The position numbers were made by a program, and so were the translations under genes. A stretch of 64,000 nt of DNA from Synechococcus sp. NB0720_010 (GTDB lineage: Bacteria; Cyanobacteriota; Cyanobacteriia; PCC-6307; Cyanobiaceae): assembly GCF_023078835.1 (NCBI RefSeq), contig NZ_CP090898.1:124001-188000 (forward strand), read 5' to 3'. Positions 1 through 64,000 of the stretch are shown here, piece after piece. The notes under the pieces were generated by a model. It saw only the letters and a program-made list of their open reading frames with translations, did no database searches and was not told the origin of the DNA. Each line of letters opens with the position of its first letter. The first letter of the stretch is position 1.

Positions 1-62
1 TGGACGAGAACGGCGAAGCCCCGCCTGGCGTACCAACTGGGGTGGGCGTAGGTGACGGTTGA
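1..62 (+). other. Left window edge; possible 3' end of a gene
   Basis: Plus-strand frame 3 is open from the edge and reads into a Gly/Val-rich tail ending ...GVPTGVGVGDG before a TGA at 60-62, so it could be the C-terminus of a gene entering from the left. The opposite strand is also open here (a possible ATG at 92 reading leftward), so the assignment is not secure. No product can be named from about 20 codons. Confidence 0.2.
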
Positions 63-100
63 GGCGATCGCCCGCCCGTAGGGCTGACGCATCAACAGGG

Positions 101-177
101 AGGGCCAGGGACCTTGGCCCTCTGGCTTCCAGAGGGTTGACCTCAGGGCAGTCCCGTCAGAGCAGCGCAGCTGCTCT
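101..177. terminator. Two GC-rich hairpins at a gene boundary
   Basis: Two inverted repeats sit directly downstream (minus sense) of the small secreted gene. Positions 101-107 pair with 115-121 (AGGGCCA/TGGCCCT, 7-base loop), and 159-166 pair with 170-177 (AGAGCAGC/GCTGCTCT, 3-base loop). Neither is followed by a T-run on either strand, so they are not classical intrinsic terminators. They may act as 3' stabilisers or pause structures. Confidence 0.3.
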
Positions 178-181
178 TGAC

Positions 182-466
182 TCACCGGACTTTCGGGCAA
201 TACAGGCCCACCACATAGGTGGAGAGGATCTCGGCGTCGGTGGTGTTCAGACCCTGCTGCTTGGCGACCAGGGCTGTCGCCTCAGGGGAGTTGTAAGAGA
301 TGCCCTTGGCGTTGAGAGCCTGCAGTTCTCCGCAGAGGGCCTTGGCTTTCTGGGGGTTCTGCTTGACCGACTCCAGCAGCGCAGAGTCCGCAAGTGCCGG
401 AGCGGCCTGGATGAAACAGAGGGTTGCAGCGGCCAGGGACAGGCCGCAAAGGCGGAGGCGTGTCAC
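182..466 (-). CDS. Small secreted protein, loosely DUF732-like
   Basis: This 94-residue protein has a clear Sec signal peptide: a basic start (MTRLR), a hydrophobic core and an Ala-x-Ala cleavage site near residue 26 (APALA|DS). The mature part of about 68 residues is predicted helical and holds two cysteines, one in an ALCGEL motif and one in the C-terminal YCPKVR, likely to form a disulfide in the periplasm. The Cys-Gly-x-Leu...Gly-x-Ser...Cys-Pro pattern loosely recalls DUF732-type small exported proteins. Function is unknown. It lies 61 bases downstream of the DUF4332 gene on the same strand. Confidence 0.7.
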   Translation of the reverse strand: MTRLRLCGLSLAAATLCFIQAAPALADSALLESVKQNPQKAKALCGELQALNAKGISYNSPEATALVAKQQGLNTTDAEILSTYVVGLYCPKVR

Positions 467-527
467 TGAAAGGACTCCCGATGGATCTATTTGAGGTCGC
501 CTGTGCTACAGCGCTGCGCGCTAGGGG

Positions 528-932
528 TCACTTCGTCGAGCGACTGGCCGCCTGCGCCCGTTTGATCCAAGTTCGAATCAGGGCGGGTGTGATGCGTGCC
601 GGGGCCATCCCAGTCAGCGAGCGCTCGAGGCGCCCCAGCTGGGTCAAGAGCTGCTGGGGCGATGCCGCCGCTAGGCCCTGACGATTGGCGATCCCCGCGT
701 AGAGCAGGAGGGCCGCTTGGTAGGGCTCAAGATCGAGCTCCACCACCAGCTGGGCCTGACCGCGCAGTTTGCGCAGCTGACGTTCCAGCGCCCCACCCCG
801 TCTGGAGAGCTGATCGAGGTCCCGATCGGAGAGGGCGGCAATCGCTGGCCAGCTTTGGATGCCGGCTTCCATCAGGACAGCCTGCTCCCTGGCGAAATGT
901 GAGGGAAGCGGATAGGGGCTGCCTTCGCTCAC
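528..932 (-). CDS. DUF4332-like protein (helix-hairpin-helix type)
   Basis: About 134 residues. The body is helical, with short Gly-containing turns (LSRRGGALERQLRKLRGQ; then GIANRQGLAAASPQQL) typical of DUF4332/HhH-like proteins of cyanobacteria, and the C-terminus is basic (WIKRAQAASRSTK). An ATG at 974 also opens this frame, but I prefer the GTG at 930-932. It overlaps the TGA of the upstream ycf51-like gene (GTGA arrangement), which suggests translational coupling. A DNA- or protein-binding role is possible from the fold type but is not demonstrated by the sequence. Confidence 0.6.
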   Translation of the reverse strand: MSEGSPYPLPSHFAREQAVLMEAGIQSWPAIAALSDRDLDQLSRRGGALERQLRKLRGQAQLVVELDLEPYQAALLLYAGIANRQGLAAASPQQLLTQLGRLERSLTGMAPARITPALIRTWIKRAQAASRSTK

Positions 933-1402
933 CGCTTGGCGTTGACGCTCACTGTCACGTCGCCCGTGGCCCAATCGCGAACGGCGGTGGCCAGCACCAC
1001 GGGGCGATCAACGCCATCGCCTTGGGGTTCGACCCGGCGGAGGCGGACTTCAACGGTGGGGTCCTTGCGGCCGCTGCCGCGTAGGTTGCGGGCGACCTGT
1101 TCCACGCTGGGTCCAAAGGTCTCGGCAGCGAGGTCCGCTGGTGCGGCTGCCACGACGAGATCAGAGCCGTTGTCGAAGACCACGGGAACACTGACGGCCC
1201 CCTCCACCAACAGCCGGGGCGCGTAGCTCACGGCAAAGGCCAGACAGGACAGCGAGAGGAGCACGGTGAAGCTGGTGACGCCCACCAAGCGGAAGCGGAA
1301 GCCCCAGCGGGCCAGAAAGGCCACCACGGTGATCAGCAGTAGTCCACCAGCGGCAATCCCCAGCCATTCGCCAGCCGTGAGCAAGAGGGGATCGGCGCGC
1401 AT
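929..1402 (-). CDS. ycf51: Ycf51 family protein (DUF2518)
   Basis: A 157-residue membrane protein with two closely spaced N-terminal transmembrane helices (about residues 11-31 and 41-60) separated by a WGFRFRLVGVTSF segment that I recognise as characteristic of Ycf51/DUF2518 proteins of cyanobacteria and some plastids. The soluble C-terminal part begins near VPVVFDNGSDLVVAA and has a beta-rich look. Its stop overlaps the start of the DUF4332 gene. It is divergent from the tamB-like gene with only 33 bases between starts, so the promoters must overlap the coding ends. The biochemical role of Ycf51 is not established. Confidence 0.75.
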   Translation of the reverse strand: MRADPLLLTAGEWLGIAAGGLLLITVVAFLARWGFRFRLVGVTSFTVLLSLSCLAFAVSYAPRLLVEGAVSVPVVFDNGSDLVVAAAPADLAAETFGPSVEQVARNLRGSGRKDPTVEVRLRRVEPQGDGVDRPVVLATAVRDWATGDVTVSVNAKR

Positions 1403-1435
1403 GGCGGATGTTCTGGATCAAGAAACACTCTTATA

Positions 1436-4400
1436 TTGCGGCCTTCTCAGCCCCCGAGACCCACGGGCCCAGCGCGCCGCCGAAGGAATCCCAGAACGCG
1501 CGGCCCCGCGGCCTCTTCCCTGCCTGCCCTGCTGGCGGCCGCGGGGATCGCGCTGACTTGGTTTGGCCTCGATCGTGTCGCGGCCTGGCAGTACGGCCTG
1601 CGAAAGCCCTGGCTCGAGTTCCTCGCCAGTCGCTCCATGGGGCATCCCCTGGAGCTCGGTCCCTATCGCGGATTGCGGCCCCTCGGTCTGGCGGCCGGCG
1701 CCAGTCGCTTCACGCCGGGGCTCGACAACCCATCCACGATCGAGGCCCAGGCGGTTTCGGTCTCCCTGGACCCCCTGCGCAGCCTGCTGACCCGCAGCTG
1801 GGTGTTGCAGTTTCAAATTGATCGTGCCCGCGTTGACCTGCGGCGCAACAGCCAAGGCTCCTTCTGGCAACTGGGGCGTGTGCCTGCGGGGGGACAACCG
1901 CCCGCATTGACACTGCGTTATGGCTTGAGCGGCGGCCCCGCCCAGGTGCGCATTCACGGGGCGAAGGGTGAGTCGACGTCCCTGGCGCTGGAGGGATCCC
2001 TGTCGGTGGATTTGCGCCGGCGGCGTCTGGATACCAACACTCAGCTGCGCAGCCGTGAGGCGGGGCAGCTTCGCGTTGAGGTCCGCAATGACTGGCAACG
2101 CCAACGGCTGCAGTTGCAGCTTCAGCCCCAGGCGCTGAAGCTCGCCTCCCTCTTGCCGTTCCTTCCGGGTGAGGTCAAAGCCGATGTCAGGGGCGCGCTC
2201 AATGGCCGGCTGCGCCTGGAGCGCAGCGCCTCAACGAACCGCTGTCAGGGACAGCTGGATCTGACCGATCTGCGCTGGGCGCCAGGGGGGGCAATGGAGC
2301 CCTTGACCTCCGCTCGCTTGGATCTGCGCTGCAGTCCTCAAGGACTGCGCCTGGCCTCTTCCCCCCTGCGCTGGAGTGGTTGGCGCGGCCAGCTGCAGGG
2401 TGAGTTTCCCCTGGTGGGGGCACGGTCCAACCAGCTTCAGCTTCAACTCCAGGCCCGTGAGTCCAAGGCGGGCCACCGCTTCAGCGCCGCGCTTGCTGGG
2501 CCGCTGGCTGAGCTCCAGCTCCAACTCGATGGTCAGCTGGCCGGTGTGGCCGTAGCCAATCAACCCCCTCAGCCCTTGGTGTTGCAGGCCCAGGCTCTCC
2601 TGCGCAACCAAGCAGGCCTAAGCGCTGAGCTGAAGCGGTTGCTGCTTCGCCAGGGTGGCGGTGAGCTGGTGGCGAGCGGTCAGCTTTGGCCCAACCTCCA
2701 GCTCCGCAGTCGGACACTCAGCCTGGGACCACGTCAGCAGAAGGCCTGGGGCCCTGTCATTGGCTCGCGTCCGAACCTGCAGCTTGTGCTCAAGCAACTG
2801 GGCCCCTGGAGCAAGCCCCAACTGAGCCTTGAGCTCGAGCAACAGCGCAACCCGCTGCTGGGTTCGGTTCGCTCCCAGCTGATCTGGCGCCCCTCGGCCC
2901 TGCGGTTGGAGCGCTTCGAGTCGCCCTATCTGACGGCCCAGGGGCCGCTGCCGCTTGGGCGCACGCCGATGGACCTGGAGATTGACCTTCGGCGCTTTCC
3001 CCTGGAGCGCCTCTCTGCGTTGCTGGGGACAGAGCTGCGGGGGCAACTCAGTGCCTCGGGGGCACTCCGCGGTTCCCTGCAACGCCTTAGACCCGACCTC
3101 ACTCTTCAAGCGGAGGCGCCTGGGCTCGGTCCGCTTGGTCTTGATGAGAACTGGGTTGGGACCTTCCAGGGCTTATCCCTGCGGCTGCAAGTCGAAAACA
3201 GCGCCGTTCCTGGAGTGTTGCAGGCGTGGCTGACCCCTGGCTGGCAGCTCAGCTCCCTCAGCCTCAAGAGGGCGGGCGGGGCGTTCGCCCTGACGGCGGG
3301 CAACCAGCGCTACCGCTGGAGTGCCGAGCATTTCCCCCTCTCTGGCTTTGACCTGGCCCTTTGGCCAGCGGCCGCACCCCAACCGTTGTCCGGTTACTTG
3401 AGCGGGCAAGGGGCCCTCGCCATGAAGCCCCTGTCCCTCGATGGTCAGCTCCAGGTTGATCAACCGCAGTTGCTTGGATTGTTCGGTCGCTCCCTGCAAG
3501 CCAAGGCTGCGCTTCGCCAGGGTCGCTTCAGCCTGGATGGCCAATGGACGGCCCTTGGCTACGGAACGGTTGGCATTCAGTTCAAAGGCCAACAGGCCGG
3601 CCCCCTCTGGCTGCGGTTGGAGGCTCGCCAACTCCAATCGCAAACCCTGCAGGAGCTGCTGGCCGCTGTCCCCCATTGGGGGGGACTCCCTCCGACGCCA
3701 AGTGGTCGTGCCTTTGATTTGGGCAAGCTGGTGTTCAACACCCAGGGCCTGTCCCTGGCGGATCAGCTCACGGCCCTGGCCCAAGCCCAGCGTCAGCGCC
3801 AGCGGGCCCAATCGGCGCAAACCAAAGCCGCACTGCAGGACCTGCGGGGGGTCTTGGATGCCGACTTCACCTTGAGGGGGCCATCCGCTGACCGTTTATT
3901 TGTCGACCTCGCGGCCCAAGGACACCTGTGGCTTCAGGGGACGGATCGCGATCTAGCGCTTACGGATCAGCCGACGGTTGTGCGTCTCCATGGGCCCCTC
4001 AACCAAGGGGGGGAGTTTGAGCTGGCCCATCTGCCACTGGCACTGCTGGCATTGGTCGCGCCGGTTCCAGAGGGTCTCCGGGGATCGCTTTCCAGTCGCG
4101 GTTCCTATCGCCTCGGAGGCCCCAAGCAGCGTCCAGCTTTTGAACTGAATTTGGCCCTGCAGAACGCCTCCCTCAATGGAGAGCGCTTGGCCCTCGAGCG
4201 CGGTGAGGTGACGTTGCAGAACAACCAACTCGCCCTCGATTGGGTCTTGCGCGGTGGTGGTTCCTCTGAGGTCGTGGATGTGCGTGGCACGGTTCCACTC
4301 TCGGCGTCATCGGATGCCCTCACATTGCGGATTGGTAGCCGCGGTGATGGTCTGCGCTTTCTCACGGCCCTCTCGGGTTCGGCGGTGCAGTGGAAGCAGG

Positions 4401-5851
4401 GCAGCGCCGACCTGGAACTCCTGGTGCGTGGCTCCTTGCTCCAGCCTGTGGCGAACGGCTTTTTGCGCTTCAGCAATGGGGTGATGCAGCTGGCCGATCA
4501 GACGGTCCGCGATCTCGATGCGGTCCTGCTGTTCGACTTCAGTTCCCTGGAGATGCAAAGCCTGAGCGCTCGCGTCGGCGACAAGGGGCAGCTCAGTGGC
4601 AGCGGAGATCTCAACCTCTTTGCCTCGGGTGAGGGTGCGCCAGCACGCCGTCTGAATCTCACTGTTAAGCAAGCCCCGTTCAAGCTGGCGCGGATGGCCG
4701 CCGTCGCCGACGGAACCGTTGAGATCGGCGGCAGCCTGCTGCGCCCCGTTCTGGGCGGTGAGCTCGCCCTGAGCCGCGGGGCGATCAACGTTCAGCCCGG
4801 TGAGCTCGCCACGGAAGACGCCCCCAGTAAGCCCACCAACGTTCCTGCCCTGCTGGAGTCCAAGTGGGACTTCAACAAACCCCTGCTCGTCATGGGGCGG
4901 CAGTTGGAGAGCTCCAGCAGCCAAGACCTGCGGGCTGCCCTGCCCAACTTGGGCTCCGTCAGCTTTGAGCGCTTCCGCTTGCGCTTTGGCCGCGATCTGC
5001 GGGTGGAAGTCCCCAACGTCCTGAACTTCGGTGTGGGTGGTTTGTTGACCCTCAATGGCCCCCTCGACCCCAAGATTCAGATCAGTGGCGTCGTACGGCT
5101 GCTGCGGGGTCGCCTTGGGCTGTTCACCACCACCTTCAGCCTCGATCCCGACGCCCCCAACGTGGCGGTCTTCACCCCCAGCCTGGGCCTGATTCCCTAC
5201 GTGGACATCGTCTTGCGCACGCGGGTGTCCGACACCCTCTCGGCCTTCGGCGATGGCAGCAATCGCTCCACCATCTACGACTGGAGCACCAATGGCTCCT
5301 TCAACAACGCCTCCTTGACCCCCAACAGCTTTGATCAGCTGCAACTGGTGCGGGTGCGGCTCGAAGTCACGGGGCCTGCGGACCAGTTGGTCGACAACAT
5401 TCGCCTCTCCAGTACCCCGCCGTTGCCTGAGGATCGATTGCTGGCCTTGATTGGCGGCAATTCCCTGGTGGGTCTGGTCGGTGGCAACGCTGGAGCAGCC
5501 GTCGCCACCGTGGTTGGACAGTCCTTGCTCTCCCCTTTGGTGGGCAGCCTGACGGAATTGCTGGGCCAGCGGCTTACCTTCGCGATCTATCCGGCCTACG
5601 TCTTACCGACGAACTACGACGCCGAATCCAACCGCTCCGGTCAGGTGCCATCGCAGCTGGTTCCCGTCACCGACATCGGCTTGGATGTGAGTGAGCGTTT
5701 CAACGCCTCTGTGCTGGCTGCTCCCAACCGCAGCGACATCCCGCCCCAGGTCACCCTCGGCTACCAGGCCAAGCCCTGGTTGGGACTACAGACCTCCATC
5801 GATGCGGAGGCCCGTTGGCAGACCCAGATGCAGGTCTTCTTCCGTTTCTAG
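1436..5851 (+). CDS. tamB: TamB/TIC236-type envelope protein (DUF490)
   Basis: This very large protein (1471 residues) has a short Arg/Pro-rich cytoplasmic start, one transmembrane anchor near residues 28-48, then about 900 residues of repeated amphipathic beta-strand sequence. A TamB C-terminal domain occupies roughly residues 1020-1471, with the Gly-rich LALIGGNSLVGLVGGNAG stretch and a final Phe (QVFFRF). TamB-like proteins span the periplasm and work with Omp85 proteins or move lipid between membranes; the plastid homologue is TIC236. The best start is a TTG at 1436: no ATG or GTG occurs in frame before the anchor. It is followed by the ROK kinase after 11 bases. Confidence 0.88.
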   Translation: MRPSQPPRPTGPARRRRNPRTRGPAASSLPALLAAAGIALTWFGLDRVAAWQYGLRKPWLEFLASRSMGHPLELGPYRGLRPLGLAAGASRFTPGLDNPSTIEAQAVSVSLDPLRSLLTRSWVLQFQIDRARVDLRRNSQGSFWQLGRVPAGGQPPALTLRYGLSGGPAQVRIHGAKGESTSLALEGSLSVDLRRRRLDTNTQLRSREAGQLRVEVRNDWQRQRLQLQLQPQALKLASLLPFLPGEVKADVRGALNGRLRLERSASTNRCQGQLDLTDLRWAPGGAMEPLTSARLDLRCSPQGLRLASSPLRWSGWRGQLQGEFPLVGARSNQLQLQLQARESKAGHRFSAALAGPLAELQLQLDGQLAGVAVANQPPQPLVLQAQALLRNQAGLSAELKRLLLRQGGGELVASGQLWPNLQLRSRTLSLGPRQQKAWGPVIGSRPNLQLVLKQLGPWSKPQLSLELEQQRNPLLGSVRSQLIWRPSALRLERFESPYLTAQGPLPLGRTPMDLEIDLRRFPLERLSALLGTELRGQLSASGALRGSLQRLRPDLTLQAEAPGLGPLGLDENWVGTFQGLSLRLQVENSAVPGVLQAWLTPGWQLSSLSLKRAGGAFALTAGNQRYRWSAEHFPLSGFDLALWPAAAPQPLSGYLSGQGALAMKPLSLDGQLQVDQPQLLGLFGRSLQAKAALRQGRFSLDGQWTALGYGTVGIQFKGQQAGPLWLRLEARQLQSQTLQELLAAVPHWGGLPPTPSGRAFDLGKLVFNTQGLSLADQLTALAQAQRQRQRAQSAQTKAALQDLRGVLDADFTLRGPSADRLFVDLAAQGHLWLQGTDRDLALTDQPTVVRLHGPLNQGGEFELAHLPLALLALVAPVPEGLRGSLSSRGSYRLGGPKQRPAFELNLALQNASLNGERLALERGEVTLQNNQLALDWVLRGGGSSEVVDVRGTVPLSASSDALTLRIGSRGDGLRFLTALSGSAVQWKQGSADLELLVRGSLLQPVANGFLRFSNGVMQLADQTVRDLDAVLLFDFSSLEMQSLSARVGDKGQLSGSGDLNLFASGEGAPARRLNLTVKQAPFKLARMAAVADGTVEIGGSLLRPVLGGELALSRGAINVQPGELATEDAPSKPTNVPALLESKWDFNKPLLVMGRQLESSSSQDLRAALPNLGSVSFERFRLRFGRDLRVEVPNVLNFGVGGLLTLNGPLDPKIQISGVVRLLRGRLGLFTTTFSLDPDAPNVAVFTPSLGLIPYVDIVLRTRVSDTLSAFGDGSNRSTIYDWSTNGSFNNASLTPNSFDQLQLVRVRLEVTGPADQLVDNIRLSSTPPLPEDRLLALIGGNSLVGLVGGNAGAAVATVVGQSLLSPLVGSLTELLGQRLTFAIYPAYVLPTNYDAESNRSGQVPSQLVPVTDIGLDVSERFNASVLAAPNRSDIPPQVTLGYQAKPWLGLQTSIDAEARWQTQMQVFFRF

Positions 5852-5862
5852 CGGCCATCCCA

Positions 5863-6750
5863 ATGAGCGAACTGATCGGAGTGGATGTGGGAGGGACGGC
5901 CATCAAGCTGGGCCGCTTCTCCAACGGCGGTGAGCTCCTGGCGGAGTTGGAATGCCCCACGCCGCAGCCGGCCATGCCCGGCGGAGTGGTGACGGCAATC
6001 GTCGATGCGGTCGCTGCCCTCGATCCCGATCGACGGGCCTCGAGGGTGGGCATTGGTTTGCCTGGACCGATGGATGCGGCGGCCCGGGTGGCTCGGGTCT
6101 GCATCAACCTGCCGGGTTGGCAGCAGGTGCCCTTGGCGGAATGGCTTGAGCCGCAACTCGGCCGGCGGGTGACCCTCGCCAACGATGGGAACTGCGCCCT
6201 GATGGGTGAGGCCTGGCGGGGTGCTGCGGTCGGCTACCGCGATGTCTTGCTGCTCACCTTGGGGACCGGCGTGGGTGGAGGAGTGCTGCTCAATGGTCAG
6301 CTCTTCACGGGTCAAGGCGGAGCCGCCGCTGAACCGGGACTGATCAGCGTCAACCCCGATGGCCCCGCCTGCAACAGTGGCAACCGTGGCTCCCTGGAGC
6401 AGTACTGCAGCATTGCCGGCCTGCGCCGGCTGTTGGATCAGGACCCTCAAACCTTGGATCGGCTGGCCCGTGCGGGCGACCTGCAGGCCTTGGAGGCCTG
6501 GCGGGAGTACGGCCGTTGGCTTGGGGTCGGCTTGAGTTCCTTGATCTATGTCCTCACGCCGCAGTTGGTGCTGATCGGAGGTGGTTTGAGTGCCGCCAGC
6601 GCCCATTTTTTGCCCCATGCCCTGGCGGAGGTGGAGCAGCGGGTCCAGGCCGAAAGCCGCCTGGGCGTTGAGATTCGCTGTGCTGCCCTTGGCAACGGGG
6701 CCGGGCGACTGGGGGCCGCGCGCTTGGCTCTGGAACGGCTGAATGATTGA
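5863..6750 (+). CDS. ROK family sugar kinase
   Basis: A 295-residue ASKHA-fold kinase. The N-terminal phosphate loop GVDVGGTAIKLG (residues 6-17), the catalytic Asp in NDGN (D108) and the second phosphate motif LTLGTGVGGG (131-140) are intact, consistent with glucose/N-acyl-sugar phosphorylation. The family's zinc site is degraded: the usual Glu-x-Gly-His is EPGL (L160), and the CxCGxxGC loop reads CNSGNRGS (residues 170-177), keeping a single cysteine. I chose ATG 5863, 11 bases after the tamB-like stop. A separate non-ROK glucokinase lies at 17861-18865, so this one may phosphorylate another sugar. Confidence 0.85.
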   Translation: MSELIGVDVGGTAIKLGRFSNGGELLAELECPTPQPAMPGGVVTAIVDAVAALDPDRRASRVGIGLPGPMDAAARVARVCINLPGWQQVPLAEWLEPQLGRRVTLANDGNCALMGEAWRGAAVGYRDVLLLTLGTGVGGGVLLNGQLFTGQGGAAAEPGLISVNPDGPACNSGNRGSLEQYCSIAGLRRLLDQDPQTLDRLARAGDLQALEAWREYGRWLGVGLSSLIYVLTPQLVLIGGGLSAASAHFLPHALAEVEQRVQAESRLGVEIRCAALGNGAGRLGAARLALERLND

Positions 6751-6789
6751 GCCCGGCTGGGATGATGCTCACTCGAGCCCCAGAAGTGT

Positions 6790-8094
6790 GTGAACGTTCC
6801 CGATCCATCGCCTGAACTACTGCAGCGCGCTGGTGGCGTTCGAACCGCTGCGATGGCCCTGGGGCGTTGCAGTGATCAAGAGCGACGGCAGGCCGTCCTG
6901 GCGATGGCCGATGCCCTCGAGGCTGAGGCCAGCGCGATCGTCGCGGCCAATGCCGCTGATCTCGAGGCCGCGGCAGCCGCTGACCTGGCTCCCTCCCTGG
7001 TGGCCAGGCTGAAGCTGGATGCGAGCAAGCTGGCCGGCGCGATCGAAGGGGTGCGTCAGGTGGCCCAGCTGCCGGATCCCGTCGGCGTGCGCCAGATGCA
7101 CCGGGAGCTCGATTCCGGCTTGGTGCTCGAGCGCCTCAGTGTTCCCTTGGGGGTCCTGGGGGTGATCTTTGAAGCCCGCCCCGATGCGGTGATGCAGATC
7201 GCCTCGTTGGCCATTCGTTCCGGCAATGGCGCCATCCTCAAGGGCGGCAGGGAAGCCAACCGCAGTTGCACGGCGATCCTCTCCGCCCTTCGCAGCGGAT
7301 TGGCGGCCTCGGCGGTCTCCCCTCAGGCCCTGGAGCTGCTGACGTCCCGTGAGGAAAGCTTGGCCTTGCTCAAGCTCGATGGCCTGGTGGATCTGATCAT
7401 TCCCCGGGGTTCCAACGAACTGGTGCGCTTCATTCAGGACAACACCCGCATTCCTGTCCTGGGCCATGCCGATGGGGTCTGTCACTTGTATGTCGACCAG
7501 GAGGTTGATGTTCCCCAGGCGATTCGTATTGCCCTGGACGCCAAAACCCAGTACCCGGCCGCCTGTAATGCGATCGAGACCCTGCTGATTCACCGCAGCA
7601 GCGCCGCGGCCTTCCTCGAACAGGCCCTGCCGGCCTTTGCCGAGGCTGGTGTGGAGTTGCGCGGGGATGCCGCCAGCCAGGCTTTGGGGGTTTCAACAGC
7701 AGCCGAGGAGTCGGACTGGCGGACGGAGTACTCCGATTTGATCCTCTCGGTCCGCGTCGTGGATGACCTGCAGAAGGCCCTGGATCACATCGCCCGCCAC
7801 GGCTCAAGGCACACCGAGTGCATTTGCACCACCAATGGCGCAACGGCGGAGACGTTCCTGCGCAGTGTCGATAGCGCTGGGGTCTATCACAATTGCTCCA
7901 CGCGCTTTGCCGATGGCTTCCGCTATGGCTTTGGCGCCGAGGTCGGCATCAGTACCCAAACCCTGCCGCCCCGTGGCCCCGTTGGCTTGGAGGGGCTGGT
8001 GACCTATCGCTACCTGTTGCGTGGTGACGGGCACATCGCCGCTGACTACGCCTCCGGCGCCCGCAGCTTCAGCCATCGCGATTGCCCCCTGTGA
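6790..8094 (+). CDS. proA: Glutamate-5-semialdehyde dehydrogenase (ProA)
   Basis: This gene encodes gamma-glutamyl phosphate reductase, the NADPH-dependent second step of proline synthesis. The 434-residue length matches the family. The catalytic cysteine lies in [14 protein letters not shown], the cofactor-side motif [11 protein letters not shown] is present, and the C-terminal segment [19 protein letters not shown] is typical. The start is a GTG at 6790. Its TGA overlaps the GTG of folB (GTGA), so the two are probably translationally coupled. No proB is in the window. Confidence 0.95.
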
Positions 8095-8462
8095 GCGGTA
8101 GCGATCGGATCGTGGTGCGGGACCTGCGCCTTTGGGCCCACGTGGGCGTGCTGCCCCATGAGCGGGAATTCGGTCAGTGGTTTGAACTCGACATCGAGCT
8201 CCGTTGGGATCTCAGTGACGCCGCCGCCCGTGACGATGTGACCGCGACCCTGGATTACAGCCGTGCCATTCAGGCCCTGCAGCGCCAGGCCAGGCAGCTG
8301 CGTTGTCAGACCTTGGAGCATTGGAGCGGCCTGATCCTGGATCTGCTCGAGGACCTCTACGGCCCGGTACCGATGGCGATCGAACTGCGCAAATGCCAGG
8401 CACCTGTCCCTGGATTTGGTGGCACGGTTGGCGTGCAGCGCAGCCGGCACCAGTCCGCCTGA
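8091..8462 (+). CDS. folB: Dihydroneopterin aldolase (FolB)
   Basis: A 123-residue enzyme of folate synthesis that converts dihydroneopterin to 6-hydroxymethyl-dihydropterin and glycolaldehyde. Family signatures are the start [19 protein letters not shown], the DYSRAIQ motif, the LEHWSG region with its active-site Glu, and the closing [13 protein letters not shown]. The GTG start at 8091 overlaps the proA stop. The lipase-like gene follows after 3 bases, so proA-folB-hydrolase look like one transcript. Confidence 0.92.
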
Positions 8463-8465
8463 CCG

Positions 8466-9065
8466 ATGACCAAGCGTCCTCTGGTGCTGCTGCATGGGTT
8501 GTGGGACACCCCCCGTTTGTTTCGCCGGCTCGAGCAGGCGCTGCTGGAGCGTCAGCCAGACCTGGAGCTCTTTGCACCCCACTTGCCCCATCGCCTGGGC
8601 GCCACGCCCATTCGTCAGCTCGCCGCGCAATTGGATCGCTTGATTCAAGGGCGCTTTGGCGCTGAGAGAGAGCTGGATCTCTTCGGGTTCTCCATGGGTG
8701 GTGTGATTGCGCGCACCTGGCTGCAGGAGTGGGACGGGGTTCGGCGAACGCGCCGTCTGGTCTGTTTAGGCAGTCCACAGCAGGGAACATTGACGGCGCA
8801 GTTGGTTCCTCGCTGGCCCTTGGCAGGCATTGCTGACATGAAGATCGGCAGCGCACTCCTGCGGGATCTCGATGCGGGGAAGCATCACTTGGATGGCTTG
8901 CAGTGCGTCAGTTTGTACAGCCGCACGGACATCACGGTGTTTCCTGGTTGGCGGGCGGTTCTGCCCCAGGGGCCGCGGCAGGCCTTGCCCGTTTGGACGC
9001 ACCGGCAACTCATCGTGAATCCACGGGCGATCGCAACATTGGCTGAGGAATTGCTGGCGCCTTAG
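8466..9065 (+). CDS. Lipase/esterase-like alpha/beta hydrolase
   Basis: A 199-residue alpha/beta hydrolase. The oxyanion-hole motif LLHG is at residues 8-11 and the nucleophile elbow GFSMGG puts the catalytic Ser at residue 76. A later Asp (SRTDITVFPG) and His (THRQLIVNP) are in the right order to complete the triad. There is no signal peptide or lid-sized insertion. The compact form resembles cyanobacterial lipase-class proteins annotated as triacylglycerol lipase or acyl esterases; the substrate is unknown. Confidence 0.85.
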   Translation: MTKRPLVLLHGLWDTPRLFRRLEQALLERQPDLELFAPHLPHRLGATPIRQLAAQLDRLIQGRFGAERELDLFGFSMGGVIARTWLQEWDGVRRTRRLVCLGSPQQGTLTAQLVPRWPLAGIADMKIGSALLRDLDAGKHHLDGLQCVSLYSRTDITVFPGWRAVLPQGPRQALPVWTHRQLIVNPRAIATLAEELLAP

Positions 9066-9141
9066 CCACAACATTTCCCATCACGGCCGTTGTCGCTCGA
9101 GGGAAGCGTGTCTATGGGTAGGCAAAGTTTGAAGGCCCTCT

Positions 9142-9846
9142 ATGTGCTTTTCAGCCTCCGCCAGTTTCACGGCATCGGCGGTTTTGATGCCGTTGGGGCT
9201 CTACAGCACCCACGTCGCACAGAAGACAGGAAAACGGGATTACATCCCACTGGCGCTGGTGCCCTTTTTCTTTGGGGTCCAACAGTTTGTTGAGGGTCTG
9301 GAGTGGACCGCGATTGACCAAGGCGGAGTGGAGCCGCTGAGCACCCTGGCGGGGCTGGGCTTCCTCTTTTTTGCCTACTGCTTCTGGATGATCTGGATTC
9401 CCTGGAGCGCCTGGTCAATCAGTCGATCGACGGATTCCAAGGGGCTGCAACAACGGCTGCGCTGGGTCGCGATTGTGGCAACGGTCTTGGGCATTGCCTT
9501 CTACTTGCCCATTTTGTTTAACCCTCCCGCTCTGCAGCCTGCGGTCCACAGCAACGGTCGTCTGCTCTATGACGTCTCCAATCTGCACAGCATTATCCAT
9601 AACTTCGTCAACACGGAGCCCGTGGGTGAGCTTGCGTATTGGGGCTTCATTGTTCTCCCCTTGATTGCTCTCTCTGATAAGGCCGTCAAATTGTTTGGGG
9701 TCCTGATCTTTGTCTCGATCTTCCTGACCTGGTTGACCTATAGCGCCACATTTAATTCGGTCTGGTGCTTCTATTGCGCTGTTCTTTCCATCTACGTCAT
9801 CTGGATTGTTAACCGGCCGGCCTTGCGTGCTGCATCCGGCCGCTAG
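9142..9846 (+). CDS. DUF6629 multi-pass membrane protein
   Basis: A 234-residue integral membrane protein with about seven hydrophobic segments. The start MCFSASASFTASAVLMPLG is a hallmark of DUF6629: the Cys-Phe-Ser-Ala-x-Ser start is followed by a helix and the FGVQQFVEGLEW motif (about residues 47-58). A charged His/Asn segment (NLHSIIHNFVNTEPVGE) lies mid-protein. No function is established. It heads a tight group of three membrane genes (gaps of 19 and 3 bases). Base composition here is visibly more T-rich than in neighbours, compatible with transfer. Confidence 0.75.
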   Translation: MCFSASASFTASAVLMPLGLYSTHVAQKTGKRDYIPLALVPFFFGVQQFVEGLEWTAIDQGGVEPLSTLAGLGFLFFAYCFWMIWIPWSAWSISRSTDSKGLQQRLRWVAIVATVLGIAFYLPILFNPPALQPAVHSNGRLLYDVSNLHSIIHNFVNTEPVGELAYWGFIVLPLIALSDKAVKLFGVLIFVSIFLTWLTYSATFNSVWCFYCAVLSIYVIWIVNRPALRAASGR

Positions 9847-9865
9847 TTGACGGGGGAGTTGAAGC

Positions 9866-10411
9866 ATGGGAGTCCAAGCAGCACTCGACGCTCTCGGTAC
9901 TTGGCTCGTTCAAACCGACGTGGGCCTCGGTTTGTTGCTCGTGGTGGGACTGTCAATGTCCCTCTCCCATGTCTTTTCTCTCCTTGCCAATCGCCTCAAT
10001 CGCCGCCAAATCATCATCCATCTGATTCTCGATGGCCTGATGCTTTCGGTGGCTTTCCTCTTAAGCAGCACCATTGACATGGTTCTGCTGGCCACAAGAG
10101 CCAGTGTTCCAGTCCACCCCAGTGCCTTTATTGATGGGGTGGCTGTGTGTTTGCTGCCGGCGGTCTTTTATTTGCTGGTGGCAGCGCCCTATGTCGGTGA
10201 AACCATCGGCTTTGTGATTTGGGTGCTGATGCACCTCAACGTGGTGTCGTTGTTGCATGTGCGCTTCGCTCTGCCCTACGGCGAGGCCTTGCTGCTGGCG
10301 ACTCCTGGCTATGCCGTTGCCGTGTTGCTTGTCTGGTTGTTGTTCCGCCAGAGCTGGCAGGCGGGATACAGCACCCTGGCCTCCCAACTGTCCGATGCCC
10401 ATGGGGCTTGA
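9866..10411 (+). CDS. Uncharacterised four- or five-helix membrane protein
   Basis: A 181-residue protein with four or five hydrophobic helices (around residues 20-42, 52-75, 90-112, 117-137 and 139-156) and short loops. The loop RLNRRQIIIH after the first helix is basic and therefore likely cytoplasmic. I do not recognise a named domain; a Yip1-like membrane architecture is possible but unproven. It sits between the DUF6629 gene (19 bases upstream) and the membrane-anchored hydrolase (3 bases downstream), so it is probably co-expressed and may form a complex with them. Confidence 0.65.
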   Translation: MGVQAALDALGTWLVQTDVGLGLLLVVGLSMSLSHVFSLLANRLNRRQIIIHLILDGLMLSVAFLLSSTIDMVLLATRASVPVHPSAFIDGVAVCLLPAVFYLLVAAPYVGETIGFVIWVLMHLNVVSLLHVRFALPYGEALLLATPGYAVAVLLVWLLFRQSWQAGYSTLASQLSDAHGA

Positions 10412-10414
10412 GTG

Positions 10415-11509
10415 ATGAACCGGTCATCCCCCGCTCAGCAAGCGGCGATCCAAGCCCAGCAACACAGCACTCGCTCGAGGCTCACTTTCATTGTCCTGGT
10501 GCTCGCCTTGGGGCTGGGGGTGAGTTGGTTTGGTGTGGGCCATGTGCTCTTGGCCCTGCGCTCGGTCTTGGATTGGGCTGACATCAACCTGCTCTTGCGT
10601 TGGTCTGGCTTGCTGCTGTTGGTCTTGATTCCGACGGCTGGCATCTATTCCCTGGTGACGCAATTTGCCTTTTGGGAGGGCTGGTTGGAGGGGCTCCCGG
10701 ATCCCACCGCCCTGTTCCCCACGTCCCCTGCGGCGGCTGAGCATCGCTGTTTTGTGGTGTATCTCGATGGGATTCACCAACTGGAGCGCGATCATCCGCC
10801 GCGGGTCTCGGCCTTTCTGCAGTTGCTGGATCAGCAGCTCAACCACTCCACCCGGTTGGTGAAGGGCTTAGAGGCCTACACAGTGCTGCCCGTGGCCCTG
10901 GCTCAAGACCTCGGCAGTGCCTGGTTTTGGCGTCGCTTGTTTGCCCTGCAAGAGGAGCATCCCAACGGCTGGATCCAGCTGTTGGCTGCCGTTTTGGTTC
11001 AAGCCAACAACGTGATCAAGGTGGGAATTTCCTCGGATCACCGCTACGGCCCGATCATGAATTACGAGCTGTCCCTCAAGATCGCGTTGCGGTTGGGGGA
11101 GGTCGGGTTTCGGCCTGATCAGGGCCAGCGCATCGTTCTGGTGGGCTACAGCGGTGGTGCTGAGATGGCGATGGGCGTCGCGGAATACCTCCGCCGCATT
11201 TGCCGTGCTCCAGTGAGCATCGTCAGCTTCTGCGGCGTGTTTAGTGGCAATCAACTGCTGAGCCAGCTCTCCAAAATCACAATGATCGTTGGGAGCCGTG
11301 ATCCGGTGGCGGCCTTTGGCCGCATTGCCTATCCGGGGCGATCACCGTTGCTACCCCTTTCGAATTGGAATCGAGCCCTGAAGCACTCCCGCATCGAACG
11401 GCGGGAGATCGAGGGTATGAACCACAACGGTTTGAGTGGCCCGTTTGCTGAATTGCACCGCGAGGCCGTCGTTGAGCAGATCGTCCAGGCGATTGAGTCA
11501 GAGGACTAG
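10415..11509 (+). CDS. Membrane-anchored alpha/beta hydrolase-like protein
   Basis: A 364-residue protein. Two transmembrane helices lie near residues 22-49 and 60-88, followed by a soluble alpha/beta-hydrolase-like domain. The nucleophile elbow VGYSGG gives Ser246; GSRDP gives Asp296 at the position expected for the acid; GMNHNG gives His337, so a complete Ser-Asp-His order is visible. Substrate is unknown. ATG 10415 is used, with a GTG at 10412 just before it. The 3' end overlaps the convergent gene 11498-12886 by 12 bases. Confidence 0.7.
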   Translation: MNRSSPAQQAAIQAQQHSTRSRLTFIVLVLALGLGVSWFGVGHVLLALRSVLDWADINLLLRWSGLLLLVLIPTAGIYSLVTQFAFWEGWLEGLPDPTALFPTSPAAAEHRCFVVYLDGIHQLERDHPPRVSAFLQLLDQQLNHSTRLVKGLEAYTVLPVALAQDLGSAWFWRRLFALQEEHPNGWIQLLAAVLVQANNVIKVGISSDHRYGPIMNYELSLKIALRLGEVGFRPDQGQRIVLVGYSGGAEMAMGVAEYLRRICRAPVSIVSFCGVFSGNQLLSQLSKITMIVGSRDPVAAFGRIAYPGRSPLLPLSNWNRALKHSRIERREIEGMNHNGLSGPFAELHREAVVEQIVQAIESED

Positions 11510-12886
11510 GGCCTGCTGGGTCAACCGGAATGGGCTGCTTTGGGGTTGTGAGGCTTTGAGGCGCCGTTTGGCATCGCGGCTGCCCTCCGCAAAGCAAAAG
11601 CCATCGTGGGGCAGCTCTGTGAGGGCGCGGCAATAGCGCTCACGGGCCCTGTGCTGTGACTCGTGCTGTAGCTGCAGTCCACGGGCTCGCTGCAGGAGTC
11701 GTTCTCGCCAGATGGCCCCGAGCAGGCAGGGGAAGAGGTCGCAGCGTCCGTCCATGGCCTGTTGCAACACCGCAGAGCTATCGATGCAAAATCCCAAGGC
11801 CCCATATCCCCCAAGCCAGAGCGCATCGGCATCGCTCTGCTGGTTGTGTATCAAGGCCATGATGTCGCAGAGATCCATCACCTCGAGGAGACGTTCAGCG
11901 CAGAACGGCTCCCCCAAGTAGCGGATCGTTCCATTCTCTCGGTCGTTCTGCCAGGGACGATGGAGATCGTTGAGGGCTTCCCAACCGCAGAGCCCCTCGG
12001 TGCCCTGGTAGTACTGCAGGCGGATGAGATCGTTGCCCCGCCGCCATTCCAGCTCCAGACAGCTGTGGGGAAGCAAGCTCTGGATGTCCTGCTCCCCCTC
12101 CCCAAGCAGTCCGGTGCGGATGGGGAGGGCCAAGGGCACCTGGCTGCAGCCCTCTGGATTGGGCAGGCTTGCCCCAAGTCCAAAGCTGGCCACACTGGCG
12201 CGCAGCTGGGCCTGAAGGCTCCAGCCCTCTTGCTGCAACCGGCTGAACCAGGCCCTGCAGCTGCTGGCTCCATCGATTTGCCACTGATCCTGCTCCAGCG
12301 CGTTGGCTGCGAGGCGATTGAGCACGCGGGCGGCCAGTGCGTTGCGCTCTCGCTCGCTGGCGGACTGTTCATGCTGCAGTCCTGCGTTATGCCAGATGAG
12401 CCCGCCGCTGAGGCGCTCGGCCTCTGTGCTGCCTACTTGAGGGTCTGTTGGATCAGTGCTTGATGGATTGAGCCGAAGGAGCTGCTCCAAGCTGCTGGGC
12501 AGGTCGGCGTCCTGTTGCCCGCGCCAACGGCCCATGGCAGCGGCGTGTTCCCCATTGAGGAAGTGGGGAAGCGCATCGGCCACCGCCCCAAGCAGGGCCG
12601 GAGTGAGCAGTTCGCGCTCCACGAGTCCGCTCAGGGTCTGCAAGCGCTGGGGCAAATCTGCCGGAGCCAATTTCCAGCCCTTGGGCAACAGCCAGAGCAG
12701 CGGCAGCAACTGTGGCTTGTGGAGCTGGTGGGCGAGGCGTTTGAGCCAATCCGATCGGGTTAAGCCTGAGCGAAAGACGCTCTGATCCAGGGCGTCTTCA
12801 AAGGCGAGCAGCGGAACGCTGCAGGACCAGTCCGGATCCAGCTCCAGGGGATCGGCAATAGAGGCGAGGGGGGAGCCTGAAGCCAT
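11498..12886 (-). CDS. Large uncharacterised protein
   Basis: About 462 residues, soluble, with no signal peptide or membrane segment and many Leu/Gln/Trp residues. No catalytic motif is recognisable. Segments such as PLLWLLPKGWKLAPADLP and LIRLQYYQGTEGLCGWEALND are distinctive but unfamiliar. The frame is fully open with normal codon usage, so it is a real gene; I believe it is a conserved hypothetical of picocyanobacteria but cannot confirm that. ATG 12886 gives MASGSPLAS...; an in-frame ATG at 12898 is the alternative. It lies downstream of the M3 peptidase gene, 38 bases away. Confidence 0.7.
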   Translation of the reverse strand: MASGSPLASIADPLELDPDWSCSVPLLAFEDALDQSVFRSGLTRSDWLKRLAHQLHKPQLLPLLWLLPKGWKLAPADLPQRLQTLSGLVERELLTPALLGAVADALPHFLNGEHAAAMGRWRGQQDADLPSSLEQLLRLNPSSTDPTDPQVGSTEAERLSGGLIWHNAGLQHEQSASERERNALAARVLNRLAANALEQDQWQIDGASSCRAWFSRLQQEGWSLQAQLRASVASFGLGASLPNPEGCSQVPLALPIRTGLLGEGEQDIQSLLPHSCLELEWRRGNDLIRLQYYQGTEGLCGWEALNDLHRPWQNDRENGTIRYLGEPFCAERLLEVMDLCDIMALIHNQQSDADALWLGGYGALGFCIDSSAVLQQAMDGRCDLFPCLLGAIWRERLLQRARGLQLQHESQHRARERYCRALTELPHDGFCFAEGSRDAKRRLKASQPQSSPFRLTQQALVL

Positions 12887-12924
12887 GGGGCGGCCCATCT
12901 CCCCCCATCCTGTAGGCCCTGGAC

Positions 12925-15045
12925 TTAGACGGCTACCAGGCCGGAGTGGCGAATCAGAGCATCGCTACTGGGTTGACGCCCCCGGAAGGCCTCAAACACC
13001 TGTTTTGGGTCAAGGCTGCCGCCAAGGCTCAGGACCGTGTTGCGGAAGCGGCGACCGGTCTCGCGAATTTGGTCTTCGTTCTCCAGGCCGACGTCCTCAA
13101 AGGCTGCAAAGGCATCGGCACTGAGCACCTCGGCCCACTTGTAGGAGTAGTACCCCGCCGCATAGCCGCCGGCGAAGATGTGTCCGAAGGAGCAGAGGAA
13201 CGCGTCCTCGTCGATGGGGGCCAGCACTGAGGTGGTGGTAGCGATCTCCCTTCGGAGGGCCTCCGGTGTCACATCGGACTCCGGCGTCCACTGGCTGTGC
13301 AGACGCAGGTCCACCAGGGCGAAGTGCACCTGACGCAGGGTCGCTGAACCGCCCATGAAGGTTCGTGCGGCCAGCAGTTTGGAGAATTCGCTCTCGGGTA
13401 GGGCCTCACCCGTTTGCCAGTGACGAGCCATTCCCATCAGGGTGGCGCGGTCATAGCACCAGTTCTCCATGAACTGGCTGGGTAGTTCAACGGCATCCCA
13501 CTCGACGCCATTGATGCCGGCCGCCTGGGGGTGCTCCACGCTCGTGAGCATGTGCTGCAGACCATGGCCGAACTCATGGAAGAGGGTCTCGACCTCGTCA
13601 AAGGTCATCAGGCTCGGCGTCTCTCCGACCGGCGCACTCTGGTTGCAGATCAAGTAGGCCACCGGCAGGACCACGCTGCCGTCAGTGCCCTTGGAGCGCA
13701 CCAGGCATTCATCCATCCAGGCGCCACCACGCTTGCTGCCCGGACGGCTGTAGGGATCGAGGTAGAAGCCAGCCACGGGTTGGCCTTGCTCGAGGATGCG
13801 GAAGAAACGCACATCCGGATGCCAGATCGGCGCCTCCCCATCGGCCGCCTCGATCCGGATTCCAAACAGTCGCTCGCTCAGGGCAAACAGCCCATCGAGC
13901 ACCTGCGGTAGGGGGAACCAGGGCCGTAGGGCTTCGCTGTCGAGTTCAAAACTCTCCTGGCGAAGGATCTCAGCCCAGTAGCTGATGTCCCAGGGTTGCA
14001 ACTCAGTCGCTTCTGGGGCGCCGTGGGCTTGGGCGCAGGTGGCAAGCGCCTGCAGTTCCTGCTGGGCAATCGGGTAGGCGGCGCCGCGCAGGTCCTCCAG
14101 CAGCGACTCCACGGCCTGCTCTGAATCGGCCATCTTCGAGGCAATGCTCAACTCCGCCCAGTTGGCAAACCCCAGCCGCTCCGCCTGTTGTCTGCGCAGC
14201 GTCAGGATCTCTTCGATCAGCGGCCAGTTGTTGAGGTCACTGCCGTCTTGACCTGAGGCACGGCTGACGTGGGCCTTGTAGACCTTCTCGCGCAGATCAC
14301 GCCTGCGGCTGTACTTCATGAATGGCACGTAGCGGGGCATGTCCAGCCCCATCAGCCACGGCCCTTGCTCAGCACTGGCGTCCTCGTCGCCGGCCTGGCG
14401 TGCCGCTTGGGCCAACTGCCCCAGCAGGCTTGCCGGTAGACCTTCGACCTCGGCGGCGTCCGTCAGTCGCAGGGTCCAGTGGTTCGTGGCATCGAGCACA
14501 TGGTTGCCGAATCGGGTCGAGAGTTCCGCCAAGCTCTGACTGGCACTGTTGAAGGCCTCTTTTCTGGCGCCACTGAGGCCGACCCCGCGCAGCTTCATGT
14601 CCCGAAGTTCGGCATCGAGAATCCGTTGTTGGGTGCCATCCAGGCCAGAGCGACCCGCCTCGAGTTGCTGCAGGGCGCGATAGATCACCTGGCTCTGGCC
14701 AGCACGGTTGCCGAATTGGACAACCGAGGCCTGTTGTCTGGCATGGGCATCCCGCAGCTCTGGGCTGTTGCAGACCCCGTTGAGGTGACTGACGACACCC
14801 CAGCTCCAGCGCAGCCGCTCACCCAGCCGCTGCAGTGGAGCCATCACATCGTTCCAGCTCAGCGTCTGGTTTTGCTCGAGTCTCTGGCCTAAGGACTGCT
14901 CGAGGGCCCCCAGTTCGCTTTCCAGGGCCTGCATCAACGCAGGGATGTGCTCGCTGACGGCGTCGGGGGTGATCGCTTCAAAGTTCGGCAGGCCCTCGCC
15001 CCGCAGGATCTCCGCTTGAGCGTTGGCAGCGCTGCTGACAGTCAT
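12925..15045 (-). CDS. prlC: M3 family oligopeptidase (PrlC/OpdA type)
   Basis: A 706-residue zinc metallopeptidase that degrades oligopeptides, including cleaved signal and transit peptides, in the cytosol. The thermolysin-like motif LFHEFGHGLQHML holds the two zinc-binding His and the catalytic Glu; the third ligand lies in the following GVEWDAVELPSQFMENW segment. The C-terminal HIFAGGYAAGYYSYKWAEVL is typical of oligopeptidase A. I chose ATG 15045 (MTVSSAANAQ); an upstream ATG at 15078 adds 11 atypical residues. Confidence 0.93.
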   Translation of the reverse strand: MTVSSAANAQAEILRGEGLPNFEAITPDAVSEHIPALMQALESELGALEQSLGQRLEQNQTLSWNDVMAPLQRLGERLRWSWGVVSHLNGVCNSPELRDAHARQQASVVQFGNRAGQSQVIYRALQQLEAGRSGLDGTQQRILDAELRDMKLRGVGLSGARKEAFNSASQSLAELSTRFGNHVLDATNHWTLRLTDAAEVEGLPASLLGQLAQAARQAGDEDASAEQGPWLMGLDMPRYVPFMKYSRRRDLREKVYKAHVSRASGQDGSDLNNWPLIEEILTLRRQQAERLGFANWAELSIASKMADSEQAVESLLEDLRGAAYPIAQQELQALATCAQAHGAPEATELQPWDISYWAEILRQESFELDSEALRPWFPLPQVLDGLFALSERLFGIRIEAADGEAPIWHPDVRFFRILEQGQPVAGFYLDPYSRPGSKRGGAWMDECLVRSKGTDGSVVLPVAYLICNQSAPVGETPSLMTFDEVETLFHEFGHGLQHMLTSVEHPQAAGINGVEWDAVELPSQFMENWCYDRATLMGMARHWQTGEALPESEFSKLLAARTFMGGSATLRQVHFALVDLRLHSQWTPESDVTPEALRREIATTTSVLAPIDEDAFLCSFGHIFAGGYAAGYYSYKWAEVLSADAFAAFEDVGLENEDQIRETGRRFRNTVLSLGGSLDPKQVFEAFRGRQPSSDALIRHSGLVAV

Positions 15046-15107
15046 CGTGGCTGAGGCAAGGGGCCTTGTTCGGCCCATTCCAGCTCAGGGACTGACGCTG
15101 CGGGGAA

Positions 15108-16739
15108 TTAGCCGAGGGCGGGTAGCCGAAGGGCCACGACGGCGTGCTGCGCCAGGTCGTTGGCAAGGGCCGTGGTGGTCGCCTCATAGAGATCAATCGC
15201 CACTCGAGGCCAGAAGCCAATCACGAGGGTTGGGACGAGCAGGGTGAGTCCAATGACCAGTTCCCTCGGCTTCATGTCGCCCAGGACCGCCAGCGCCGGG
15301 ATCCGGGGTCCAAAGAACACCCGTCGGCAGAGGCTCAATAGGTAGATCGGGGTCAACACCACACCGATGGCCGCCAGGACAACGGCGATCACCCGGAAGC
15401 CCACGGTGAAGCCGTCATTGCTCGTCACGCCAAGGAACACGGTGATTTCACTGACGAATCCACTCATGCCAGGCAGGGCCAGGGAGGCCAGGGAGCTGGC
15501 GACAAAAAAGGCGAAGGTGATCGGCAGAACCTTTGCCAATCCCCCCATGTTGGGGATCGAGAGGGTTTTGGTCCGCTCGTAGAACACGCCGGTCACGAAG
15601 AACATCGCGGCCGCGATCAGTCCGTGGCTGATCATCTGCAGCATTGCTCCGCTCATCCCCAGGCTGTCGATGGCACCGATGCCGAGCAGCACGAAGCCCA
15701 TGTGGCTGACGGAGCTACAGGCGATACGCCGTTTGACGTTGTCCTGGGCCAGGGCGTTGAGGGCGCCGTAGACGATGTTGACGATGCCCAGAACGATCAG
15801 AGCGGGGGCCAGCTGCAGGTGGGCCTCCGGCAACATCTGCACGTTGAAGCGCAGCAGGGCGTAGCCCCCCATCTTCAACAGCACCCCAGCCAGCAGCATC
15901 GAGACCGGGGCATTGGCTTCTCCGTGGGCATCGGGAAGCCAGGTGTGGAGCGGGAACATCGGCAGTTTCACGCCGAATCCCACCAGGAATCCCAGGTAAC
16001 AGAGCAGGCCGAAAAGGCCGCCTGGAGAGCGGGCAATCAGTTCGCTCAGGTTCAGGGTGAAGGGACCGTTGAGAGCCAAGGCCAGGCCGCTCAACAGGAT
16101 CAACAGCGAGGCCGTCGCTGTGTAAAGGATGAACTTGGTGGCCGCATATTGACGCTGCTGGCCGCCCCAGATGGCGATCAGCAGATAGACGGGAACCAAT
16201 TCGAGCTCCCAGGCCAGGAAGAAGAGCAGGAAGTCCTGGGAGAGGAAGACCAAGGCCTGGGCAGAGGCCTGCACAAGGAGCAAAGCGAAGTAGAGCCTGG
16301 TTTTGGTCTTGATGTTCCAGCTGGCGGCCACCGACAGCAGGGTGACCAAGCCAGAGAGCACCACCAGCGGTGCTGAGAGTCCATCGGTGGCGAGGGACCA
16401 CTCCAGGCCGATGGCGGGAACCCAGGCGAAACGCTCAACCAGTTGCAGCCCCGCGATCGAGCCGTCGTAGTGCTGGCTGTAGACGTAGAGCATCAGCCCT
16501 AGGTCAGCCAACAGGGTCGTCAGCGCAACCGTTCGCGGGAGCTTGGGGTCCGTGCCATCACCGGGCAGGAGCATCACCAGTGGCGCGATCGCGATGGGAA
16601 GCAGAGCGATCAGGCTGAGCCAGGGAAAGGTTGTTGGCGCCGCCAGCATTCCCTGGGCGAGAGCGGAGTCACCAAACGCGGAGCCGGGAATCGCAGCGGA
16701 CGCGGCCATCAGGGGCAGGTTGGCGTCCATCGCGTGCAC
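15108..16739 (-). CDS. ndhD: NAD(P)H-quinone oxidoreductase subunit 4 (NdhD)
   Basis: A 543-residue proton-pumping subunit of the thylakoid NDH-1 complex, used in respiration and cyclic electron flow. About 14 transmembrane helices are visible. Conserved MrpD-type antiporter motifs include [20 protein letters not shown] (with the key Glu), [21 protein letters not shown] and a helix with [12 protein letters not shown]. Cyanobacteria have respiratory (D1/D2) and CO2-uptake (D3/D4) paralogues; the lone position fits D1/D2, but I cannot prove which. It is downstream of thrB on the same strand, 145 bases away. Confidence 0.95.
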
Positions 16740-16884
16740 GGCTTTTGGGTATCGAGGGCGATGTCCCGTATCTGGGTTCAGCCCTCTAGGGACTCAACCC
16801 TCCTCCTACGGGAGGTGCCTATCAAGGAAGAAATCTACCAGTGAGACCGATCTGGTCTAGGCATTTCTACTCAGGTTGAGTGGC
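16740..16884. other. thrB-ndhD intergenic region with hairpins
   Basis: This 145-base gap holds two clean inverted repeats. Positions 16802-16806 pair with 16811-16815 (CCTCC/GGAGG, loop TACG), and 16844-16848 pair with 16854-16858 (AGACC/GGTCT, loop GATCT). Neither has a T-tract after it in either direction. It presumably holds the ndhD promoter and leader (minus sense), but no convincing -35/-10 pair was found. Confidence 0.35.
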
Positions 16885-17829
16885 CTAGGAGGGCAGGTGC
16901 TCCCAGCGGCTTCCAGCCTGGTGGAGCTGCAGCACCTGGGAGCGGGAGGCCACCCCCGCACCCTCCCAGGCCCGAACCATGGTTTTGCTGACGGCCACCG
17001 CCGAGTCTTCAGGGCAGAGGGCCAGGATGCTCGGCCCGGCGCCGCTGATGACGCAGCCCCAGGCCCCCGCTGCCATGGCGGCCTCGCGCACCTCCTGGCC
17101 CCCTTGGATCAAGCCCCAGCGATAGGGCTCGTGGATCCGGTCGTGCATCCCATCGGCGATCAGGTCGCCATTCCCGGTGCGTAGTCCCTGCAGCAGCAAG
17201 GTCAGGCATCCGAGGTTGGTCACGGCATCGGGAATGGAGATGGCCTTCGGCATGACCCGTCTGGCTTCGCTGGTGGACAGACGAATGGCCGGGATGGCCA
17301 CCACCACCATCACCTTCGGGTCCCATTCGCAACGCACCACGCGCCAGCGATGGGAGGCGGCTCGAGCGGTCAGGCAGAGGCCACCGAGCAGTGAAGGAAC
17401 CACGTTGTCCGGGTGACCCTCAATGTCGATCGCCAGCTCCAGCAGCTTCTCGCGACTGAGCTTCTCGCCGATCAGCGCGTTGGCCCCCATCAGGCCAGCC
17501 ACGATGGCTGTGGCGCTGCTTCCCAGTCCCCGTGCTGGTGGAACCGCCAGGCGGACCCGCGCTTCGACAGCAATCGGCTCTTCACCTGCTTCTTTCCAGA
17601 CCCGCTGGGCTGCGCGGTAAACGAGGTTGTCCGGGCCGCCCCGCAGGTGCGATCCCTCGCTGCCTTCGATCACCAGTTCAAACCGCTCGCCACTGCCTTC
17701 GATGCAGCGCATCTCGAAGCGGTTGTTCAGATCCAGGGCCGCTCCGAGGCAATCAAAGCCGGGACCCAAGTTGGCTGTTGTGGCGGGGACATCCACCACA
17801 ACCCCCTGTCCAATGCGGGGGCGGGCCAT
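16885..17829 (-). CDS. thrB: Homoserine kinase (ThrB)
   Basis: A 314-residue GHMP-family kinase that phosphorylates homoserine in threonine synthesis. The N-terminal VDVPATTANLGPGFDCLG signature and the ATP-binding glycine-rich loop PPARGLGSSATAIVAGL (about residues 96-112) are intact, and the C-terminal GHMP motif WGCVISGAGPSILAL is present. It lies in a minus-strand series thrS-glk-thrB-ndhD, 31 bases after glk. Confidence 0.96.
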   Translation of the reverse strand: MARPRIGQGVVVDVPATTANLGPGFDCLGAALDLNNRFEMRCIEGSGERFELVIEGSEGSHLRGGPDNLVYRAAQRVWKEAGEEPIAVEARVRLAVPPARGLGSSATAIVAGLMGANALIGEKLSREKLLELAIDIEGHPDNVVPSLLGGLCLTARAASHRWRVVRCEWDPKVMVVVAIPAIRLSTSEARRVMPKAISIPDAVTNLGCLTLLLQGLRTGNGDLIADGMHDRIHEPYRWGLIQGGQEVREAAMAAGAWGCVISGAGPSILALCPEDSAVAVSKTMVRAWEGAGVASRSQVLQLHQAGSRWEHLPS

Positions 17830-17860
17830 GCGCTCTGTTCTGCTGGGGTCAGTGTCCCAC

Positions 17861-18865
17861 TCAGGCGTTCAACAGCCGAGCCCGGCAAGCGGCACTGAAG
17901 AGTCCAGTCTCGCTGTCGATCAAGGCGTGGACAGGGATTTGTTCCACAACGGCGTTGAGCCGTCCTTTGTTCAAGAAGGCCCCAAGGAAGCGCTCTGAGC
18001 GCAACTCATCGAGCAGCTTGCCCGCTGTGCCACCTCCCAGCCAAAGCCCGCCATAGCAAAGGCTTTGCAGGGCAAGATCCCCTGCGCAGCTTCCGTAGGC
18101 CTCCAGCCAGAGATCCAGGGCTTTGCGGGCGAGGGGATCGCCAGCCGCGGCGGCCGCAGCGGTCGCCGCAGGCAACTCGGTGTCGGCCGTCTTCATCAGG
18201 GCATGGTTGCTTCCGTCGGGATGGGTGGCCAGGCGCCAGCGCATCACGTCGCCCAGTCCCGTGCCGCTCACCACCCGTTCAATCGAGAGGCGCGGCAGAC
18301 CGAACTCGGCCATCAGCCAGGTCTTCAGTTGCCACTGCTCCTCGTTGCAGGGGGCGAATTCGCCATGGGAGGCCTCGCTGGCCATGGCCTGCAAGCCCCC
18401 TGCCGTGGGCACTCCGATCGCTACCCCCAGACCGGTCCCGGCCCCAAGAATCGCGATCGGCGCCTTGGGGTCGCCGCCGCCCGCAGCCGGCTGCCGCAGG
18501 GTCGTCTGTTGCTCTGGCTGCAGGTGAGGCAGCCCATAGATCAGAACGGCAAAGTCGTTGACCAGCTCGAGCACCTCGAGCTGGCAGGCGCGGGCCAGTT
18601 CCACCTCATCCAGCAGCCACGGGAGGTTCGTGAGTTTCACCCGGCCCTGGCGCACCGGACCCGCAATCGCGAAACAGGCCTGGCGAGGTCGCTCGAAGCA
18701 GGACGCCTCCCCGTCGAGGAAGTGATTCACCAGGGCCGAGAAATCAGCCCAATCGGCCGAGACGAAACGTTGACTGGCCTTCTGAATCAGTGCCGTTCCT
18801 TCGACGCTGTAGAGGCCCAGCAGGGTCTTCGTGCCGCCAATATCACCGGCTAGAAGCGTGGTCAT
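17861..18865 (-). CDS. glk: Glucokinase (Glk)
   Basis: A 334-residue ATP-dependent glucokinase of the non-ROK bacterial family. Visible motifs are the phosphate loop LAGDIGGTKTLLGLY near the N-terminus, ACFAIAGPVRQGRVKLTNLPW, the catalytic Asp in ELVNDFAVLIYGLP, and ILGAGTGLGVAIGV. It feeds free glucose into central metabolism. The gap to thrS upstream is 6 bases, so the two genes are likely co-transcribed. A ROK kinase at 5863-6750 is a second potential sugar kinase. Confidence 0.93.
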   Translation of the reverse strand: MTTLLAGDIGGTKTLLGLYSVEGTALIQKASQRFVSADWADFSALVNHFLDGEASCFERPRQACFAIAGPVRQGRVKLTNLPWLLDEVELARACQLEVLELVNDFAVLIYGLPHLQPEQQTTLRQPAAGGGDPKAPIAILGAGTGLGVAIGVPTAGGLQAMASEASHGEFAPCNEEQWQLKTWLMAEFGLPRLSIERVVSGTGLGDVMRWRLATHPDGSNHALMKTADTELPAATAAAAAAGDPLARKALDLWLEAYGSCAGDLALQSLCYGGLWLGGGTAGKLLDELRSERFLGAFLNKGRLNAVVEQIPVHALIDSETGLFSAACRARLLNA

Positions 18866-18871
18866 CGGAGA

Positions 18872-20680
18872 TCAGCGGGGGCTGATCTTGAGCCCCGCTT
18901 CCCGATCTTGATTCGCTTCCTTGGCAGCGGCCACAACGGTCTCCAGCTCGATGCTGCCCAGGTCGCCCTCCCGGCGGCTGCGCAGGCTGATGGTCCCGCC
19001 TTCGGCCTCCTTGGCGCCGATCACCCCCAGAACGGGGATCTTCATCTGTTCGCCATTGCGAATCAGCTTGCCCAGGCGGTCACCGGAGTGATCCACGCTG
19101 GCGCGTACGCCCGCCGCCTTCAGGGCCGCTGCGACGGATTCGGCGTAGCCGGCGACCTCATCGGTCACTGGCAGCAGGCGGATCTGCTCGGGTGCCAACC
19201 AGAAGGGGAAGTCACCGGCGTAGTTCTCGGTCATGATCCCGAAGAACCGCTCCAGTGAGCCAAAAATGGCGCGGTGGATCATGATCGGCCGCTGCCTGGA
19301 TCCGTCCGCTGCCACGTACTCCAGGTCGAAGCGTTCAGGCAGGTTGAAGTCCAGCTGGATCGTGGAGCATTGCCACATCCGGCCGATGGCGTCCTCGATC
19401 TTGAGGTCGATCTTGGGGCCGTAGAAGGCACCACCGCCTTCGTCGATCTTGTAGGCCCATCCCTTGCGCTCCAGCGCTTCGATCAAGCCCTGGGTGGCGA
19501 GATCCCACACCGCGTCTTCGCCGATGGACTTCTCAGGCCGTGTGGAGAGGTTGATTTCGTAGTTGCGGAAATCAAAGGTCGAGAGGATCTGTTCGGTGAG
19601 ATCCAGGATCGCCAGGATTTCGTCGCTGATCTGCTCCGGCAGGCAGAACACGTGGGCGTCGTCCTGGGTGAAGCCCCGCACCCGCATCAGGCCGTGCATC
19701 ACTCCGGGGCGCTCGTAGCGATACACCGTCCCGAGCTCGGCCCAGCGGATCGGTAGCTCGCGGTAGCTGCGCAGGGTGCTGGCGTAGGTCAGCACGTGGA
19801 ACGGGCAGTTCATGGGCTTGAGCTGGTACTCCCGCTCGTCCACCTGCATCGGGCCAAACATCGACTCGCTGTAGAAGTCGAGGTGGCCAGAGGTCTTCCA
19901 GAGGCTGATGTCAGCCACGTGGGGGGTGTAGAGCAGCTCGTAGCCGGCGTTGAAGTGGAGCTCCCGCCAGAGGTTCTCGATCAAGAGGCGCATGCGGGCG
20001 CCGCGGGGATGCCAGAAGACCAAGCCAGCGCCGGCTTCGTCCTCAATCGAGAACAGGTCAAGGTCGGTCCCGATCCGGCGGTGGTCCCGGCGCTTGGCTT
20101 CCTCTTGCCTGCGCTTGTATTCGCTCAGCTGTTCTGGGGTTTCCCAGGCGGTGCCGTAGATCCTCTGCAGCTGGGCGTTCTTCTCGTCGCCACGCCAGTA
20201 GGCGCCTGCGACGCTCTCAAGGTCAAAGGCCTTGGCGTTCAGTTCCTTGGTGTTGCTGACGTGGGGGCCTGCACAGAGGTCCCACCAGTCCTCGCCGAGG
20301 GTGTAAAGGCTGATGGGTTCTTGGATCCCGGCCAGAATTTCCAGCTTGTAGGGCTCGTTCTGGGCCTGGATCCGGCTTTCGGCCTCCGCTCGGCTCACCT
20401 CCAGACGCTCCAGCGGAAGCTTCTTGTTGATGAGCTTGATCATTTCCTTCTTGATGGCCTTGAGGTCGGCCTCCGTGAAGGGATCGGGGTTATCGAAGTC
20501 GTAGTAGAAGCCGTTCTCTGTCCAAGGTCCGATGGTCACCTGGGCCTTGGGGAAGAGGCGCTGGACCGCCATGGCCATCACGTGGCTCATGGAGTGGCGG
20601 ATACGCAGCAGCTGGTCGCTCTCGCTGGTTTTGGGCAGGTGCACCGTGGCTGCAGGCTCGGCAGTACGGGTCGCGGTCAC
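18872..20680 (-). CDS. thrS: Threonyl-tRNA synthetase (ThrRS), TGS-less
   Basis: A 602-residue class II synthetase that charges tRNA-Thr. The editing domain is visible from HSMSH (residues 29-33) with its second metal motif LCAGPHV. Class II motif 2 follows (RYERPGVMHGLMRVRGFTQ), the catalytic zinc cysteine is in KPMNCPFH, and the anticodon-binding domain is C-terminal. The N-terminal TGS domain of about 60 residues, found in the E. coli enzyme, is absent: only about 25 residues precede the editing domain. It is divergent from the DUF2605 gene with about 60 bases between. Confidence 0.96.
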   Translation of the reverse strand: MTATRTAEPAATVHLPKTSESDQLLRIRHSMSHVMAMAVQRLFPKAQVTIGPWTENGFYYDFDNPDPFTEADLKAIKKEMIKLINKKLPLERLEVSRAEAESRIQAQNEPYKLEILAGIQEPISLYTLGEDWWDLCAGPHVSNTKELNAKAFDLESVAGAYWRGDEKNAQLQRIYGTAWETPEQLSEYKRRQEEAKRRDHRRIGTDLDLFSIEDEAGAGLVFWHPRGARMRLLIENLWRELHFNAGYELLYTPHVADISLWKTSGHLDFYSESMFGPMQVDEREYQLKPMNCPFHVLTYASTLRSYRELPIRWAELGTVYRYERPGVMHGLMRVRGFTQDDAHVFCLPEQISDEILAILDLTEQILSTFDFRNYEINLSTRPEKSIGEDAVWDLATQGLIEALERKGWAYKIDEGGGAFYGPKIDLKIEDAIGRMWQCSTIQLDFNLPERFDLEYVAADGSRQRPIMIHRAIFGSLERFFGIMTENYAGDFPFWLAPEQIRLLPVTDEVAGYAESVAAALKAAGVRASVDHSGDRLGKLIRNGEQMKIPVLGVIGAKEAEGGTISLRSRREGDLGSIELETVVAAAKEANQDREAGLKISPR

Positions 20681-20742
20681 GGCAGCGGGATAGCAACCCC
20701 GATCCTACGCAGCGCAATTCAGACCATTACTAGGGTGTGGGG

Positions 20743-21105
20743 GTGAGCAACTCCCAAGAACCCCAGGCTGAGTCGGCCGAATTGCTCGACCACTTGCTCG
20801 AGTCACTCTTTGGTGACTTTCGCTATTGGTTCCAGCGCGGTTTGGTCCTTCTGGATCACGCCCCCGACCACCTGGTGCCACCGGTGGAACAGCGGGAGTT
20901 TCGTTCCGCCCTGGAGGAGGCACTTCAGGCGATCGCCGCCGCCAAAGCACTCCGGGCCGCCTGCTCGACCCCCATGGCCGTTGATATGGATGCCATGACC
21001 CCTTGGCATCGCCTGATGATGCGGGTCTGGAACCTCTCCGCCATGTTGCGGGTGGCGGGAGTGCCGCTTCCGGAGCAAGAGCGCCCCGATCCTCCTCAGG
21101 CCTGA
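20743..21105 (+). CDS. DUF2605 family protein
   Basis: About 120 residues, acidic and helical. The ELLDHLLESLFGDFRYWFQRGLVLLD stretch (split here by the family's conserved Trp-Phe) and the later TPWHRLMMRVWNLSAMLRVAGVPLP match the DUF2605 pattern of cyanobacteria. Function is unknown. GTG 20743 is preferred (VSNSQEPQAE); a GTG at 20737 is also in frame. Its last 10 bases overlap the convergent GH104 gene. Confidence 0.72.
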   Translation: MSNSQEPQAESAELLDHLLESLFGDFRYWFQRGLVLLDHAPDHLVPPVEQREFRSALEEALQAIAAAKALRAACSTPMAVDMDAMTPWHRLMMRVWNLSAMLRVAGVPLPEQERPDPPQA

Positions 21106-21767
21106 GCCCAGCGGCTGCGCTTCAGTTGCTTGAGGTTGGATTCGTAGAAGTTGGCCAGTTCCGCAGCCTTCTTCACGGGTTGGCCGTAGGCGCTCAGTCC
21201 GTTGTGGCTAGGGAAGGAGGCCCACTCCTTGGACAGCACGGCCATTACCCCGCGGGTTAAGCCGCTGCGGTCGACTTGATCGAGTACACCGCGGCGATCC
21301 ACCAGATACAGGGCCGCTTGGTCCTGGTTGTGGGGCTTGAAGCTGCGAAGGCTCAGTTTGTTTGCGGCTTCTTTCCAGGTGCCGGGCAGGAATTGATAGG
21401 CACCTGCGGCCGCGCTCGTGTAGCGCTTCACCACCACCAGATCAGGGTGTTTGGCCAGGCTGCTGAAACGCCCGCCGCCGTAGAGGGTGCGATAGCCCTC
21501 GGGGCCTTGTTTCCAGGTGCCCTCGGCGTAGCGAATGGTGTTGAGCAGGGCCCGGCGCTCCGGGGTGATCGCATACAGCTCTCCGTCCTCGGTCTTGCTG
21601 GCAGCCGCCACGATCTGCTCCAGTGACTGATCCACCTCGACTCCCTTGGAGGGAGCTACGAGGGGGCCAGCGGCCAGAAGCAGCAGACCCAGTGAGCAGG
21701 CCGGAGCGGCGGCACGACTGGGCTTGAGGGAATGCTGGAGCGAATGACGAATTGGCAAGCGGCACAA
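21096..21767 (-). CDS. GH104 lambda-endolysin-like muramidase domain
   Basis: A 223-residue protein with an N-terminal signal or anchor segment (about residues 22-40) and a domain matching phage-lambda R-type lysozyme (GH104) from about residue 72. The segments NTIRYAEGTWK, LYGGGRFSSLAKHPDL, SAAAGAYQFLPGTWKEAA and HNQDQAALYLVDRRG align in order with the lambda protein. The catalytic acid is conserved as Glu82 in YAEGT. It probably cleaves peptidoglycan glycan strands in the periplasm as a lytic transglycosylase. No phage genes are nearby, so this is a domesticated wall enzyme. Confidence 0.8.
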   Translation of the reverse strand: MCRLPIRHSLQHSLKPSRAAAPACSLGLLLLAAGPLVAPSKGVEVDQSLEQIVAAASKTEDGELYAITPERRALLNTIRYAEGTWKQGPEGYRTLYGGGRFSSLAKHPDLVVVKRYTSAAAGAYQFLPGTWKEAANKLSLRSFKPHNQDQAALYLVDRRGVLDQVDRSGLTRGVMAVLSKEWASFPSHNGLSAYGQPVKKAAELANFYESNLKQLKRSRWAQA

Positions 21768-21968
21768 CGTCGCAGTCCATTGAGACTGCTGGCTAGCCGA
21801 GTCCCAAGGTGAGACTTCCCGTCCGAACTGGACAAGTGCTGCCTCGATGTGCTGCAGGTTGATTTTTAGTTCTCCAGGGCGATTGGCGAGGTTTTTGGCT
21901 GGCCAATGCGCCGTAACGAATTAGCCACCTTTATCTTTCCTTCCGTTTTTGATTAGCGGCTTGGGGCC
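21768..21968. other. Intergenic region between trpS and the GH104 gene
   Basis: This is the longest gene-free stretch of the window (201 bases), and it is AT-richer than its surroundings. One long imperfect hairpin is visible: 21878-21887 (GGCGATTGGC) pairs with 21902-21912 (GCCAAT-G-CGCC, one bulged G), with a 14-base loop. The region must carry the GH104 promoter (minus sense) and the trpS 3' end only if transcription reads on from trpS. I see no tRNA or known small RNA in it. Confidence 0.35.
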
Positions 21969-22997
21969 TCAGTTCGCCTTGAGGAAGCCCAGGGCCTCGC
22001 GGGTTCGCTCCAGAGTGGCCTGGGCCACAGCATTGGCGCGCTCGCTGCCTGCTTTGAGGACGCGGTCCAGTTCGGCGGGATCAGCGCTCAGGTCGTTGTA
22101 GCGCTCTTGAATGGGGCGCAGCGCTTCGACAAGTGTCTCGGCCAGTAGGGGTTTAAAGGTGCCCCAGCCCATCGCGGCGCACTCTGCAGCGGCTGCCTCA
22201 CGACCTTTGCCGCTCAGCAGGGCATAGAGCCCCAAGAGGTTGTCGGTTTCGGGGCGCTCCGGGTTCCCAAATTCGAGGCCCATCACGGGATCGGTTTTGG
22301 CGCGCTTGACCTTCTTGGTGATGACCTCAGGCGAATCCAGCAAATTGACACGGGATCCTTCGTTGGGGTCGCTCTTGCTCATCTTGCTGCGCCCGTCGGT
22401 CAGGCTCATTACGCGGGCACCCTCCTTGAGGATGAGCGGCTCGGGCACCTTCAGGACGGGGATGGGCTCGCCTTCGGCATCCCGCGGGGCAAAGCGAGCG
22501 TTGATTCGCTGCTGGGCGATGTCTCGGGCCAGCTCCAGGTGCTGTTTCTGGTCCTCGCCAACGGGCACGAGGTCAGCGTCATACAGAAGGATGTCCGCCG
22601 CCATCAACACGGGGTAGTCCAGAAGGCCAACGGAGACCTGGTCCCCCTGTTTGACGGCCTTCTCCTTGAACTGGATCATCCGCTCCAACCAGTTGAGCGG
22701 TGTGACGCAGTTCAGGAGCCAACAGAGCTCGCTGTGGGCTGAGACATGGCTCTGGACAAAAACCGTCGCTTTCTCCGGATCGATTCCGCAGGCGAGATAG
22801 AGGGCGGCGGTGTTGCGCGTGTCACGGGCCAGGGCGGCCGCGTCATGGGGCACGGTGATCGCGTGCAGGTCCACGACACAGAAAAAGGTGTCGTGGGTCT
22901 CCTGCAGTCCGACCCAGTTGCGGATGGCTCCGAGCCAATTGCCCAAATGCAAGGCGCCAGTGGGCTGAACTCCGGACAGGACCCTGGCGCGTTGCAT
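21969..22997 (-). CDS. trpS: Tryptophanyl-tRNA synthetase
   Basis: A 342-residue class I synthetase that charges tRNA-Trp. The HIGH motif appears as GALHLGNWLG near the N-terminus, the KMSKS loop as SKMSKSDPN, and the ATP-site segment as DADLVPVGEDQKQHLELARDIA. Length and order match bacterial TrpRS. The start ATG at 22997 gives MQRARVLSGVQPTG, the usual beginning. Confidence 0.97.
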   Translation of the reverse strand: MQRARVLSGVQPTGALHLGNWLGAIRNWVGLQETHDTFFCVVDLHAITVPHDAAALARDTRNTAALYLACGIDPEKATVFVQSHVSAHSELCWLLNCVTPLNWLERMIQFKEKAVKQGDQVSVGLLDYPVLMAADILLYDADLVPVGEDQKQHLELARDIAQQRINARFAPRDAEGEPIPVLKVPEPLILKEGARVMSLTDGRSKMSKSDPNEGSRVNLLDSPEVITKKVKRAKTDPVMGLEFGNPERPETDNLLGLYALLSGKGREAAAAECAAMGWGTFKPLLAETLVEALRPIQERYNDLSADPAELDRVLKAGSERANAVAQATLERTREALGFLKAN

Positions 22998-23058
22998 GCG
23001 AGCTGGCGAAATGTTCGCCGGATTCTGCCTGGAGGCAGGACCCGGCAGCGGCCTCGAA

Positions 23059-23502
23059 TCAGGCCTCGGTGGTCTCTTCGGTGGTGGTTTGCTCTGTTGC
23101 CACTTCGGTGGTTTCCGACGCGGCTTCCTCGCTCACCGTCTCCTCTTCAGGGACCGCGGCTGCTGGTTTGGCGGGACGGGCAAACGGATTGGGGCGGTTG
23201 CCAGGGCGCTCATTGCGCTCGCCACGACGGTCAACCCGCTCGCCCCGTCCCCGGGAACCGGCACTGGCCTTCTGCTGGGCAACGATGTCGTCAATCCGGC
23301 CCTCTTCGATCAGCTGGGCCACGGTGCGCAGGGATAGGCCCAGGGCTGCCACGGTGGAACGGACGCCAAAGGCCTCTTGCACGGCGCGGGCGGCGCGCAT
23401 CTCGTTATCGCTCAGGCGAATGCGGAACCCGCCACCTTCGCGAGGACCGCGGTTGCCTTGGGACTGCTCGCCCGAATTCCGTTGGAAATCACCGTCGGCC
23501 AT
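23059..23502 (-). CDS. Conserved-looking protein with RG-rich linker and acidic tail
   Basis: A 147-residue protein in three parts. A predicted helical core (about residues 26-76; FRIRLSDNEMRAARAVQEAFG, then STVAALGLSLRTVAQLIEEG) could be a small helix-turn-helix-like fold. A basic RG-rich linker follows (SRGRGERVDRRGERNERPG), then a tail of about 30 residues rich in Glu, Thr and Ala. This layout suggests RNA or protein binding. I recall the core as conserved in marine picocyanobacteria, but no function is known to me. It is 61 bases upstream of trpS on the same strand. Confidence 0.65.
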   Translation of the reverse strand: MADGDFQRNSGEQSQGNRGPREGGGFRIRLSDNEMRAARAVQEAFGVRSTVAALGLSLRTVAQLIEEGRIDDIVAQQKASAGSRGRGERVDRRGERNERPGNRPNPFARPAKPAAAVPEEETVSEEAASETTEVATEQTTTEETTEA

Positions 23503-23521
23503 GGCCGCACACCTGAAGAAG

Positions 23522-24034
23522 TCAGCGGCAAGTGTGCCCTACCGACAGTGAGGCCGGCCAGTGCCAAATCAGGCGATGGTGTTCTGGACTGCCTGCTCGG
23601 GCCAAGACCAGTACCGGCAAAGGATTTGGTCCCTCCGATTCGATGCTGCTTCGGTAGCGCGACAGCAGGTCGAGGTAGGCCTGCAGCGTCCAGCCATGGC
23701 AACCCTGATCTTGTGCGGCCCAAAAGCGTTGGAGCGCCTCAGAGCAGGCCACCTTCCCGAACTCATCCCAACATTGTTCTTCCGCTTCTGCGCTCGAGAA
23801 ACCGGCGCGGATCAGGTTGCGGAAGCGAATCAACTCTGGGGCTTCACCACTGTTGTCGGGGGGTAAAACCGCGCTGAGCCTGCTGATGGGCAGGATCTGC
23901 AGCCGCAACCAGCAGCGCTCGAGCAGGGCAATGGGCCGATCGCCATCCCAGCGAGCCAACAGTTGTTGGCGGTCACTGAGATCGGCCAAGAGCTGCTGCT
24001 GATGGGGGGTGAGCCAGCGCAGGAGCTCAGCCAT
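23522..24034 (-). CDS. Uncharacterised protein coupled to the cation-efflux gene
   Basis: About 170 residues, soluble, helical and Leu/Trp/Gln-rich, with no recognised motif. The frame is open much further upstream, but the likely start is ATG 24034 (MAELLRWLTPHQQQLLADL), which overlaps the end of the CDF transporter gene by 8 bases and implies translational coupling. The earlier part of the open frame is the shadow of the transporter. Confidence 0.6.
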   Translation of the reverse strand: MAELLRWLTPHQQQLLADLSDRQQLLARWDGDRPIALLERCWLRLQILPISRLSAVLPPDNSGEAPELIRFRNLIRAGFSSAEAEEQCWDEFGKVACSEALQRFWAAQDQGCHGWTLQAYLDLLSRYRSSIESEGPNPLPVLVLARAGSPEHHRLIWHWPASLSVGHTCR

Positions 24035-24956
24035 GGGTCCCCTGGAAGGTGATGGTGGATTCCGCGTACTCCCGCGGTTCCAGGTGGATTGTGCAGCGAA
24101 CGGGTCCAAAGCGCCGCTCGAGATGCTCCTCCACGAGCTCGGTAATCCGATGGGCTTTTGGCAGGTCATCGGCATCCACCACCATGTGGAGCTCAATGAA
24201 CACCCGCTGACCCAGAACCCCGCGGCTGGCGATGTCATGGACGTTGAGGACTCCAGGGACGCCCATCGCCGTCTCGTGGATGGATTCCGGTGCAATGGCG
24301 ATTTGATCGACCAACCAGGGCAAGTTGGTCTTCAGCACCTGCCAGCAGACGCGGATCAAGAGGACGCAGAGCGGGATGGCCATCGCCACGTCCAGCCAGG
24401 TCTGCTTGAACAGAACGACCCCACAGAGACCGACCAGGACCACAACGGTTGTCCAGATGTCGCTGGTCGTGTGTTTGGCATCGGCTAACAGCAGCTGGTT
24501 GCTCAGGCGTCTGCCCTCACTGCGCTCGTATCCGGCAAGCAGCAGATTGCAGCCCAGGACGATGAGGAGCAGCAGCAGCTCCTGGCCATCCAGGCGGATT
24601 GGGGGCAGGCCCGAGCTGATGCGCTCGAGGGCTGTTCGCACGATCTCAAAGGCCGTCAAGCAGATGAAGCCGGCAATCGCCAAGGCTCCGATCGCTTCGT
24701 ATTTGTCGTGGCCGTAGGGGTGATCGCGGTCCGGCTTGGGGTCCGAGAGGCCATTGGTGATCAGTCCCAGCAGGCTGGACAACCCATCGGTGGCGCTGTG
24801 CATGGCATCCGCCAGGAGCGCCAGGGATCCACTCAAGAGGCCAATGCTCAGCTTGAGCAGGGTCATCCCCACATTGACCCCGAGGGCGACCAGCAGGACC
24901 CGCCGGACCTCGGACCGGCGGTCGGTCCGCTCGTTGGTTTGGCCGGCTAGACCCAT
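24027..24956 (-). CDS. Cation diffusion facilitator (CDF) metal exporter
   Basis: About 309 residues with six transmembrane helices and a cytosolic C-terminal domain. The first metal-site helix reads LLADAMHSATDGLSS and the second LLADAKHTTSDIWTT, giving the HxxxD pair in TM5 expected for Zn/Fe/Mn exporters. A basic loop (YERSEGRRLSNQ) lies between TM4 and TM5. The C-terminal domain carries His residues (ELHMVVDADDLPKAHRI). I prefer ATG 24956; an ATG at 25004 adds 16 residues with poor codon usage. Which metal it exports cannot be read from the sequence. Confidence 0.87.
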   Translation of the reverse strand: MGLAGQTNERTDRRSEVRRVLLVALGVNVGMTLLKLSIGLLSGSLALLADAMHSATDGLSSLLGLITNGLSDPKPDRDHPYGHDKYEAIGALAIAGFICLTAFEIVRTALERISSGLPPIRLDGQELLLLLIVLGCNLLLAGYERSEGRRLSNQLLLADAKHTTSDIWTTVVVLVGLCGVVLFKQTWLDVAMAIPLCVLLIRVCWQVLKTNLPWLVDQIAIAPESIHETAMGVPGVLNVHDIASRGVLGQRVFIELHMVVDADDLPKAHRITELVEEHLERRFGPVRCTIHLEPREYAESTITFQGTHG

Positions 24957-25027
24957 GGCCAAGGAGGCGCATTGCGGTCCTCCCACGCTATTGGGTCTGG
25001 GCATGGGTTAATAGCTGAGCTAAAGAG

Positions 25028-26467
25028 TTGGCGCGGCCGCCGAATTCAGGCTCCCCATTGACGGTTCCTCAGGTCTCAGCTGAATCCCCATCGCCGAGGC
25101 CTCTCGCACTGGGGGACGAGCTCAAAGCGCAGGTTCTGCGCCAAGGAATGCGGCATTGGCCCTGGCTTGCGGCAGCAGGCGGCGGTTGGATGGTGCTGGA
25201 GTCCCTCCATGGGCCCCTCTCCTCGCTGATGGGGTTGGGTGCCGCAGGGGCCGGCCTTTGGTTGCTTGGCGGACGCATGCGTCCAAGCGGTCAGCAACTG
25301 CCTCAGTCCTCCGAGGGTTGGCTTGAGCGCTGTGAGGCGGTTCTTGAGCAGTTCCAAGTGCTGCAAGCAGCCAGCGCTGAGGAGGGTCGTGCTCAGGCCA
25401 AGACCTTTGAGCTCCACCAGACTCAGCGCCGCTCTCAGCTGGAGCTGTTGCGTCAGCGCCAAGAGGAGACCTGCATTCAGCTGGCCCTGGTGGGGACCGC
25501 AGCGTGGAGCGCTTCCGAGCAGGAGCAGCTGTTGTGTCACTGCCCCTCTGTTCATCCACTTCGGGTGCATCGCAGTCACGCGCTGCCCTTGTCTCCTCAG
25601 TCCTGGCAGTGGCCGGAGGTGTTTCGCCACTGCGAGCTGCTGCTGTATCGACTCGATCTGCCCCTGACCGCGGCTGACCTGCGCTGGCTTGAAGCCCTGC
25701 CAGAGCAGCAGCGGGTGGGAATTCTGGTGCGCACGAAACCGGAGCTCGAGAGTTCCGCCCAGCTCCAGCAACTCGAGCAGCAGCTTCCCGTTCATCTGCG
25801 CGGGCGCTGTTGGCCGCTTGCGGCCCAGGAGGCCAGTGGCTGGCGAGACCTCACCTCCTGGTTCGCGGAATCCACACCGCTGAGCCGGGAGCGCAACCAA
25901 CAACGCTGCCTGCAGGAGTTGCATGCGGCTTGGCAGCTTGAACTCGAGGGCCTGCGCCGCCAGCACTGGTCCCGTTTGCTGCAGCGCACCCAGTGGACCG
26001 TGGCGGCGGGCGTCGTTGTGGCGCCTCTTCCCAGCTTGGATCTGTTGGTGCTGGCCGCTGCCAATGGCTTGATGCTTCAGGAGATGGCCAGGCTTTGGAA
26101 TTGCCCTTGGTCCCTTGAGCAACTGCAAGCCTCGGCGTCTCAGTTGGGCAAGGCGGCGCTGAGTCTGGGGGTTGTCGAGTGGAGCTCTCAAGCCCTGGCC
26201 TCGGTGGTGAAGTGGCACGGTCCGACATGGCTTGTGGGGGGTGCCATGCAGGCCCTCAGTGCCGCCTATCTGACCAGGGTTGTGGGCCGGGCGATGGCTG
26301 ACTACATGGCTTTGGCCGCCGGTGTTCCCGAAGCGGAGTTGGATGCTCTCTTGCAGCGCCAGGCTCCCCTGTTGGTTGCCCGCGCGGCGGACGAGGAGAA
26401 ACTGAACTGGAGCGCGTTTTTGGTATCTGCGCAGCAGTGGCTCAAAGAACAATCGGCCCCCGCCTAA
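25028..26467 (+). CDS. YcjF/DUF697-type membrane protein with degenerate GTPase region
   Basis: Up to 479 residues. Two N-terminal hydrophobic helices (about 44-61 and 65-82) are followed by a helical segment and a Ras-like region in which the P-loop is lost: LALVGTAAWSASEQ (about 152-165) lacks the GK[ST]. A later LVRTKPEL sits where NKxD would be. The C-terminal DUF697 part (about 325-455) has the hydrophobic motif VAPLPSLDLLVLAAANGLMLQEMARLW. It is probably a membrane-associated pseudo-GTPase. Start is TTG 25028 or TTG 25058; no ATG is available early. Confidence 0.7.
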   Translation: MARPPNSGSPLTVPQVSAESPSPRPLALGDELKAQVLRQGMRHWPWLAAAGGGWMVLESLHGPLSSLMGLGAAGAGLWLLGGRMRPSGQQLPQSSEGWLERCEAVLEQFQVLQAASAEEGRAQAKTFELHQTQRRSQLELLRQRQEETCIQLALVGTAAWSASEQEQLLCHCPSVHPLRVHRSHALPLSPQSWQWPEVFRHCELLLYRLDLPLTAADLRWLEALPEQQRVGILVRTKPELESSAQLQQLEQQLPVHLRGRCWPLAAQEASGWRDLTSWFAESTPLSRERNQQRCLQELHAAWQLELEGLRRQHWSRLLQRTQWTVAAGVVVAPLPSLDLLVLAAANGLMLQEMARLWNCPWSLEQLQASASQLGKAALSLGVVEWSSQALASVVKWHGPTWLVGGAMQALSAAYLTRVVGRAMADYMALAAGVPEAELDALLQRQAPLLVARAADEEKLNWSAFLVSAQQWLKEQSAPA

Positions 26468-26503
26468 TCGCCAGGCCGCACAGACTCGATCGCTATACAT
26501 AGC

Positions 26504-26534
26504 TTCATGAAGCCTTCATGAAGCTCTTCATGAA
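26504..26534. promoter_or_regulatory. Three phased TTCATGAA palindromes upstream of psbA
   Basis: The perfect 8-base palindrome TTCATGAA occurs at 26504-26511, 26515-26522 and 26527-26534. Start-to-start spacings are 11 and 12 bases, close to one DNA turn, so all three copies face the same side of the helix. They lie 120-150 bases before psbA. If the weak TTTAAT at 26555 is the -10 box, they cover about -60 to -33, a typical activator or repressor position. The binding protein is unknown. Confidence 0.5.
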
Positions 26535-26554
26535 CATTTTGGTTCTTTCCTGAA

Positions 26555-26560
26555 TTTAAT
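26555..26560 (+). promoter_or_regulatory. Candidate psbA -10 box
   Basis: TTTAAT within TGAATTTAATTTTT is the best -10-like hexamer placed to give a leader of about 85 bases. No good -35 hexamer is found at the normal distance, which would fit activator dependence through the phased repeats. An alternative -10, TATACAT at 26494-26500, would put the repeats inside the transcript. Confidence 0.3.
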
Positions 26561-26574
26561 TTTTGCTCCAGGAA

Positions 26575-26618
26575 ATGTTTTCTAGGGGCTCCTAGGTTTT
26601 GCAGGCCGCATCTGCGGC
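26575..26618 (+). promoter_or_regulatory. Structured psbA 5' leader
   Basis: Two short hairpins can form in the presumed psbA leader: 26582-26586 with 26591-26595 (CTAGG/CCTAG, loop GGCT), and GCCGCA 26605-26610 with TGCGGC 26613-26618. A six-codon upstream reading frame (ATG 26575 to TAG 26593-26595) runs through the first hairpin. psbA itself has no strong Shine-Dalgarno sequence just before ATG 26654. These may influence translation, but this is inference from sequence only. Confidence 0.3.
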
Positions 26619-26653
26619 ATTCGTACTCATTTGGCTCGATTGGGCCTTCCCCT

Positions 26654-27730
26654 ATGACCACTGCTCTTCGTAAGAGCGGCTCCAGTTCTTGGACGCAGTT
26701 TTGCGAGTGGGTCACCAGCACCGACAACCGCATTTATGTGGGTTGGTTCGGCGTCCTGATGATTCCCTGCCTGCTGGCCGCCACCATTTGCTTCATCGTT
26801 GCCTTCATCGCCGCCCCGACGGTGGATATCGATGGCATCCGTGAACCTGTTGCCGGATCCCTGATCTACGGAAACAACATCATCTCTGGCGCTGTCATCC
26901 CCAGCAGCAATGCCATTGGTCTGCACTTCTATCCCATCTGGGAAGCCGCCAGCCTCGACGAGTGGCTGTACAACGGCGGTCCGTATCAGTTGGTGGTTTT
27001 TCACTTCCTGATCGGCATCTCCTGCTACATGGGCCGTCAGTGGGAACTCTCCTACCGCCTCGGCATGCGCCCCTGGATCTGCGTGGCCTATAGCGCTCCG
27101 CTGTCTGCTGCGTTTGCAGTGTTCCTGGTGTATCCCTTCGGTCAGGGCTCCTTCTCCGATGGCATGCCCCTGGGCATTTCTGGAACCTTCAACTTCATGT
27201 TGGTGTTCCAGGCTGAGCACAACATCCTGATGCACCCCTTCCACATGCTTGGTGTGGCTGGTGTCTTCGGTGGTTCCCTGTTCTCCGCCATGCACGGCTC
27301 CCTGGTGACCTCCTCCCTGGTTCGTGAAACCACCGAGAGCGAGTCCCAGAACTACGGCTACAAGTTCGGCCAAGAGGAAGAGACCTACAACATCGTGGCT
27401 GCCCACGGTTACTTCGGTCGTCTGATCTTCCAATACGCCTCCTTCAACAACAGCCGCAGCCTCCACTTCTTCCTGGGTGCTTGGCCTGTTGTCGGCATCT
27501 GGTTTACGTCCATGGGCGTCAGCACCATGGCCTTCAACCTGAACGGCTTCAACTTCAACCAGTCGATCCTGGATTCCCAGGGTCGTGTGCTGAACACCTG
27601 GGCTGACGTGCTCAACCGCGCCAACCTCGGTATGGAAGTGATGCACGAGCGCAACGCTCACAACTTCCCCCTCGACCTGGCTGCGTCCGAGATCACCCCG
27701 GTGGCTCTGACTGCACCGTCGATTGGCTGA
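26654..27730 (+). CDS. psbA: Photosystem II reaction-centre protein D1 (D1:1 form)
   Basis: A 358-residue D1 protein that binds P680, pheophytin, the Mn4CaO5 cluster and QB in the thylakoid. Five transmembrane helices and known segments are intact: [33 protein letters not shown] and [23 protein letters not shown]. The residue at canonical position 130 is Gln (MGRQWELS), so this is the D1:1, standard-light form rather than the Glu130 form. The last 15 residues after DLA ([15 protein letters not shown]) are the extension removed by CtpA. It is a single-gene unit with its own terminator. Confidence 0.99.
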
Positions 27731-27757
27731 GCCCCAACGGATCGGCTCCATTCCCAG

Positions 27758-27784
27758 AGCCCTCGCGTCAGCGAGGGCTTTTTT
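27758..27784 (+). terminator. Intrinsic terminator of psbA
   Basis: A perfect 9-bp stem, AGCCCTCGC (27758-27766) with GCGAGGGCT (27771-27779), carries a GTCA loop and is followed by a run of six T ending at 27784. It begins 27 bases after the psbA stop. It is the clearest Rho-independent terminator in the window. Confidence 0.92.
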
Positions 27785-27839
27785 GTGTGCAGGCCCGCCT
27801 GGCTTTTGATGGAGTTCCAGCCGTTGTTCGTGCTTCGCT

Positions 27840-28685
27840 GTGTCCACCGACCCCGTTGTTTGGTCAGCACCGGAACTGCCGCCGATGCGTTTGGCCGTGG
27901 TTGGTCACATCGAGTGGGTGCAATTCCTGGCGGTTGATCAACTACCTCGACCGGGTGCCATTGGCCATGCGCTCCGCAGCCTGGAGGAGCCCGCCGGTGG
28001 TGGCGCGGTCGTGGCGGTGCAGATGGCGCGGCTGACCCAACAACCCGTTCAGTTCTTCACGGCCCTGGGGCGGGATGCGGTTGGGGAGGCCTGCGTGCAA
28101 CGCCTCCAAGCCTTGGGTCTTGAGCTCCATGTGGCCTGGAGGGATGCTCCGACCCGGCGGGGCCTGAGCCTGGTGGATCCCGGAGGGGATCGGGCGATCA
28201 CGGTGATCGGAGACCGCCTGAGCCCGTCCCTCAGTGATCCGTTGCCGTGGAAGGACCTGGCGGACTGCGATGGACTCTTCGTCACGGCGGCTGATGCGCC
28301 GCTCCTGCGCGCCTGCCGCGCCTCCAAGGTTCTGGCGGCCACACCGCGGGTCCGTCTACCCGTGCTGCATGAGGCCGCTGTTCCCTTGGATGCCCTCATT
28401 GGCAGTGGCCTGGATCCTGGAGAGGCGGTGGATCCCACGCAACTCACAACCGCGCCCCGGGCCTTGATCCGCACCGAGGGAGCCGCCGGAGGCCACAGCG
28501 TTCCAGGCGGCCGGTACGACGCGGCTCCGCTTCCAGGGCCCCTGGTGGAGAGCTATGGCTGCGGCGACAGTTTTGCGGCAGGTGTCGTGACGGGCCTTGC
28601 GGCCCAACGGTCGCTCGCTGATTCCATCAGGCTGGGCGCCCAGTGCGGAGCAGCTTGTGCAACACGCTTTGGCCCCTATGGCTAA
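27840..28685 (+). CDS. PfkB family carbohydrate kinase
   Basis: A 281-residue ribokinase-fold sugar or nucleoside kinase. The N-terminal part has the substrate-side Gly-rich segment EEPAGGGAVVAVQMARL, and the C-terminal catalytic motif is ESYGCGDSFAAGV, in which the catalytic Asp is present though the usual DTxGAGDxF consensus is altered (Ser-Tyr for Thr, Cys for Ala). The substrate is not predictable. GTG 27840 is used; ATG 27885 (MRLAVVGHIEW) is a credible alternative that begins at the first beta-strand. The next small gene overlaps by 8 bases. Confidence 0.82.
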   Translation: MSTDPVVWSAPELPPMRLAVVGHIEWVQFLAVDQLPRPGAIGHALRSLEEPAGGGAVVAVQMARLTQQPVQFFTALGRDAVGEACVQRLQALGLELHVAWRDAPTRRGLSLVDPGGDRAITVIGDRLSPSLSDPLPWKDLADCDGLFVTAADAPLLRACRASKVLAATPRVRLPVLHEAAVPLDALIGSGLDPGEAVDPTQLTTAPRALIRTEGAAGGHSVPGGRYDAAPLPGPLVESYGCGDSFAAGVVTGLAAQRSLADSIRLGAQCGAACATRFGPYG

Positions 28686-28869
28686 CCGACTTGGTCGCCT
28701 GGCCCTGCGGGTCCTCAGGGTGACGGCAAGCACCGCCTCGATCATTGAGCTTCTGCGCTCCGATTGGACCGGAGGTGTCTCGGCTGGGCTGGCCTGGCTG
28801 TTGTTCGTGCAGTTGGAGCGCCGGGTTCAGGCCGGTTCAACGCATGATTCCGAGGAGCCACTGAGCTGA
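28678..28869 (+). CDS. Small protein with one hydrophobic segment
   Basis: A 63-residue frame that starts 8 bases inside the end of the PfkB gene. A basic amphipathic start (RLGRLALRVLRV) is followed by GVSAGLAWLLFVQLERR, possibly one short membrane helix. The coupling to the kinase and normal codon use favour a real gene, but its last 43 bases overlap the convergent SepF-like gene. Function is unknown. Confidence 0.45.
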   Translation: MANRLGRLALRVLRVTASTASIIELLRSDWTGGVSAGLAWLLFVQLERRVQAGSTHDSEEPLS

Positions 28870-29120
28870 CTGACGCCGACCCCGGCCGGTGCACAGAGGT
28901 AGGTCCCATCACCCACACGCTCCATTTGGCCGTCCAGGGCATGGACGGCGCCGGCCACGAAATCGAGGATTCTCTGCGCTTCGCTGGGCTCCATTCCTTC
29001 GAGTTGCAGCACGACGCATTGGCGCTCCCGCACCGCTTCGACGGCATCGCTGGCCTGCTCGAACTGCCGGCAGCGCAGCACCGTGACCTGCGGGAGCCAG
29101 ATTCCAAATGGCGTCTGCAT
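28827..29120 (-). CDS. Short SepF-like protein
   Basis: About 97 residues that consist almost entirely of the SepF (YlmF) core: VLRCRQFEQASDAVEAVRE, then VVLQLEGMEPSEAQRILDFVAGAVHALDG, then a Gly-rich strand ending YLCAPAGVGVS. SepF proteins polymerise and tether FtsZ to the membrane through an N-terminal amphipathic helix. That helix and its linker are absent if ATG 29120 (MQTPFGIWLP) is the start. A longer open frame from 29303 adds 61 residues that do not look like SepF. It is possibly a paralogue of a full-length SepF elsewhere in the genome. Confidence 0.68.
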   Translation of the reverse strand: MQTPFGIWLPQVTVLRCRQFEQASDAVEAVRERQCVVLQLEGMEPSEAQRILDFVAGAVHALDGQMERVGDGTYLCAPAGVGVSQLSGSSESCVEPA

Positions 29121-29207
29121 GGCCCGCTCGTGCAGCGATGTCTGTGTTCTGCCCCATGTGGGGGCATCTGTCCAGGCGTTGCGGGTCGAGCCCGGGATTG
29201 TTGAAAC

Positions 29208-30083
29208 GTGCCTGGATCGGCCGATCCGCCCACCAAGGGCCTCCTGGCCTGCGATCATCGAACCACCTTTGCCGAGGAGCCGGGCTTGGAAGCGCTGGAC
29301 CACCAGGTACTGCCGGCCTTCCTGCTGACCCTCGGCGCAGGCCTGTCGACAGGGATCGGCAGTTGGCTTGGCGTGCTCAGCCGGCGCTTTAGCCCGGGAT
29401 TACTGACGAGCGCCCTGAGCTTTTCTGCCGGGGTCATGATCTTCGTCTCCTTCGTGGAGATCTTCCCGAAGGCCCGCCAGTCCCTGACGCCTGCCCTGGG
29501 CACCAGCACGGCCTATCTCGTCACGGTTCTGGCCTTCTTTGCCGGGATGCTGGCTCTTGCGCTGATTGATCGCTTGCTCCCTTCGCACGAGTTGGCGATT
29601 TTGCCCTTGCGCGAAGGCTCCGATTCCTCGGCACTGATGCGCACTGGGCTGTTTTCGGCCCTGGCCATCGCGATTCACAACTTTCCCGAGGGGTTGGCGA
29701 CCTTTGTGGCGGCGCTTTCTGAACCCCGGCTTGGCATTGGGATCGCCATCGCCATCGCCATTCACAACATCCCGGAGGGGCTCGCGGTCTCAGCGCCCGT
29801 GTATTACGCCACTGGTAGCCGAAGCAAGGCATTCTGGATTTCCTTTGCCTCGGGCTTGGCGGAACCAGTCGGAGCGCTGATCGGCTACGTCTTTCTGCGT
29901 ACCTTTCTCAATGACGTGGTTCTGGGCCTGGTGTTTGCCAGCGTCGCCGGAATCATGATCTACATCTGCTTCGACGAGTTGCTCCCGGCGGCCCAGCGCA
30001 CTGGCGCCAAGCACCACCTGATGATGTTCGGGGTCACCGCGGGGATGCTCGTGATGAGCATCAGCCTGGTGCTGCTGACCTGA
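29208..30083 (+). CDS. ZIP family metal transporter (ZupT-like)
   Basis: Up to 291 residues with about eight transmembrane helices. The metal-pathway motifs of ZIP proteins are both present: AIHNFPEGLATFVAA and AIHNIPEGLAVSAPVYYA. A charged loop (LPSHELAILPLREGSD) separates TM3 and TM4. It likely imports Zn2+ and related divalent cations. The GTG at 29208 is used; a TTG at 29286 (LEALDHQVLPAFLLTLGAG) is closer to the usual family start. Confidence 0.88.
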   Translation: MPGSADPPTKGLLACDHRTTFAEEPGLEALDHQVLPAFLLTLGAGLSTGIGSWLGVLSRRFSPGLLTSALSFSAGVMIFVSFVEIFPKARQSLTPALGTSTAYLVTVLAFFAGMLALALIDRLLPSHELAILPLREGSDSSALMRTGLFSALAIAIHNFPEGLATFVAALSEPRLGIGIAIAIAIHNIPEGLAVSAPVYYATGSRSKAFWISFASGLAEPVGALIGYVFLRTFLNDVVLGLVFASVAGIMIYICFDELLPAAQRTGAKHHLMMFGVTAGMLVMSISLVLLT

Positions 30084-30091
30084 AGCGCTCG

Positions 30092-31252
30092 ATGGTTGCC
30101 GCTTCCGACCAGCGCTGGACTTGGTGGCCGTTGCTGCCCCTCTATCCCTACGGGCGCAAGCGCACGCTGGTGCGTGAGCTGATCCCAGACCAGCTCTGGA
30201 GTTTTGAGCAGCTTCAGGGTGTCTTTTACGTGGCGGTGCCCATCCGAATGACGGTGGTCCGTGTGCGTGGTGGCCTGATGCTCTATGCACCAGTCGCGCC
30301 CACCGTCGAGGTCCGTCAGGCCCTTCGCTCCTTGGAGGAGCGTTTTGGAGCGGTCCAAACGATTGTGTTGCCGACGGCCTCAGGGTTGGAGCACAAGCTC
30401 CCTGTCCCGCCGATGGCACGGGCTTTTCCCAAGGCGGAGGTCTGGGTCACCCCCGGTCAGTGGAGCTTCCCGATCAACCTGCCTGCCAGCTGGTTGGGCT
30501 TCCCGCGGGCGCGAACCCGGGTGCTTCAGGAGGATGGCTATCCCCACAGCGACGAGCTGGTGTGGTCGTCCTTGGGTCCGCTTGATCTTGGGCTGGGTCG
30601 CTTTCAGGAATTTGCCTGCCTGCATCAGGCCAGTGGCTCGCTGCTGCTGACGGACGCCTTGGTGGCCATTAACCCGGAGCCACCACCCATTTTTGATTTC
30701 GATCCCACCCCCCTGCTCTTCCATGCCCGTGACAGCGGCGATCAACCCCTAACGGACACGCCGGAACTGCGCCAAAAAGGTTGGGAGCGTCTTGCTTTGT
30801 TTGCTTCGTTTTTGCGGCCGGAGGCCCTGGAGGTTCCACCCCTCCGCGAGCTGTTGTCCAAGGCGTTTCAGCCGGGCTGCCGCTCAGCTCGGAGCTATTT
30901 CGGTCTGTTCCCGTTTCAGTGGCGCTCCAGTTCTCGCCTGGCCTTTGAAGCGTTGACGCAGCCGAGCGGCTCGCTTCTGGTGGCACCCGTGCTCGAGCGA
31001 CTGGTGTTCCCTCGGGCGAGGCCCGTGGTGATTCGTTGGCTGCGGGAATTGGCGCAACTGCCCCAGGTGCGCTGGGTCGTCCCGGCCCATTACGACGCTC
31101 CCGTGCCCTGCTCCAACGAGCAATTGGGCCAGTTGGCCGATGCGTTCGAGCACAGGCCATGGGCCCCAAACGAGGGGGACTGGGACTACCTCGCCTCGAT
31201 CGATCAGTTATTGGTGCGCTCCGGAGTGGTCCCGAGCGAAGAATCGGCCTAA
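30092..31252 (+). CDS. DUF4336 domain protein
   Basis: A 386-residue protein of the DUF4336 family, common in cyanobacteria and plants. Recognisable segments include WWPLLPLYPYGRKRTLVREL, FYVAVPIRMTVVRVRGGLMLYAP, IVLPTASGLEHKLPVPPMARA and the C-terminal WVVPAHYDAPVPC. The fold is thought to be related to metallo-beta-lactamases, but a full HxHxDH signature is not seen, so enzymatic activity is uncertain. It starts 8 bases after the ZIP gene and ends in a 4-base convergent overlap with the DUF760 gene. Confidence 0.8.
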   Translation: MVAASDQRWTWWPLLPLYPYGRKRTLVRELIPDQLWSFEQLQGVFYVAVPIRMTVVRVRGGLMLYAPVAPTVEVRQALRSLEERFGAVQTIVLPTASGLEHKLPVPPMARAFPKAEVWVTPGQWSFPINLPASWLGFPRARTRVLQEDGYPHSDELVWSSLGPLDLGLGRFQEFACLHQASGSLLLTDALVAINPEPPPIFDFDPTPLLFHARDSGDQPLTDTPELRQKGWERLALFASFLRPEALEVPPLRELLSKAFQPGCRSARSYFGLFPFQWRSSSRLAFEALTQPSGSLLVAPVLERLVFPRARPVVIRWLRELAQLPQVRWVVPAHYDAPVPCSNEQLGQLADAFEHRPWAPNEGDWDYLASIDQLLVRSGVVPSEESA

Positions 31253-31596
31253 AGCCTGAGTTCGCCGGGATCGGCGTCGGCGCCGTCGTCGTCGAACAGG
31301 GTCGCTTCTAGTTCCATGCGCTGCTCCATCTGGCGCAGGAAATAGCCAGTCATCATCGCCGAGGCGAGCAGGCCAGCCAGATGATCACGGCTGGCGGTGA
31401 TCTTCACGTCGAATTGCTCACCGGGAATCATCCCCAGCAGCCCTTGGACGTTGTGCCGAATGATGTCCTGAATGTCGCCGCTGGCGGAGCGAGCCACGCG
31501 TTGCAACACGTCCGGGGATTGTTCCTGCAGGTACTGAATCAGCGAGTTGCCGCTGATCGGTTCGCTGTCGCTGGTCAGGAACTCCGGGTTGAACAT
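31249..31596 (-). CDS. DUF760 family protein
   Basis: About 115 residues of the cyanobacterial and plastid DUF760 family: FNPEFLTSDSEPISGNSLI, then YLQEQSPDVLQRVARSAS, then NVQGLLGMIPGEQFDVKI and LAGLLASAMMTGYFLRQMEQRM. An acidic tail of about 20 residues (DDDGADADPGE) follows. Function is unknown. I prefer ATG 31596 (MFNPEFL) to the in-frame ATG 31611. The stop shares bases with the convergent DUF4336 stop. Confidence 0.8.
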   Translation of the reverse strand: MFNPEFLTSDSEPISGNSLIQYLQEQSPDVLQRVARSASGDIQDIIRHNVQGLLGMIPGEQFDVKITASRDHLAGLLASAMMTGYFLRQMEQRMELEATLFDDDGADADPGELRL

Positions 31597-31625
31597 TCCG
31601 GCGTGCTCCACGTCAGGGTTGCACC

Positions 31626-32228
31626 CTACCCCAGCTGATTGTCGGCCCCTGGGGCGGGGAACCGAATCAGGCCGGCGCGGTTCAGGGGCCAGTAGCGGAG
31701 CACCGCGGTGCCGATCAGATCCTGCTCGGGCAGTGGTCCCCAGACGTGGGAATCCAGGCTGGCATTGCGGTTGTCCCCCAGCACCAAGAGGTGGTGATCG
31801 GGGACGGTGACGGGGCCAAAGCTGTAGTCGATTGCTTCAGTGCGCCAGGGTTCCGCGACGGCTTCACCGTTGCGCAGCAGCTCCCCACCGCGGATTTCCA
31901 CGACATCGCCGGGGTGGCCAATGACTCGTTTGATCAGAGCGGCCGCCGGGTCATAGCCCGCAGCGACGAGCTGCTCAGGGGCGCGGAAGACCACGATGCT
32001 TCCTAAAGGAACGCCAGACCCGAGTTTGGGTCTGATTTTCTCCACAAGAATCCTGTCCTGCAGTTGCAGGGTGGGGAGCATCGAACCCGAGGGGATCCAG
32101 CGGGGTTCGATCACGGCCCAGCGCAGCAGCAGTGCCAGGCCCAACCAGAGGAGGACAGATCTCCAGCCCTTCACCGCGGACCCGGGGGATTGAGGCGGAG
32201 TCTGCATTGAATCAGCGCGGGCCGGCAT
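31626..32228 (-). CDS. lepB: Signal peptidase I (LepB)
   Basis: A type I signal peptidase of about 200 residues with one N-terminal membrane anchor (VLLWLGLALLLRWAVIEP). The catalytic Ser is in IPSGSMLPTLQ and the catalytic Lys in AALIKRVIGHPGD; the conserved GDNRNASLDSHVWGPL box completes the active site. It removes leader peptides at the outer face of the plasma and thylakoid membranes. Starts ATG 32228 or ATG 32207 are both possible. It is divergent from menD with about 30 bases between the starts. Confidence 0.95.
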   Translation of the reverse strand: MPARADSMQTPPQSPGSAVKGWRSVLLWLGLALLLRWAVIEPRWIPSGSMLPTLQLQDRILVEKIRPKLGSGVPLGSIVVFRAPEQLVAAGYDPAAALIKRVIGHPGDVVEIRGGELLRNGEAVAEPWRTEAIDYSFGPVTVPDHHLLVLGDNRNASLDSHVWGPLPEQDLIGTAVLRYWPLNRAGLIRFPAPGADNQLG

Positions 32229-32260
32229 GATCGCCACATCCTGATCAATGGCCCGCCGCG

Positions 32261-34039
32261 GTGCCTCTTCCCCCTCCAGACCCCTGCAGTGCTGAGGCGA
32301 ATCTCCGGGCTGCACTGGAGCTGTTGCTTGAGCTCAGACGCCAGGGGCTGCGGCGTCTGGTGCTTTGTCCGGGGAGCCGTTCAGCTCCCTTGGCCCTGGC
32401 TGCTGGACTGCTGGCGGAGCAAGGGTTGGAGCTGTTCTGTGGCGTGGACGAGCGCTCGGCGGCCTTTCTTGCCCTGGGCTTGAGCCGAGGCGATGGGATC
32501 CCTGCAGCCCTCGTAACGACCTCGGGGACGGCCGTGGCCAATCTGCTTCCAGCCGTGGTGGAGGCCGATTTCGGTGCGATTCCGCTGCTGGTGCTGAGCG
32601 CCGATCGCCCCGCCCGCTTGAAGGGTTGTGGGGCGAATCAGACGGTGAATCAAGAGTCGTTTCTTGCCTCCTCTTGCCGCTGTTTGCTTCAGGGGGATCC
32701 CCGGGGTCTGGCGGCGATGGAGCGCTCGGAACTGCGGGTGTTTGCCCAGCAGGCCTGGGCGAAGGCGCTGCTTCCCCCCTGGGGCCCGGTGCACTGCAAT
32801 CTCCCCTTTGAAGAACCCCTGCATGCCCCGGCCGAGAGCATCAGCCGCCTGCAGAGCGAACTCAAGGCGCAGCCCCCTGATGCGGCCAGTGGCGAAGACC
32901 TGATTCCCTCTCTTGCGGCCGGGGCTGGAGAGGGTCTTCCCTTCGATCTCGATCGCCCAGGGGTGGTGATCGCCGGTCCCTGGCGTGGTCGCGCGGAGGA
33001 CTTGCCGGGCTTTGCCGCTGCCCTGCAGCGCTGGCAGGCGCGGACGGGTTGGCCGGTCTTGGCTGATCCGCTCTCCGGGCTGCGGGGTTGGCCTGGCCTG
33101 AGCTGTGTTCTCAGCTACGACCTGTTCCTGGCAGAGGGCCATCAGCTGCCTTCTGCGCCACAACTGTTGCGCCTGGGGCCGGTGCCAGCGAGCCGTCGTC
33201 TGCAGGCCTGGATTCAGCGAAGCGCCGGCGTTCAGTTGTTGGTGAGTGAACAGGATCCGCGCAACCTCGATGCCTTGGGCACGGCCAGCCAGCATTGGCC
33301 CCATGGACTGGAGGCCTGGCTCGCTCAGCACCCCGCGTCCCGCTGGGACGCTCCAGTGGCTGCTGGTAACCAGCGGTGGCGCGACCTCTGGTGGGCGGCT
33401 GAGCAGCAGGTGCAGCAGCGTCTGGACCAGCTGCTCCCGGCGCAGGGGCTCTCGGAGCCAGGCTTGGCCCGGATCCTCAGTCGCGCTCTGCCAGCCGACT
33501 GGGGCTTGATGCTCGCCAGCAGCAGTCCTGTGCGGGACTGGGAGAGCTTCTCGGCCCCGGATTCCCCTTGCCGCAGCATTGATGGCTTCCGCGGTGCCTC
33601 GGGCATCGATGGGACGTTGTCCCTCGCTGCCGGTTTGGCTATCAGCAGAGGCCCCCTGGTGCTCTTGAGCGGTGACTTGGCCCTGCTGCACGACGCCAAT
33701 GGCTGGCTTTGGCTGCAGCAGCTGCGAGAGCGTGGCGCCCAGCTGATGGTCGTGATGGTCGATAACGGCGGCGGCGGCATCTTTGAGCAATTGCCGATCC
33801 GTCCGGCCCTGGATTTCGAGCGCCTGTTCGCGATGCCACAAGCCATGGACCACCTGCGCTGGGCCGAGGGCTATGGCATCCCCGCCCAGCGCGTAGAGAG
33901 CCTGGAGGCGTTGCCCCAGGCGATGGCTTGGGCGCATGGGCAGACGCTCAGCCTTCTGGTGGTGCAAACCGATCGCCAGGCGGATGCGCAGTTGCGGCAA
34001 AGCCTGCGCCGCACAATGGTCGAACTCGCCACCCGCTGA
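32261..34039 (+). CDS. menD: SEPHCHC synthase (MenD)
   Basis: A 592-residue thiamine-diphosphate enzyme that joins isochorismate and 2-oxoglutarate in phylloquinone synthesis, supplying the A1 acceptor of photosystem I. Visible motifs are [16 protein letters not shown], the activating-Glu region [12 protein letters not shown]-like ([10 protein letters not shown]), [16 protein letters not shown], and the TPP-binding [14 protein letters not shown]...NGGGGIF. The GTG start at 32261 leaves a very short divergent promoter with lepB. menB follows after 7 bases, forming a men operon. Confidence 0.95.
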
Positions 34040-34046
34040 AGCCGCT

Positions 34047-34877
34047 GTGCAGTGGATTCCCCAGGGCTCCTACGACGACATCCTGTTTGATCTCAGTGAG
34101 GAGGGCATCGCCCGGATTCAGATCAATCGCCCGGAAAAGCGCAACGCCTTTCGTCCAAAGACCGTCAGCGAACTCTTTGACGCGTTTTCACGGGTGCGGG
34201 ATAACCCGCGGGTTGGGGTGGTCCTCTTCGGCGGGGTCGGCCCTGCCCCCGATGGTGGTTATGCCTTTTGTGCCGGCGGTGATCAGAGCGTCCGCGGTGA
34301 CGGGGGCTACGTCGGTGATGACGGCCTGCCGCGGCTGAATGTTCTTGATCTTCAGCGCCTGATCCGCAGCCTGCCCAAGGTGGTGATTGCCCTGGTGGCT
34401 GGCTACGCCATCGGTGGCGGACAGGTGTTGCACCTGCTCTGTGACTTGAGCCTGGCGGCTGAGAACGCTCGCTTCGGCCAGACCGGTCCGCGGGTGGGCA
34501 GTTTTGACGGGGGCTTTGGCGCTGGTTATCTCGCCCGCGTGGTCGGCCAGCGCAAGGCGCGGGAGATCTGGTTCCTCTGCCGCCAGTACGGCGCCCAGGA
34601 GGCTTTGGAGATGGGTTTGGTCAATGCCGTTGTTCCCCTTGATCAGCTCGAACTGGAGGGAGTGCGTTGGGCGCGGGAGGTGATGCAGCACAGCCCGACG
34701 GCGATCCGTTGTCTGAAGGCGGCGTTTAATGCGGAGACCGACGGTCTTGCGGGCATCCAAGAACTGGCCGGGCAAGCCACCCATCTCTTTTATCGAACGG
34801 AAGAGGGGCAGGAGGGCAGAAATGCATTCCTGGAGAAGCGGTCTCCCGATTTTTCTGGCGCTGACTGGCTGCCGTAG
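34047..34877 (+). CDS. menB: 1,4-dihydroxy-2-naphthoyl-CoA synthase (MenB)
   Basis: About 276 residues of the crotonase superfamily; this enzyme closes the naphthoquinone ring from o-succinylbenzoyl-CoA. The oxyanion-hole motif [33 protein letters not shown] and [22 protein letters not shown] are diagnostic, as is the ending [17 protein letters not shown] chose GTG 34047 ([16 protein letters not shown]), 7 bases after the menD stop; earlier starts in the frame only read menD in another phase. Confidence 0.95.
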
Positions 34878-34926
34878 CACAACTGAAGTCTCGTAGCTAG
34901 TCCTGGGTGAGACTGCTGCTTGGCTT

Positions 34927-35532
34927 GTGACCTTCTCCCGCTCGACTGGCCTCGCCCTCCTGGCGCCTTTGGCCTTGGCCCTGCTTCCGCAGATCGCTGA
35001 GGCACGCCAACCCGACCCCATTCCACCTCCGGCACCGGTCATTAGTGATGCGGTGGCCCTCTCCCGCATTCCGACCTCGCTGATGAATCAGGAGGGTCTC
35101 CACCTGGTGCTCGATCGCCAGACGCGGCAGTTGATGGTGATCAAGGACGGCCGGATGCTGCATCGCTACCCCGCCGCCGTTGGTACGGACGGTTGGGAAA
35201 CGCCCGCCGGCAGCCATCGGGTTCTCGAGAAGGTGGCCAAGCCCGTTTGGCAGCATCCAGGCAATGGCTCCCAGGTCCCTCAAGGCCCGAAGAATCCCCT
35301 GGGTTCACGCTGGATTGGCTTCCATCGCAACTGCACCCCCAAAGAGAATGCCTGGGACGGTGAGCGCTATCTCAGCGTCAACGGCTGCACGGTGGCGGGC
35401 TTCCATGGCACGCCCCACCGCTGGACCGTTGGACGTGCGGTCTCCCATGGCTGCGTACGTCTCTACGAAGAAAACGTCCAGGAAGTGTTTGAGCTGGTCG
35501 AGGTCGGCACCTTGGTGACGGTCCTTCCCTAG
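34927..35532 (+). CDS. L,D-transpeptidase (YkuD family)
   Basis: A 201-residue exported protein with a signal peptide (hydrophobic stretch [18 protein letters not shown]) and a YkuD catalytic domain from about residue 55. The active-site box reads [18 protein letters not shown], giving the catalytic Cys and the conserved SHGxxR; an upstream His is in GFHGTPH. It forms 3-3 cross-links in peptidoglycan or attaches proteins to the wall. The start is GTG 34927, 49 bases after menB. Confidence 0.9.
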
Positions 35533-35573
35533 AGACTGCCCGTAAAGTTGCGCCCACTTGCGATCCCATCGCC

Positions 35574-37100
35574 ATGCGGGTGCTCTTTGCCGCGGCTGAA
35601 TGTGCACCGATGGTGAAGGTCGGCGGGATGGGCGACGTAGTCGGCTCCCTCCCCCCGGCCCTGGCACCCCTGGGCCACGACGTACGGCTGATCATGCCGG
35701 GCTATGGCCGCCTCTGGAGCCTTCTGCAGATCCCGGCTGATCCCATCTGGCGTGGCCACACGATGGGCACCGATTTTGCGGTGTTCGAAACCCGTCATCC
35801 GACGAATGGCTTGCCCCTGTACCTGGTCGGCCACCCTGTCTTCGATCCGGAGCGGATCTACGGCGGCGAGGACGAGGATTGGCGTTTCACCTTCTTTGCC
35901 AGTGCCGTCTCGGAATTTGCCTGGCACCACTGGAAGCCCGACATCCTGCATTGCCATGACTGGCATACCGGGATGATTCCGGTCTGGATGCACCAGGACG
36001 CAGAGATCAGCACCGTCTTCACCATCCACAACCTCAAGTACCAGGGCCCCTGGCGTTGGAAGCTCGATCGGATGACCTGGTGCCCCTGGTACATGCAGGG
36101 TGACCACACGATGGCGGCGGCATTGCTTTACGCCGACCGGGTCAATGCGGTCTCACCGACCTACGCCCAGGAGATCCGCACGCCTGAGTACGGCGAGAAG
36201 CTCGACGGCCTGTTGAATTTCGTCAGCGGCAAGTTGCGCGGCATCCTCAACGGCATTGACCAAGACGCCTGGAACCCGGCCACCGATTCCACCCTGCCCG
36301 CGACCTTCACCCCTGATGACCTCTCGGGCCGCGCCGTGTGCAAACGGGCCCTGCAGGAGCGCATGGGCTTGGCGGTCAATCCCGACACCTATCTGATGGG
36401 TGTGGTGAGCCGTCTGGTGGACCAAAAAGGCATTGATCTTCTGCTGCAGGTGGCGGACCGGGTCCTGGCCTATTCCGACAGCCAGATCGTGGTCTTGGGG
36501 ACCGGGGACCGGCACCTCGAGGCGGGGCTTTGGCAGATGGCTTCCCGCTATCCGGGGCGTTTTGCGGTCTTCCTGACCTATGACGACGCCCTCTCGCGCT
36601 TGATCTACGCCGGTAGTGATTCGTTCTTGATGCCGAGTCGGTTTGAGCCGTGTGGCATCAGTCAGCTCCTGGCGATGCGCTACGGCTCCATTCCGGTGGT
36701 TCGCCGCGTCGGTGGTCTGGTCGACACCGTCCCCCCGCACGACCCCAATGGCCACACCGGCACGGGGTTTGGCTTCGACCGCTACGAGCCACTCGATTTC
36801 TACACCTCGATTGTCCGCTCCTGGGAGGCCTATCGCCATCGCCAGAGTTGGACGGAGCTGCAGCGCCGTGCCATGCAGGCCAATTTCAGCTGGGATCGCT
36901 CAGCTCTGGAGTACGACCGGATGTACAAGGAGGTCAAAGGGGTCAAAGAACCGACCCCCGACGCCCAAGCGGTGGAGCAGTTCTCCCAGGGTCAGCAGGC
37001 CGATCCGAGCCGCCAGGGCCTTGACCAAGTGTCTGAGGCTGAGGCCGCTCCTGGTCTGCGCAATCCCCTCTCGCTTCTGCGCCGCCGGAGCAGCCGCTGA
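35574..37100 (+). CDS. glgA: Glycogen synthase (GlgA)
   Basis: A 508-residue GT5 enzyme that extends alpha-1,4-glucan from ADP-glucose. The N-terminal [16 protein letters not shown] motif binds the donor, [10 protein letters not shown] and [15 protein letters not shown] are typical of the acceptor-side domain, and the C-terminal GT-B half has [11 protein letters not shown] and [11 protein letters not shown]. The last 40-50 residues (after about 455) are Gln/Pro-rich and variable. Its stop overlaps the probable CTG start of the next gene. Confidence 0.97.
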
Positions 37101-37849
37101 GTTCTCCTCCGCCCACGGAACGGCGCAGCAATCTGCCGGCGCCCTACAAGAACCCTTGGCTCTCCCTGGCCGAGGACCTTGGCGCCGTCCGCGGCGACCT
37201 TGTGCTCCGCTCCCGGGAACTTTGGCGACGCAATCGCCAGGGAAGCCTCTGGTCGCCGTCCTGGTGGCCGTCGGACCTCGCTCCCCTGTTCTGGCCGGCC
37301 CTTGCGCTGGTCTTGGCGGCACTGCTGGGGTCGGCCCTGGTCTTCCTCATGCGGGTCTGGCCCTCCGCACCCGATCCGGCAGCACCAGCTGCTCTGGTGG
37401 AGAGCGCTCCTGAGCCGCAGCAGTCCTCCGAGCTGACGAACGAGCCGGCGTTGATCGAGGCCCCTTCCCTCGTTGAGGAGCCGCCGGTTGAGCCGACCCA
37501 ATCACTGGAGCCGAGCGAGCCGGAGGCCTCGGCGTTGGAACCTGAGGCTCTACAAGGGCCCTATGCCCCCGACCCTTTGCTTGAGCTGGTGCAGCGACCC
37601 GAGGCCGATGGATTGTTGGTCCAGGCTGAGGGCTTGCCTGACCAGTCCCTGCTGATCCTGCAGGTGCGGCCAGCCTTCCCGGCACTGACCCCGCAGGAGC
37701 AGCAGCGGCGCGCTGAGGTATGGCAGCTGTGGGCCAATCAGCTCGGCTACGAACACCTGGAGCTACGCGATTCCCGCTCTGGCCTCATCGCCCGAGATGC
37801 CCTGGTCGGTGAGGGCATGATCGTGCTCAGCGAATCTCCGTCCACCTGA
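37097..37849 (+). CDS. Single-pass membrane protein with Pro/Glu-rich linker
   Basis: About 250 residues. A cytoplasmic N-terminus ([39 protein letters not shown]) is followed by one transmembrane helix ([23 protein letters not shown]), a linker of about 90 residues rich in Pro, Glu and Ser, and a small C-terminal domain ([21 protein letters not shown] ... [19 protein letters not shown]). No family is known to me. The first in-frame GTG (37202) would cut off convincing coding sequence; a CTG at 37097 with GGAG 6 bases upstream fits better and overlaps the glgA stop. murF follows after 4 bases. Confidence 0.65.
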
Positions 37850-37853
37850 TCCG

Positions 37854-39212
37854 ATGCAGCTCGGCGCTCTGATGGCCCTTTGGGGAGCCCCCCAAGGTGC
37901 CTCAACCGATTGGGATCCCGAGGCTGCCGTCGGCGAGATCTGCACCGACACCCGAACGCTATCGGGTGGTCAACTGTTCGTTCCCCTGGTGGGTGAGCGC
38001 TTCGATGGCCATCTGTTCCTGCCCCAGGCGTTGGCCGTTGGAGCCCAGGCTGCCCTTGTGCAACGGAATCGCCGTGAGCTGGTTCCAGAGGGTCTGCTCC
38101 ATTGGCTCGTCGATGACAGCCTTGAGGCCTACCAGCAGTTGGCGTTGCTCCATCGCCAGCAGTTGCATTGCCCCGTGGTGGCCGTGACCGGTTCGGCGGG
38201 GAAGACCACAACGCGTGAATTGATTCGCTCAGCCCTGCTGCCTTTGGGTCCTGTTCAAGCGAGCCGTGGCAATGAGAACAACGACATCGGCGTTCCACTC
38301 ACCCTCCTCAACGCCAGCGACCAACACCAGGCTGTGGTCGTCGAGATGGGCATGCGTGGCCTCGGCGAAATTGAACGCTTGAGCCGCGCCGCTGCCCCGG
38401 ACGTGGCGGTGGTTACCAACATCGGGACAGCTCATATCGGACGACTGGGAAGCCGGGAGGCGATCGCCCAGGCCAAGTTGGAAATCACGGCCGCCCTGCG
38501 GGAGGACGGTCTGCTCGTGGTGCCGGCGGGCGATCCACTGCTCGAGGCGGCTCTGGCTCAGGTTTGGTCGGGTCGGGTCGCACGGGTTGCTCTGTCTGAT
38601 GACGCCGGCGCCGATCAGGCCGATTGGATCGGTGAGCTCGATGAGCGCGCTGGGCTGATGCGCGTGGGGGGATCGCGTATTCACTTGCCCTTGGAGGGGC
38701 GCCACAACGCCCGCAATCTGCTGTTGGCCCTGGCCGTTGCTGCCGAGCTCGGGGTGTCAGCAGACGCATTGACCCAGATGAGTGTTGCGGTCCCGGGGGG
38801 GCGCAACCGGCGCCTGCAGATGGGCGGTCTGACGCTGTTGGATGAGACCTACAACGCCTCCCCCGAAGCTGTCTTGGCGGCCTTGGATCTTCTGGCGCGC
38901 CAGCCAGGCCGCCGCTTTGCGGTCCTGGGCACCATGCTGGAGCTCGGGCAGCAGAGTGTCGCCCTGCACAGCCAGGTGGCCGAGCGTGCCGCTGCGCTGC
39001 AGCTGGATGGTTTGGTGATCGTGGCCAGTGGGACCGAGGCTGAGGCGATGGCCCAGGCGGCAGCGCCCCTCCCTCGGGTGTTGGTCGTCGAGCGGCCAGA
39101 GGACGCCGCTGGAGCGCTTCAGCAATGGCTCCTGGCTGGAGACGTGCTGTTGCTGAAGGCCAGCCGTGGTGTTGCACTTGAGCGCTTGATTCCGCTGCTT
39201 CCAGAGGTCTGA
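37854..39212 (+). CDS. murF: UDP-MurNAc-tripeptide:D-Ala-D-Ala ligase (MurF)
   Basis: A 452-residue Mur ligase that adds D-Ala-D-Ala to the cytoplasmic peptidoglycan precursor. The ATP loop reads VTGSAGKTTTRELI; GNENNDIGVPLTLL, VVEMGMRGLGEIERL and the C-terminal LLDETYNASPEAVLAALD are MurF signatures. It continues the plus-strand run after the glgA neighbour and precedes the Coq4-like gene by 29 bases. Confidence 0.96.
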   Translation: MQLGALMALWGAPQGASTDWDPEAAVGEICTDTRTLSGGQLFVPLVGERFDGHLFLPQALAVGAQAALVQRNRRELVPEGLLHWLVDDSLEAYQQLALLHRQQLHCPVVAVTGSAGKTTTRELIRSALLPLGPVQASRGNENNDIGVPLTLLNASDQHQAVVVEMGMRGLGEIERLSRAAAPDVAVVTNIGTAHIGRLGSREAIAQAKLEITAALREDGLLVVPAGDPLLEAALAQVWSGRVARVALSDDAGADQADWIGELDERAGLMRVGGSRIHLPLEGRHNARNLLLALAVAAELGVSADALTQMSVAVPGGRNRRLQMGGLTLLDETYNASPEAVLAALDLLARQPGRRFAVLGTMLELGQQSVALHSQVAERAAALQLDGLVIVASGTEAEAMAQAAAPLPRVLVVERPEDAAGALQQWLLAGDVLLLKASRGVALERLIPLLPEV

Positions 39213-39241
39213 GCCAATCTGGCCTCAACGCCGAGGTCAGC

Positions 39242-39892
39242 ATGCAGTTCAATCTGAAGAGTCGCCTTCAGTCCCTCAAGCTGGTCTCGGGCTTGGCGAC
39301 GTTTCTGAAACACCCCGATTCCCTCGAGGGGGTGTTCGCCGTGAGCCGCAGCCTGCAGAACAGCCCCCTCTCAGCGCAGATGTTTCGCCATCTGCTGGAG
39401 AACCCTGAGCTGGCGGCTTTGGTGGACTCCAACTGGCGTCCAGGGCCCATTGACTTGGATGCCCTCTTGGCCCTTCCCGAGGGGAGCCTGGGTCATGTCT
39501 ATGCCCATCAGCTCCGCTCCCAAGGGCTGACACCAGAGAGCCTGATTGACCCCAGGCCGATCAGCTCTGCGGAGGATTACATCACCCACCGGCTGCGGGA
39601 GACCCACGACATCGTCCACGTGCTGACCGGATTTGGCACCGATGGTCCTGGAGAGTTGGGCCTCCAGGCCTTCAACCTGGCCCAGAACCGCTCGCCCCTG
39701 GCGGTGATGCTCATCTTTGGCGGGATGTTGAGCTGTTTGCAGAACGACGAACCGCTGGAGGCGCTGCTGGAGTCCCTCTCCCGCGGTTTCGAGATGGGCC
39801 TCAAGGCCCGCTGCCTCATCGCTCAGAAACTTGAGGATGGATGGGAACGCCCTCTGGCGCAATGGCGGCAGGAGCTGGACCTCCCCTCCTAG
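39242..39892 (+). CDS. Coq4 family protein
   Basis: A 216-residue homologue of the ubiquinone-biosynthesis scaffold Coq4. The family's metal-binding motif, HDxxH with a following Glu, reads [19 protein letters not shown] (about residues 121-139), and [20 protein letters not shown] follows. In eukaryotes and proteobacteria Coq4 supports C1 decarboxylation and hydroxylation of the quinone head. Cyanobacteria make plastoquinone, not ubiquinone, so the role here is open. Its stop overlaps the convergent glmU stop (shared CTAG). Confidence 0.85.
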
Positions 39893-41229
39893 GACCAGTT
39901 CTCCTTGATCAGTTGCTTGGCGCGACCGAGCGCTAGGGAACCAGCGGGGACATCCTTGGTCAAGGTCGATCCGGCTCCAACCGTCACGTTGGCCCCCAGG
40001 CTGATCGGCGCGACCAGCACGGAGTTGGCTCCGGTTTTGCTGCCAGCACCAATCACTGTCCTGTGTTTGTTGACCCCGTCGTAGTTGGCGGTGATGGTGC
40101 CCGCTCCGACGTTGACGTTCTCACCGAGTTGGGCATCACCGATGTAGCTGAGGTGGTTGACCTTGCTGCCCGCGGCGATTTGGCTCTTCTTGATTTCGAC
40201 GAAGTTGCCGATCCGGCAGTCCCGGGCCAATTCCGTACCAGGTCTGAGTTGGGCGTAGGGGCCAATCGTGCAGCGATCAGCGACGACCGCATCACGCACG
40301 ACGGAGTAGAGGACCTCCACCTCTTCGCCAACGCTGGCGTTCTCGAGGAAGCTCCCAGGACCGATGCGGCAGCCACTGCCGACGCTGGTTTCTCCGCGGA
40401 AATGGCATTGCGGTTCCACGACGACATCCCGGCCGAAACGGGTGCCATCGCTGAGGGTGCAGCTCTCGGGATCGACAAAGGTCACGCCCTCGGCCATCCA
40501 GTGGCGCCGCAGGCGCTGCTGGATCACCGCTTCGCATTGCGCCAGTTGGTAGCGGTCATTGATGCCATTGATCTCGTCGGCATCGGCCACCTCCACGTGC
40601 ATGGCGGGGCTGAGCATCGCCACGGTGTCCGTGAGATAGAGCTCCCCTTGATCGTTATCGGTTCTCAGTTGGGGGAGGACCGCAGCGAGCTTGCTCCAGT
40701 TGAAGCAGTAGATCCCGGCGTTGGTGAGGTTGTTGGACCGTTGCTCTTCCGTGCAATCACGGTGCTCGACGATGGCGGAGACATGGCCACTGGCATCGGC
40801 AAAGACGCGCCCGTAGCCGGTTGGGTCATCCAGCCTCGCGGTCAACAGGGTCACGGCCGCCTGGGAGTTGCGGTGGCGCTCGAGCAGTGCCGTGATCGTC
40901 TCCTCCCGCAGCAGCGGTACGTCCCCATTGAGGACCAGAAGTTCACCGTCAAAGTCCGCCAGGGGCGCCAGCAATTGCTGGACCGCATGACCGGTGCCGT
41001 TCTGGGGCTGCTGCAGCACAAACTCCAAGCCCCCGTGCTGGCTGAGGGACTGCTCGACGCGCTCGGCCTGGTGCCCGACGATCAGGATCTGGCGCTGGGG
41101 GTCCAGGGCGCGGCAGCTGCCGAGCACGCGCTCCACCAGTGTTGCTCCCGCCAGTGGCTGCAGCACCTTGGGCAGGTCGCTTTTCATCCGGGTGCCCTTT
41201 CCGGCGGCCAACACGGCAACGGCGAGCAT
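39889..41229 (-). CDS. glmU: Bifunctional GlmU (GlcNAc-1-P uridyltransferase)
   Basis: About 446 residues. The N-terminal pyrophosphorylase domain starts [20 protein letters not shown] (from residue 4) with [12 protein letters not shown] and LNGDVPLL. The C-terminal left-handed beta-helix holds the acetyltransferase, with [20 protein letters not shown] and [13 protein letters not shown] (the catalytic His is in KHRT). It makes UDP-GlcNAc for peptidoglycan and lipopolysaccharide. The frame is open upstream to 41601, but the true start is ATG 41229. Confidence 0.97.
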
Positions 41230-41257
41230 TGGCAGGGGCGGGTAGCTGAGCGGGAAT

Positions 41258-42160
41258 CTACTGGTGGTTGCCCGCAAGTCCCCAGCGCCGGCGCCAGGCG
41301 CTCGTGCCCTCCACGTTGCCCTCTCGCATCGCCCGGGCCTGGGCCTGTTGCCGCCGTTGAAGGATCGTCTTGCGGTCGAGGCAGAAGCCGGGGTCGCGGT
41401 AGGGCTCGGCGGCATTCGTGCCCAGATGCTCGATCTCCATCGGCGTGAGCGCTCGAAGCCGGGGCCCGGGGGGCAGGGGGGAGGGGCTGGCCGCGGTGCC
41501 GCCGCTCCAATCCTGTTTGTGCTGCTGCAGTCCGCAGGACGCTTCGATCGCTGCGAGTTCAAGGCCGGCCAGGCGCAGGGCCTGACGCACGGCCGCCGCA
41601 CTGCAATAGGTCAGCAACCGGCCCTCGGGCTTGAGCAGGGAACCCAGGGCATCGAGAAATTCAACGCTCCAGAGCTGGGGGCAGCGACTGGGCGAGAACG
41701 CATCCAACAGCAACAGATCGAACTGCCCCTTCTGCTCTTCGACCAGCGGCTGGACCGCCAGCCTGGCGTCTCCCCAGAGCATGCCTGGGCTGCTGCAGAG
41801 TTCCTGAAGCCGCGCCACCGTGCCGGGTTGCCACTGCGCGCGAAAGGCAGGGCTCGCCAGGGCTTGGGCCAGGGGTTCGCGGTCGAGCTCGAGTCCCCAC
41901 CAGTGCAGTTCCAGCCCTCGGCTGGCGCAGGCCTCAATCAGCGCAGCGGTGTTGCAGCCGGTGCCGACGCAGACATCCAGGACCCGAAGGCTGCTGCCCC
42001 GCCCCAGGCGCTCCAACCCTGCGGGTTCGACGAATTTCTCGCGTGCTTCCGTTAGGGCGCCGCGGCTGCTGTGGAAGGCTTCGCCGAACTCCGGGCTGAA
42101 CAGGCTGAAACTGCCGTCGCCGGTGCTGCGGACCTCAAGCTTGAAGCCGTTCGAGGTCAT
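41258..42160 (-). CDS. MnmC-like SAM-dependent methyltransferase
   Basis: A 300-residue protein with a class I methyltransferase core: [20 protein letters not shown] (motif I), [35 protein letters not shown] (motif IV) and the closing [19 protein letters not shown]. This is the signature of the methyltransferase half of MnmC, which finishes mnm5U34 in tRNA. The FAD-dependent oxidase half is missing, as in other stand-alone MnmC-like proteins. It overlaps the aroA end by 26 bases and precedes glmU by 28. Confidence 0.85.
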
Positions 42161-43442
42161 CCCAGAAGCCCGGGTAGGAGACGGCGGCCGCTTCCGGTCG
42201 CGCGATCGTGGTCATGCCCGAGGCGATCTGGGCGGCGACGGCCAGGCTCATGGCGACCCGGTGATCGGTTTCGCTATCGACCTCGGCGCCGTGCAGCGTC
42301 ACGCCGCCCTGGATGGTCATCCCGTCGGGGAACTCCTCGATCTGGGCGCCCATGGCTCCGAGTTGACGGGCCATGACCGCCAGACGATCGGTTTCCTTGA
42401 CCCTCAACTCCTCGGCCCCCGTGACCCGGCTGGGACCTTCGGCGCAGCAGGCGGCCACGGCCAGAACAGGGATCTCATCCACCAGCCGGGGGATCAGATC
42501 GGCGCCAACGCTGAAGCCCTTCAGGGGGCCATGGACGACCCGCAGATCACCCACGGGCTCGCCTGCGACGTCCCGGGCATTGAGCACCTCGATGCGGGCT
42601 CCCATCTGCTCGAGAACATCAAGAATGCCGGTGCGGCTTGGGTTGAGGCCGACGTTTTCGATCGTCAGGTCCGCCCCGGGGGTGATCGCTCCAGCAACCA
42701 ACCAGAAGGCGGCGGAGCTGATGTCCCCAGGCACAACCACGTCCTGCCCTTTGAGGCTCGAGCCCGGCACCACGGTCACTTCGGTTTGGCCTGGACCTCC
42801 AACGCTGAGGTCGGCGCCGAAGGCGCGCAGCATCCTCTCGCTGTGGTCCCGGCTCTGGACTGGCTCGATCACCGTCGTCGGTCCGTCCGCGGTGAGCGCC
42901 GCCAGAAGGATCGCGCTTTTGACCTGGGCGGAGGCCACGGGGGTGCGAATCGTGGCCCCTCTCAATTGACGGCCTTCGATCGCCAGGGGGGCGAGGTTTC
43001 CGCCTGCGCGCCCATGGATCGTGGCTCCCATCTCGGAGAGGGGACCGCCCACCCGCTTCATCGGCCGGCGCCGCAGGGAGTTGTCACCAGTCACAACGAA
43101 ATGGCGACCACTGCGGCCCGCCAGCAGACCCAGCATCAGGCGCATGGTGGTACCCGAGTTGCCGCAATCCAGCACGCTCTCGGGTTCTTGAAAGCCATCG
43201 AGGCCGACGCCTTCGACGACCACGGTTTTGCCGGCTTCAATCGCTGAGACTTGAACACCCATCGCCCGCAGGCAGGCGGCGGTGCTCAGGGGATCCTCCG
43301 CGGGAAGCAGTCCTTCAATCCGTGTTGTGCCCTCGGCGATCGCGCCAAAGAGCAGGGCGCGGTGGGAGATCGACTTGTCGCCTGGGACCCGAACGTGGCC
43401 CTTCAGGCTGCGGCCGTTGCTGGTGCCCAGGGCGAGGGACAT
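42135..43442 (-). CDS. aroA: EPSP synthase (AroA)
   Basis: A 435-residue 5-enolpyruvylshikimate-3-phosphate synthase of the shikimate pathway. Substrate-binding motifs are [15 protein letters not shown] near the start, [19 protein letters not shown] around the family's LxNxGTxxR site, and [20 protein letters not shown] near the C-terminus. The [11 protein letters not shown] form and SISHRAL resemble class II enzymes. It is divergent from the Nif11-like gene. Confidence 0.96.
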
Positions 43443-43529
43443 GGAGGAGGACTTGGTTTCAGCGAGCGTAGGAACTGATCGAAAACAGGCTCAACTCGCC
43501 AAACTGAGCACACCCCCGATCAAGGGTCC

Positions 43530-43781
43530 ATGGCCGAGCAACTTCAGGCAGTCTTTGGCTTCCTCGCTCTGATTCAGGGCGACGCTGAGCTGCGGGCGCG
43601 ACTCAATGAGGTCTGCACCGCCGATGAGGTGGCGGCGATCGCCAGCGCGATGGGGCACCCCTTTGAGGCCTCCACCTTGCTGGGGCTGTTTGAGCGCTGC
43701 AACGAAGCCCCCGTCGCTCGCTCCGGGCTGATGGATGAAAAGCTGATCCGCGTTTATCTCCAGCGGGACGCCCTGGCTTAA
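43530..43781 (+). CDS. Nif11-domain-like small protein
   Basis: An 83-residue acidic protein whose first 60 residues fit the Nif11 pattern: FGFLALIQGDAELRARLNEV, then DEVAAIASAMGHPFEASTL. Nif11 domains occur in nitrogen-fixation neighbourhoods and as leaders of ribosomal peptides. Here there is no Gly-Gly or Gly-Ala leader cleavage site followed by a Cys/Ser/Thr-rich core, and no modification enzyme nearby, so it is probably not a peptide precursor. The stop codons of this and the convergent Rrf2 gene share one TTAA. Confidence 0.65.
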   Translation: MAEQLQAVFGFLALIQGDAELRARLNEVCTADEVAAIASAMGHPFEASTLLGLFERCNEAPVARSGLMDEKLIRVYLQRDALA

Positions 43782-44212
43782 CCCAGCATCAGGCCGCCCT
43801 CGTTGCTTAGGCATTCCTGCCAGCTCTGAAGGTCAAACAGGAGTTCTTGAAGGGTGAGCTGCTTGAGCTCGCGATCCAGGGCGGATTGCAGCCGCCGGCC
43901 CATGCTCTTGAGGACGTCCTGCTCGGCGCGGCTGCTGTCCCCGGGGGCGTCGAGCACCAGGGGGGCACCGACGGCCTTAAGGACCTCTCCTACGGGAATG
44001 GCCTCGGCGGGGCGGCTGAGGCGGTAGCCCCCCTGACGACCTCGCTTGGCCTCGACGAGTGCTGCGCGCCGCAGCTGCAGGAGCACCTGCTCGAGCATCG
44101 GGGCGGGCAGTCCCTGGGCCTCGGCAATCTCGCTAACGGAACACCACTGGTGGTTGACCATGGCGAGGTGCAGTAACGCCTGGAGTGCCTGCAGAGCGCT
44201 GCGCCGCAACAT
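43778..44212 (-). CDS. Rrf2 family transcriptional regulator
   Basis: A 144-residue regulator with a winged helix in the first 65 residues (SVSEIAEAQGLPAPMLEQVL, then EAKRGRQGGYRLSRP), the hallmark RGxxGGYxL wing of Rrf2/IscR. The cluster-binding three cysteines expected near residues 92-106 in IscR are absent: the region reads DAPGDSSRAEQDVLKS. It therefore probably senses something other than an Fe-S cluster at that site. It is 3 bases downstream of ubiD and is likely co-transcribed with it. Confidence 0.85.
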   Translation of the reverse strand: MLRRSALQALQALLHLAMVNHQWCSVSEIAEAQGLPAPMLEQVLLQLRRAALVEAKRGRQGGYRLSRPAEAIPVGEVLKAVGAPLVLDAPGDSSRAEQDVLKSMGRRLQSALDRELKQLTLQELLFDLQSWQECLSNEGGLMLG

Positions 44213-44215
44213 CGC

Positions 44216-45781
44216 TCAGGCCGGCCGTTGTAGCCGCTCGAGAACCTGCTCGAGCACATAGCCAAACAGCGCAGGGTCGGGTTCCTGTTGACCGACGTCG
44301 CCCAGGCCCAATTCCTCCCAGCGTTGATCCACGCGGCGCTCGAGTTCGGCGGGCCGTTGCAGTGGCTTGCCCCAGGGGTGGTTGCGCTCGGGGCCCACTT
44401 TGGTGGTGGCGTCGATCGCCAGCCGTCCCCCCAGTCCCAGCTGTTCGCTGGCGAAGTCAAGCGTGTCGAAAGGGGTGTTCTCCAGGACGAAGAGATCGCG
44501 CTGTGGATCCACAAGGGCACTGATCGCCCAGATCACCTGCCTTGGATCGCGAATGTTGATCGACTTATCGACGACGACGACGAACTTGGTGTAGGTGAAT
44601 TGGGGCAGGGCGCTCCAGAAGGCCATGGCTGCCCGCTTGGCCTGCCCCGGGTAGGCCTTGTCGATGGCGATCACGGCCAGTTTGTAGCTGAGCCCTTCCA
44701 TGGGTAGGAAGAAATCGACGATCTCCGGAATTTGCTGGCGCAGGATCGGCGTGTAGATCCGGTTCAGGGCGATGGCGAGCATCGCGTCTTCTTTGGGGGG
44801 CCGTCCGCTGAAGGTCGTGAAGTAAGTGGGATTGCGCCGTTGGGTGACGCACTGGATGCGCACCAGTGGTGAGGGTTCCACGCCTCCGTAGAAGCCCATG
44901 TGATCGCCAAAGGGGCCATCGGCCAGCTCCTCCCCTGGGGTGATCGTTCCCTCCAGAACGATTTCGCTGTGGCTGGGCACCTCCAGATCGAGGGTTTTGC
45001 ATTTCGCCAGGCGAACCCCCTCACCGGCGTAGAGACCCGCGAAGAGCCACTCACTGAGTTGAACCGGGATCGGGGTCGCAGCGGCCATCACCAGCAGCGG
45101 GTGAACACCAATCGCGATGGCGATCTCCAGGGGTTTGCCCAGGGCAGCGGCCTTGCGCAGGTGGCGGGCGCCGCCACGGACGCTCAGCCAGTGCACGGTC
45201 ATCGTGTTGATCGACTGCTGTTGCAGCCGGTAGACACCGACGTTGGGGGTGCCGGTCTCCGGGTCCTTGGTGATCACCAGGCCGAGGGTGATGATCCGGC
45301 CGGCATCACCGGGCCAGGGACGCAGCAGGGGCAGGCGATCGAGGTTGACGGCCTCGCCCTGAAACACCTCCTGCCGGCAGGGGGGGAGCAGGTCGAGGTC
45401 GGGTTTCGCCTTCAGGACATCCAGCAGGACCGAACCAAAGCGCAGGGCTTCCCGCGGTCCCTTGGGGGGCTTGGGCTGTTGCAGCAGGGCCAGGCGCTCG
45501 CCGAGGGTCTCGAGCTCCTCGGGTCGCTCCATCCCCATCGACCAGAGCACCCGCTCCAGGGTCCCCAGCAGATTGACCGCGACGGGGATGCTCGAGCCCT
45601 TGACGTTCTCGAACAGCAGGGCGGGACCGCCGCAGCCCAGCACCCGGTCGGCAATGGCCGCCAGCTCGAGGTCCGGGTCCACCGGAGCGCTGATGCGGCG
45701 CAACTGACCCCGAGCCTCCAGCAGCTCCAAAAAGCCCCTCAGATCACGTTGGGATCCAATGGCGTTGGCCGCAGATCCCAT
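44216..45781 (-). CDS. ubiD: UbiD family decarboxylase
   Basis: A 521-residue prenylated-FMN-dependent decarboxylase family member. Family features include LRGFLELLEARGQLRRI at the start, NVGVYRLQQQSINTMTVHW, the DGPFGDHMGFYGG active-site loop with the catalytic Glu nearby (LEGTITPGEELADGPFG), and KFVVVVDKSINIRDPRQV near the end. In proteobacteria UbiD decarboxylates a ubiquinone precursor; in cyanobacteria a role in plastoquinone formation from 4-hydroxybenzoate is plausible. No ubiX is in the window. Confidence 0.93.
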   Translation of the reverse strand: MGSAANAIGSQRDLRGFLELLEARGQLRRISAPVDPDLELAAIADRVLGCGGPALLFENVKGSSIPVAVNLLGTLERVLWSMGMERPEELETLGERLALLQQPKPPKGPREALRFGSVLLDVLKAKPDLDLLPPCRQEVFQGEAVNLDRLPLLRPWPGDAGRIITLGLVITKDPETGTPNVGVYRLQQQSINTMTVHWLSVRGGARHLRKAAALGKPLEIAIAIGVHPLLVMAAATPIPVQLSEWLFAGLYAGEGVRLAKCKTLDLEVPSHSEIVLEGTITPGEELADGPFGDHMGFYGGVEPSPLVRIQCVTQRRNPTYFTTFSGRPPKEDAMLAIALNRIYTPILRQQIPEIVDFFLPMEGLSYKLAVIAIDKAYPGQAKRAAMAFWSALPQFTYTKFVVVVDKSINIRDPRQVIWAISALVDPQRDLFVLENTPFDTLDFASEQLGLGGRLAIDATTKVGPERNHPWGKPLQRPAELERRVDQRWEELGLGDVGQQEPDPALFGYVLEQVLERLQRPA

Positions 45782-45844
45782 GGCGCTCTCAACTTTTCAA
45801 CAGGTTCTGCCTACTGTGACGCACCCCCTTGAGTCACTGCGGCC

Positions 45845-46600
45845 GTGCAGATCTCCTATTTCCACACCTCGGAGAACGTTCCCAGCCTGCGCCCCGTGGC
45901 TGAGGGCGGCCCCGACGCGGCCGTGGTGATTGATGTCCTGCGGGCGACCACCACCATTGCCTGTGCCCTGCAAAGCGGTGCCGAGGCCATTCAGGCCTTC
46001 GCTGCGCTTGAGGCCCTGAATCAAGCGGCCGATGCCTGGGTCCCTGAGCGTTGCCTGCGCGCGGGTGAGCGCGGTGGTCAGCGGGTGGAGGGCTACGACT
46101 TGGGCAACTCTCCCCTGGCGGTGACCCCTGAGGTGGTCGGGGGCAAGCGCATCTTCATGAGCACGACCAATGGCACCCGCTCCCTGGAAGCTGTGAAGCC
46201 CGTGCCGCTCTTGGTGACGGCCTGTCTGCCCAACCGCACGGCGGTTGCCAAGCGCTTAATCGACCATGGGGTCGAGCGGGTTTGGGTCGTCGGCAGTGGC
46301 TGGGAAGGGGACTACTCCCTGGAGGACAGCCTGGCTGCCGGTGCCGTGATTTCAGCTGCGATGGAGTGTGCCGTCTCGCCCCATGTGGGGGTGCGCTGCG
46401 CCAACGATGAGGCCCTGGCGGCCCTGGCCCTTTGGCAGCAATGGCGCCATGACACCGAAACCTGCCTGCGGGCCGCAAGCCATGGCCAGCGTCTGATCGG
46501 TCTGGGTAACCATGACGCCGATTTCGCCTGTTGCGCGGCCGTCGACACGATGACCATGGTTCCCACCCAAACCAGCCCAGGGGTGTTGCAGGCCGCTTGA
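45845..46600 (+). CDS. comB: 2-phosphosulfolactate phosphatase-like (ComB)
   Basis: A 251-residue protein of the ComB family: [39 protein letters not shown], then [13 protein letters not shown] (Mg/phosphate site). In methanogens ComB makes sulfolactate for coenzyme M. Cyanobacteria have no coenzyme M pathway, so the physiological substrate is uncertain. The start is GTG 45845, divergent from ubiD by 63 bases. Confidence 0.88.
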
Positions 46601-46636
46601 TCCCCTTACAGTGGCCGCGGTGGCAAAACTCCAGCG

Positions 46637-47455
46637 TTGACAAGCTTTCTGGCGTCGGCAATCCAGCTCAACAGCAGCGCTGATCTCACCGCCAATTTCG
46701 CCGCCGCTGAAGAGCAGATTGAGCTGGCCGTTCGCCGCGGTGCCGAGTTGGTTGGCCTGCCGGAGAACTTCGCCTTCATGGGTGAGGACAGCCAGCGCCT
46801 CGAGCAGGCCGCGCTCATTGCAGAGCAAGCGCAGCGCTTCCTCATCACCATGGCGCGCCGCTACCAGGTGACCCTGATGGGTGGTGGTTACCCGGTGCCG
46901 GCGGGGGCCGGTCTGACCAGCAATCGTGCCCAGCTCGTGGCCAAGGACGGTCAAATTCTGGCCACCTACGACAAGATCCACCTCTTTGACGTCGATCTGC
47001 CCGACGGCAATACCTATCAGGAGTCAGCAACGGTTCAGCCCGGCAACACGCTGCCGCCTGTCGTCGAGGTTCCTGGCCTGTGCCGCATTGGACTCTCCAT
47101 TTGCTACGACGTTCGTTTCCCTGAGCTCTACCGGCACCTGGCGGCTGAGGGTGCTGATCTGCTCTTCATCCCGGCGGCCTTCACAGCTTTTACCGGCAAG
47201 GATCACTGGAATGTCCTGCTGCAGGCCCGGGCGATTGAAAACACTGCCTATGTGGTCGCACCGGCACAAACGGGCCATCACGGCGGTCGTCGCCAAACCC
47301 ATGGCCACGCCCTGGTGATCGATCCCTGGGGCACCGTGCTCTCCGATGCCGGGACCTCGGTGGGCCAGGCCGTTGCACCGATCGATGTGGGCCATCGCCA
47401 GCGGATCCAGGCCCAGATGCCGAGCCTTCAGCACCGCAAGCCAGCGCTCTTTTAA
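46637..47455 (+). CDS. Nitrilase-superfamily amidase (Nit-type)
   Basis: A 272-residue carbon-nitrogen hydrolase. The catalytic triad is visible: Glu in VGLPENFAFMG, Lys in ATYDKIHLFDVDLPDG, and Cys in GLSICYDVRFPELYR. The HLFDVD and FTGKDHWNVLLQARAIEN segments match the Nit1/Nit2 branch, which includes deaminated-glutathione amidase and omega-amidases. The start is probably TTG 46637. The amidase gene follows after 10 bases. Confidence 0.9.
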   Translation: MTSFLASAIQLNSSADLTANFAAAEEQIELAVRRGAELVGLPENFAFMGEDSQRLEQAALIAEQAQRFLITMARRYQVTLMGGGYPVPAGAGLTSNRAQLVAKDGQILATYDKIHLFDVDLPDGNTYQESATVQPGNTLPPVVEVPGLCRIGLSICYDVRFPELYRHLAAEGADLLFIPAAFTAFTGKDHWNVLLQARAIENTAYVVAPAQTGHHGGRRQTHGHALVIDPWGTVLSDAGTSVGQAVAPIDVGHRQRIQAQMPSLQHRKPALF

Positions 47456-47465
47456 GGCGAGAGTT

Positions 47466-48581
47466 GTGTCGTTGCTGACGCTGCAACACCAAGTCAGGCG
47501 GTTGTCCCGTCTTGGGTTTGCCCTGTTGCTTCCCTGCGTCACGCTCCTCTCCGCCCTGCCGGCGAGGGCGTGGAGTGCCCTCTCGGCCTGGGGGATTAGT
47601 CGGGACGGTGTCCTGGAGCTGCGAACGCCGCCGGCCACCCGTCTCCAGGCCTTTTTTGAGGACGGCAATGGCGCTGTTGGCCCTCGCATTTGGGTGGATC
47701 TACCCGGTGCGCCTCAACGGTCCAGAACCCTGGTTGGCAATGGCGCGATTCGGGAGGTTCGGATTGGCCGACCCACCGATAACGCCACCCGTCTGGTCAT
47801 TGAGTTCCAGCCGGGCACACGTCTCGATCCCCGCCAGATCAAGTTGGTCGGCACCGATGTCGATCGCTGGTCGATGGACTTTGGCCCCAGCGTCCGCGGG
47901 CTTCGGGCCATTGGAGAGGGCAGCCTTGAAAGGCCCCAGGGCCCCAGTTGGCGGGCGCTTCCCCCTCCCTCCTTGCAGCTTCCGCGCGGTCCGATTCCCA
48001 AGCTGGGGGATCTCCCCTCGGTTCCCCAAGGGCGCTACACCGTGGTGCTCGATCCAGGCCACGGCGGACCGGACCCTGGGGCGATTGGGATCAACAATCT
48101 GCGTGAGACCGATGTCGTTCTGGATGTGAGCCTCCAGGTGGCTCAGATCCTTCAGGCCAAAGGCGTTCGAGTCCTGCTCACCCGCTCCTCGGAAGTGGAT
48201 GTGGATCTGCCCCCCCGGGTGGCTTTGGCGAACAACAACCGAGCCGATGTTTTTGTGAGCATTCACGCCAACGCTCTGCGCATGGACCGGCCGGACGTCA
48301 ATGGCGTTGAGACCTTCTATTTCCAAGGTGGCCGCTCTTTGAGCCTGGCTCAATCGCTGCAGAACCAAATGCTGGCGGCTTCGCCTGGAACCCCGGATCG
48401 TGGTGCCCGCTCCGGCCGCTTCTTTGTGATTCGCCGCACGGTGATGCCCGCGGCCCTTGTCGAAATGGGCTTTGTCACCGGGCAGCTGGATGCTCCCCGT
48501 TTGGCCGATCCGACTTTCCGGCGGCGCCTGGCCGTTGCTATCGCTATGGGCATCCTCAACTACCTCGTGGCTTATCCATGA
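47466..48581 (+). CDS. N-acetylmuramoyl-L-alanine amidase with AMIN domain
   Basis: A 371-residue exported protein with a signal peptide (FALLLPCVTLLSALPARA), an AMIN-type domain (about residues 42-150; RLVIEFQPGTRL) that localises it to the wall, and an Amidase_3 catalytic domain. Zinc ligands are seen in VVLDPGHGGPDPG, the LRETDVVLD Glu, and FVSIHANAL; the catalytic Glu is in PAALVEMGFVTG. It cleaves peptide stems during septal splitting. GTG 47466 is the start; its end overlaps murI by 4 bases (ATGA). Confidence 0.93.
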   Translation: MSLLTLQHQVRRLSRLGFALLLPCVTLLSALPARAWSALSAWGISRDGVLELRTPPATRLQAFFEDGNGAVGPRIWVDLPGAPQRSRTLVGNGAIREVRIGRPTDNATRLVIEFQPGTRLDPRQIKLVGTDVDRWSMDFGPSVRGLRAIGEGSLERPQGPSWRALPPPSLQLPRGPIPKLGDLPSVPQGRYTVVLDPGHGGPDPGAIGINNLRETDVVLDVSLQVAQILQAKGVRVLLTRSSEVDVDLPPRVALANNNRADVFVSIHANALRMDRPDVNGVETFYFQGGRSLSLAQSLQNQMLAASPGTPDRGARSGRFFVIRRTVMPAALVEMGFVTGQLDAPRLADPTFRRRLAVAIAMGILNYLVAYP

Positions 48582-49414
48582 GCGGGGCCCCCATCGGTCT
48601 CTTTGATTCCGGCGTTGGTGGTTTAAGCATCTGGCGGCAGGTGGTTCACGCCTTGCCGTCGGAGTCGCTTCTTTATGTCGCCGATCAGGCGAATGTCCCC
48701 TACGGCCATCGCTCCGCTGACGAGATTCAGGCCAACAGCCTGGGAATTGCGGACTATCTCGTCGCCCAGGGCTGCAAGGCGATTGTGGTGGCCTGCAACA
48801 CCGCATCGGCGGTGGCACTGGAACCCCTGAGGCAGCGCTTTCCCCAGCTGCCCATCCTTGGTCTGGAGCCGGCGGTGAAGCCAGCGGTCCAGCTCACCCG
48901 TTCCGGGGTGGTGGGGGTGATGGCGACACCGGCCACCTTTCAAGGGCAGCTCTATCGCGCCACCGTTGGGCGCTACGCCACAGCCGTACAGGTGGTCGAG
49001 CAGGTTTGTGTGGGCCTGGCTGAGTTGGTCGAGCAGGGGGATCTTGAGGGCCCGGACTGTGATGCCCGCTTGATGGGCTACCTCCAGCCGATGCTGGACG
49101 CTGGTGCCGACACGATTGTTCTGGGCTGCACCCACTACCCCTTCGTGATCGAGTCCATTCGCCGTTTGGTGGGACCCGCGATGGCGGTGCTGGATCCAGC
49201 GCCTGCCGTTGCGCGCCATCTCGCCGATGTCCTCGGCCAGGCCGGGCTGCTGGCCACGGATCCAGCCGGGGCCTTGGCGCCGCGCTTCGGCACAACGGCC
49301 GATCCCTTGGCCTTCAATCGGGCCCTTTCGCGTCTGGTGGGGGTGAGCAGCACCAGTCAGGCACTGATCTGGCAGCTCGGACCCGATCAAACCCGCTGTC
49401 TGACCCCCGCTTAG
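48578..49414 (+). CDS. murI: Glutamate racemase (MurI)
   Basis: A 278-residue enzyme that supplies D-Glu for peptidoglycan. The two catalytic cysteines are in VVACNTASAVALEPL and VLGCTHYPFV, and the N-terminal GLFDSGVGGLSIWRQV is typical. It is translationally coupled to the amidase gene upstream (ATGA), so wall synthesis and wall splitting genes share a transcript. Confidence 0.96.
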   Translation: MSGAPIGLFDSGVGGLSIWRQVVHALPSESLLYVADQANVPYGHRSADEIQANSLGIADYLVAQGCKAIVVACNTASAVALEPLRQRFPQLPILGLEPAVKPAVQLTRSGVVGVMATPATFQGQLYRATVGRYATAVQVVEQVCVGLAELVEQGDLEGPDCDARLMGYLQPMLDAGADTIVLGCTHYPFVIESIRRLVGPAMAVLDPAPAVARHLADVLGQAGLLATDPAGALAPRFGTTADPLAFNRALSRLVGVSSTSQALIWQLGPDQTRCLTPA

Positions 49415-49464
49415 GCAGCGGTCGGAGGCAGGCGCCTTCTAGGATCTCCCCACCGCTGGGGGTC

Positions 49465-50436
49465 ATGGCCACCGTTGCAGAGCTGCTACAGCCCGTCGAG
49501 TCCGATCTCGAGGCTCTGCTGAGTGATCTCCGCAGTCTGATCGGTGCTGGGCACCCGATTCTTCAGGCCGCTGCGGAACACCTCTTCAGCGCCGGTGGCA
49601 AACGGTTGCGCCCCGGCATTGTTCTCCTGATTTCAAGGGCCCTCGCGCCCCAGGGTGAGCTCACGAGCCGCCATCGCCGGCTGGCCGAGATCACCGAGAT
49701 GATCCACACCGCCTCACTCGTTCACGACGATGTGGTGGATGAAGCGTCAACCAGGCGCGGCGTCGATACGGTCCACAGCCGTTTCAACCATCGGGTTGCG
49801 GTTCTTGCTGGCGATTTTCTCTTCGCCCAGGCCAGCTGGCACCTGGCCAACCTCGACAACCTTGAGGTGGTAAAGCTGCTCTCGCGCGTGATCATGGATC
49901 TCGCCGACGGTGAGGTGAAGCAAGGGCTTTACCGCTATGACACCGGCCAGAGCTTTGAGACCTACCTCGAAAAGAGCTACTGCAAGACGGCGTCCCTGAT
50001 TGCCAACAGCGCCCGCGCGGCTGGCGTGCTCAGCGGTCTGCCGGAGGACCAACTCGATTGCCTCTATCGCTTCGGTCGCCAGCTCGGACTGGCCTTCCAA
50101 GTGGTCGATGACATCCTCGATTTCACTGGCAGCGACCAACAGCTCGGCAAGCCCGCGGCCAGTGACCTAGCCAGTGGCTACCTGACCGCCCCTGCCCTCT
50201 ATGCATTGGAGGAACGTCCTGCCTTGGCGGGCTTGATTGAGCGCGAGTTCAACCAAGACGGGGATCTGGCTCAAGCCCTGGAGTTGGTCCGCGGCAGCGA
50301 GGCCATCCAGCGCTCCCGCACCCTGGCGGAAACGTTTGCGAATGAGGCCTACGAGGCCCTGAGCTTCCTGCCCCCGTCGGATTGCCGTACGGCCCTGCTT
50401 GAACTGCCGGAATTCGTGCTGAGCAGGTTGTACTGA
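49465..50436 (+). CDS. sds: Long-chain prenyl diphosphate synthase (solanesyl type)
   Basis: A 323-residue trans-prenyltransferase. The two Asp-rich motifs are HDDVVDEASTRRG (DDxxD) and FQVVDDILDFTGS; GGKRLRPGIVLL and the KTASLIANS segment are also typical. Small residues before the first DDxxD motif (TASLVH) are consistent with a long product. In cyanobacteria this enzyme makes the C45 tail of plastoquinone. It lies 50 bases after murI. Confidence 0.93.
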   Translation: MATVAELLQPVESDLEALLSDLRSLIGAGHPILQAAAEHLFSAGGKRLRPGIVLLISRALAPQGELTSRHRRLAEITEMIHTASLVHDDVVDEASTRRGVDTVHSRFNHRVAVLAGDFLFAQASWHLANLDNLEVVKLLSRVIMDLADGEVKQGLYRYDTGQSFETYLEKSYCKTASLIANSARAAGVLSGLPEDQLDCLYRFGRQLGLAFQVVDDILDFTGSDQQLGKPAASDLASGYLTAPALYALEERPALAGLIEREFNQDGDLAQALELVRGSEAIQRSRTLAETFANEAYEALSFLPPSDCRTALLELPEFVLSRLY

Positions 50437-50439
50437 GCT

Positions 50440-51102
50440 TCAGTTCAGCAGCGGTAAGACCTCGTCGAGGGAGCTGATCCTGTCAGTGATTTGGGCTGGG
50501 TAGAGCACTGGGTCTGCATCCGGTGCAGGCACGACGAACACACGGCAGCCCGCAGCGAGGGCTGCATGGGCCCCTGCCGGTGAATCCTCGAAGGCCCAGC
50601 TGTCCTTGCAATTCACCCCAAGTCGCTGGGCGGCGAGCTGAAAGACATCCGGATGCGGTTTGCCGCGTCTGAGCTCAGGGTCGTCTCCGTGGACCCGTTC
50701 TTCAATGGCCGCCAGCCAAGGGTGGGGCTTGGCTTTCAAGTTCACCGCCTCTTTTGAGCTGCTAGTGGCCAGGGCCATCGGTAGGCCCAACTCCAGGCAG
50801 CGACGGATCAGCGCCTGGGCGCCGGCCATGGGTCGCGCCTGAATCAAGAGGGCCTCGGCAATGGGCTGGCGAATGGCCAACAGCTCATCAACGCTTGGAA
50901 CCAGCAGCTGGCTCGCGCGGATCCACTCACGCACCTGCTCAGCGCAATCCAGGCGCCGGCGTCCTCGCAGTTGCATCAGTTCTGGATCGGCCAGGGGGCG
51001 TCCGAAGTGATGGGCCGCCTGCTGCCAGGCCTGCGCATGCAGGGGTTCGGTGTCGAGCAGCAGCCCGTCCAGGTCAAACAGGCAGGCGGCGGGATGAGCC
51101 AT
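50440..51102 (-). CDS. HAD superfamily phosphatase (beta-PGM/CbbY-like)
   Basis: A 220-residue HAD hydrolase. Motif I is CLFDLDGLLLDTEP with the nucleophile Asp, motif II is MALATSSSKEAV, the Lys of motif III is in RRGKPHPDVFQLAA, and motif IV is AFEDSPAGAHAAL. The C1-type helical cap matches beta-phosphoglucomutase/CbbY-like phosphatases; the substrate is a small sugar phosphate or similar. It is convergent with sds (3 bases between the ends). Confidence 0.9.
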   Translation of the reverse strand: MAHPAACLFDLDGLLLDTEPLHAQAWQQAAHHFGRPLADPELMQLRGRRRLDCAEQVREWIRASQLLVPSVDELLAIRQPIAEALLIQARPMAGAQALIRRCLELGLPMALATSSSKEAVNLKAKPHPWLAAIEERVHGDDPELRRGKPHPDVFQLAAQRLGVNCKDSWAFEDSPAGAHAALAAGCRVFVVPAPDADPVLYPAQITDRISSLDEVLPLLN

Positions 51103-51192
51103 GTCTCCATCCTGAACCCTGCAACAGCGTTACAGCGCTTCAGAGCAGCCTTTTTCCTCGCTTGAATGGCTCCATTGCGTTGTCGATGGGCC

Positions 51193-53147
<1,955 letters not shown>

Positions 53148-53163
<16 letters not shown>

Positions 53164-53873
53164 TCCGGGCTCGTCCACCACTGCAGCAGCTGATTGGCCA
53201 GTTGATCCAGTTCCCTCTGTCGGGCTGGATCATCGGCCCATCCCCCAAGCAGGTTCTGGCGTAGCCCTGCGCTGGCTGGGGTTAGGTGATCCCCGGCGCG
53301 CTCGAGCAACCGGGAGCGGTCTTGGCTGCGGTTTTGAAGCACCTGCAGGAGCCGAGGGCTCTGGTCCAGTTGGTCGCTTTTGAAGCGCACCAGCAGGTTG
53401 TTGGCTTGTCTGTAATTTTTGGCGATCAGTCGCAGGGTCTCCTCGGGGGAGGGGCTGAACTCGCTCGTGACCCCGAGGGCCCCCCCGAGCTCGGCGAGTA
53501 GGGGAACACTCCTCTCGGCGGAGAAGTTGTTGAAGCTCATCGCTGCCAAGGCGCTGCAGCCTCGACCGTTATCGGGCGCCAACAGGTGCAGCTTGCAGCC
53601 CAGGCTGTGGCCAAGTCTGAGCGGCGGGGGCTGATCGGGGTCCCTGCGCTGGCGGAAGCTCCTCCAGGCGTCATTGGCCTGTGCCTGATGGTCAAAGCCG
53701 GGGACATAGCTCCAGGCGTGGATGGCCATGCCCCGGCGCGCCAAGGCCTCGAGAAGCCGCCGATAGCTGATCTGCGGCGTCGCAGCGAGATAGCTGCCGC
53801 CAATGAACTCGATCAGCCCCCGCGGTTGGGGAGGGGTCCAGCACCAGAGGCTTCCGCGCTGGCGCCAGCTCAT
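53148..53873 (-). CDS. DUF1350 family alpha/beta-hydrolase-like protein
   Basis: A 241-residue protein of the cyanobacterial and plant DUF1350 family. [20 protein letters not shown] near the start and the nucleophile-elbow-like [14 protein letters not shown] (Ser in GHSLG) fit an alpha/beta hydrolase fold; [17 protein letters not shown] is also characteristic. Substrate is unknown. The ATG overlaps the stop of the peroxiredoxin gene (ATGA), suggesting co-expression. Confidence 0.85.
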
Positions 53874-54334
53874 GCGGCCTGAAGGCGCTTGAGGCAGTCG
53901 AGGGCTTCACGGCGATGGGCCGGGCCATCGAGCAGGTTGTTGAACACGTGACGAACGACCCCGCTCGCGTCGATCACGTAGGTCACGCGGCCCGGCAGCA
54001 GTCCAAGGACGCCGGGCACCCCAAAGGCCTTGCGCAACTGGTTGTTTTGATCCACCAGCAGGGGATAGGGCAGGTTGTGGCGGCTGGCAAAGCGCTGATG
54101 ACTGCTGGCGTTGTCGCCACTGACGCCCCAGACCTCCGCCCCTAAGGCCTGCAGGTCGGCATAGCTATCGCGGAAGGCGCAGGCCTCCATGGTGCAGCCA
54201 GGGGTGTCGTCCTTGGGATAGAAGAACAGAACCAGAGCCTTGCCCGCGAGTTGATCGCTGCGGCGCTCCACGCCGTTCTGATCCTGCAGCGCGATCAGGG
54301 GAGCGCGATCACCGCTTTTCAGGGCTTGGGCCAA
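53870..54334 (-). CDS. bcp: Peroxiredoxin Q/BCP
   Basis: A 154-residue thiol peroxidase that reduces organic hydroperoxides and H2O2 using thioredoxin. The peroxidatic and resolving cysteines are both in DTPGCTMEACAFRD, five residues apart, as in PrxQ/BCP. FFYPKDDTPG and WGVSGDNASSHQRFA are family segments. It is divergent from the exonuclease gene and overlaps the DUF1350 gene by 4 bases. Confidence 0.95.
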   Translation of the reverse strand: MAQALKSGDRAPLIALQDQNGVERRSDQLAGKALVLFFYPKDDTPGCTMEACAFRDSYADLQALGAEVWGVSGDNASSHQRFASRHNLPYPLLVDQNNQLRKAFGVPGVLGLLPGRVTYVIDASGVVRHVFNNLLDGPAHRREALDCLKRLQAA

Positions 54335-54411
54335 GGCCGGTACAAGAGCTGCGCAAACCCTAGGGAGGGGCTGGCCAGGGCTGGGATTATGGGGCGACTG
54401 CAGAGGTGGGG

Positions 54412-55320
54412 ATGACCAGGGGCGACGCGGAGATGGACGAACAACAGCCCCGTGCTGGCTGGGAGCAGGTGGATCTGCTCAGCCTGGTCAGTGGATCTGC
54501 CGCGGCGCCAGTCGTGCCTGAGCCTGCGCCGGAGCCGGCTGCGGAGACGGCTGTTGTTGCTGACCGGGCTGAGGCACCTGAGCCATCGCCTGCCGCGCGT
54601 CTCTCTGGTCCCAGTGGCCCCGAGCTGCTGTTGATCCTCGACACGGAGACCACCGGCCTCTCCCCGGCGGAGCATCGCTGCATTGAGGTCGGTGCGGTTC
54701 TTTTTTCGGTGCCGGATCGCTCGGTGTTGAGCCAGGTTTCGTTTTTGATGCCTTGCACCAGCAATGCCGCTGAAGCGGTGAATGGCATCGCCCCGGCCCT
54801 GACGCAACGCCCTCAGCCATGGCAGGCGGGTCTGGCCTGCTTCGAGGCCATGGTTGAAGCCGCTGACGTCCTCCTGGCCCATAACGCCGCCTTCGATCAG
54901 CAGTGGTTTGGTCTGGGCTCCCTGCCGGCACTCAGCAAGCCCTGGCTTTGCTCCATGGAGGACATTCGCTGGCCCCAGGAGCGTCAGCTGCGCTCTACGC
55001 CCTCGGTACGTGATCTGGCCTTGGCCTATGGCGTACCGGTTTGGGCGGCCCATCGGGCCCTCACCGATTGCATCTACCTGGCGCAGGTCTTTGAGCGTTG
55101 CGAGGACTTGGAGGACCTCCTTCTCCAGGCGATGGAGCCGCGCCGCCTCTACCGCGCTCGTCTCTCCTATGAAGAACGCCACAAGGCCCGAGAGGCGGGC
55201 TTCCGCTGGAATCAACCGGTGAGCGGAGCCTGGAGCCGGCGCCTGTCTGAACGGGAGGTGGCCCTATTGCCCTTCCCTGTCGTTCCGGTCGATGAGGCTG
55301 CGGAATTGCGCAGCGCCTGA
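54412..55320 (+). CDS. DnaQ-like 3'-5' exonuclease domain protein
   Basis: About 302 residues. The first 75 are a low-complexity Pro/Glu/Ala-rich region. A DEDDh exonuclease follows: LLILDTETTGLSPAEHRCIE (Asp and Glu of Exo I), LLAHNAAFDQQWFG (Exo II) and AAHRALTDCIYLAQVF (Exo III with the catalytic His). A C-terminal extension of about 60 residues (YRARLSYEERHKAREAGFRW) appears family-specific. It resembles DNA polymerase III epsilon but is larger; a role in DNA or RNA end trimming is likely. Confidence 0.85.
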   Translation: MTRGDAEMDEQQPRAGWEQVDLLSLVSGSAAAPVVPEPAPEPAAETAVVADRAEAPEPSPAARLSGPSGPELLLILDTETTGLSPAEHRCIEVGAVLFSVPDRSVLSQVSFLMPCTSNAAEAVNGIAPALTQRPQPWQAGLACFEAMVEAADVLLAHNAAFDQQWFGLGSLPALSKPWLCSMEDIRWPQERQLRSTPSVRDLALAYGVPVWAAHRALTDCIYLAQVFERCEDLEDLLLQAMEPRRLYRARLSYEERHKAREAGFRWNQPVSGAWSRRLSEREVALLPFPVVPVDEAAELRSA

Positions 55321-55409
55321 TTTGCTTCAACAAGAGGAAGCGGATCCACTCATTTCAAGGAGCAGCTGAGCCTTCTCTCCATCGTGGTGGGTGAGCTCTG
55401 GTCAGTTCC

Positions 55410-55673
55410 ATGTCTGTGCATGCTCGCGGTCATCCCTCTAGGCCCTGCGCCCTGAGCAAGGTTCAGCGCTGGCAGCGCAGCCGCACCTGGGCCCGCTTAA
55501 TTCGCGAAGCAGAAGCCCTCTGGCATGTGGATGTGCGCGAACTCCATCGTTTGGCTGCGCTGGAGTTGTCGCAGCTGCTGGAGGAGGTGCCGCCGGGATT
55601 GCGTCCCAGGGTGAACCGTTGGCTGCAGGGGTATCACGTTCAAACGCGACTGGAGCCCGATTCGAGGGAGTAA
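55410..55673 (+). CDS. Small basic protein of unknown function
   Basis: An 87-residue protein, Arg/Trp/Leu-rich and helical: VQRWQRSRTWARLIREAEAL, then VRELHRLAALELSQLLEEV. It has no membrane segment. The basic surface suggests nucleic-acid or ribosome contact, but there is no recognised domain. It stands alone on the plus strand and ends 28 bases before a bidirectional hairpin, in keeping with a real gene. Confidence 0.5.
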   Translation: MSVHARGHPSRPCALSKVQRWQRSRTWARLIREAEALWHVDVRELHRLAALELSQLLEEVPPGLRPRVNRWLQGYHVQTRLEPDSRE

Positions 55674-55701
55674 AGCCTCAGCTTTTTGGACCAAACACAA
55701 A

Positions 55702-55728
55702 AAAACCACCTCTGGGGGAGGTGGTTTT
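55702..55728. terminator. Bidirectional intrinsic terminator
   Basis: An 11-bp perfect stem, AAAACCACCTC (55702-55712) with GAGGTGGTTTT (55718-55728), carries a 5-base loop. On the minus strand it is followed by more T residues (the A-run on the plus strand begins at 55699), so it terminates the tRNA-Pro transcript. In the plus direction it can also end the small-protein gene. Confidence 0.85.
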
Positions 55729-55751
55729 GGCGGAAGTTGCCGGTGATCAAA

Positions 55752-55825
55752 TCGGAGCGGCGGGATTTGAACCCACGACCCCCACTACCCCAAAGTGGTG
55801 CGCTACCAAGCTGCGCTACGCCCCG
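55752..55825 (-). tRNA. tRNA-Pro (anticodon GGG)
   Basis: A 74-base cloverleaf on the minus strand. The acceptor stem CGGGGCG (55825-55819) pairs with CGCTCCG (55759-55753) with one G-U pair, and the discriminator base is A at 55752. The D-arm reads TAGCGCAGCTTGGTAGCGC, the anticodon arm CCACT-TTGGGGT-AGTGG puts GGG at 34-36, and the T-arm is GTGGGTTCAAATCC. CCA is not encoded. A terminator lies 23 bases downstream. Confidence 0.96.
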
Positions 55826-55840
55826 GCGAGAAAGAAGCTA

Positions 55841-56227
55841 TCACAGCGCTTTGCCGCGTTTCGAGCGGATTTTTCGAAGCATTCGCCGGGTCAGTTGATC
55901 GCGGTTCAGGCCCGCGTAGCCCCAGAGGCGCAGGGCGCGAGCGAGCTCCCTTAATTCCCGCAGATTCATCGAGGCCAGGCGCAATTCAGGCACCTTTTGC
56001 CAGGCGGTGGCGGTCGGCGGCAGAGCACTACCCACGCCGCCCGGCTTCAGGCTTGAGAGGGCACCGTCGGCCATCCACTCAGGCACCAGCACAAACAGAA
56101 CGGCCAGCAGCCCGTAGAGCTCCACCAATCCGCGGGGAAGGGGGTGCAATTGCCGAGGGGCGTTGTTCTCAGCCGATTCGGTAATGGGTCTTGGCTCCGC
56201 GTCAGCGCCGGCGCCATTGTTCCGCAA
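55841..56227 (-). CDS. Uncharacterised protein with membrane helix and basic C-terminus
   Basis: A 128-residue protein with one hydrophobic segment near residues 34-52 (VELYGLLAVLFVLVPEWM) and a strongly basic C-terminal helix pair: ELRLASMNLRELRELARAL and the LTRRMLRKIRSKR end. That C-terminal region looks like an SAP- or HhH-like helical pair, as in small cyanobacterial DNA- or membrane-associated proteins, but I cannot name a family. It lies immediately upstream of tRNA-Pro on the same strand. Confidence 0.55.
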   Translation of the reverse strand: MRNNGAGADAEPRPITESAENNAPRQLHPLPRGLVELYGLLAVLFVLVPEWMADGALSSLKPGGVGSALPPTATAWQKVPELRLASMNLRELRELARALRLWGYAGLNRDQLTRRMLRKIRSKRGKAL

Positions 56228-56269
56228 GCCAGGCGTTCCCCCAAGGGGGGCAGAGCCAGAGCTGTCTGC

Positions 56270-56452
56270 CTAGATCAGGTCAGCCGGGCGCGCCTGAAGC
56301 GGTTTGGGGCGCTCCAGGGCGGGCTGCTCTTTCCAGAGCATCGGTGGCTCGGTGCTGGGCGCCAGGCGGACGTACCAAAACACCAGGGCAAAGACCAGCC
56401 CCAGGGTGGCCAGGATGCCAATGATCACGGTTCGATCCGGTAAGGGGCTCAT
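56270..56452 (-). CDS. Small single-pass membrane protein
   Basis: A 60-residue protein: a short polar start (MSPLPDRT), one clear transmembrane helix (VIIGILATLGLVFALVFWYV) and a Pro/Arg-rich tail. Its ATG (56450-56452) overlaps the stop of the MliC-like gene in a TGATG arrangement, the same junction as between msrA and the MliC-like gene, so the three are probably translated in series. Function is unknown. Confidence 0.6.
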   Translation of the reverse strand: MSPLPDRTVIIGILATLGLVFALVFWYVRLAPSTEPPMLWKEQPALERPKPLQARPADLI

Positions 56453-56745
56453 CAGACCTGATCCACCCGTAGGCACTGCATCCGCATTGGCAGTTGCTCC
56501 AGCGTGAGCTCATCGCCACGCAGGATCATCTCCATGCCGTCACTGCTGTAGCGAACGCCAGGTTCGTTGCTCTGCAGCCGAAAAAAGGTTCTGCGGTATC
56601 CACCGCTGATGAGGGAGGCCTGGGATTGATTGCGCTCGATCACCAGCATTCCCTTGTCATGGCAGAGGTAGCGATCTTTGATCGCGTAGTCCTCCCACCA
56701 GGGGGACTGCATGGCCTGAGCCATCAACAAGGCGAGTCCGAACAT
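56452..56745 (-). CDS. MliC-like (C-type lysozyme inhibitor-like) protein
   Basis: A 97-residue protein. After a short hydrophobic start (MFGLALLMAQAM), possibly a weak signal peptide, it has a beta-barrel-like pattern similar to MliC/PliC inhibitors. Cys28 (RYLCHDKGMLVIE) and Cys91 (RMQCLRV) could pair, and the conserved loop SNEPGVRYSSDG (about residues 59-70) is followed by LRGDELTL. MliC proteins insert this loop into lysozyme. The key Lys of the family appears as Arg76. ATG 56745 overlaps the msrA stop by one base. Confidence 0.5.
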   Translation of the reverse strand: MFGLALLMAQAMQSPWWEDYAIKDRYLCHDKGMLVIERNQSQASLISGGYRRTFFRLQSNEPGVRYSSDGMEMILRGDELTLEQLPMRMQCLRVDQV

Positions 56746-57506
56746 CAAAGGCGAATTGGGCTGTTGTCTCCCCGCAGGACGCAGTGGCTGATGCTCCAGT
56801 CGTAGTTCTGCCAGACCGCCGCCGGGAGTTGGTAGTGACAGCCTTCCCACTGCTCATCGAGCAAGACCCCCTGGGGTTGTGCGGAGCAGTAGGGCCGGCT
56901 GCCTGGACGGGCCAGGTACTGCTGGTGATAGCCCTCGGCGAAGAAAAAGGGTTTGCCCAGGGCAATTTCCGTGGTGATGGCTCCTTTGCCGGAGCCATTC
57001 AGTAGCTGCTGGTAGCGATCAGATGAGGCCTTGGCGACCGCCAGGAGCTTGGGCTCGTTGACGTAGATCGATGAGCGGTACTGGGTACCGGTGTCGTTGC
57101 CCTGGGCCATCCCCTGGGTTGGGTTGTGGCATTCCCAGAAGAGCTTCAGGAGATCACTGAAATCAATGGCGTTGACATCCCAAACCACACGTACGACTTC
57201 GGTGTGACCGGTTCGGCCGGAGCAGACCTCCTCATAGGTCGGGTTCGGGGTGTAGCCACCGGCGTAGCCCACCGCGGTCGTGATCACCCCGGGCAAGCGC
57301 CAGAACCCCTTCTCCGCGCCCCAGAAGCATCCGCAGCCAAAGAGGGCTTCCTGCTGACTGGTGCTCAACGGAGCCTTCAGCGCTGTACCCAGGACCACGT
57401 GGCGATCCGCCGTCGCGATCGGATCGGAGCGTCCTGGTAGGGCCGCTTCTGGTGCAATCAGGTTTGTCTTTGATCCACCCATGCCCTGAAACAGTCCGAA
57501 CACCAC
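56745..57506 (-). CDS. msrA: Peptide methionine sulfoxide reductase (MsrA)
   Basis: A 253-residue MsrA that repairs S-methionine sulfoxide. The catalytic site is LFGCGCFWGAEKGFW (GCFWG box), followed by VGYAGGYTPNPTYEEVCSGRTGHTEVV and FFAEGYHQQYLARPG. An N-terminal extension of about 50 residues precedes the catalytic domain. It heads a compact operon with the MliC-like and small membrane genes, hinting at an envelope or oxidative-stress role. Confidence 0.94.
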   Translation of the reverse strand: MVFGLFQGMGGSKTNLIAPEAALPGRSDPIATADRHVVLGTALKAPLSTSQQEALFGCGCFWGAEKGFWRLPGVITTAVGYAGGYTPNPTYEEVCSGRTGHTEVVRVVWDVNAIDFSDLLKLFWECHNPTQGMAQGNDTGTQYRSSIYVNEPKLLAVAKASSDRYQQLLNGSGKGAITTEIALGKPFFFAEGYHQQYLARPGSRPYCSAQPQGVLLDEQWEGCHYQLPAAVWQNYDWSISHCVLRGDNSPIRL

Positions 57507-57537
57507 AACAGCCTTTGCTGGCCAGAGCCTAGGAAGT

Positions 57538-57792
57538 TCAACCCTCGCTCGAAGTCGACTCCAGGGCGATGTGATTCAGCAGGGTTGTGGTGAAGGTGAA
57601 GAGCAAAAACGGCAGGGACAGCACCAGGATCAGCCCAACGCCCACCAGGGCCACGATCGGTTTGCTGGCGCCCATGAGCGCGAGTCCGGCCGCCAGGCTG
57701 ACAAAGATGACCAGCATCCAAATCAGGATCTGGCCGTAGATATCGCCAAAGGTCAGGGTGCAGCGCAGGCGGTAGGCAGAGCTGGTGAGCAT
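57538..57792 (-). CDS. Small two-helix membrane protein
   Basis: An 84-residue protein with two long hydrophobic helices (about residues 21-42 and 45-72) and short polar ends; it begins MLTSSAYRLRCTLTFGD. I do not recognise a named family. It sits alone between the ABC exporter (83 bases upstream) and msrA (31 bases downstream), all on the minus strand. Confidence 0.6.
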   Translation of the reverse strand: MLTSSAYRLRCTLTFGDIYGQILIWMLVIFVSLAAGLALMGASKPIVALVGVGLILVLSLPFLLFTFTTTLLNHIALESTSSEG

Positions 57793-57875
57793 GGGGGCGC
57801 TCAGCGGAGGCGTCCCTCCAGCTAAGCGAGCTCAAGCGGGCTTGTCCTGGGATGTTGCAAGAACGATGCGGTCCT

Positions 57876-59636
57876 TCAAGCCACGCGCGTGAGTTGTTCC
57901 TCCGCCTGTTCCCGCTCCCAGAGCCTGCGGTAGGTGCCGGCTTCCTCGAGGAGCGCGTTGTGGTGTCCCTGCTGCACCAGACGCCCCTCGTCCAGGACAA
58001 GGATTCGATCACAGGCCGCTGCCGCTGAGAGTTGGTGGCTGATCATCAAGATCGTTCGGTCCCGCTGGGCGCGAATCGAGCTCAGGATGTCGGCGGCCGT
58101 GTTGTTGTCCACGCTGGCCAGGGCGTCATCGAGCACCAAGAGCGGGGCTTGAACCAGCAGGGCACGACCCAGGGCTGTGCGCTGGCGCTGTCCGCCACTC
58201 AGGGTGATGCCGCGCTCCCCTACGAGGGTTTCGTAGCGATCGGGGAAGCCCCGCACATCAGCGGCCAGTCGCGCCTGCTCCGCTGCCTGTTCGATCCGTG
58301 CTTGATCCGCGTCTGGTTCTCCATAGCGGAGGTTGTCGGCGAGGCTCGCAGTGAAGAGGTAGCCCTCCTGGGGGACCAGGGCGACCTGTTGGCGGAGCTG
58401 CTCGAGGTCGAGGGCTGTGATGTCAGTCCCATCGAGGTACAACTGCCCTTCAGGCACGTCCACCATCCGGCCCAGGGCCCTGGCCAAGGTGGTTTTGCCG
58501 CATCCCACGGGTCCGACAACGGCCACGAGTTCCCCTGGGGCAAGGCGGAAGCTGACGTCCTCAAGGGTGTTGCGCTCCGCGTCGGGGTAACGCAGGGTGA
58601 GGCCTCGGGCTTCGATCCCGGCGGCTTGGCTGCCCGTCCGTTGAGGGACTGGCTTTGGTGCCTTAGGGGATTGGATGCGCGGCGTCCGGCGCAGCAGCTC
58701 TTCGACGCGCTCCAGGCTCACCTGGCCGGTCTGGAAGGTATTTAGCGTGAATCCCAGAAGGGCCGTCGGGAAGACCAGTCGCTCGACGTAAAGGATCAAG
58801 GCCACCAAATCCCCGATGGAGAGGCGACCGCTCTCCAGTTGCCCGCTGCCAAGGGCGAGCAGCAACAGCAAACTGACCGACGAGATGCCCTCCAGGAGAG
58901 GGAAGAGCGTGCTGCGGGTGCGGGCTAACTGGAGAGCGTCATCCCGGTAACGCTTGTTGCGCCGCTCGAAGGCCTCCCGCTCGGTGCGTTCTTGGCCATA
59001 GATCTTGATGGCGCTGATGCCGGAGAGGTCCTCCTGGATCAGATCGCTCAATTCACCGAGCGCTTCCTGCTGACGGCGCTGTTGCCGCATCATCCGGCCG
59101 CCGAAGAGTCGAACGGTGATCAACATCAACGGATAGAGCCCCACCGCCGCCAGGCTGAGCAGTGGGTCGATGGCGAGCATCGCCGGCAGTGTCAGGGCGT
59201 AGGCGAGGGCGGTGTTCGTGAGGCTGAGCACCGCAAAGCCCAGCAGGCGCCGCACGTTCTCCACATCACTGGTGGCTCGGCTGATTACTTCGCCGCTGCC
59301 GGTGCTCTGCACCCAACCGGGCTCCTGGCGGAGCATGTGATCGAAGATCTTCTGCTTCAGCTGGGCCTCCACCTGCCGGCCCACTCCGAAGACCAGCATT
59401 CGCGAGACCAGCCGGACGCCCCCCATGAGGGTCGCCAGCACGACGATGATTCCGGCCTGCCGCAGCACGTCGCTGTAGGTGAAGCCGTCCTGGAGGTCAT
59501 CGATGACGCCCCGCACCATCAGCGGGATCGTGACGCTCAAGAGGTTGACGACCACTAGGGCGGCGACGCCCAGAAGCACCGTGCGCCGATAGGGCCGCAG
59601 GTAGCGCTGGATCAGTCCGAAGCGGATCGCCGCCAT
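57876..59636 (-). CDS. ABC exporter, fused permease and ATPase
   Basis: A 586-residue half-transporter. Six transmembrane helices in residues 1-310 are followed by an ATPase with Walker A VGPVGCGKTTLARAL, Q-loop LVPQEGYLF, signature LSGGQRQRTALGRALL, Walker B PLLVLDDALASVD and the H-loop ISHQLSA. It works as a dimer and resembles multidrug/lipid exporters of the MdlB/MsbA type. Substrate is unknown. Confidence 0.93.
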   Translation of the reverse strand: MAAIRFGLIQRYLRPYRRTVLLGVAALVVVNLLSVTIPLMVRGVIDDLQDGFTYSDVLRQAGIIVVLATLMGGVRLVSRMLVFGVGRQVEAQLKQKIFDHMLRQEPGWVQSTGSGEVISRATSDVENVRRLLGFAVLSLTNTALAYALTLPAMLAIDPLLSLAAVGLYPLMLITVRLFGGRMMRQQRRQQEALGELSDLIQEDLSGISAIKIYGQERTEREAFERRNKRYRDDALQLARTRSTLFPLLEGISSVSLLLLLALGSGQLESGRLSIGDLVALILYVERLVFPTALLGFTLNTFQTGQVSLERVEELLRRTPRIQSPKAPKPVPQRTGSQAAGIEARGLTLRYPDAERNTLEDVSFRLAPGELVAVVGPVGCGKTTLARALGRMVDVPEGQLYLDGTDITALDLEQLRQQVALVPQEGYLFTASLADNLRYGEPDADQARIEQAAEQARLAADVRGFPDRYETLVGERGITLSGGQRQRTALGRALLVQAPLLVLDDALASVDNNTAADILSSIRAQRDRTILMISHQLSAAAACDRILVLDEGRLVQQGHHNALLEEAGTYRRLWEREQAEEQLTRVA

Positions 59637-59725
59637 GGATCAAGGCAAGGTTTCGCCAACCTAGGCAGCGACCCCAGAACAGCGTTGTTGAGCGATGCTG
59701 TGCCGGCGCACCCTCAGTCGGCTCG

Positions 59726-60040
59726 ATGGACGAGAACCAGCAGTCTCATCCTCTTTATGGAACCGAACGCGACCTGGTGGACCGGTTGTTGGCCACTGAG
59801 GCACCTGCTGATGCTGATCTGGTGGAGCTGGGTCGCCTGTTGATGCGTTACGAGGGATTTCCCGGGGCCCTGGATCTTCAGGAGGATCTCCAGAAGACTC
59901 TGCGTCTGTGGGGCTTAAGCCGCGAGCAACTGCATCAGCGCACTCGGGCGATCTGGGCTGGCGGCTATCGGCCGGGGGCTGAAGCGGCACCTCAGGCCGT
60001 CGGATCTGGTTTTGACACGTCCGATCAGGACAGTCCCTGA
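59726..60040 (+). CDS. DUF3288 family protein
   Basis: A 104-residue acidic protein of the cyanobacterial DUF3288 family. HPLYGTERDLVDRLLA near the start, ELGRLLMRYEGFPGALDLQE in the middle and WGLSREQLHQRTRAIWAGGY are the expected conserved blocks. Function is unknown. It is divergent from the ABC exporter and upstream of trpD by 41 bases. Confidence 0.8.
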   Translation: MDENQQSHPLYGTERDLVDRLLATEAPADADLVELGRLLMRYEGFPGALDLQEDLQKTLRLWGLSREQLHQRTRAIWAGGYRPGAEAAPQAVGSGFDTSDQDSP

Positions 60041-60081
60041 CCTTTGTTTTTGCTAGAGACCACCTTCGTTCTTGCGTTTTG

Positions 60082-61110
60082 ATGACAGCCCCCCAGTCCT
60101 GGTCGGCCCTTCTCGATCAACTCCTGCGCGGTGAGTCGTTGCAGGGATCGCAGGCACGCGATCTGATGGAGGCCTGGCTGTCTGAACAGCTCGAGCCCGT
60201 TCAAACGGGCGCCTTCCTCGCGGCCCTTCGCTCCAAGGGGATGAACGGTGAGGAGCTGGCGGCCATGGCTGAGGTCCTGCGCGCTGCTGCACCCCTGCCC
60301 TGTGCCCGGCCTGACCTTGAACTGGTGGATACCTGTGGCACCGGTGGGGATGGGGCCAATACGTTCAACATCTCGACGGCCGTTGCTTTTGTGGCCGCCG
60401 CCTGTGGGGCCCAGGTCGCGAAGCACGGAAACCGCAGTGCCAGCGGCAAGGTCGGCTCTGCCGATGTTCTTGAAGCGGTTGGACTGAACCTCAAAGCTTC
60501 AACCGACGTGGTGGTTCAGGCACTCAATGCTGCCGGCGTCACCTTCTTATTTGCTCCGGGCTGGCATCCCGCCTTGGTTGGACTGGCCCCCCTGCGCCGG
60601 GCCCTGGGGGTGAGAACGGTGTTCAACCTGCTGGGTCCCCTGGTCAATCCCCTCAGGCCGGACTATCAGGTCCTTGGTGTCGGAGCAGCGGAGTTGCTCG
60701 AGCCCATGGCCGATGCCTTAGCCCGCTTGGGCTGCCGCCGTGCCGTCGTGGTCTTTGGCCATGGCGGGCTCGATGAAGCATCCCTTTCTGGCCCGAGTGA
60801 GTTGCGTCTGATCCAGGACGGACAGGTGGAACGCCAGCTCTTGGATCCCCAGACGCTGGGCTTGAGCCTCGCTCCGATGGAGGCACTCCGGGGTGGAGAA
60901 CTGGAGGACAACGCTCGGATCCTGGAGGCCGTGCTCCAGGGCCAGGGGAGCCAGGCGCAACAGGATGTGGTGGCCCTGAACGCGGCCCTGGTGATCTGGG
61001 CCGCTGGCTTGGCTGACTCCGTTGCGGCAGCCCTGCCTCTGGCGCAGGCCGCCATGGAGAGTGGAGCCGCCTACGCGCGGCTGCGCAGCCTCAGTCAGGC
61101 CCTGGCTTAG
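60082..61110 (+). CDS. trpD: Anthranilate phosphoribosyltransferase (TrpD)
   Basis: A 342-residue enzyme of tryptophan synthesis. The PRPP site [21 protein letters not shown], the [19 protein letters not shown] loop (split across two anthranilate-binding motifs) and [19 protein letters not shown] are intact. I use ATG 60082; a TTG three bases earlier is in frame. carA follows after 25 bases. Confidence 0.96.
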
Positions 61111-61135
61111 AACTCCCTTAAGGGAAGATGTCGGC

Positions 61136-62281
61136 ATGAGCAGCTCACCCACCCCTCAACCAGCCCTTCTTGTGTTGGCTGATGGCCTGGTGTTGCGTGG
61201 CGAAGCCTTTGGCGCCAGAGCGACGGCCTTCGGTGAAGTGGTCTTCAACACCGGTATGACCGGTTACCAGGAGGTCATGACCGACCCCAGCTATTCCGGG
61301 CAGTTGGTCACCTTCACCTATCCCGAACTGGGCAATACCGGGGTCAACGGCAGTGATCAAGAGGCCGATGTCCCCCATGTTCGCGGTGTGATCGCCCGTC
61401 AGTTGGCTCCCACCCAGAGCAGCTGGCGCAGTGAAGGCAGCCTCGAGGCCTGGTTAGAGCAACACGGCGTGGTCGGTATCTCCGGCATTGATACCCGCTC
61501 CCTGGTTCGCCACCTGCGCGAGGGCGGTGCCATGAACGGTGCCATCAGTACTGACGGCAGCACGCCCCAGCAGTTGCTGGAGCGGGTCCAGGCGATGCCG
61601 TCAATGGCTGGTTTGAACCTGGCGAAGGACGTCTCCACCAGGGAGCCCTACACCTGGTCATCCCTTTGCACTGCTGCCTTCGATCAACGCCTCCAGGACA
61701 ATCCCGCGACCCCGTACAAGGTCGTGGCGATCGACTTCGGCATCAAACGGGCCATCCTCGAACGGTTGGTGGCCCATGGCTGCGATGTCACGGTGCTGCC
61801 GGCCGACGCCACCTTGGAGCAGGTCCTCGAGCGCCAGCCTGAAGGTGTTTTCCTCTCCAACGGCCCTGGCGACCCCTCGGCTGTGACCAGTGGGATCAAC
61901 CTGGCGAAGTCGTTGGTTGAGCAGGAGGCACTGCCCCTGTTCGGGATCTGCCTGGGGCACCAGATCCTGGGTCTAGCCCTTGGTGGAAGCACGTTCAAGC
62001 TTGGCTATGGCCACCGCGGTCTGAACCACCCGTGCGGGACCACCGGTGTGGTGGAAATCACCAGCCAAAACCACGGTTTCGCCTTGGACGCTGACTCGCT
62101 CCCGGCCGATCAGATGGAGGTCACCCATCTGAATCTCAACGATCGAACCGTGGCGGCCTTTGCCCATCGCCAGAAGCCGATCTTCGGGGTGCAGTACCAC
62201 CCAGAGGCCAGTCCTGGCCCCCACGATGCCGACCATCACTTCGGCCGTTTTGCCGCGCTGATGAGCGAGCGACGGGGCTGA
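61136..62281 (+). CDS. carA: Carbamoyl-phosphate synthase small subunit (CarA)
   Basis: A 381-residue glutaminase subunit that feeds ammonia to CarB for arginine and pyrimidine synthesis. The N-terminal domain has [20 protein letters not shown], and the class I amidotransferase domain has the nucleophile Cys in [17 protein letters not shown] and the His/Glu pair in [15 protein letters not shown] 61136 is the natural start; the frame is open upstream only as a shadow of trpD. Confidence 0.96.
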
Positions 62282-62382
62282 TCGATCGCAGTTTGTTGCG
62301 GTCGTGCCCGTTTCGAAAACCCTCACTACACTGCGATCGCCAGTGACGTCAGAGGTCAGCAGCCATCACTGATCTGCAGCGA

Positions 62383-62730
62383 TTGACCGTCTCTCTACGC
62401 GGTGGTTTTGAACAGCAGGACGGATGTCTCCTGTTCAGTTTCACCGGGCAGTTGGATGCTTACTCCGAGAAGCAATTTCTCGCCTTTATCAACGACCACC
62501 TCACCAGCACCCCGCAGCCGCTGGTGCTGGACCTGAGCAAGATCGATTTCATCGATTCCTCGGGTCTCGGAGCCCTGGTGCAGTTCGCTAAACACTGCAA
62601 CGACCAGAAGATCCAGTTCTTAGTGGTCGGCAATGCCAGGGTCGTCCAGACGGTGAAACTGGTAAGGCTTGAGGAGTTTCTCCATCTCCAGCCAGACCTC
62701 AACACCGCCCTCGGAGCCATCGCCGCCTGA
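62383..62730 (+). CDS. STAS-domain anti-anti-sigma factor-like protein
   Basis: A 115-residue protein made of one STAS domain. The phosphorylatable Ser is in KIDFIDSSGLGALVQFAKHC, and FSFTGQLDAYSEKQFLAF and VQTVKLVRLEEFLHL are the flanking strands. Such proteins bind and release anti-sigma kinases. No partner kinase is nearby. The start is a TTG at 62383; no ATG or GTG is in frame before it, and an in-frame ATC at 62365 gives a plausible ITDLQR extension. It is separated from carA by 101 bases. Confidence 0.85.
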   Translation: MTVSLRGGFEQQDGCLLFSFTGQLDAYSEKQFLAFINDHLTSTPQPLVLDLSKIDFIDSSGLGALVQFAKHCNDQKIQFLVVGNARVVQTVKLVRLEEFLHLQPDLNTALGAIAA

Positions 62731-63136
62731 TTCGGCAGCCTGGCTGACCCAACTCCAAGCACCGGGATGGCCCGGGGAGTTGGGTCCGCTTCAGCTGGCC
62801 TGGCTAGGGGATGCTGTCTGGGAGTTGCACCAGCGCATGCGCCGCTGCCGCCAGCCGGGACGCAGTTCCGATTTGCATCGAGCCGTTGTGGCGGATGTCC
62901 GCGCAGATGCCCAGGCGGAGGCCCTCGATCGCCTGCAGGAGAAGGGATTGCTCCAGGAGGCCGAACTGGAGTGGGTGCGGCGTGGACGCAATAAAGCGGG
63001 TCGTGGGCCCCGCAAGGGAGAGGCTGGTGTCTATGGCAAGGCCACGGGATTTGAGACAATGGTGGGCTGGCTCTTTCTGCAGAACCCCAGCCGCCTTGCA
63101 CAGCTGCTGGCAGAACTCGAGGACGCCGACCGATAA
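62669..63136 (+). CDS. mrnC: Mini-ribonuclease III (MrnC)
   Basis: Up to 155 residues: an RNase III catalytic domain without the double-stranded RNA-binding domain, which processes 23S rRNA precursors. Motifs are LAWLGDAVWELHQRMRRC (signature helix with the catalytic Asp), RGRNKAGRGPRK, and FETMVGWLFLQNPSRLAQLL with the second acidic site. The only standard start upstream of the domain is TTG 62669, which overlaps the STAS gene by 62 bases; the earliest alternative is a CTG at 62744. rlmB follows after 18 bases, another 23S-maturation gene. Confidence 0.9.
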   Translation: MRSFSISSQTSTPPSEPSPPDSAAWLTQLQAPGWPGELGPLQLAWLGDAVWELHQRMRRCRQPGRSSDLHRAVVADVRADAQAEALDRLQEKGLLQEAELEWVRRGRNKAGRGPRKGEAGVYGKATGFETMVGWLFLQNPSRLAQLLAELEDADR

Positions 63137-63154
63137 CCCCTTTGCCTGACAACC

Positions 63155-64000
63155 ATGAGCCCCCGTTTTGATCGTCGTAAGGACCAGCGCTCGGGCCCAG
63201 GTGGAGGGAAGCCACCCCGCGGCGGCGGACGGTTTGCCGATGATCGATCCGGCGGCGAGCGTCGCGGCGACCGTTTTGGCGGCGAGCGTTTCGGATCGGA
63301 TCGGGGTGGCAACCGCTTTGGCGGGGACGAGGCCGGCGGTGGACGTCCGGGATACCGCTCCGGTGGCCGTCCTGGAGGTCGTCCTGGCGACCGATCTGGT
63401 TTTCGTGGCGGCTCGTCCCGTCCGTTTTCTCCCCGCGGCGAATGGCGTCCCGACGGAGAGCAGCGCGGTGGTGGTGGCGAGAGACGTGAGCGCTTCTCCC
63501 GTTCGGAAGGCCGCCCCGATAGCCGGGGTGAGGCCTCCAGTCGGCCCGAGCGCCGCGGCCCGCGACCCCAGGGCCGCCCGTTTTTGAAGGGACGCTCCTC
63601 TGATCGCTTCCGCGACGAGGCTCAAGAGTCCGGCCGGGACGGTTACCGCCCTGGCGGCAAGGGGCGTTTTGGGGGTCGTCGCGACGAGCAGGGTGGCGGG
63701 CGCAAGCCGTTCTCCCGTGATCGCGACCAGGCCAAGCCCATCGCCGTCGAGGTTCCCGTTGGTGAGGCCGAACGGTTCAACGCCTATCCCGCCGATGATT
63801 TGATCTGGGGGCGCCATGCGGCCCAGGCCGCCCTGGAGAGCGGCCGTCCCGTGCACCGCATCTGGTGCACCCCGGAAATGCGTTTTCAGCCCCGTTTCCT
63901 TCAGTTGCTGCGGGAAGCCAAGTCCGGCGGCGTGCTGGTGGAGGAGGTCACCTGGTCGCGTCTCGGCCAGCTGACCAATGGGGCGGTGCACCAGGGCATC
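63155..64000 (+). CDS. rlmB: 23S rRNA 2'-O-methyltransferase RlmB with RG-rich extension (partial)
   Basis: The gene runs off the right edge after 282 codons. The first 205 or so residues are low complexity, rich in Arg, Gly, Asp and Phe with RGG- and RFGG-like repeats (GDRFGGERFG, GGRPGGRPGDRSG), and predicted disordered. The SpoU/TrmH-family substrate-binding domain then begins: DDLIWGRHAAQAALESGRP, followed by VHRIWCTPEMRF. It methylates a G in 23S rRNA domain V. The position after mrnC supports an rRNA-maturation unit. The catalytic SPOUT domain lies outside the window. Confidence 0.9.
   Translation, partial: MSPRFDRRKDQRSGPGGGKPPRGGGRFADDRSGGERRGDRFGGERFGSDRGGNRFGGDEAGGGRPGYRSGGRPGGRPGDRSGFRGGSSRPFSPRGEWRPDGEQRGGGGERRERFSRSEGRPDSRGEASSRPERRGPRPQGRPFLKGRSSDRFRDEAQESGRDGYRPGGKGRFGGRRDEQGGGRKPFSRDRDQAKPIAVEVPVGEAERFNAYPADDLIWGRHAAQAALESGRPVHRIWCTPEMRFQPRFLQLLREAKSGGVLVEEVTWSRLGQLTNGAVHQGI

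Follow-up and report, generated by a model that had tools for sequence, protein, structure and literature searches.

Marine and freshwater Synechococcus swap two D1 proteins as light changes. Neither a regulator nor a binding site for the low-light D1 gene of Synechococcus has been published in the open-access papers that we searched. In the window, that is, the whole stretch of 64,000 nucleotides analyzed here, three copies of the palindrome TTCATGAA precede a psbA gene, and the question is what they do there. The encoded protein has Gln at residue 130, within GRQWELS (translation of 26654-27730), a residue that we take to be the mark of the D1:1 form. The features of the locus are as follows.

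25028..26467, + strand: DUF697 gene, conserved upstream neighbour of psbA on the same strand
26504..26511, no strand assigned: site 1, promoter-distal, TTCATGAA, conserved in relatives
26515..26522, no strand assigned: site 2, TTCATGAA, centre 11 bp from that of site 1
26527..26534, no strand assigned: site 3, TTCATGAA, centre 12 bp from that of site 2
26535..26592, + strand: segment between the array and the predicted -10, invariant in length (58 nt) and poorly conserved in sequence, with no recognisable -35
26593..26598, + strand: predicted -10, TAGGTT (TANNNT), at an identical distance from site 3 in relatives
26605..26618, + strand: inverted repeat GCCGC-ATCT-GCGGC where the psbA transcript is predicted to begin, with related forms in relatives
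26654..27730, + strand: psbA, D1 protein with Gln130, D1:1 type (PF00124)

Results

Three palindromes upstream of psbA D1:1

The initial annotation had described three identical 8-base palindromes, spaced 11 and 12 bases apart, in the leader of psbA. All three copies are exact and spaced as described. Their placement in the leader did not hold, since the array lies in upstream promoter DNA and ends 58 nt before the predicted -10 and 119 nt before the psbA ATG at 26654. The annotation had also mentioned a single further copy at about 14318; this copy is present at 14315, but another one at 52309, inside an ORF (L302), had been overlooked. The window thus holds five copies of TTCATGAA, compared with a mean of 0.44 in dinucleotide shuffles, and none of 100 shuffles reached five. 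When two copies separated by 2 to 5 nucleotides were required (TTCATGAA-N2..5-TTCATGAA), the psbA array was the sole occurrence in the 2.41-Mb genome, with none in the reversed control. A consensus scan of the window detected no sigma-70 promoter, which is consistent with an activator-dependent promoter.

The inverted repeat at 26605-26618 shows matched changes in relatives (GCCAC-ATCT-GTGGC), which suggests that it forms a leader hairpin of psbA.

Geometry of the D1:1 promoters

We stacked on the array 47 psbA D1:1 promoters, no two identical, that represent three groups of genus rank within the family; these promoters are related, and counts among them are not independent events. The triplet was found in all 47, with one to three perfect copies each (three in 12 promoters, two in 21 and one in 14), the remaining copies being one to a few bases off TTCATGAA. 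Degenerate copies such as TTCGCGAA, TTCGTGAA and TTCACGAA keep TTC and GAA, and the promoter-proximal half of site 3, ATGAA, is nearly invariant. Sites 1 and 2 are 11 bp apart in 47/47 promoters, and sites 2 and 3 are 12 bp apart in 35 and 11 bp apart in 12. Moreover, the end of site 3 and the start of TANNNT are separated by exactly 58 nt in 42/47, the sort of constant, stereospecific placement relative to the core promoter that an upstream activator would show. The other five, which form one subclade of close relatives, carry TCATNY there in place of TANNNT. This rigidity does not extend downstream, where the distance from TANNNT to the ATG takes 18 different lengths between 48 and 92 nt. 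The 54 nt between site 3 and the -10 block are likewise poorly conserved. Mean information was 1.69 bits for the sites and 1.21 for the -10 block, as opposed to 0.54 for the spacers and 0.45 for the gap, and the expected place of a -35 was not conserved above background in this stack (0.53 bits). Altogether, site centres held at 11 or 12 bp and a constant 58 nt to the predicted -10 support well the earlier proposal that a sequence-specific regulator would read helically phased sites.

Distribution among relatives

The recurrence of the triplet in related genomes, on which that proposal depended, was borne out: aligned psbA upstream regions keep both the triplet and its spacing across several genus-level groups. 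Among Synechococcus-type cyanobacteria, no fewer than four groups of genus rank have the array upstream of psbA D1:1; Vulcanococcus as well as Synechococcus UW105 and UW140 are among the named records with the array before psbA. A pattern scan of relatives retrieved it in 17 of 60 genomes and 2 of 36 genera. Motif pairs in the window's own genus and in groups g5 and g57 fall upstream of psbA, with a reversed control near zero at the genus level, and a looser pattern finds few sites besides psbA within the genus. A survey of 251 genomes across the family placed exact site pairs at psbA in g1, g5 and g57, and one further exact pair, with no psbA nearby, was found in g79 (G259). A fourth group, g58, carries a degenerate triplet, TTCATGAC-GAG-TTGATGAA-GCAG-TTCATGAA, at exactly 58 nt. 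A pattern composed of site 3, 54 nt and TCNNTANNNT matched 10 of 36 genomes, once each and at psbA (3 matches in the reversed control). The psbA array is near-exclusive to the D1:1 promoter. In one genome (G028), the array is present and psbA codes for E130 instead of Q130.

Prochlorococcus-like genera and several others in the family lack the array, and those checked keep the DUF697-psbA order. Since some genera lack it, the array has no essential role in psbA expression generally. In all 38 loci checked, some of them from genera without the array, the DUF697 gene was the upstream neighbour of psbA D1:1. Where the array persists, identity of the DUF697 protein falls to about 37-42%; this divergence and the variable leader and gap speak against inertia as the reason for its conservation. 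In some g5 genomes, the DUF697 stop codon seems to lie inside site 1.

Single copies at other photosystem II genes

In g5 and g57, all nine of the distinct D1:2 psbA promoters tabulated carry one copy of the motif (7-8 of 8 matches). This copy (TTCATRAA or TTCATCAA) lies exactly 28 nt upstream of TACANT (L156-L161, L164-L166), a hexamer sitting within an HLR1-like element. The window's own genus has no such single copy in its D1:2 promoters. Of the two psbD genes, one has TTCATGAA as well, or ATCATGAA in three close relatives, in groups g1, g5, g57 and g68. There the motif (GCTTCATGAAGC) is located 13-14 nt after TANNNT and 8-11 nt before the ATG (leaders L342-L361, L316, L320, L331 and L382; G000:C1:1896086-1896095 in the window's own genome). 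The psbD copy could serve as the same operator or belong to the ribosome-binding region. The single copies at D1:2 and psbD hint at a photosystem II regulon. We found no indication of a wider one from the 10-mer CTTCATGAAG: the sites fetched were mostly inside ORFs, and the clearly recurrent non-coding one was that of psbD.

Outside these genes, similar triplets in other organisms mostly had, among the non-psbA ones read, the look of simple tandem repeats. Phased TTCATGAA runs with an 11- or 12-bp period, tandem-repeat-like and not upstream of psbA, occur in Methanosarcina (L055, 6523-6563) and Anoxybacillus (L065, 3248-3291). As for cyanophages, at least 120 viral loci contain the site pair, and psbA was in none of the matches listed; one viral contig has the exact triplet, with no psbA in the DNA examined around it.

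Discussion

We propose that the three copies serve the psbA D1:1 promoter as an upstream operator array, bound by an activating regulator, a reading to which we assign a probability of about 0.7. From their conservation and phasing, we infer that the three sites are candidate docking sites for this regulator, which would occupy the TTCATGAA units side by side on one DNA face. If the T of TANNNT is set at -12, the sites would lie at about -75, -86 and -98. The bound protein would then contact RNA polymerase at a promoter with a -10 of the TAGNCT type and no recognisable -35. Such a contact is argued by the strict distance to the -10, and the missing -35, together with a spacing exact to the base, makes activation the most likely outcome. 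In marine Synechococcus WH7803, D1:1 expression is repressed at noon and peaks at the light-dark transition, and the D1:2 genes behave in the opposite way (PMC3441193). This pattern would fit an activator of D1:1 that loses activity in strong light, which is the simplest model.

The same noon repression (PMC3441193) could also be read as the work of a repressor, or of an architectural DNA-bending protein, that binds the array in strong light and lowers D1:1. The position of the psbD copy, downstream of its TANNNT, is typical of repression. However, the array is far upstream of the -10, clear of the core promoter, and a spacing to the -10 that is kept to the base usually points to polymerase contact. 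As to bending, the degenerate copies keep TTC and GAA and not the flexible CATG centre. We therefore regard this explanation as unlikely. Ribbon-helix-helix proteins deserve a separate mention. Proteins of the MetJ type recognise 8-bp palindromes in tandem, and Arc dimers are placed about one helical turn from each other, habits that would suit a dimer on each palindrome, packed along the array as repressor or activator. Like our array, met boxes and the Arc operator are tandem short palindromes about one turn apart or less, but MetJ and Arc are repressors of unrelated genes. Proteins of the family tested, RHH_1 (PF01402), do not accompany the array in every genome with perfect copies: none was detected at E<=0.001 in G134 and G209, both with perfect triplets, and the window's own genome gave one weak match. 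A regulator of this kind seems quite improbable.

The repeats might also act as RNA, with TTCATGAA copies pairing into a hairpin or a terminator of the upstream DUF697 gene. A stem of 8-12 bp is possible between sites 1 and 2, and a T run follows site 3 in some g5 sequences, but this run is missing from most array promoters and covariation in the flanks was not beyond shuffles (p 0.28 and 0.10). The window has neither a terminator-like site nor an Rfam match; moreover, the DUF697-psbA gene order is identical in genera without the array, and pairing leaves the fixed distance to the -10 unaccounted for. The lack of covariation, terminator-like site and Rfam match led us to discard a hairpin or terminator, and we consider it very improbable. 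Finally, the array might be a short tandem repeat, owed to chance or shared ancestry and still undiverged. Simple repeats with identical or nearly identical spacers do exist outside these cyanobacteria (L058, L065, L076, L092). In the psbA arrays, however, the spacers vary between copies and genomes while the 8-mers are kept, and both the neighbouring DNA and the DUF697 protein have strongly diverged. The comparative data already contradict this origin, which we find scarcely credible.

Returning to an activating regulator, what kind of protein would it be? By layout, the array best matches an OmpR/PhoB-family response regulator, which is our first suspect because three 8-bp units joined by linkers of 3-4 bp reproduce the arrangement of SphR/PhoB sites. 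The cyanobacterial Pho box (PMC1906773) consists of three tandem 8-bp units with 3-bp linkers and a pitch of about 11 bp, upstream of the target gene; our arrays read 8-3-8-4-8, or 8-3-8-3-8 in 12/47. The Pho box consensus, CTTAACCT, is non-palindromic, unlike the TTCATGAA units, and E. coli PhoB boxes lie 10 bp from the -10 instead of 58. Against an OmpR/PhoB-type protein, the units of the array are palindromic and both half-sites are kept. Cooperative binding by a dimeric regulator, as put forward in the initial annotation, may apply; the 11-bp pitch is tight for ordinary helix-turn-helix dimers and equally fits tandem OmpR/PhoB-type monomers. AgrR-type operators of the OmpR family (PMC7380067) offer another parallel, as the regulator binds an inverted repeat plus an extra in-phase repeat and activates, but they have a 6-4-6 inverted repeat of ATTACA and come from an unrelated organism with unrelated genes.

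Known light and redox regulators were considered as well, with published motifs taken from PMC13421787. The HLR1 element of RpaB (KTTACAWW-N2-KTTACAWW) resembles our case in that it controls psbA by light, and RpaB activates psbA1, the low-light D1 gene, in PCC 7942 (PMC13421787). In the D1:1 promoters, the best HLR1 score was 11.10 compared with 11.15 in shuffled sequences, and 0/41 came within 3 mismatches; in D1:2 promoters, the score was above the shuffled background. Sites for PedR (RWWTRGGYNNYY), Rre1 (GTNCGGK) and RppA (AAMAWCTCYYWCCCC) were not enriched over shuffles in D1:1 promoters, and the NtcA motif was not enriched there either. On this basis, none of the light and redox regulators whose motifs were compared fits the array. 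In agreement with the initial annotation, we found no psbA operator with the TTCATGAA sequence described in the open-access papers searched.

A broader and more tentative idea, which we think possible but rather doubtful, is that a single regulator coordinates the core of photosystem II in Synechococcus-type cyanobacteria by means of an 8-bp palindrome whose effect depends on where it lies. If so, it would meet three copies far upstream of D1:1, one copy 28 nt before the -10 in many D1:2 genes and one copy just after the predicted start of one psbD gene, and the same protein could switch on the low-light D1 and tune D1:2 and D2. In any case, a base-exact cis-element that is near-exclusive to the D1:1 promoter provides a direct bait for the regulator and a design for reporter tests. 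The window's own genome also contains a divergent psbA-like gene (G000:C1:2144907-2145968; 72% identity) with an in-frame TAA.
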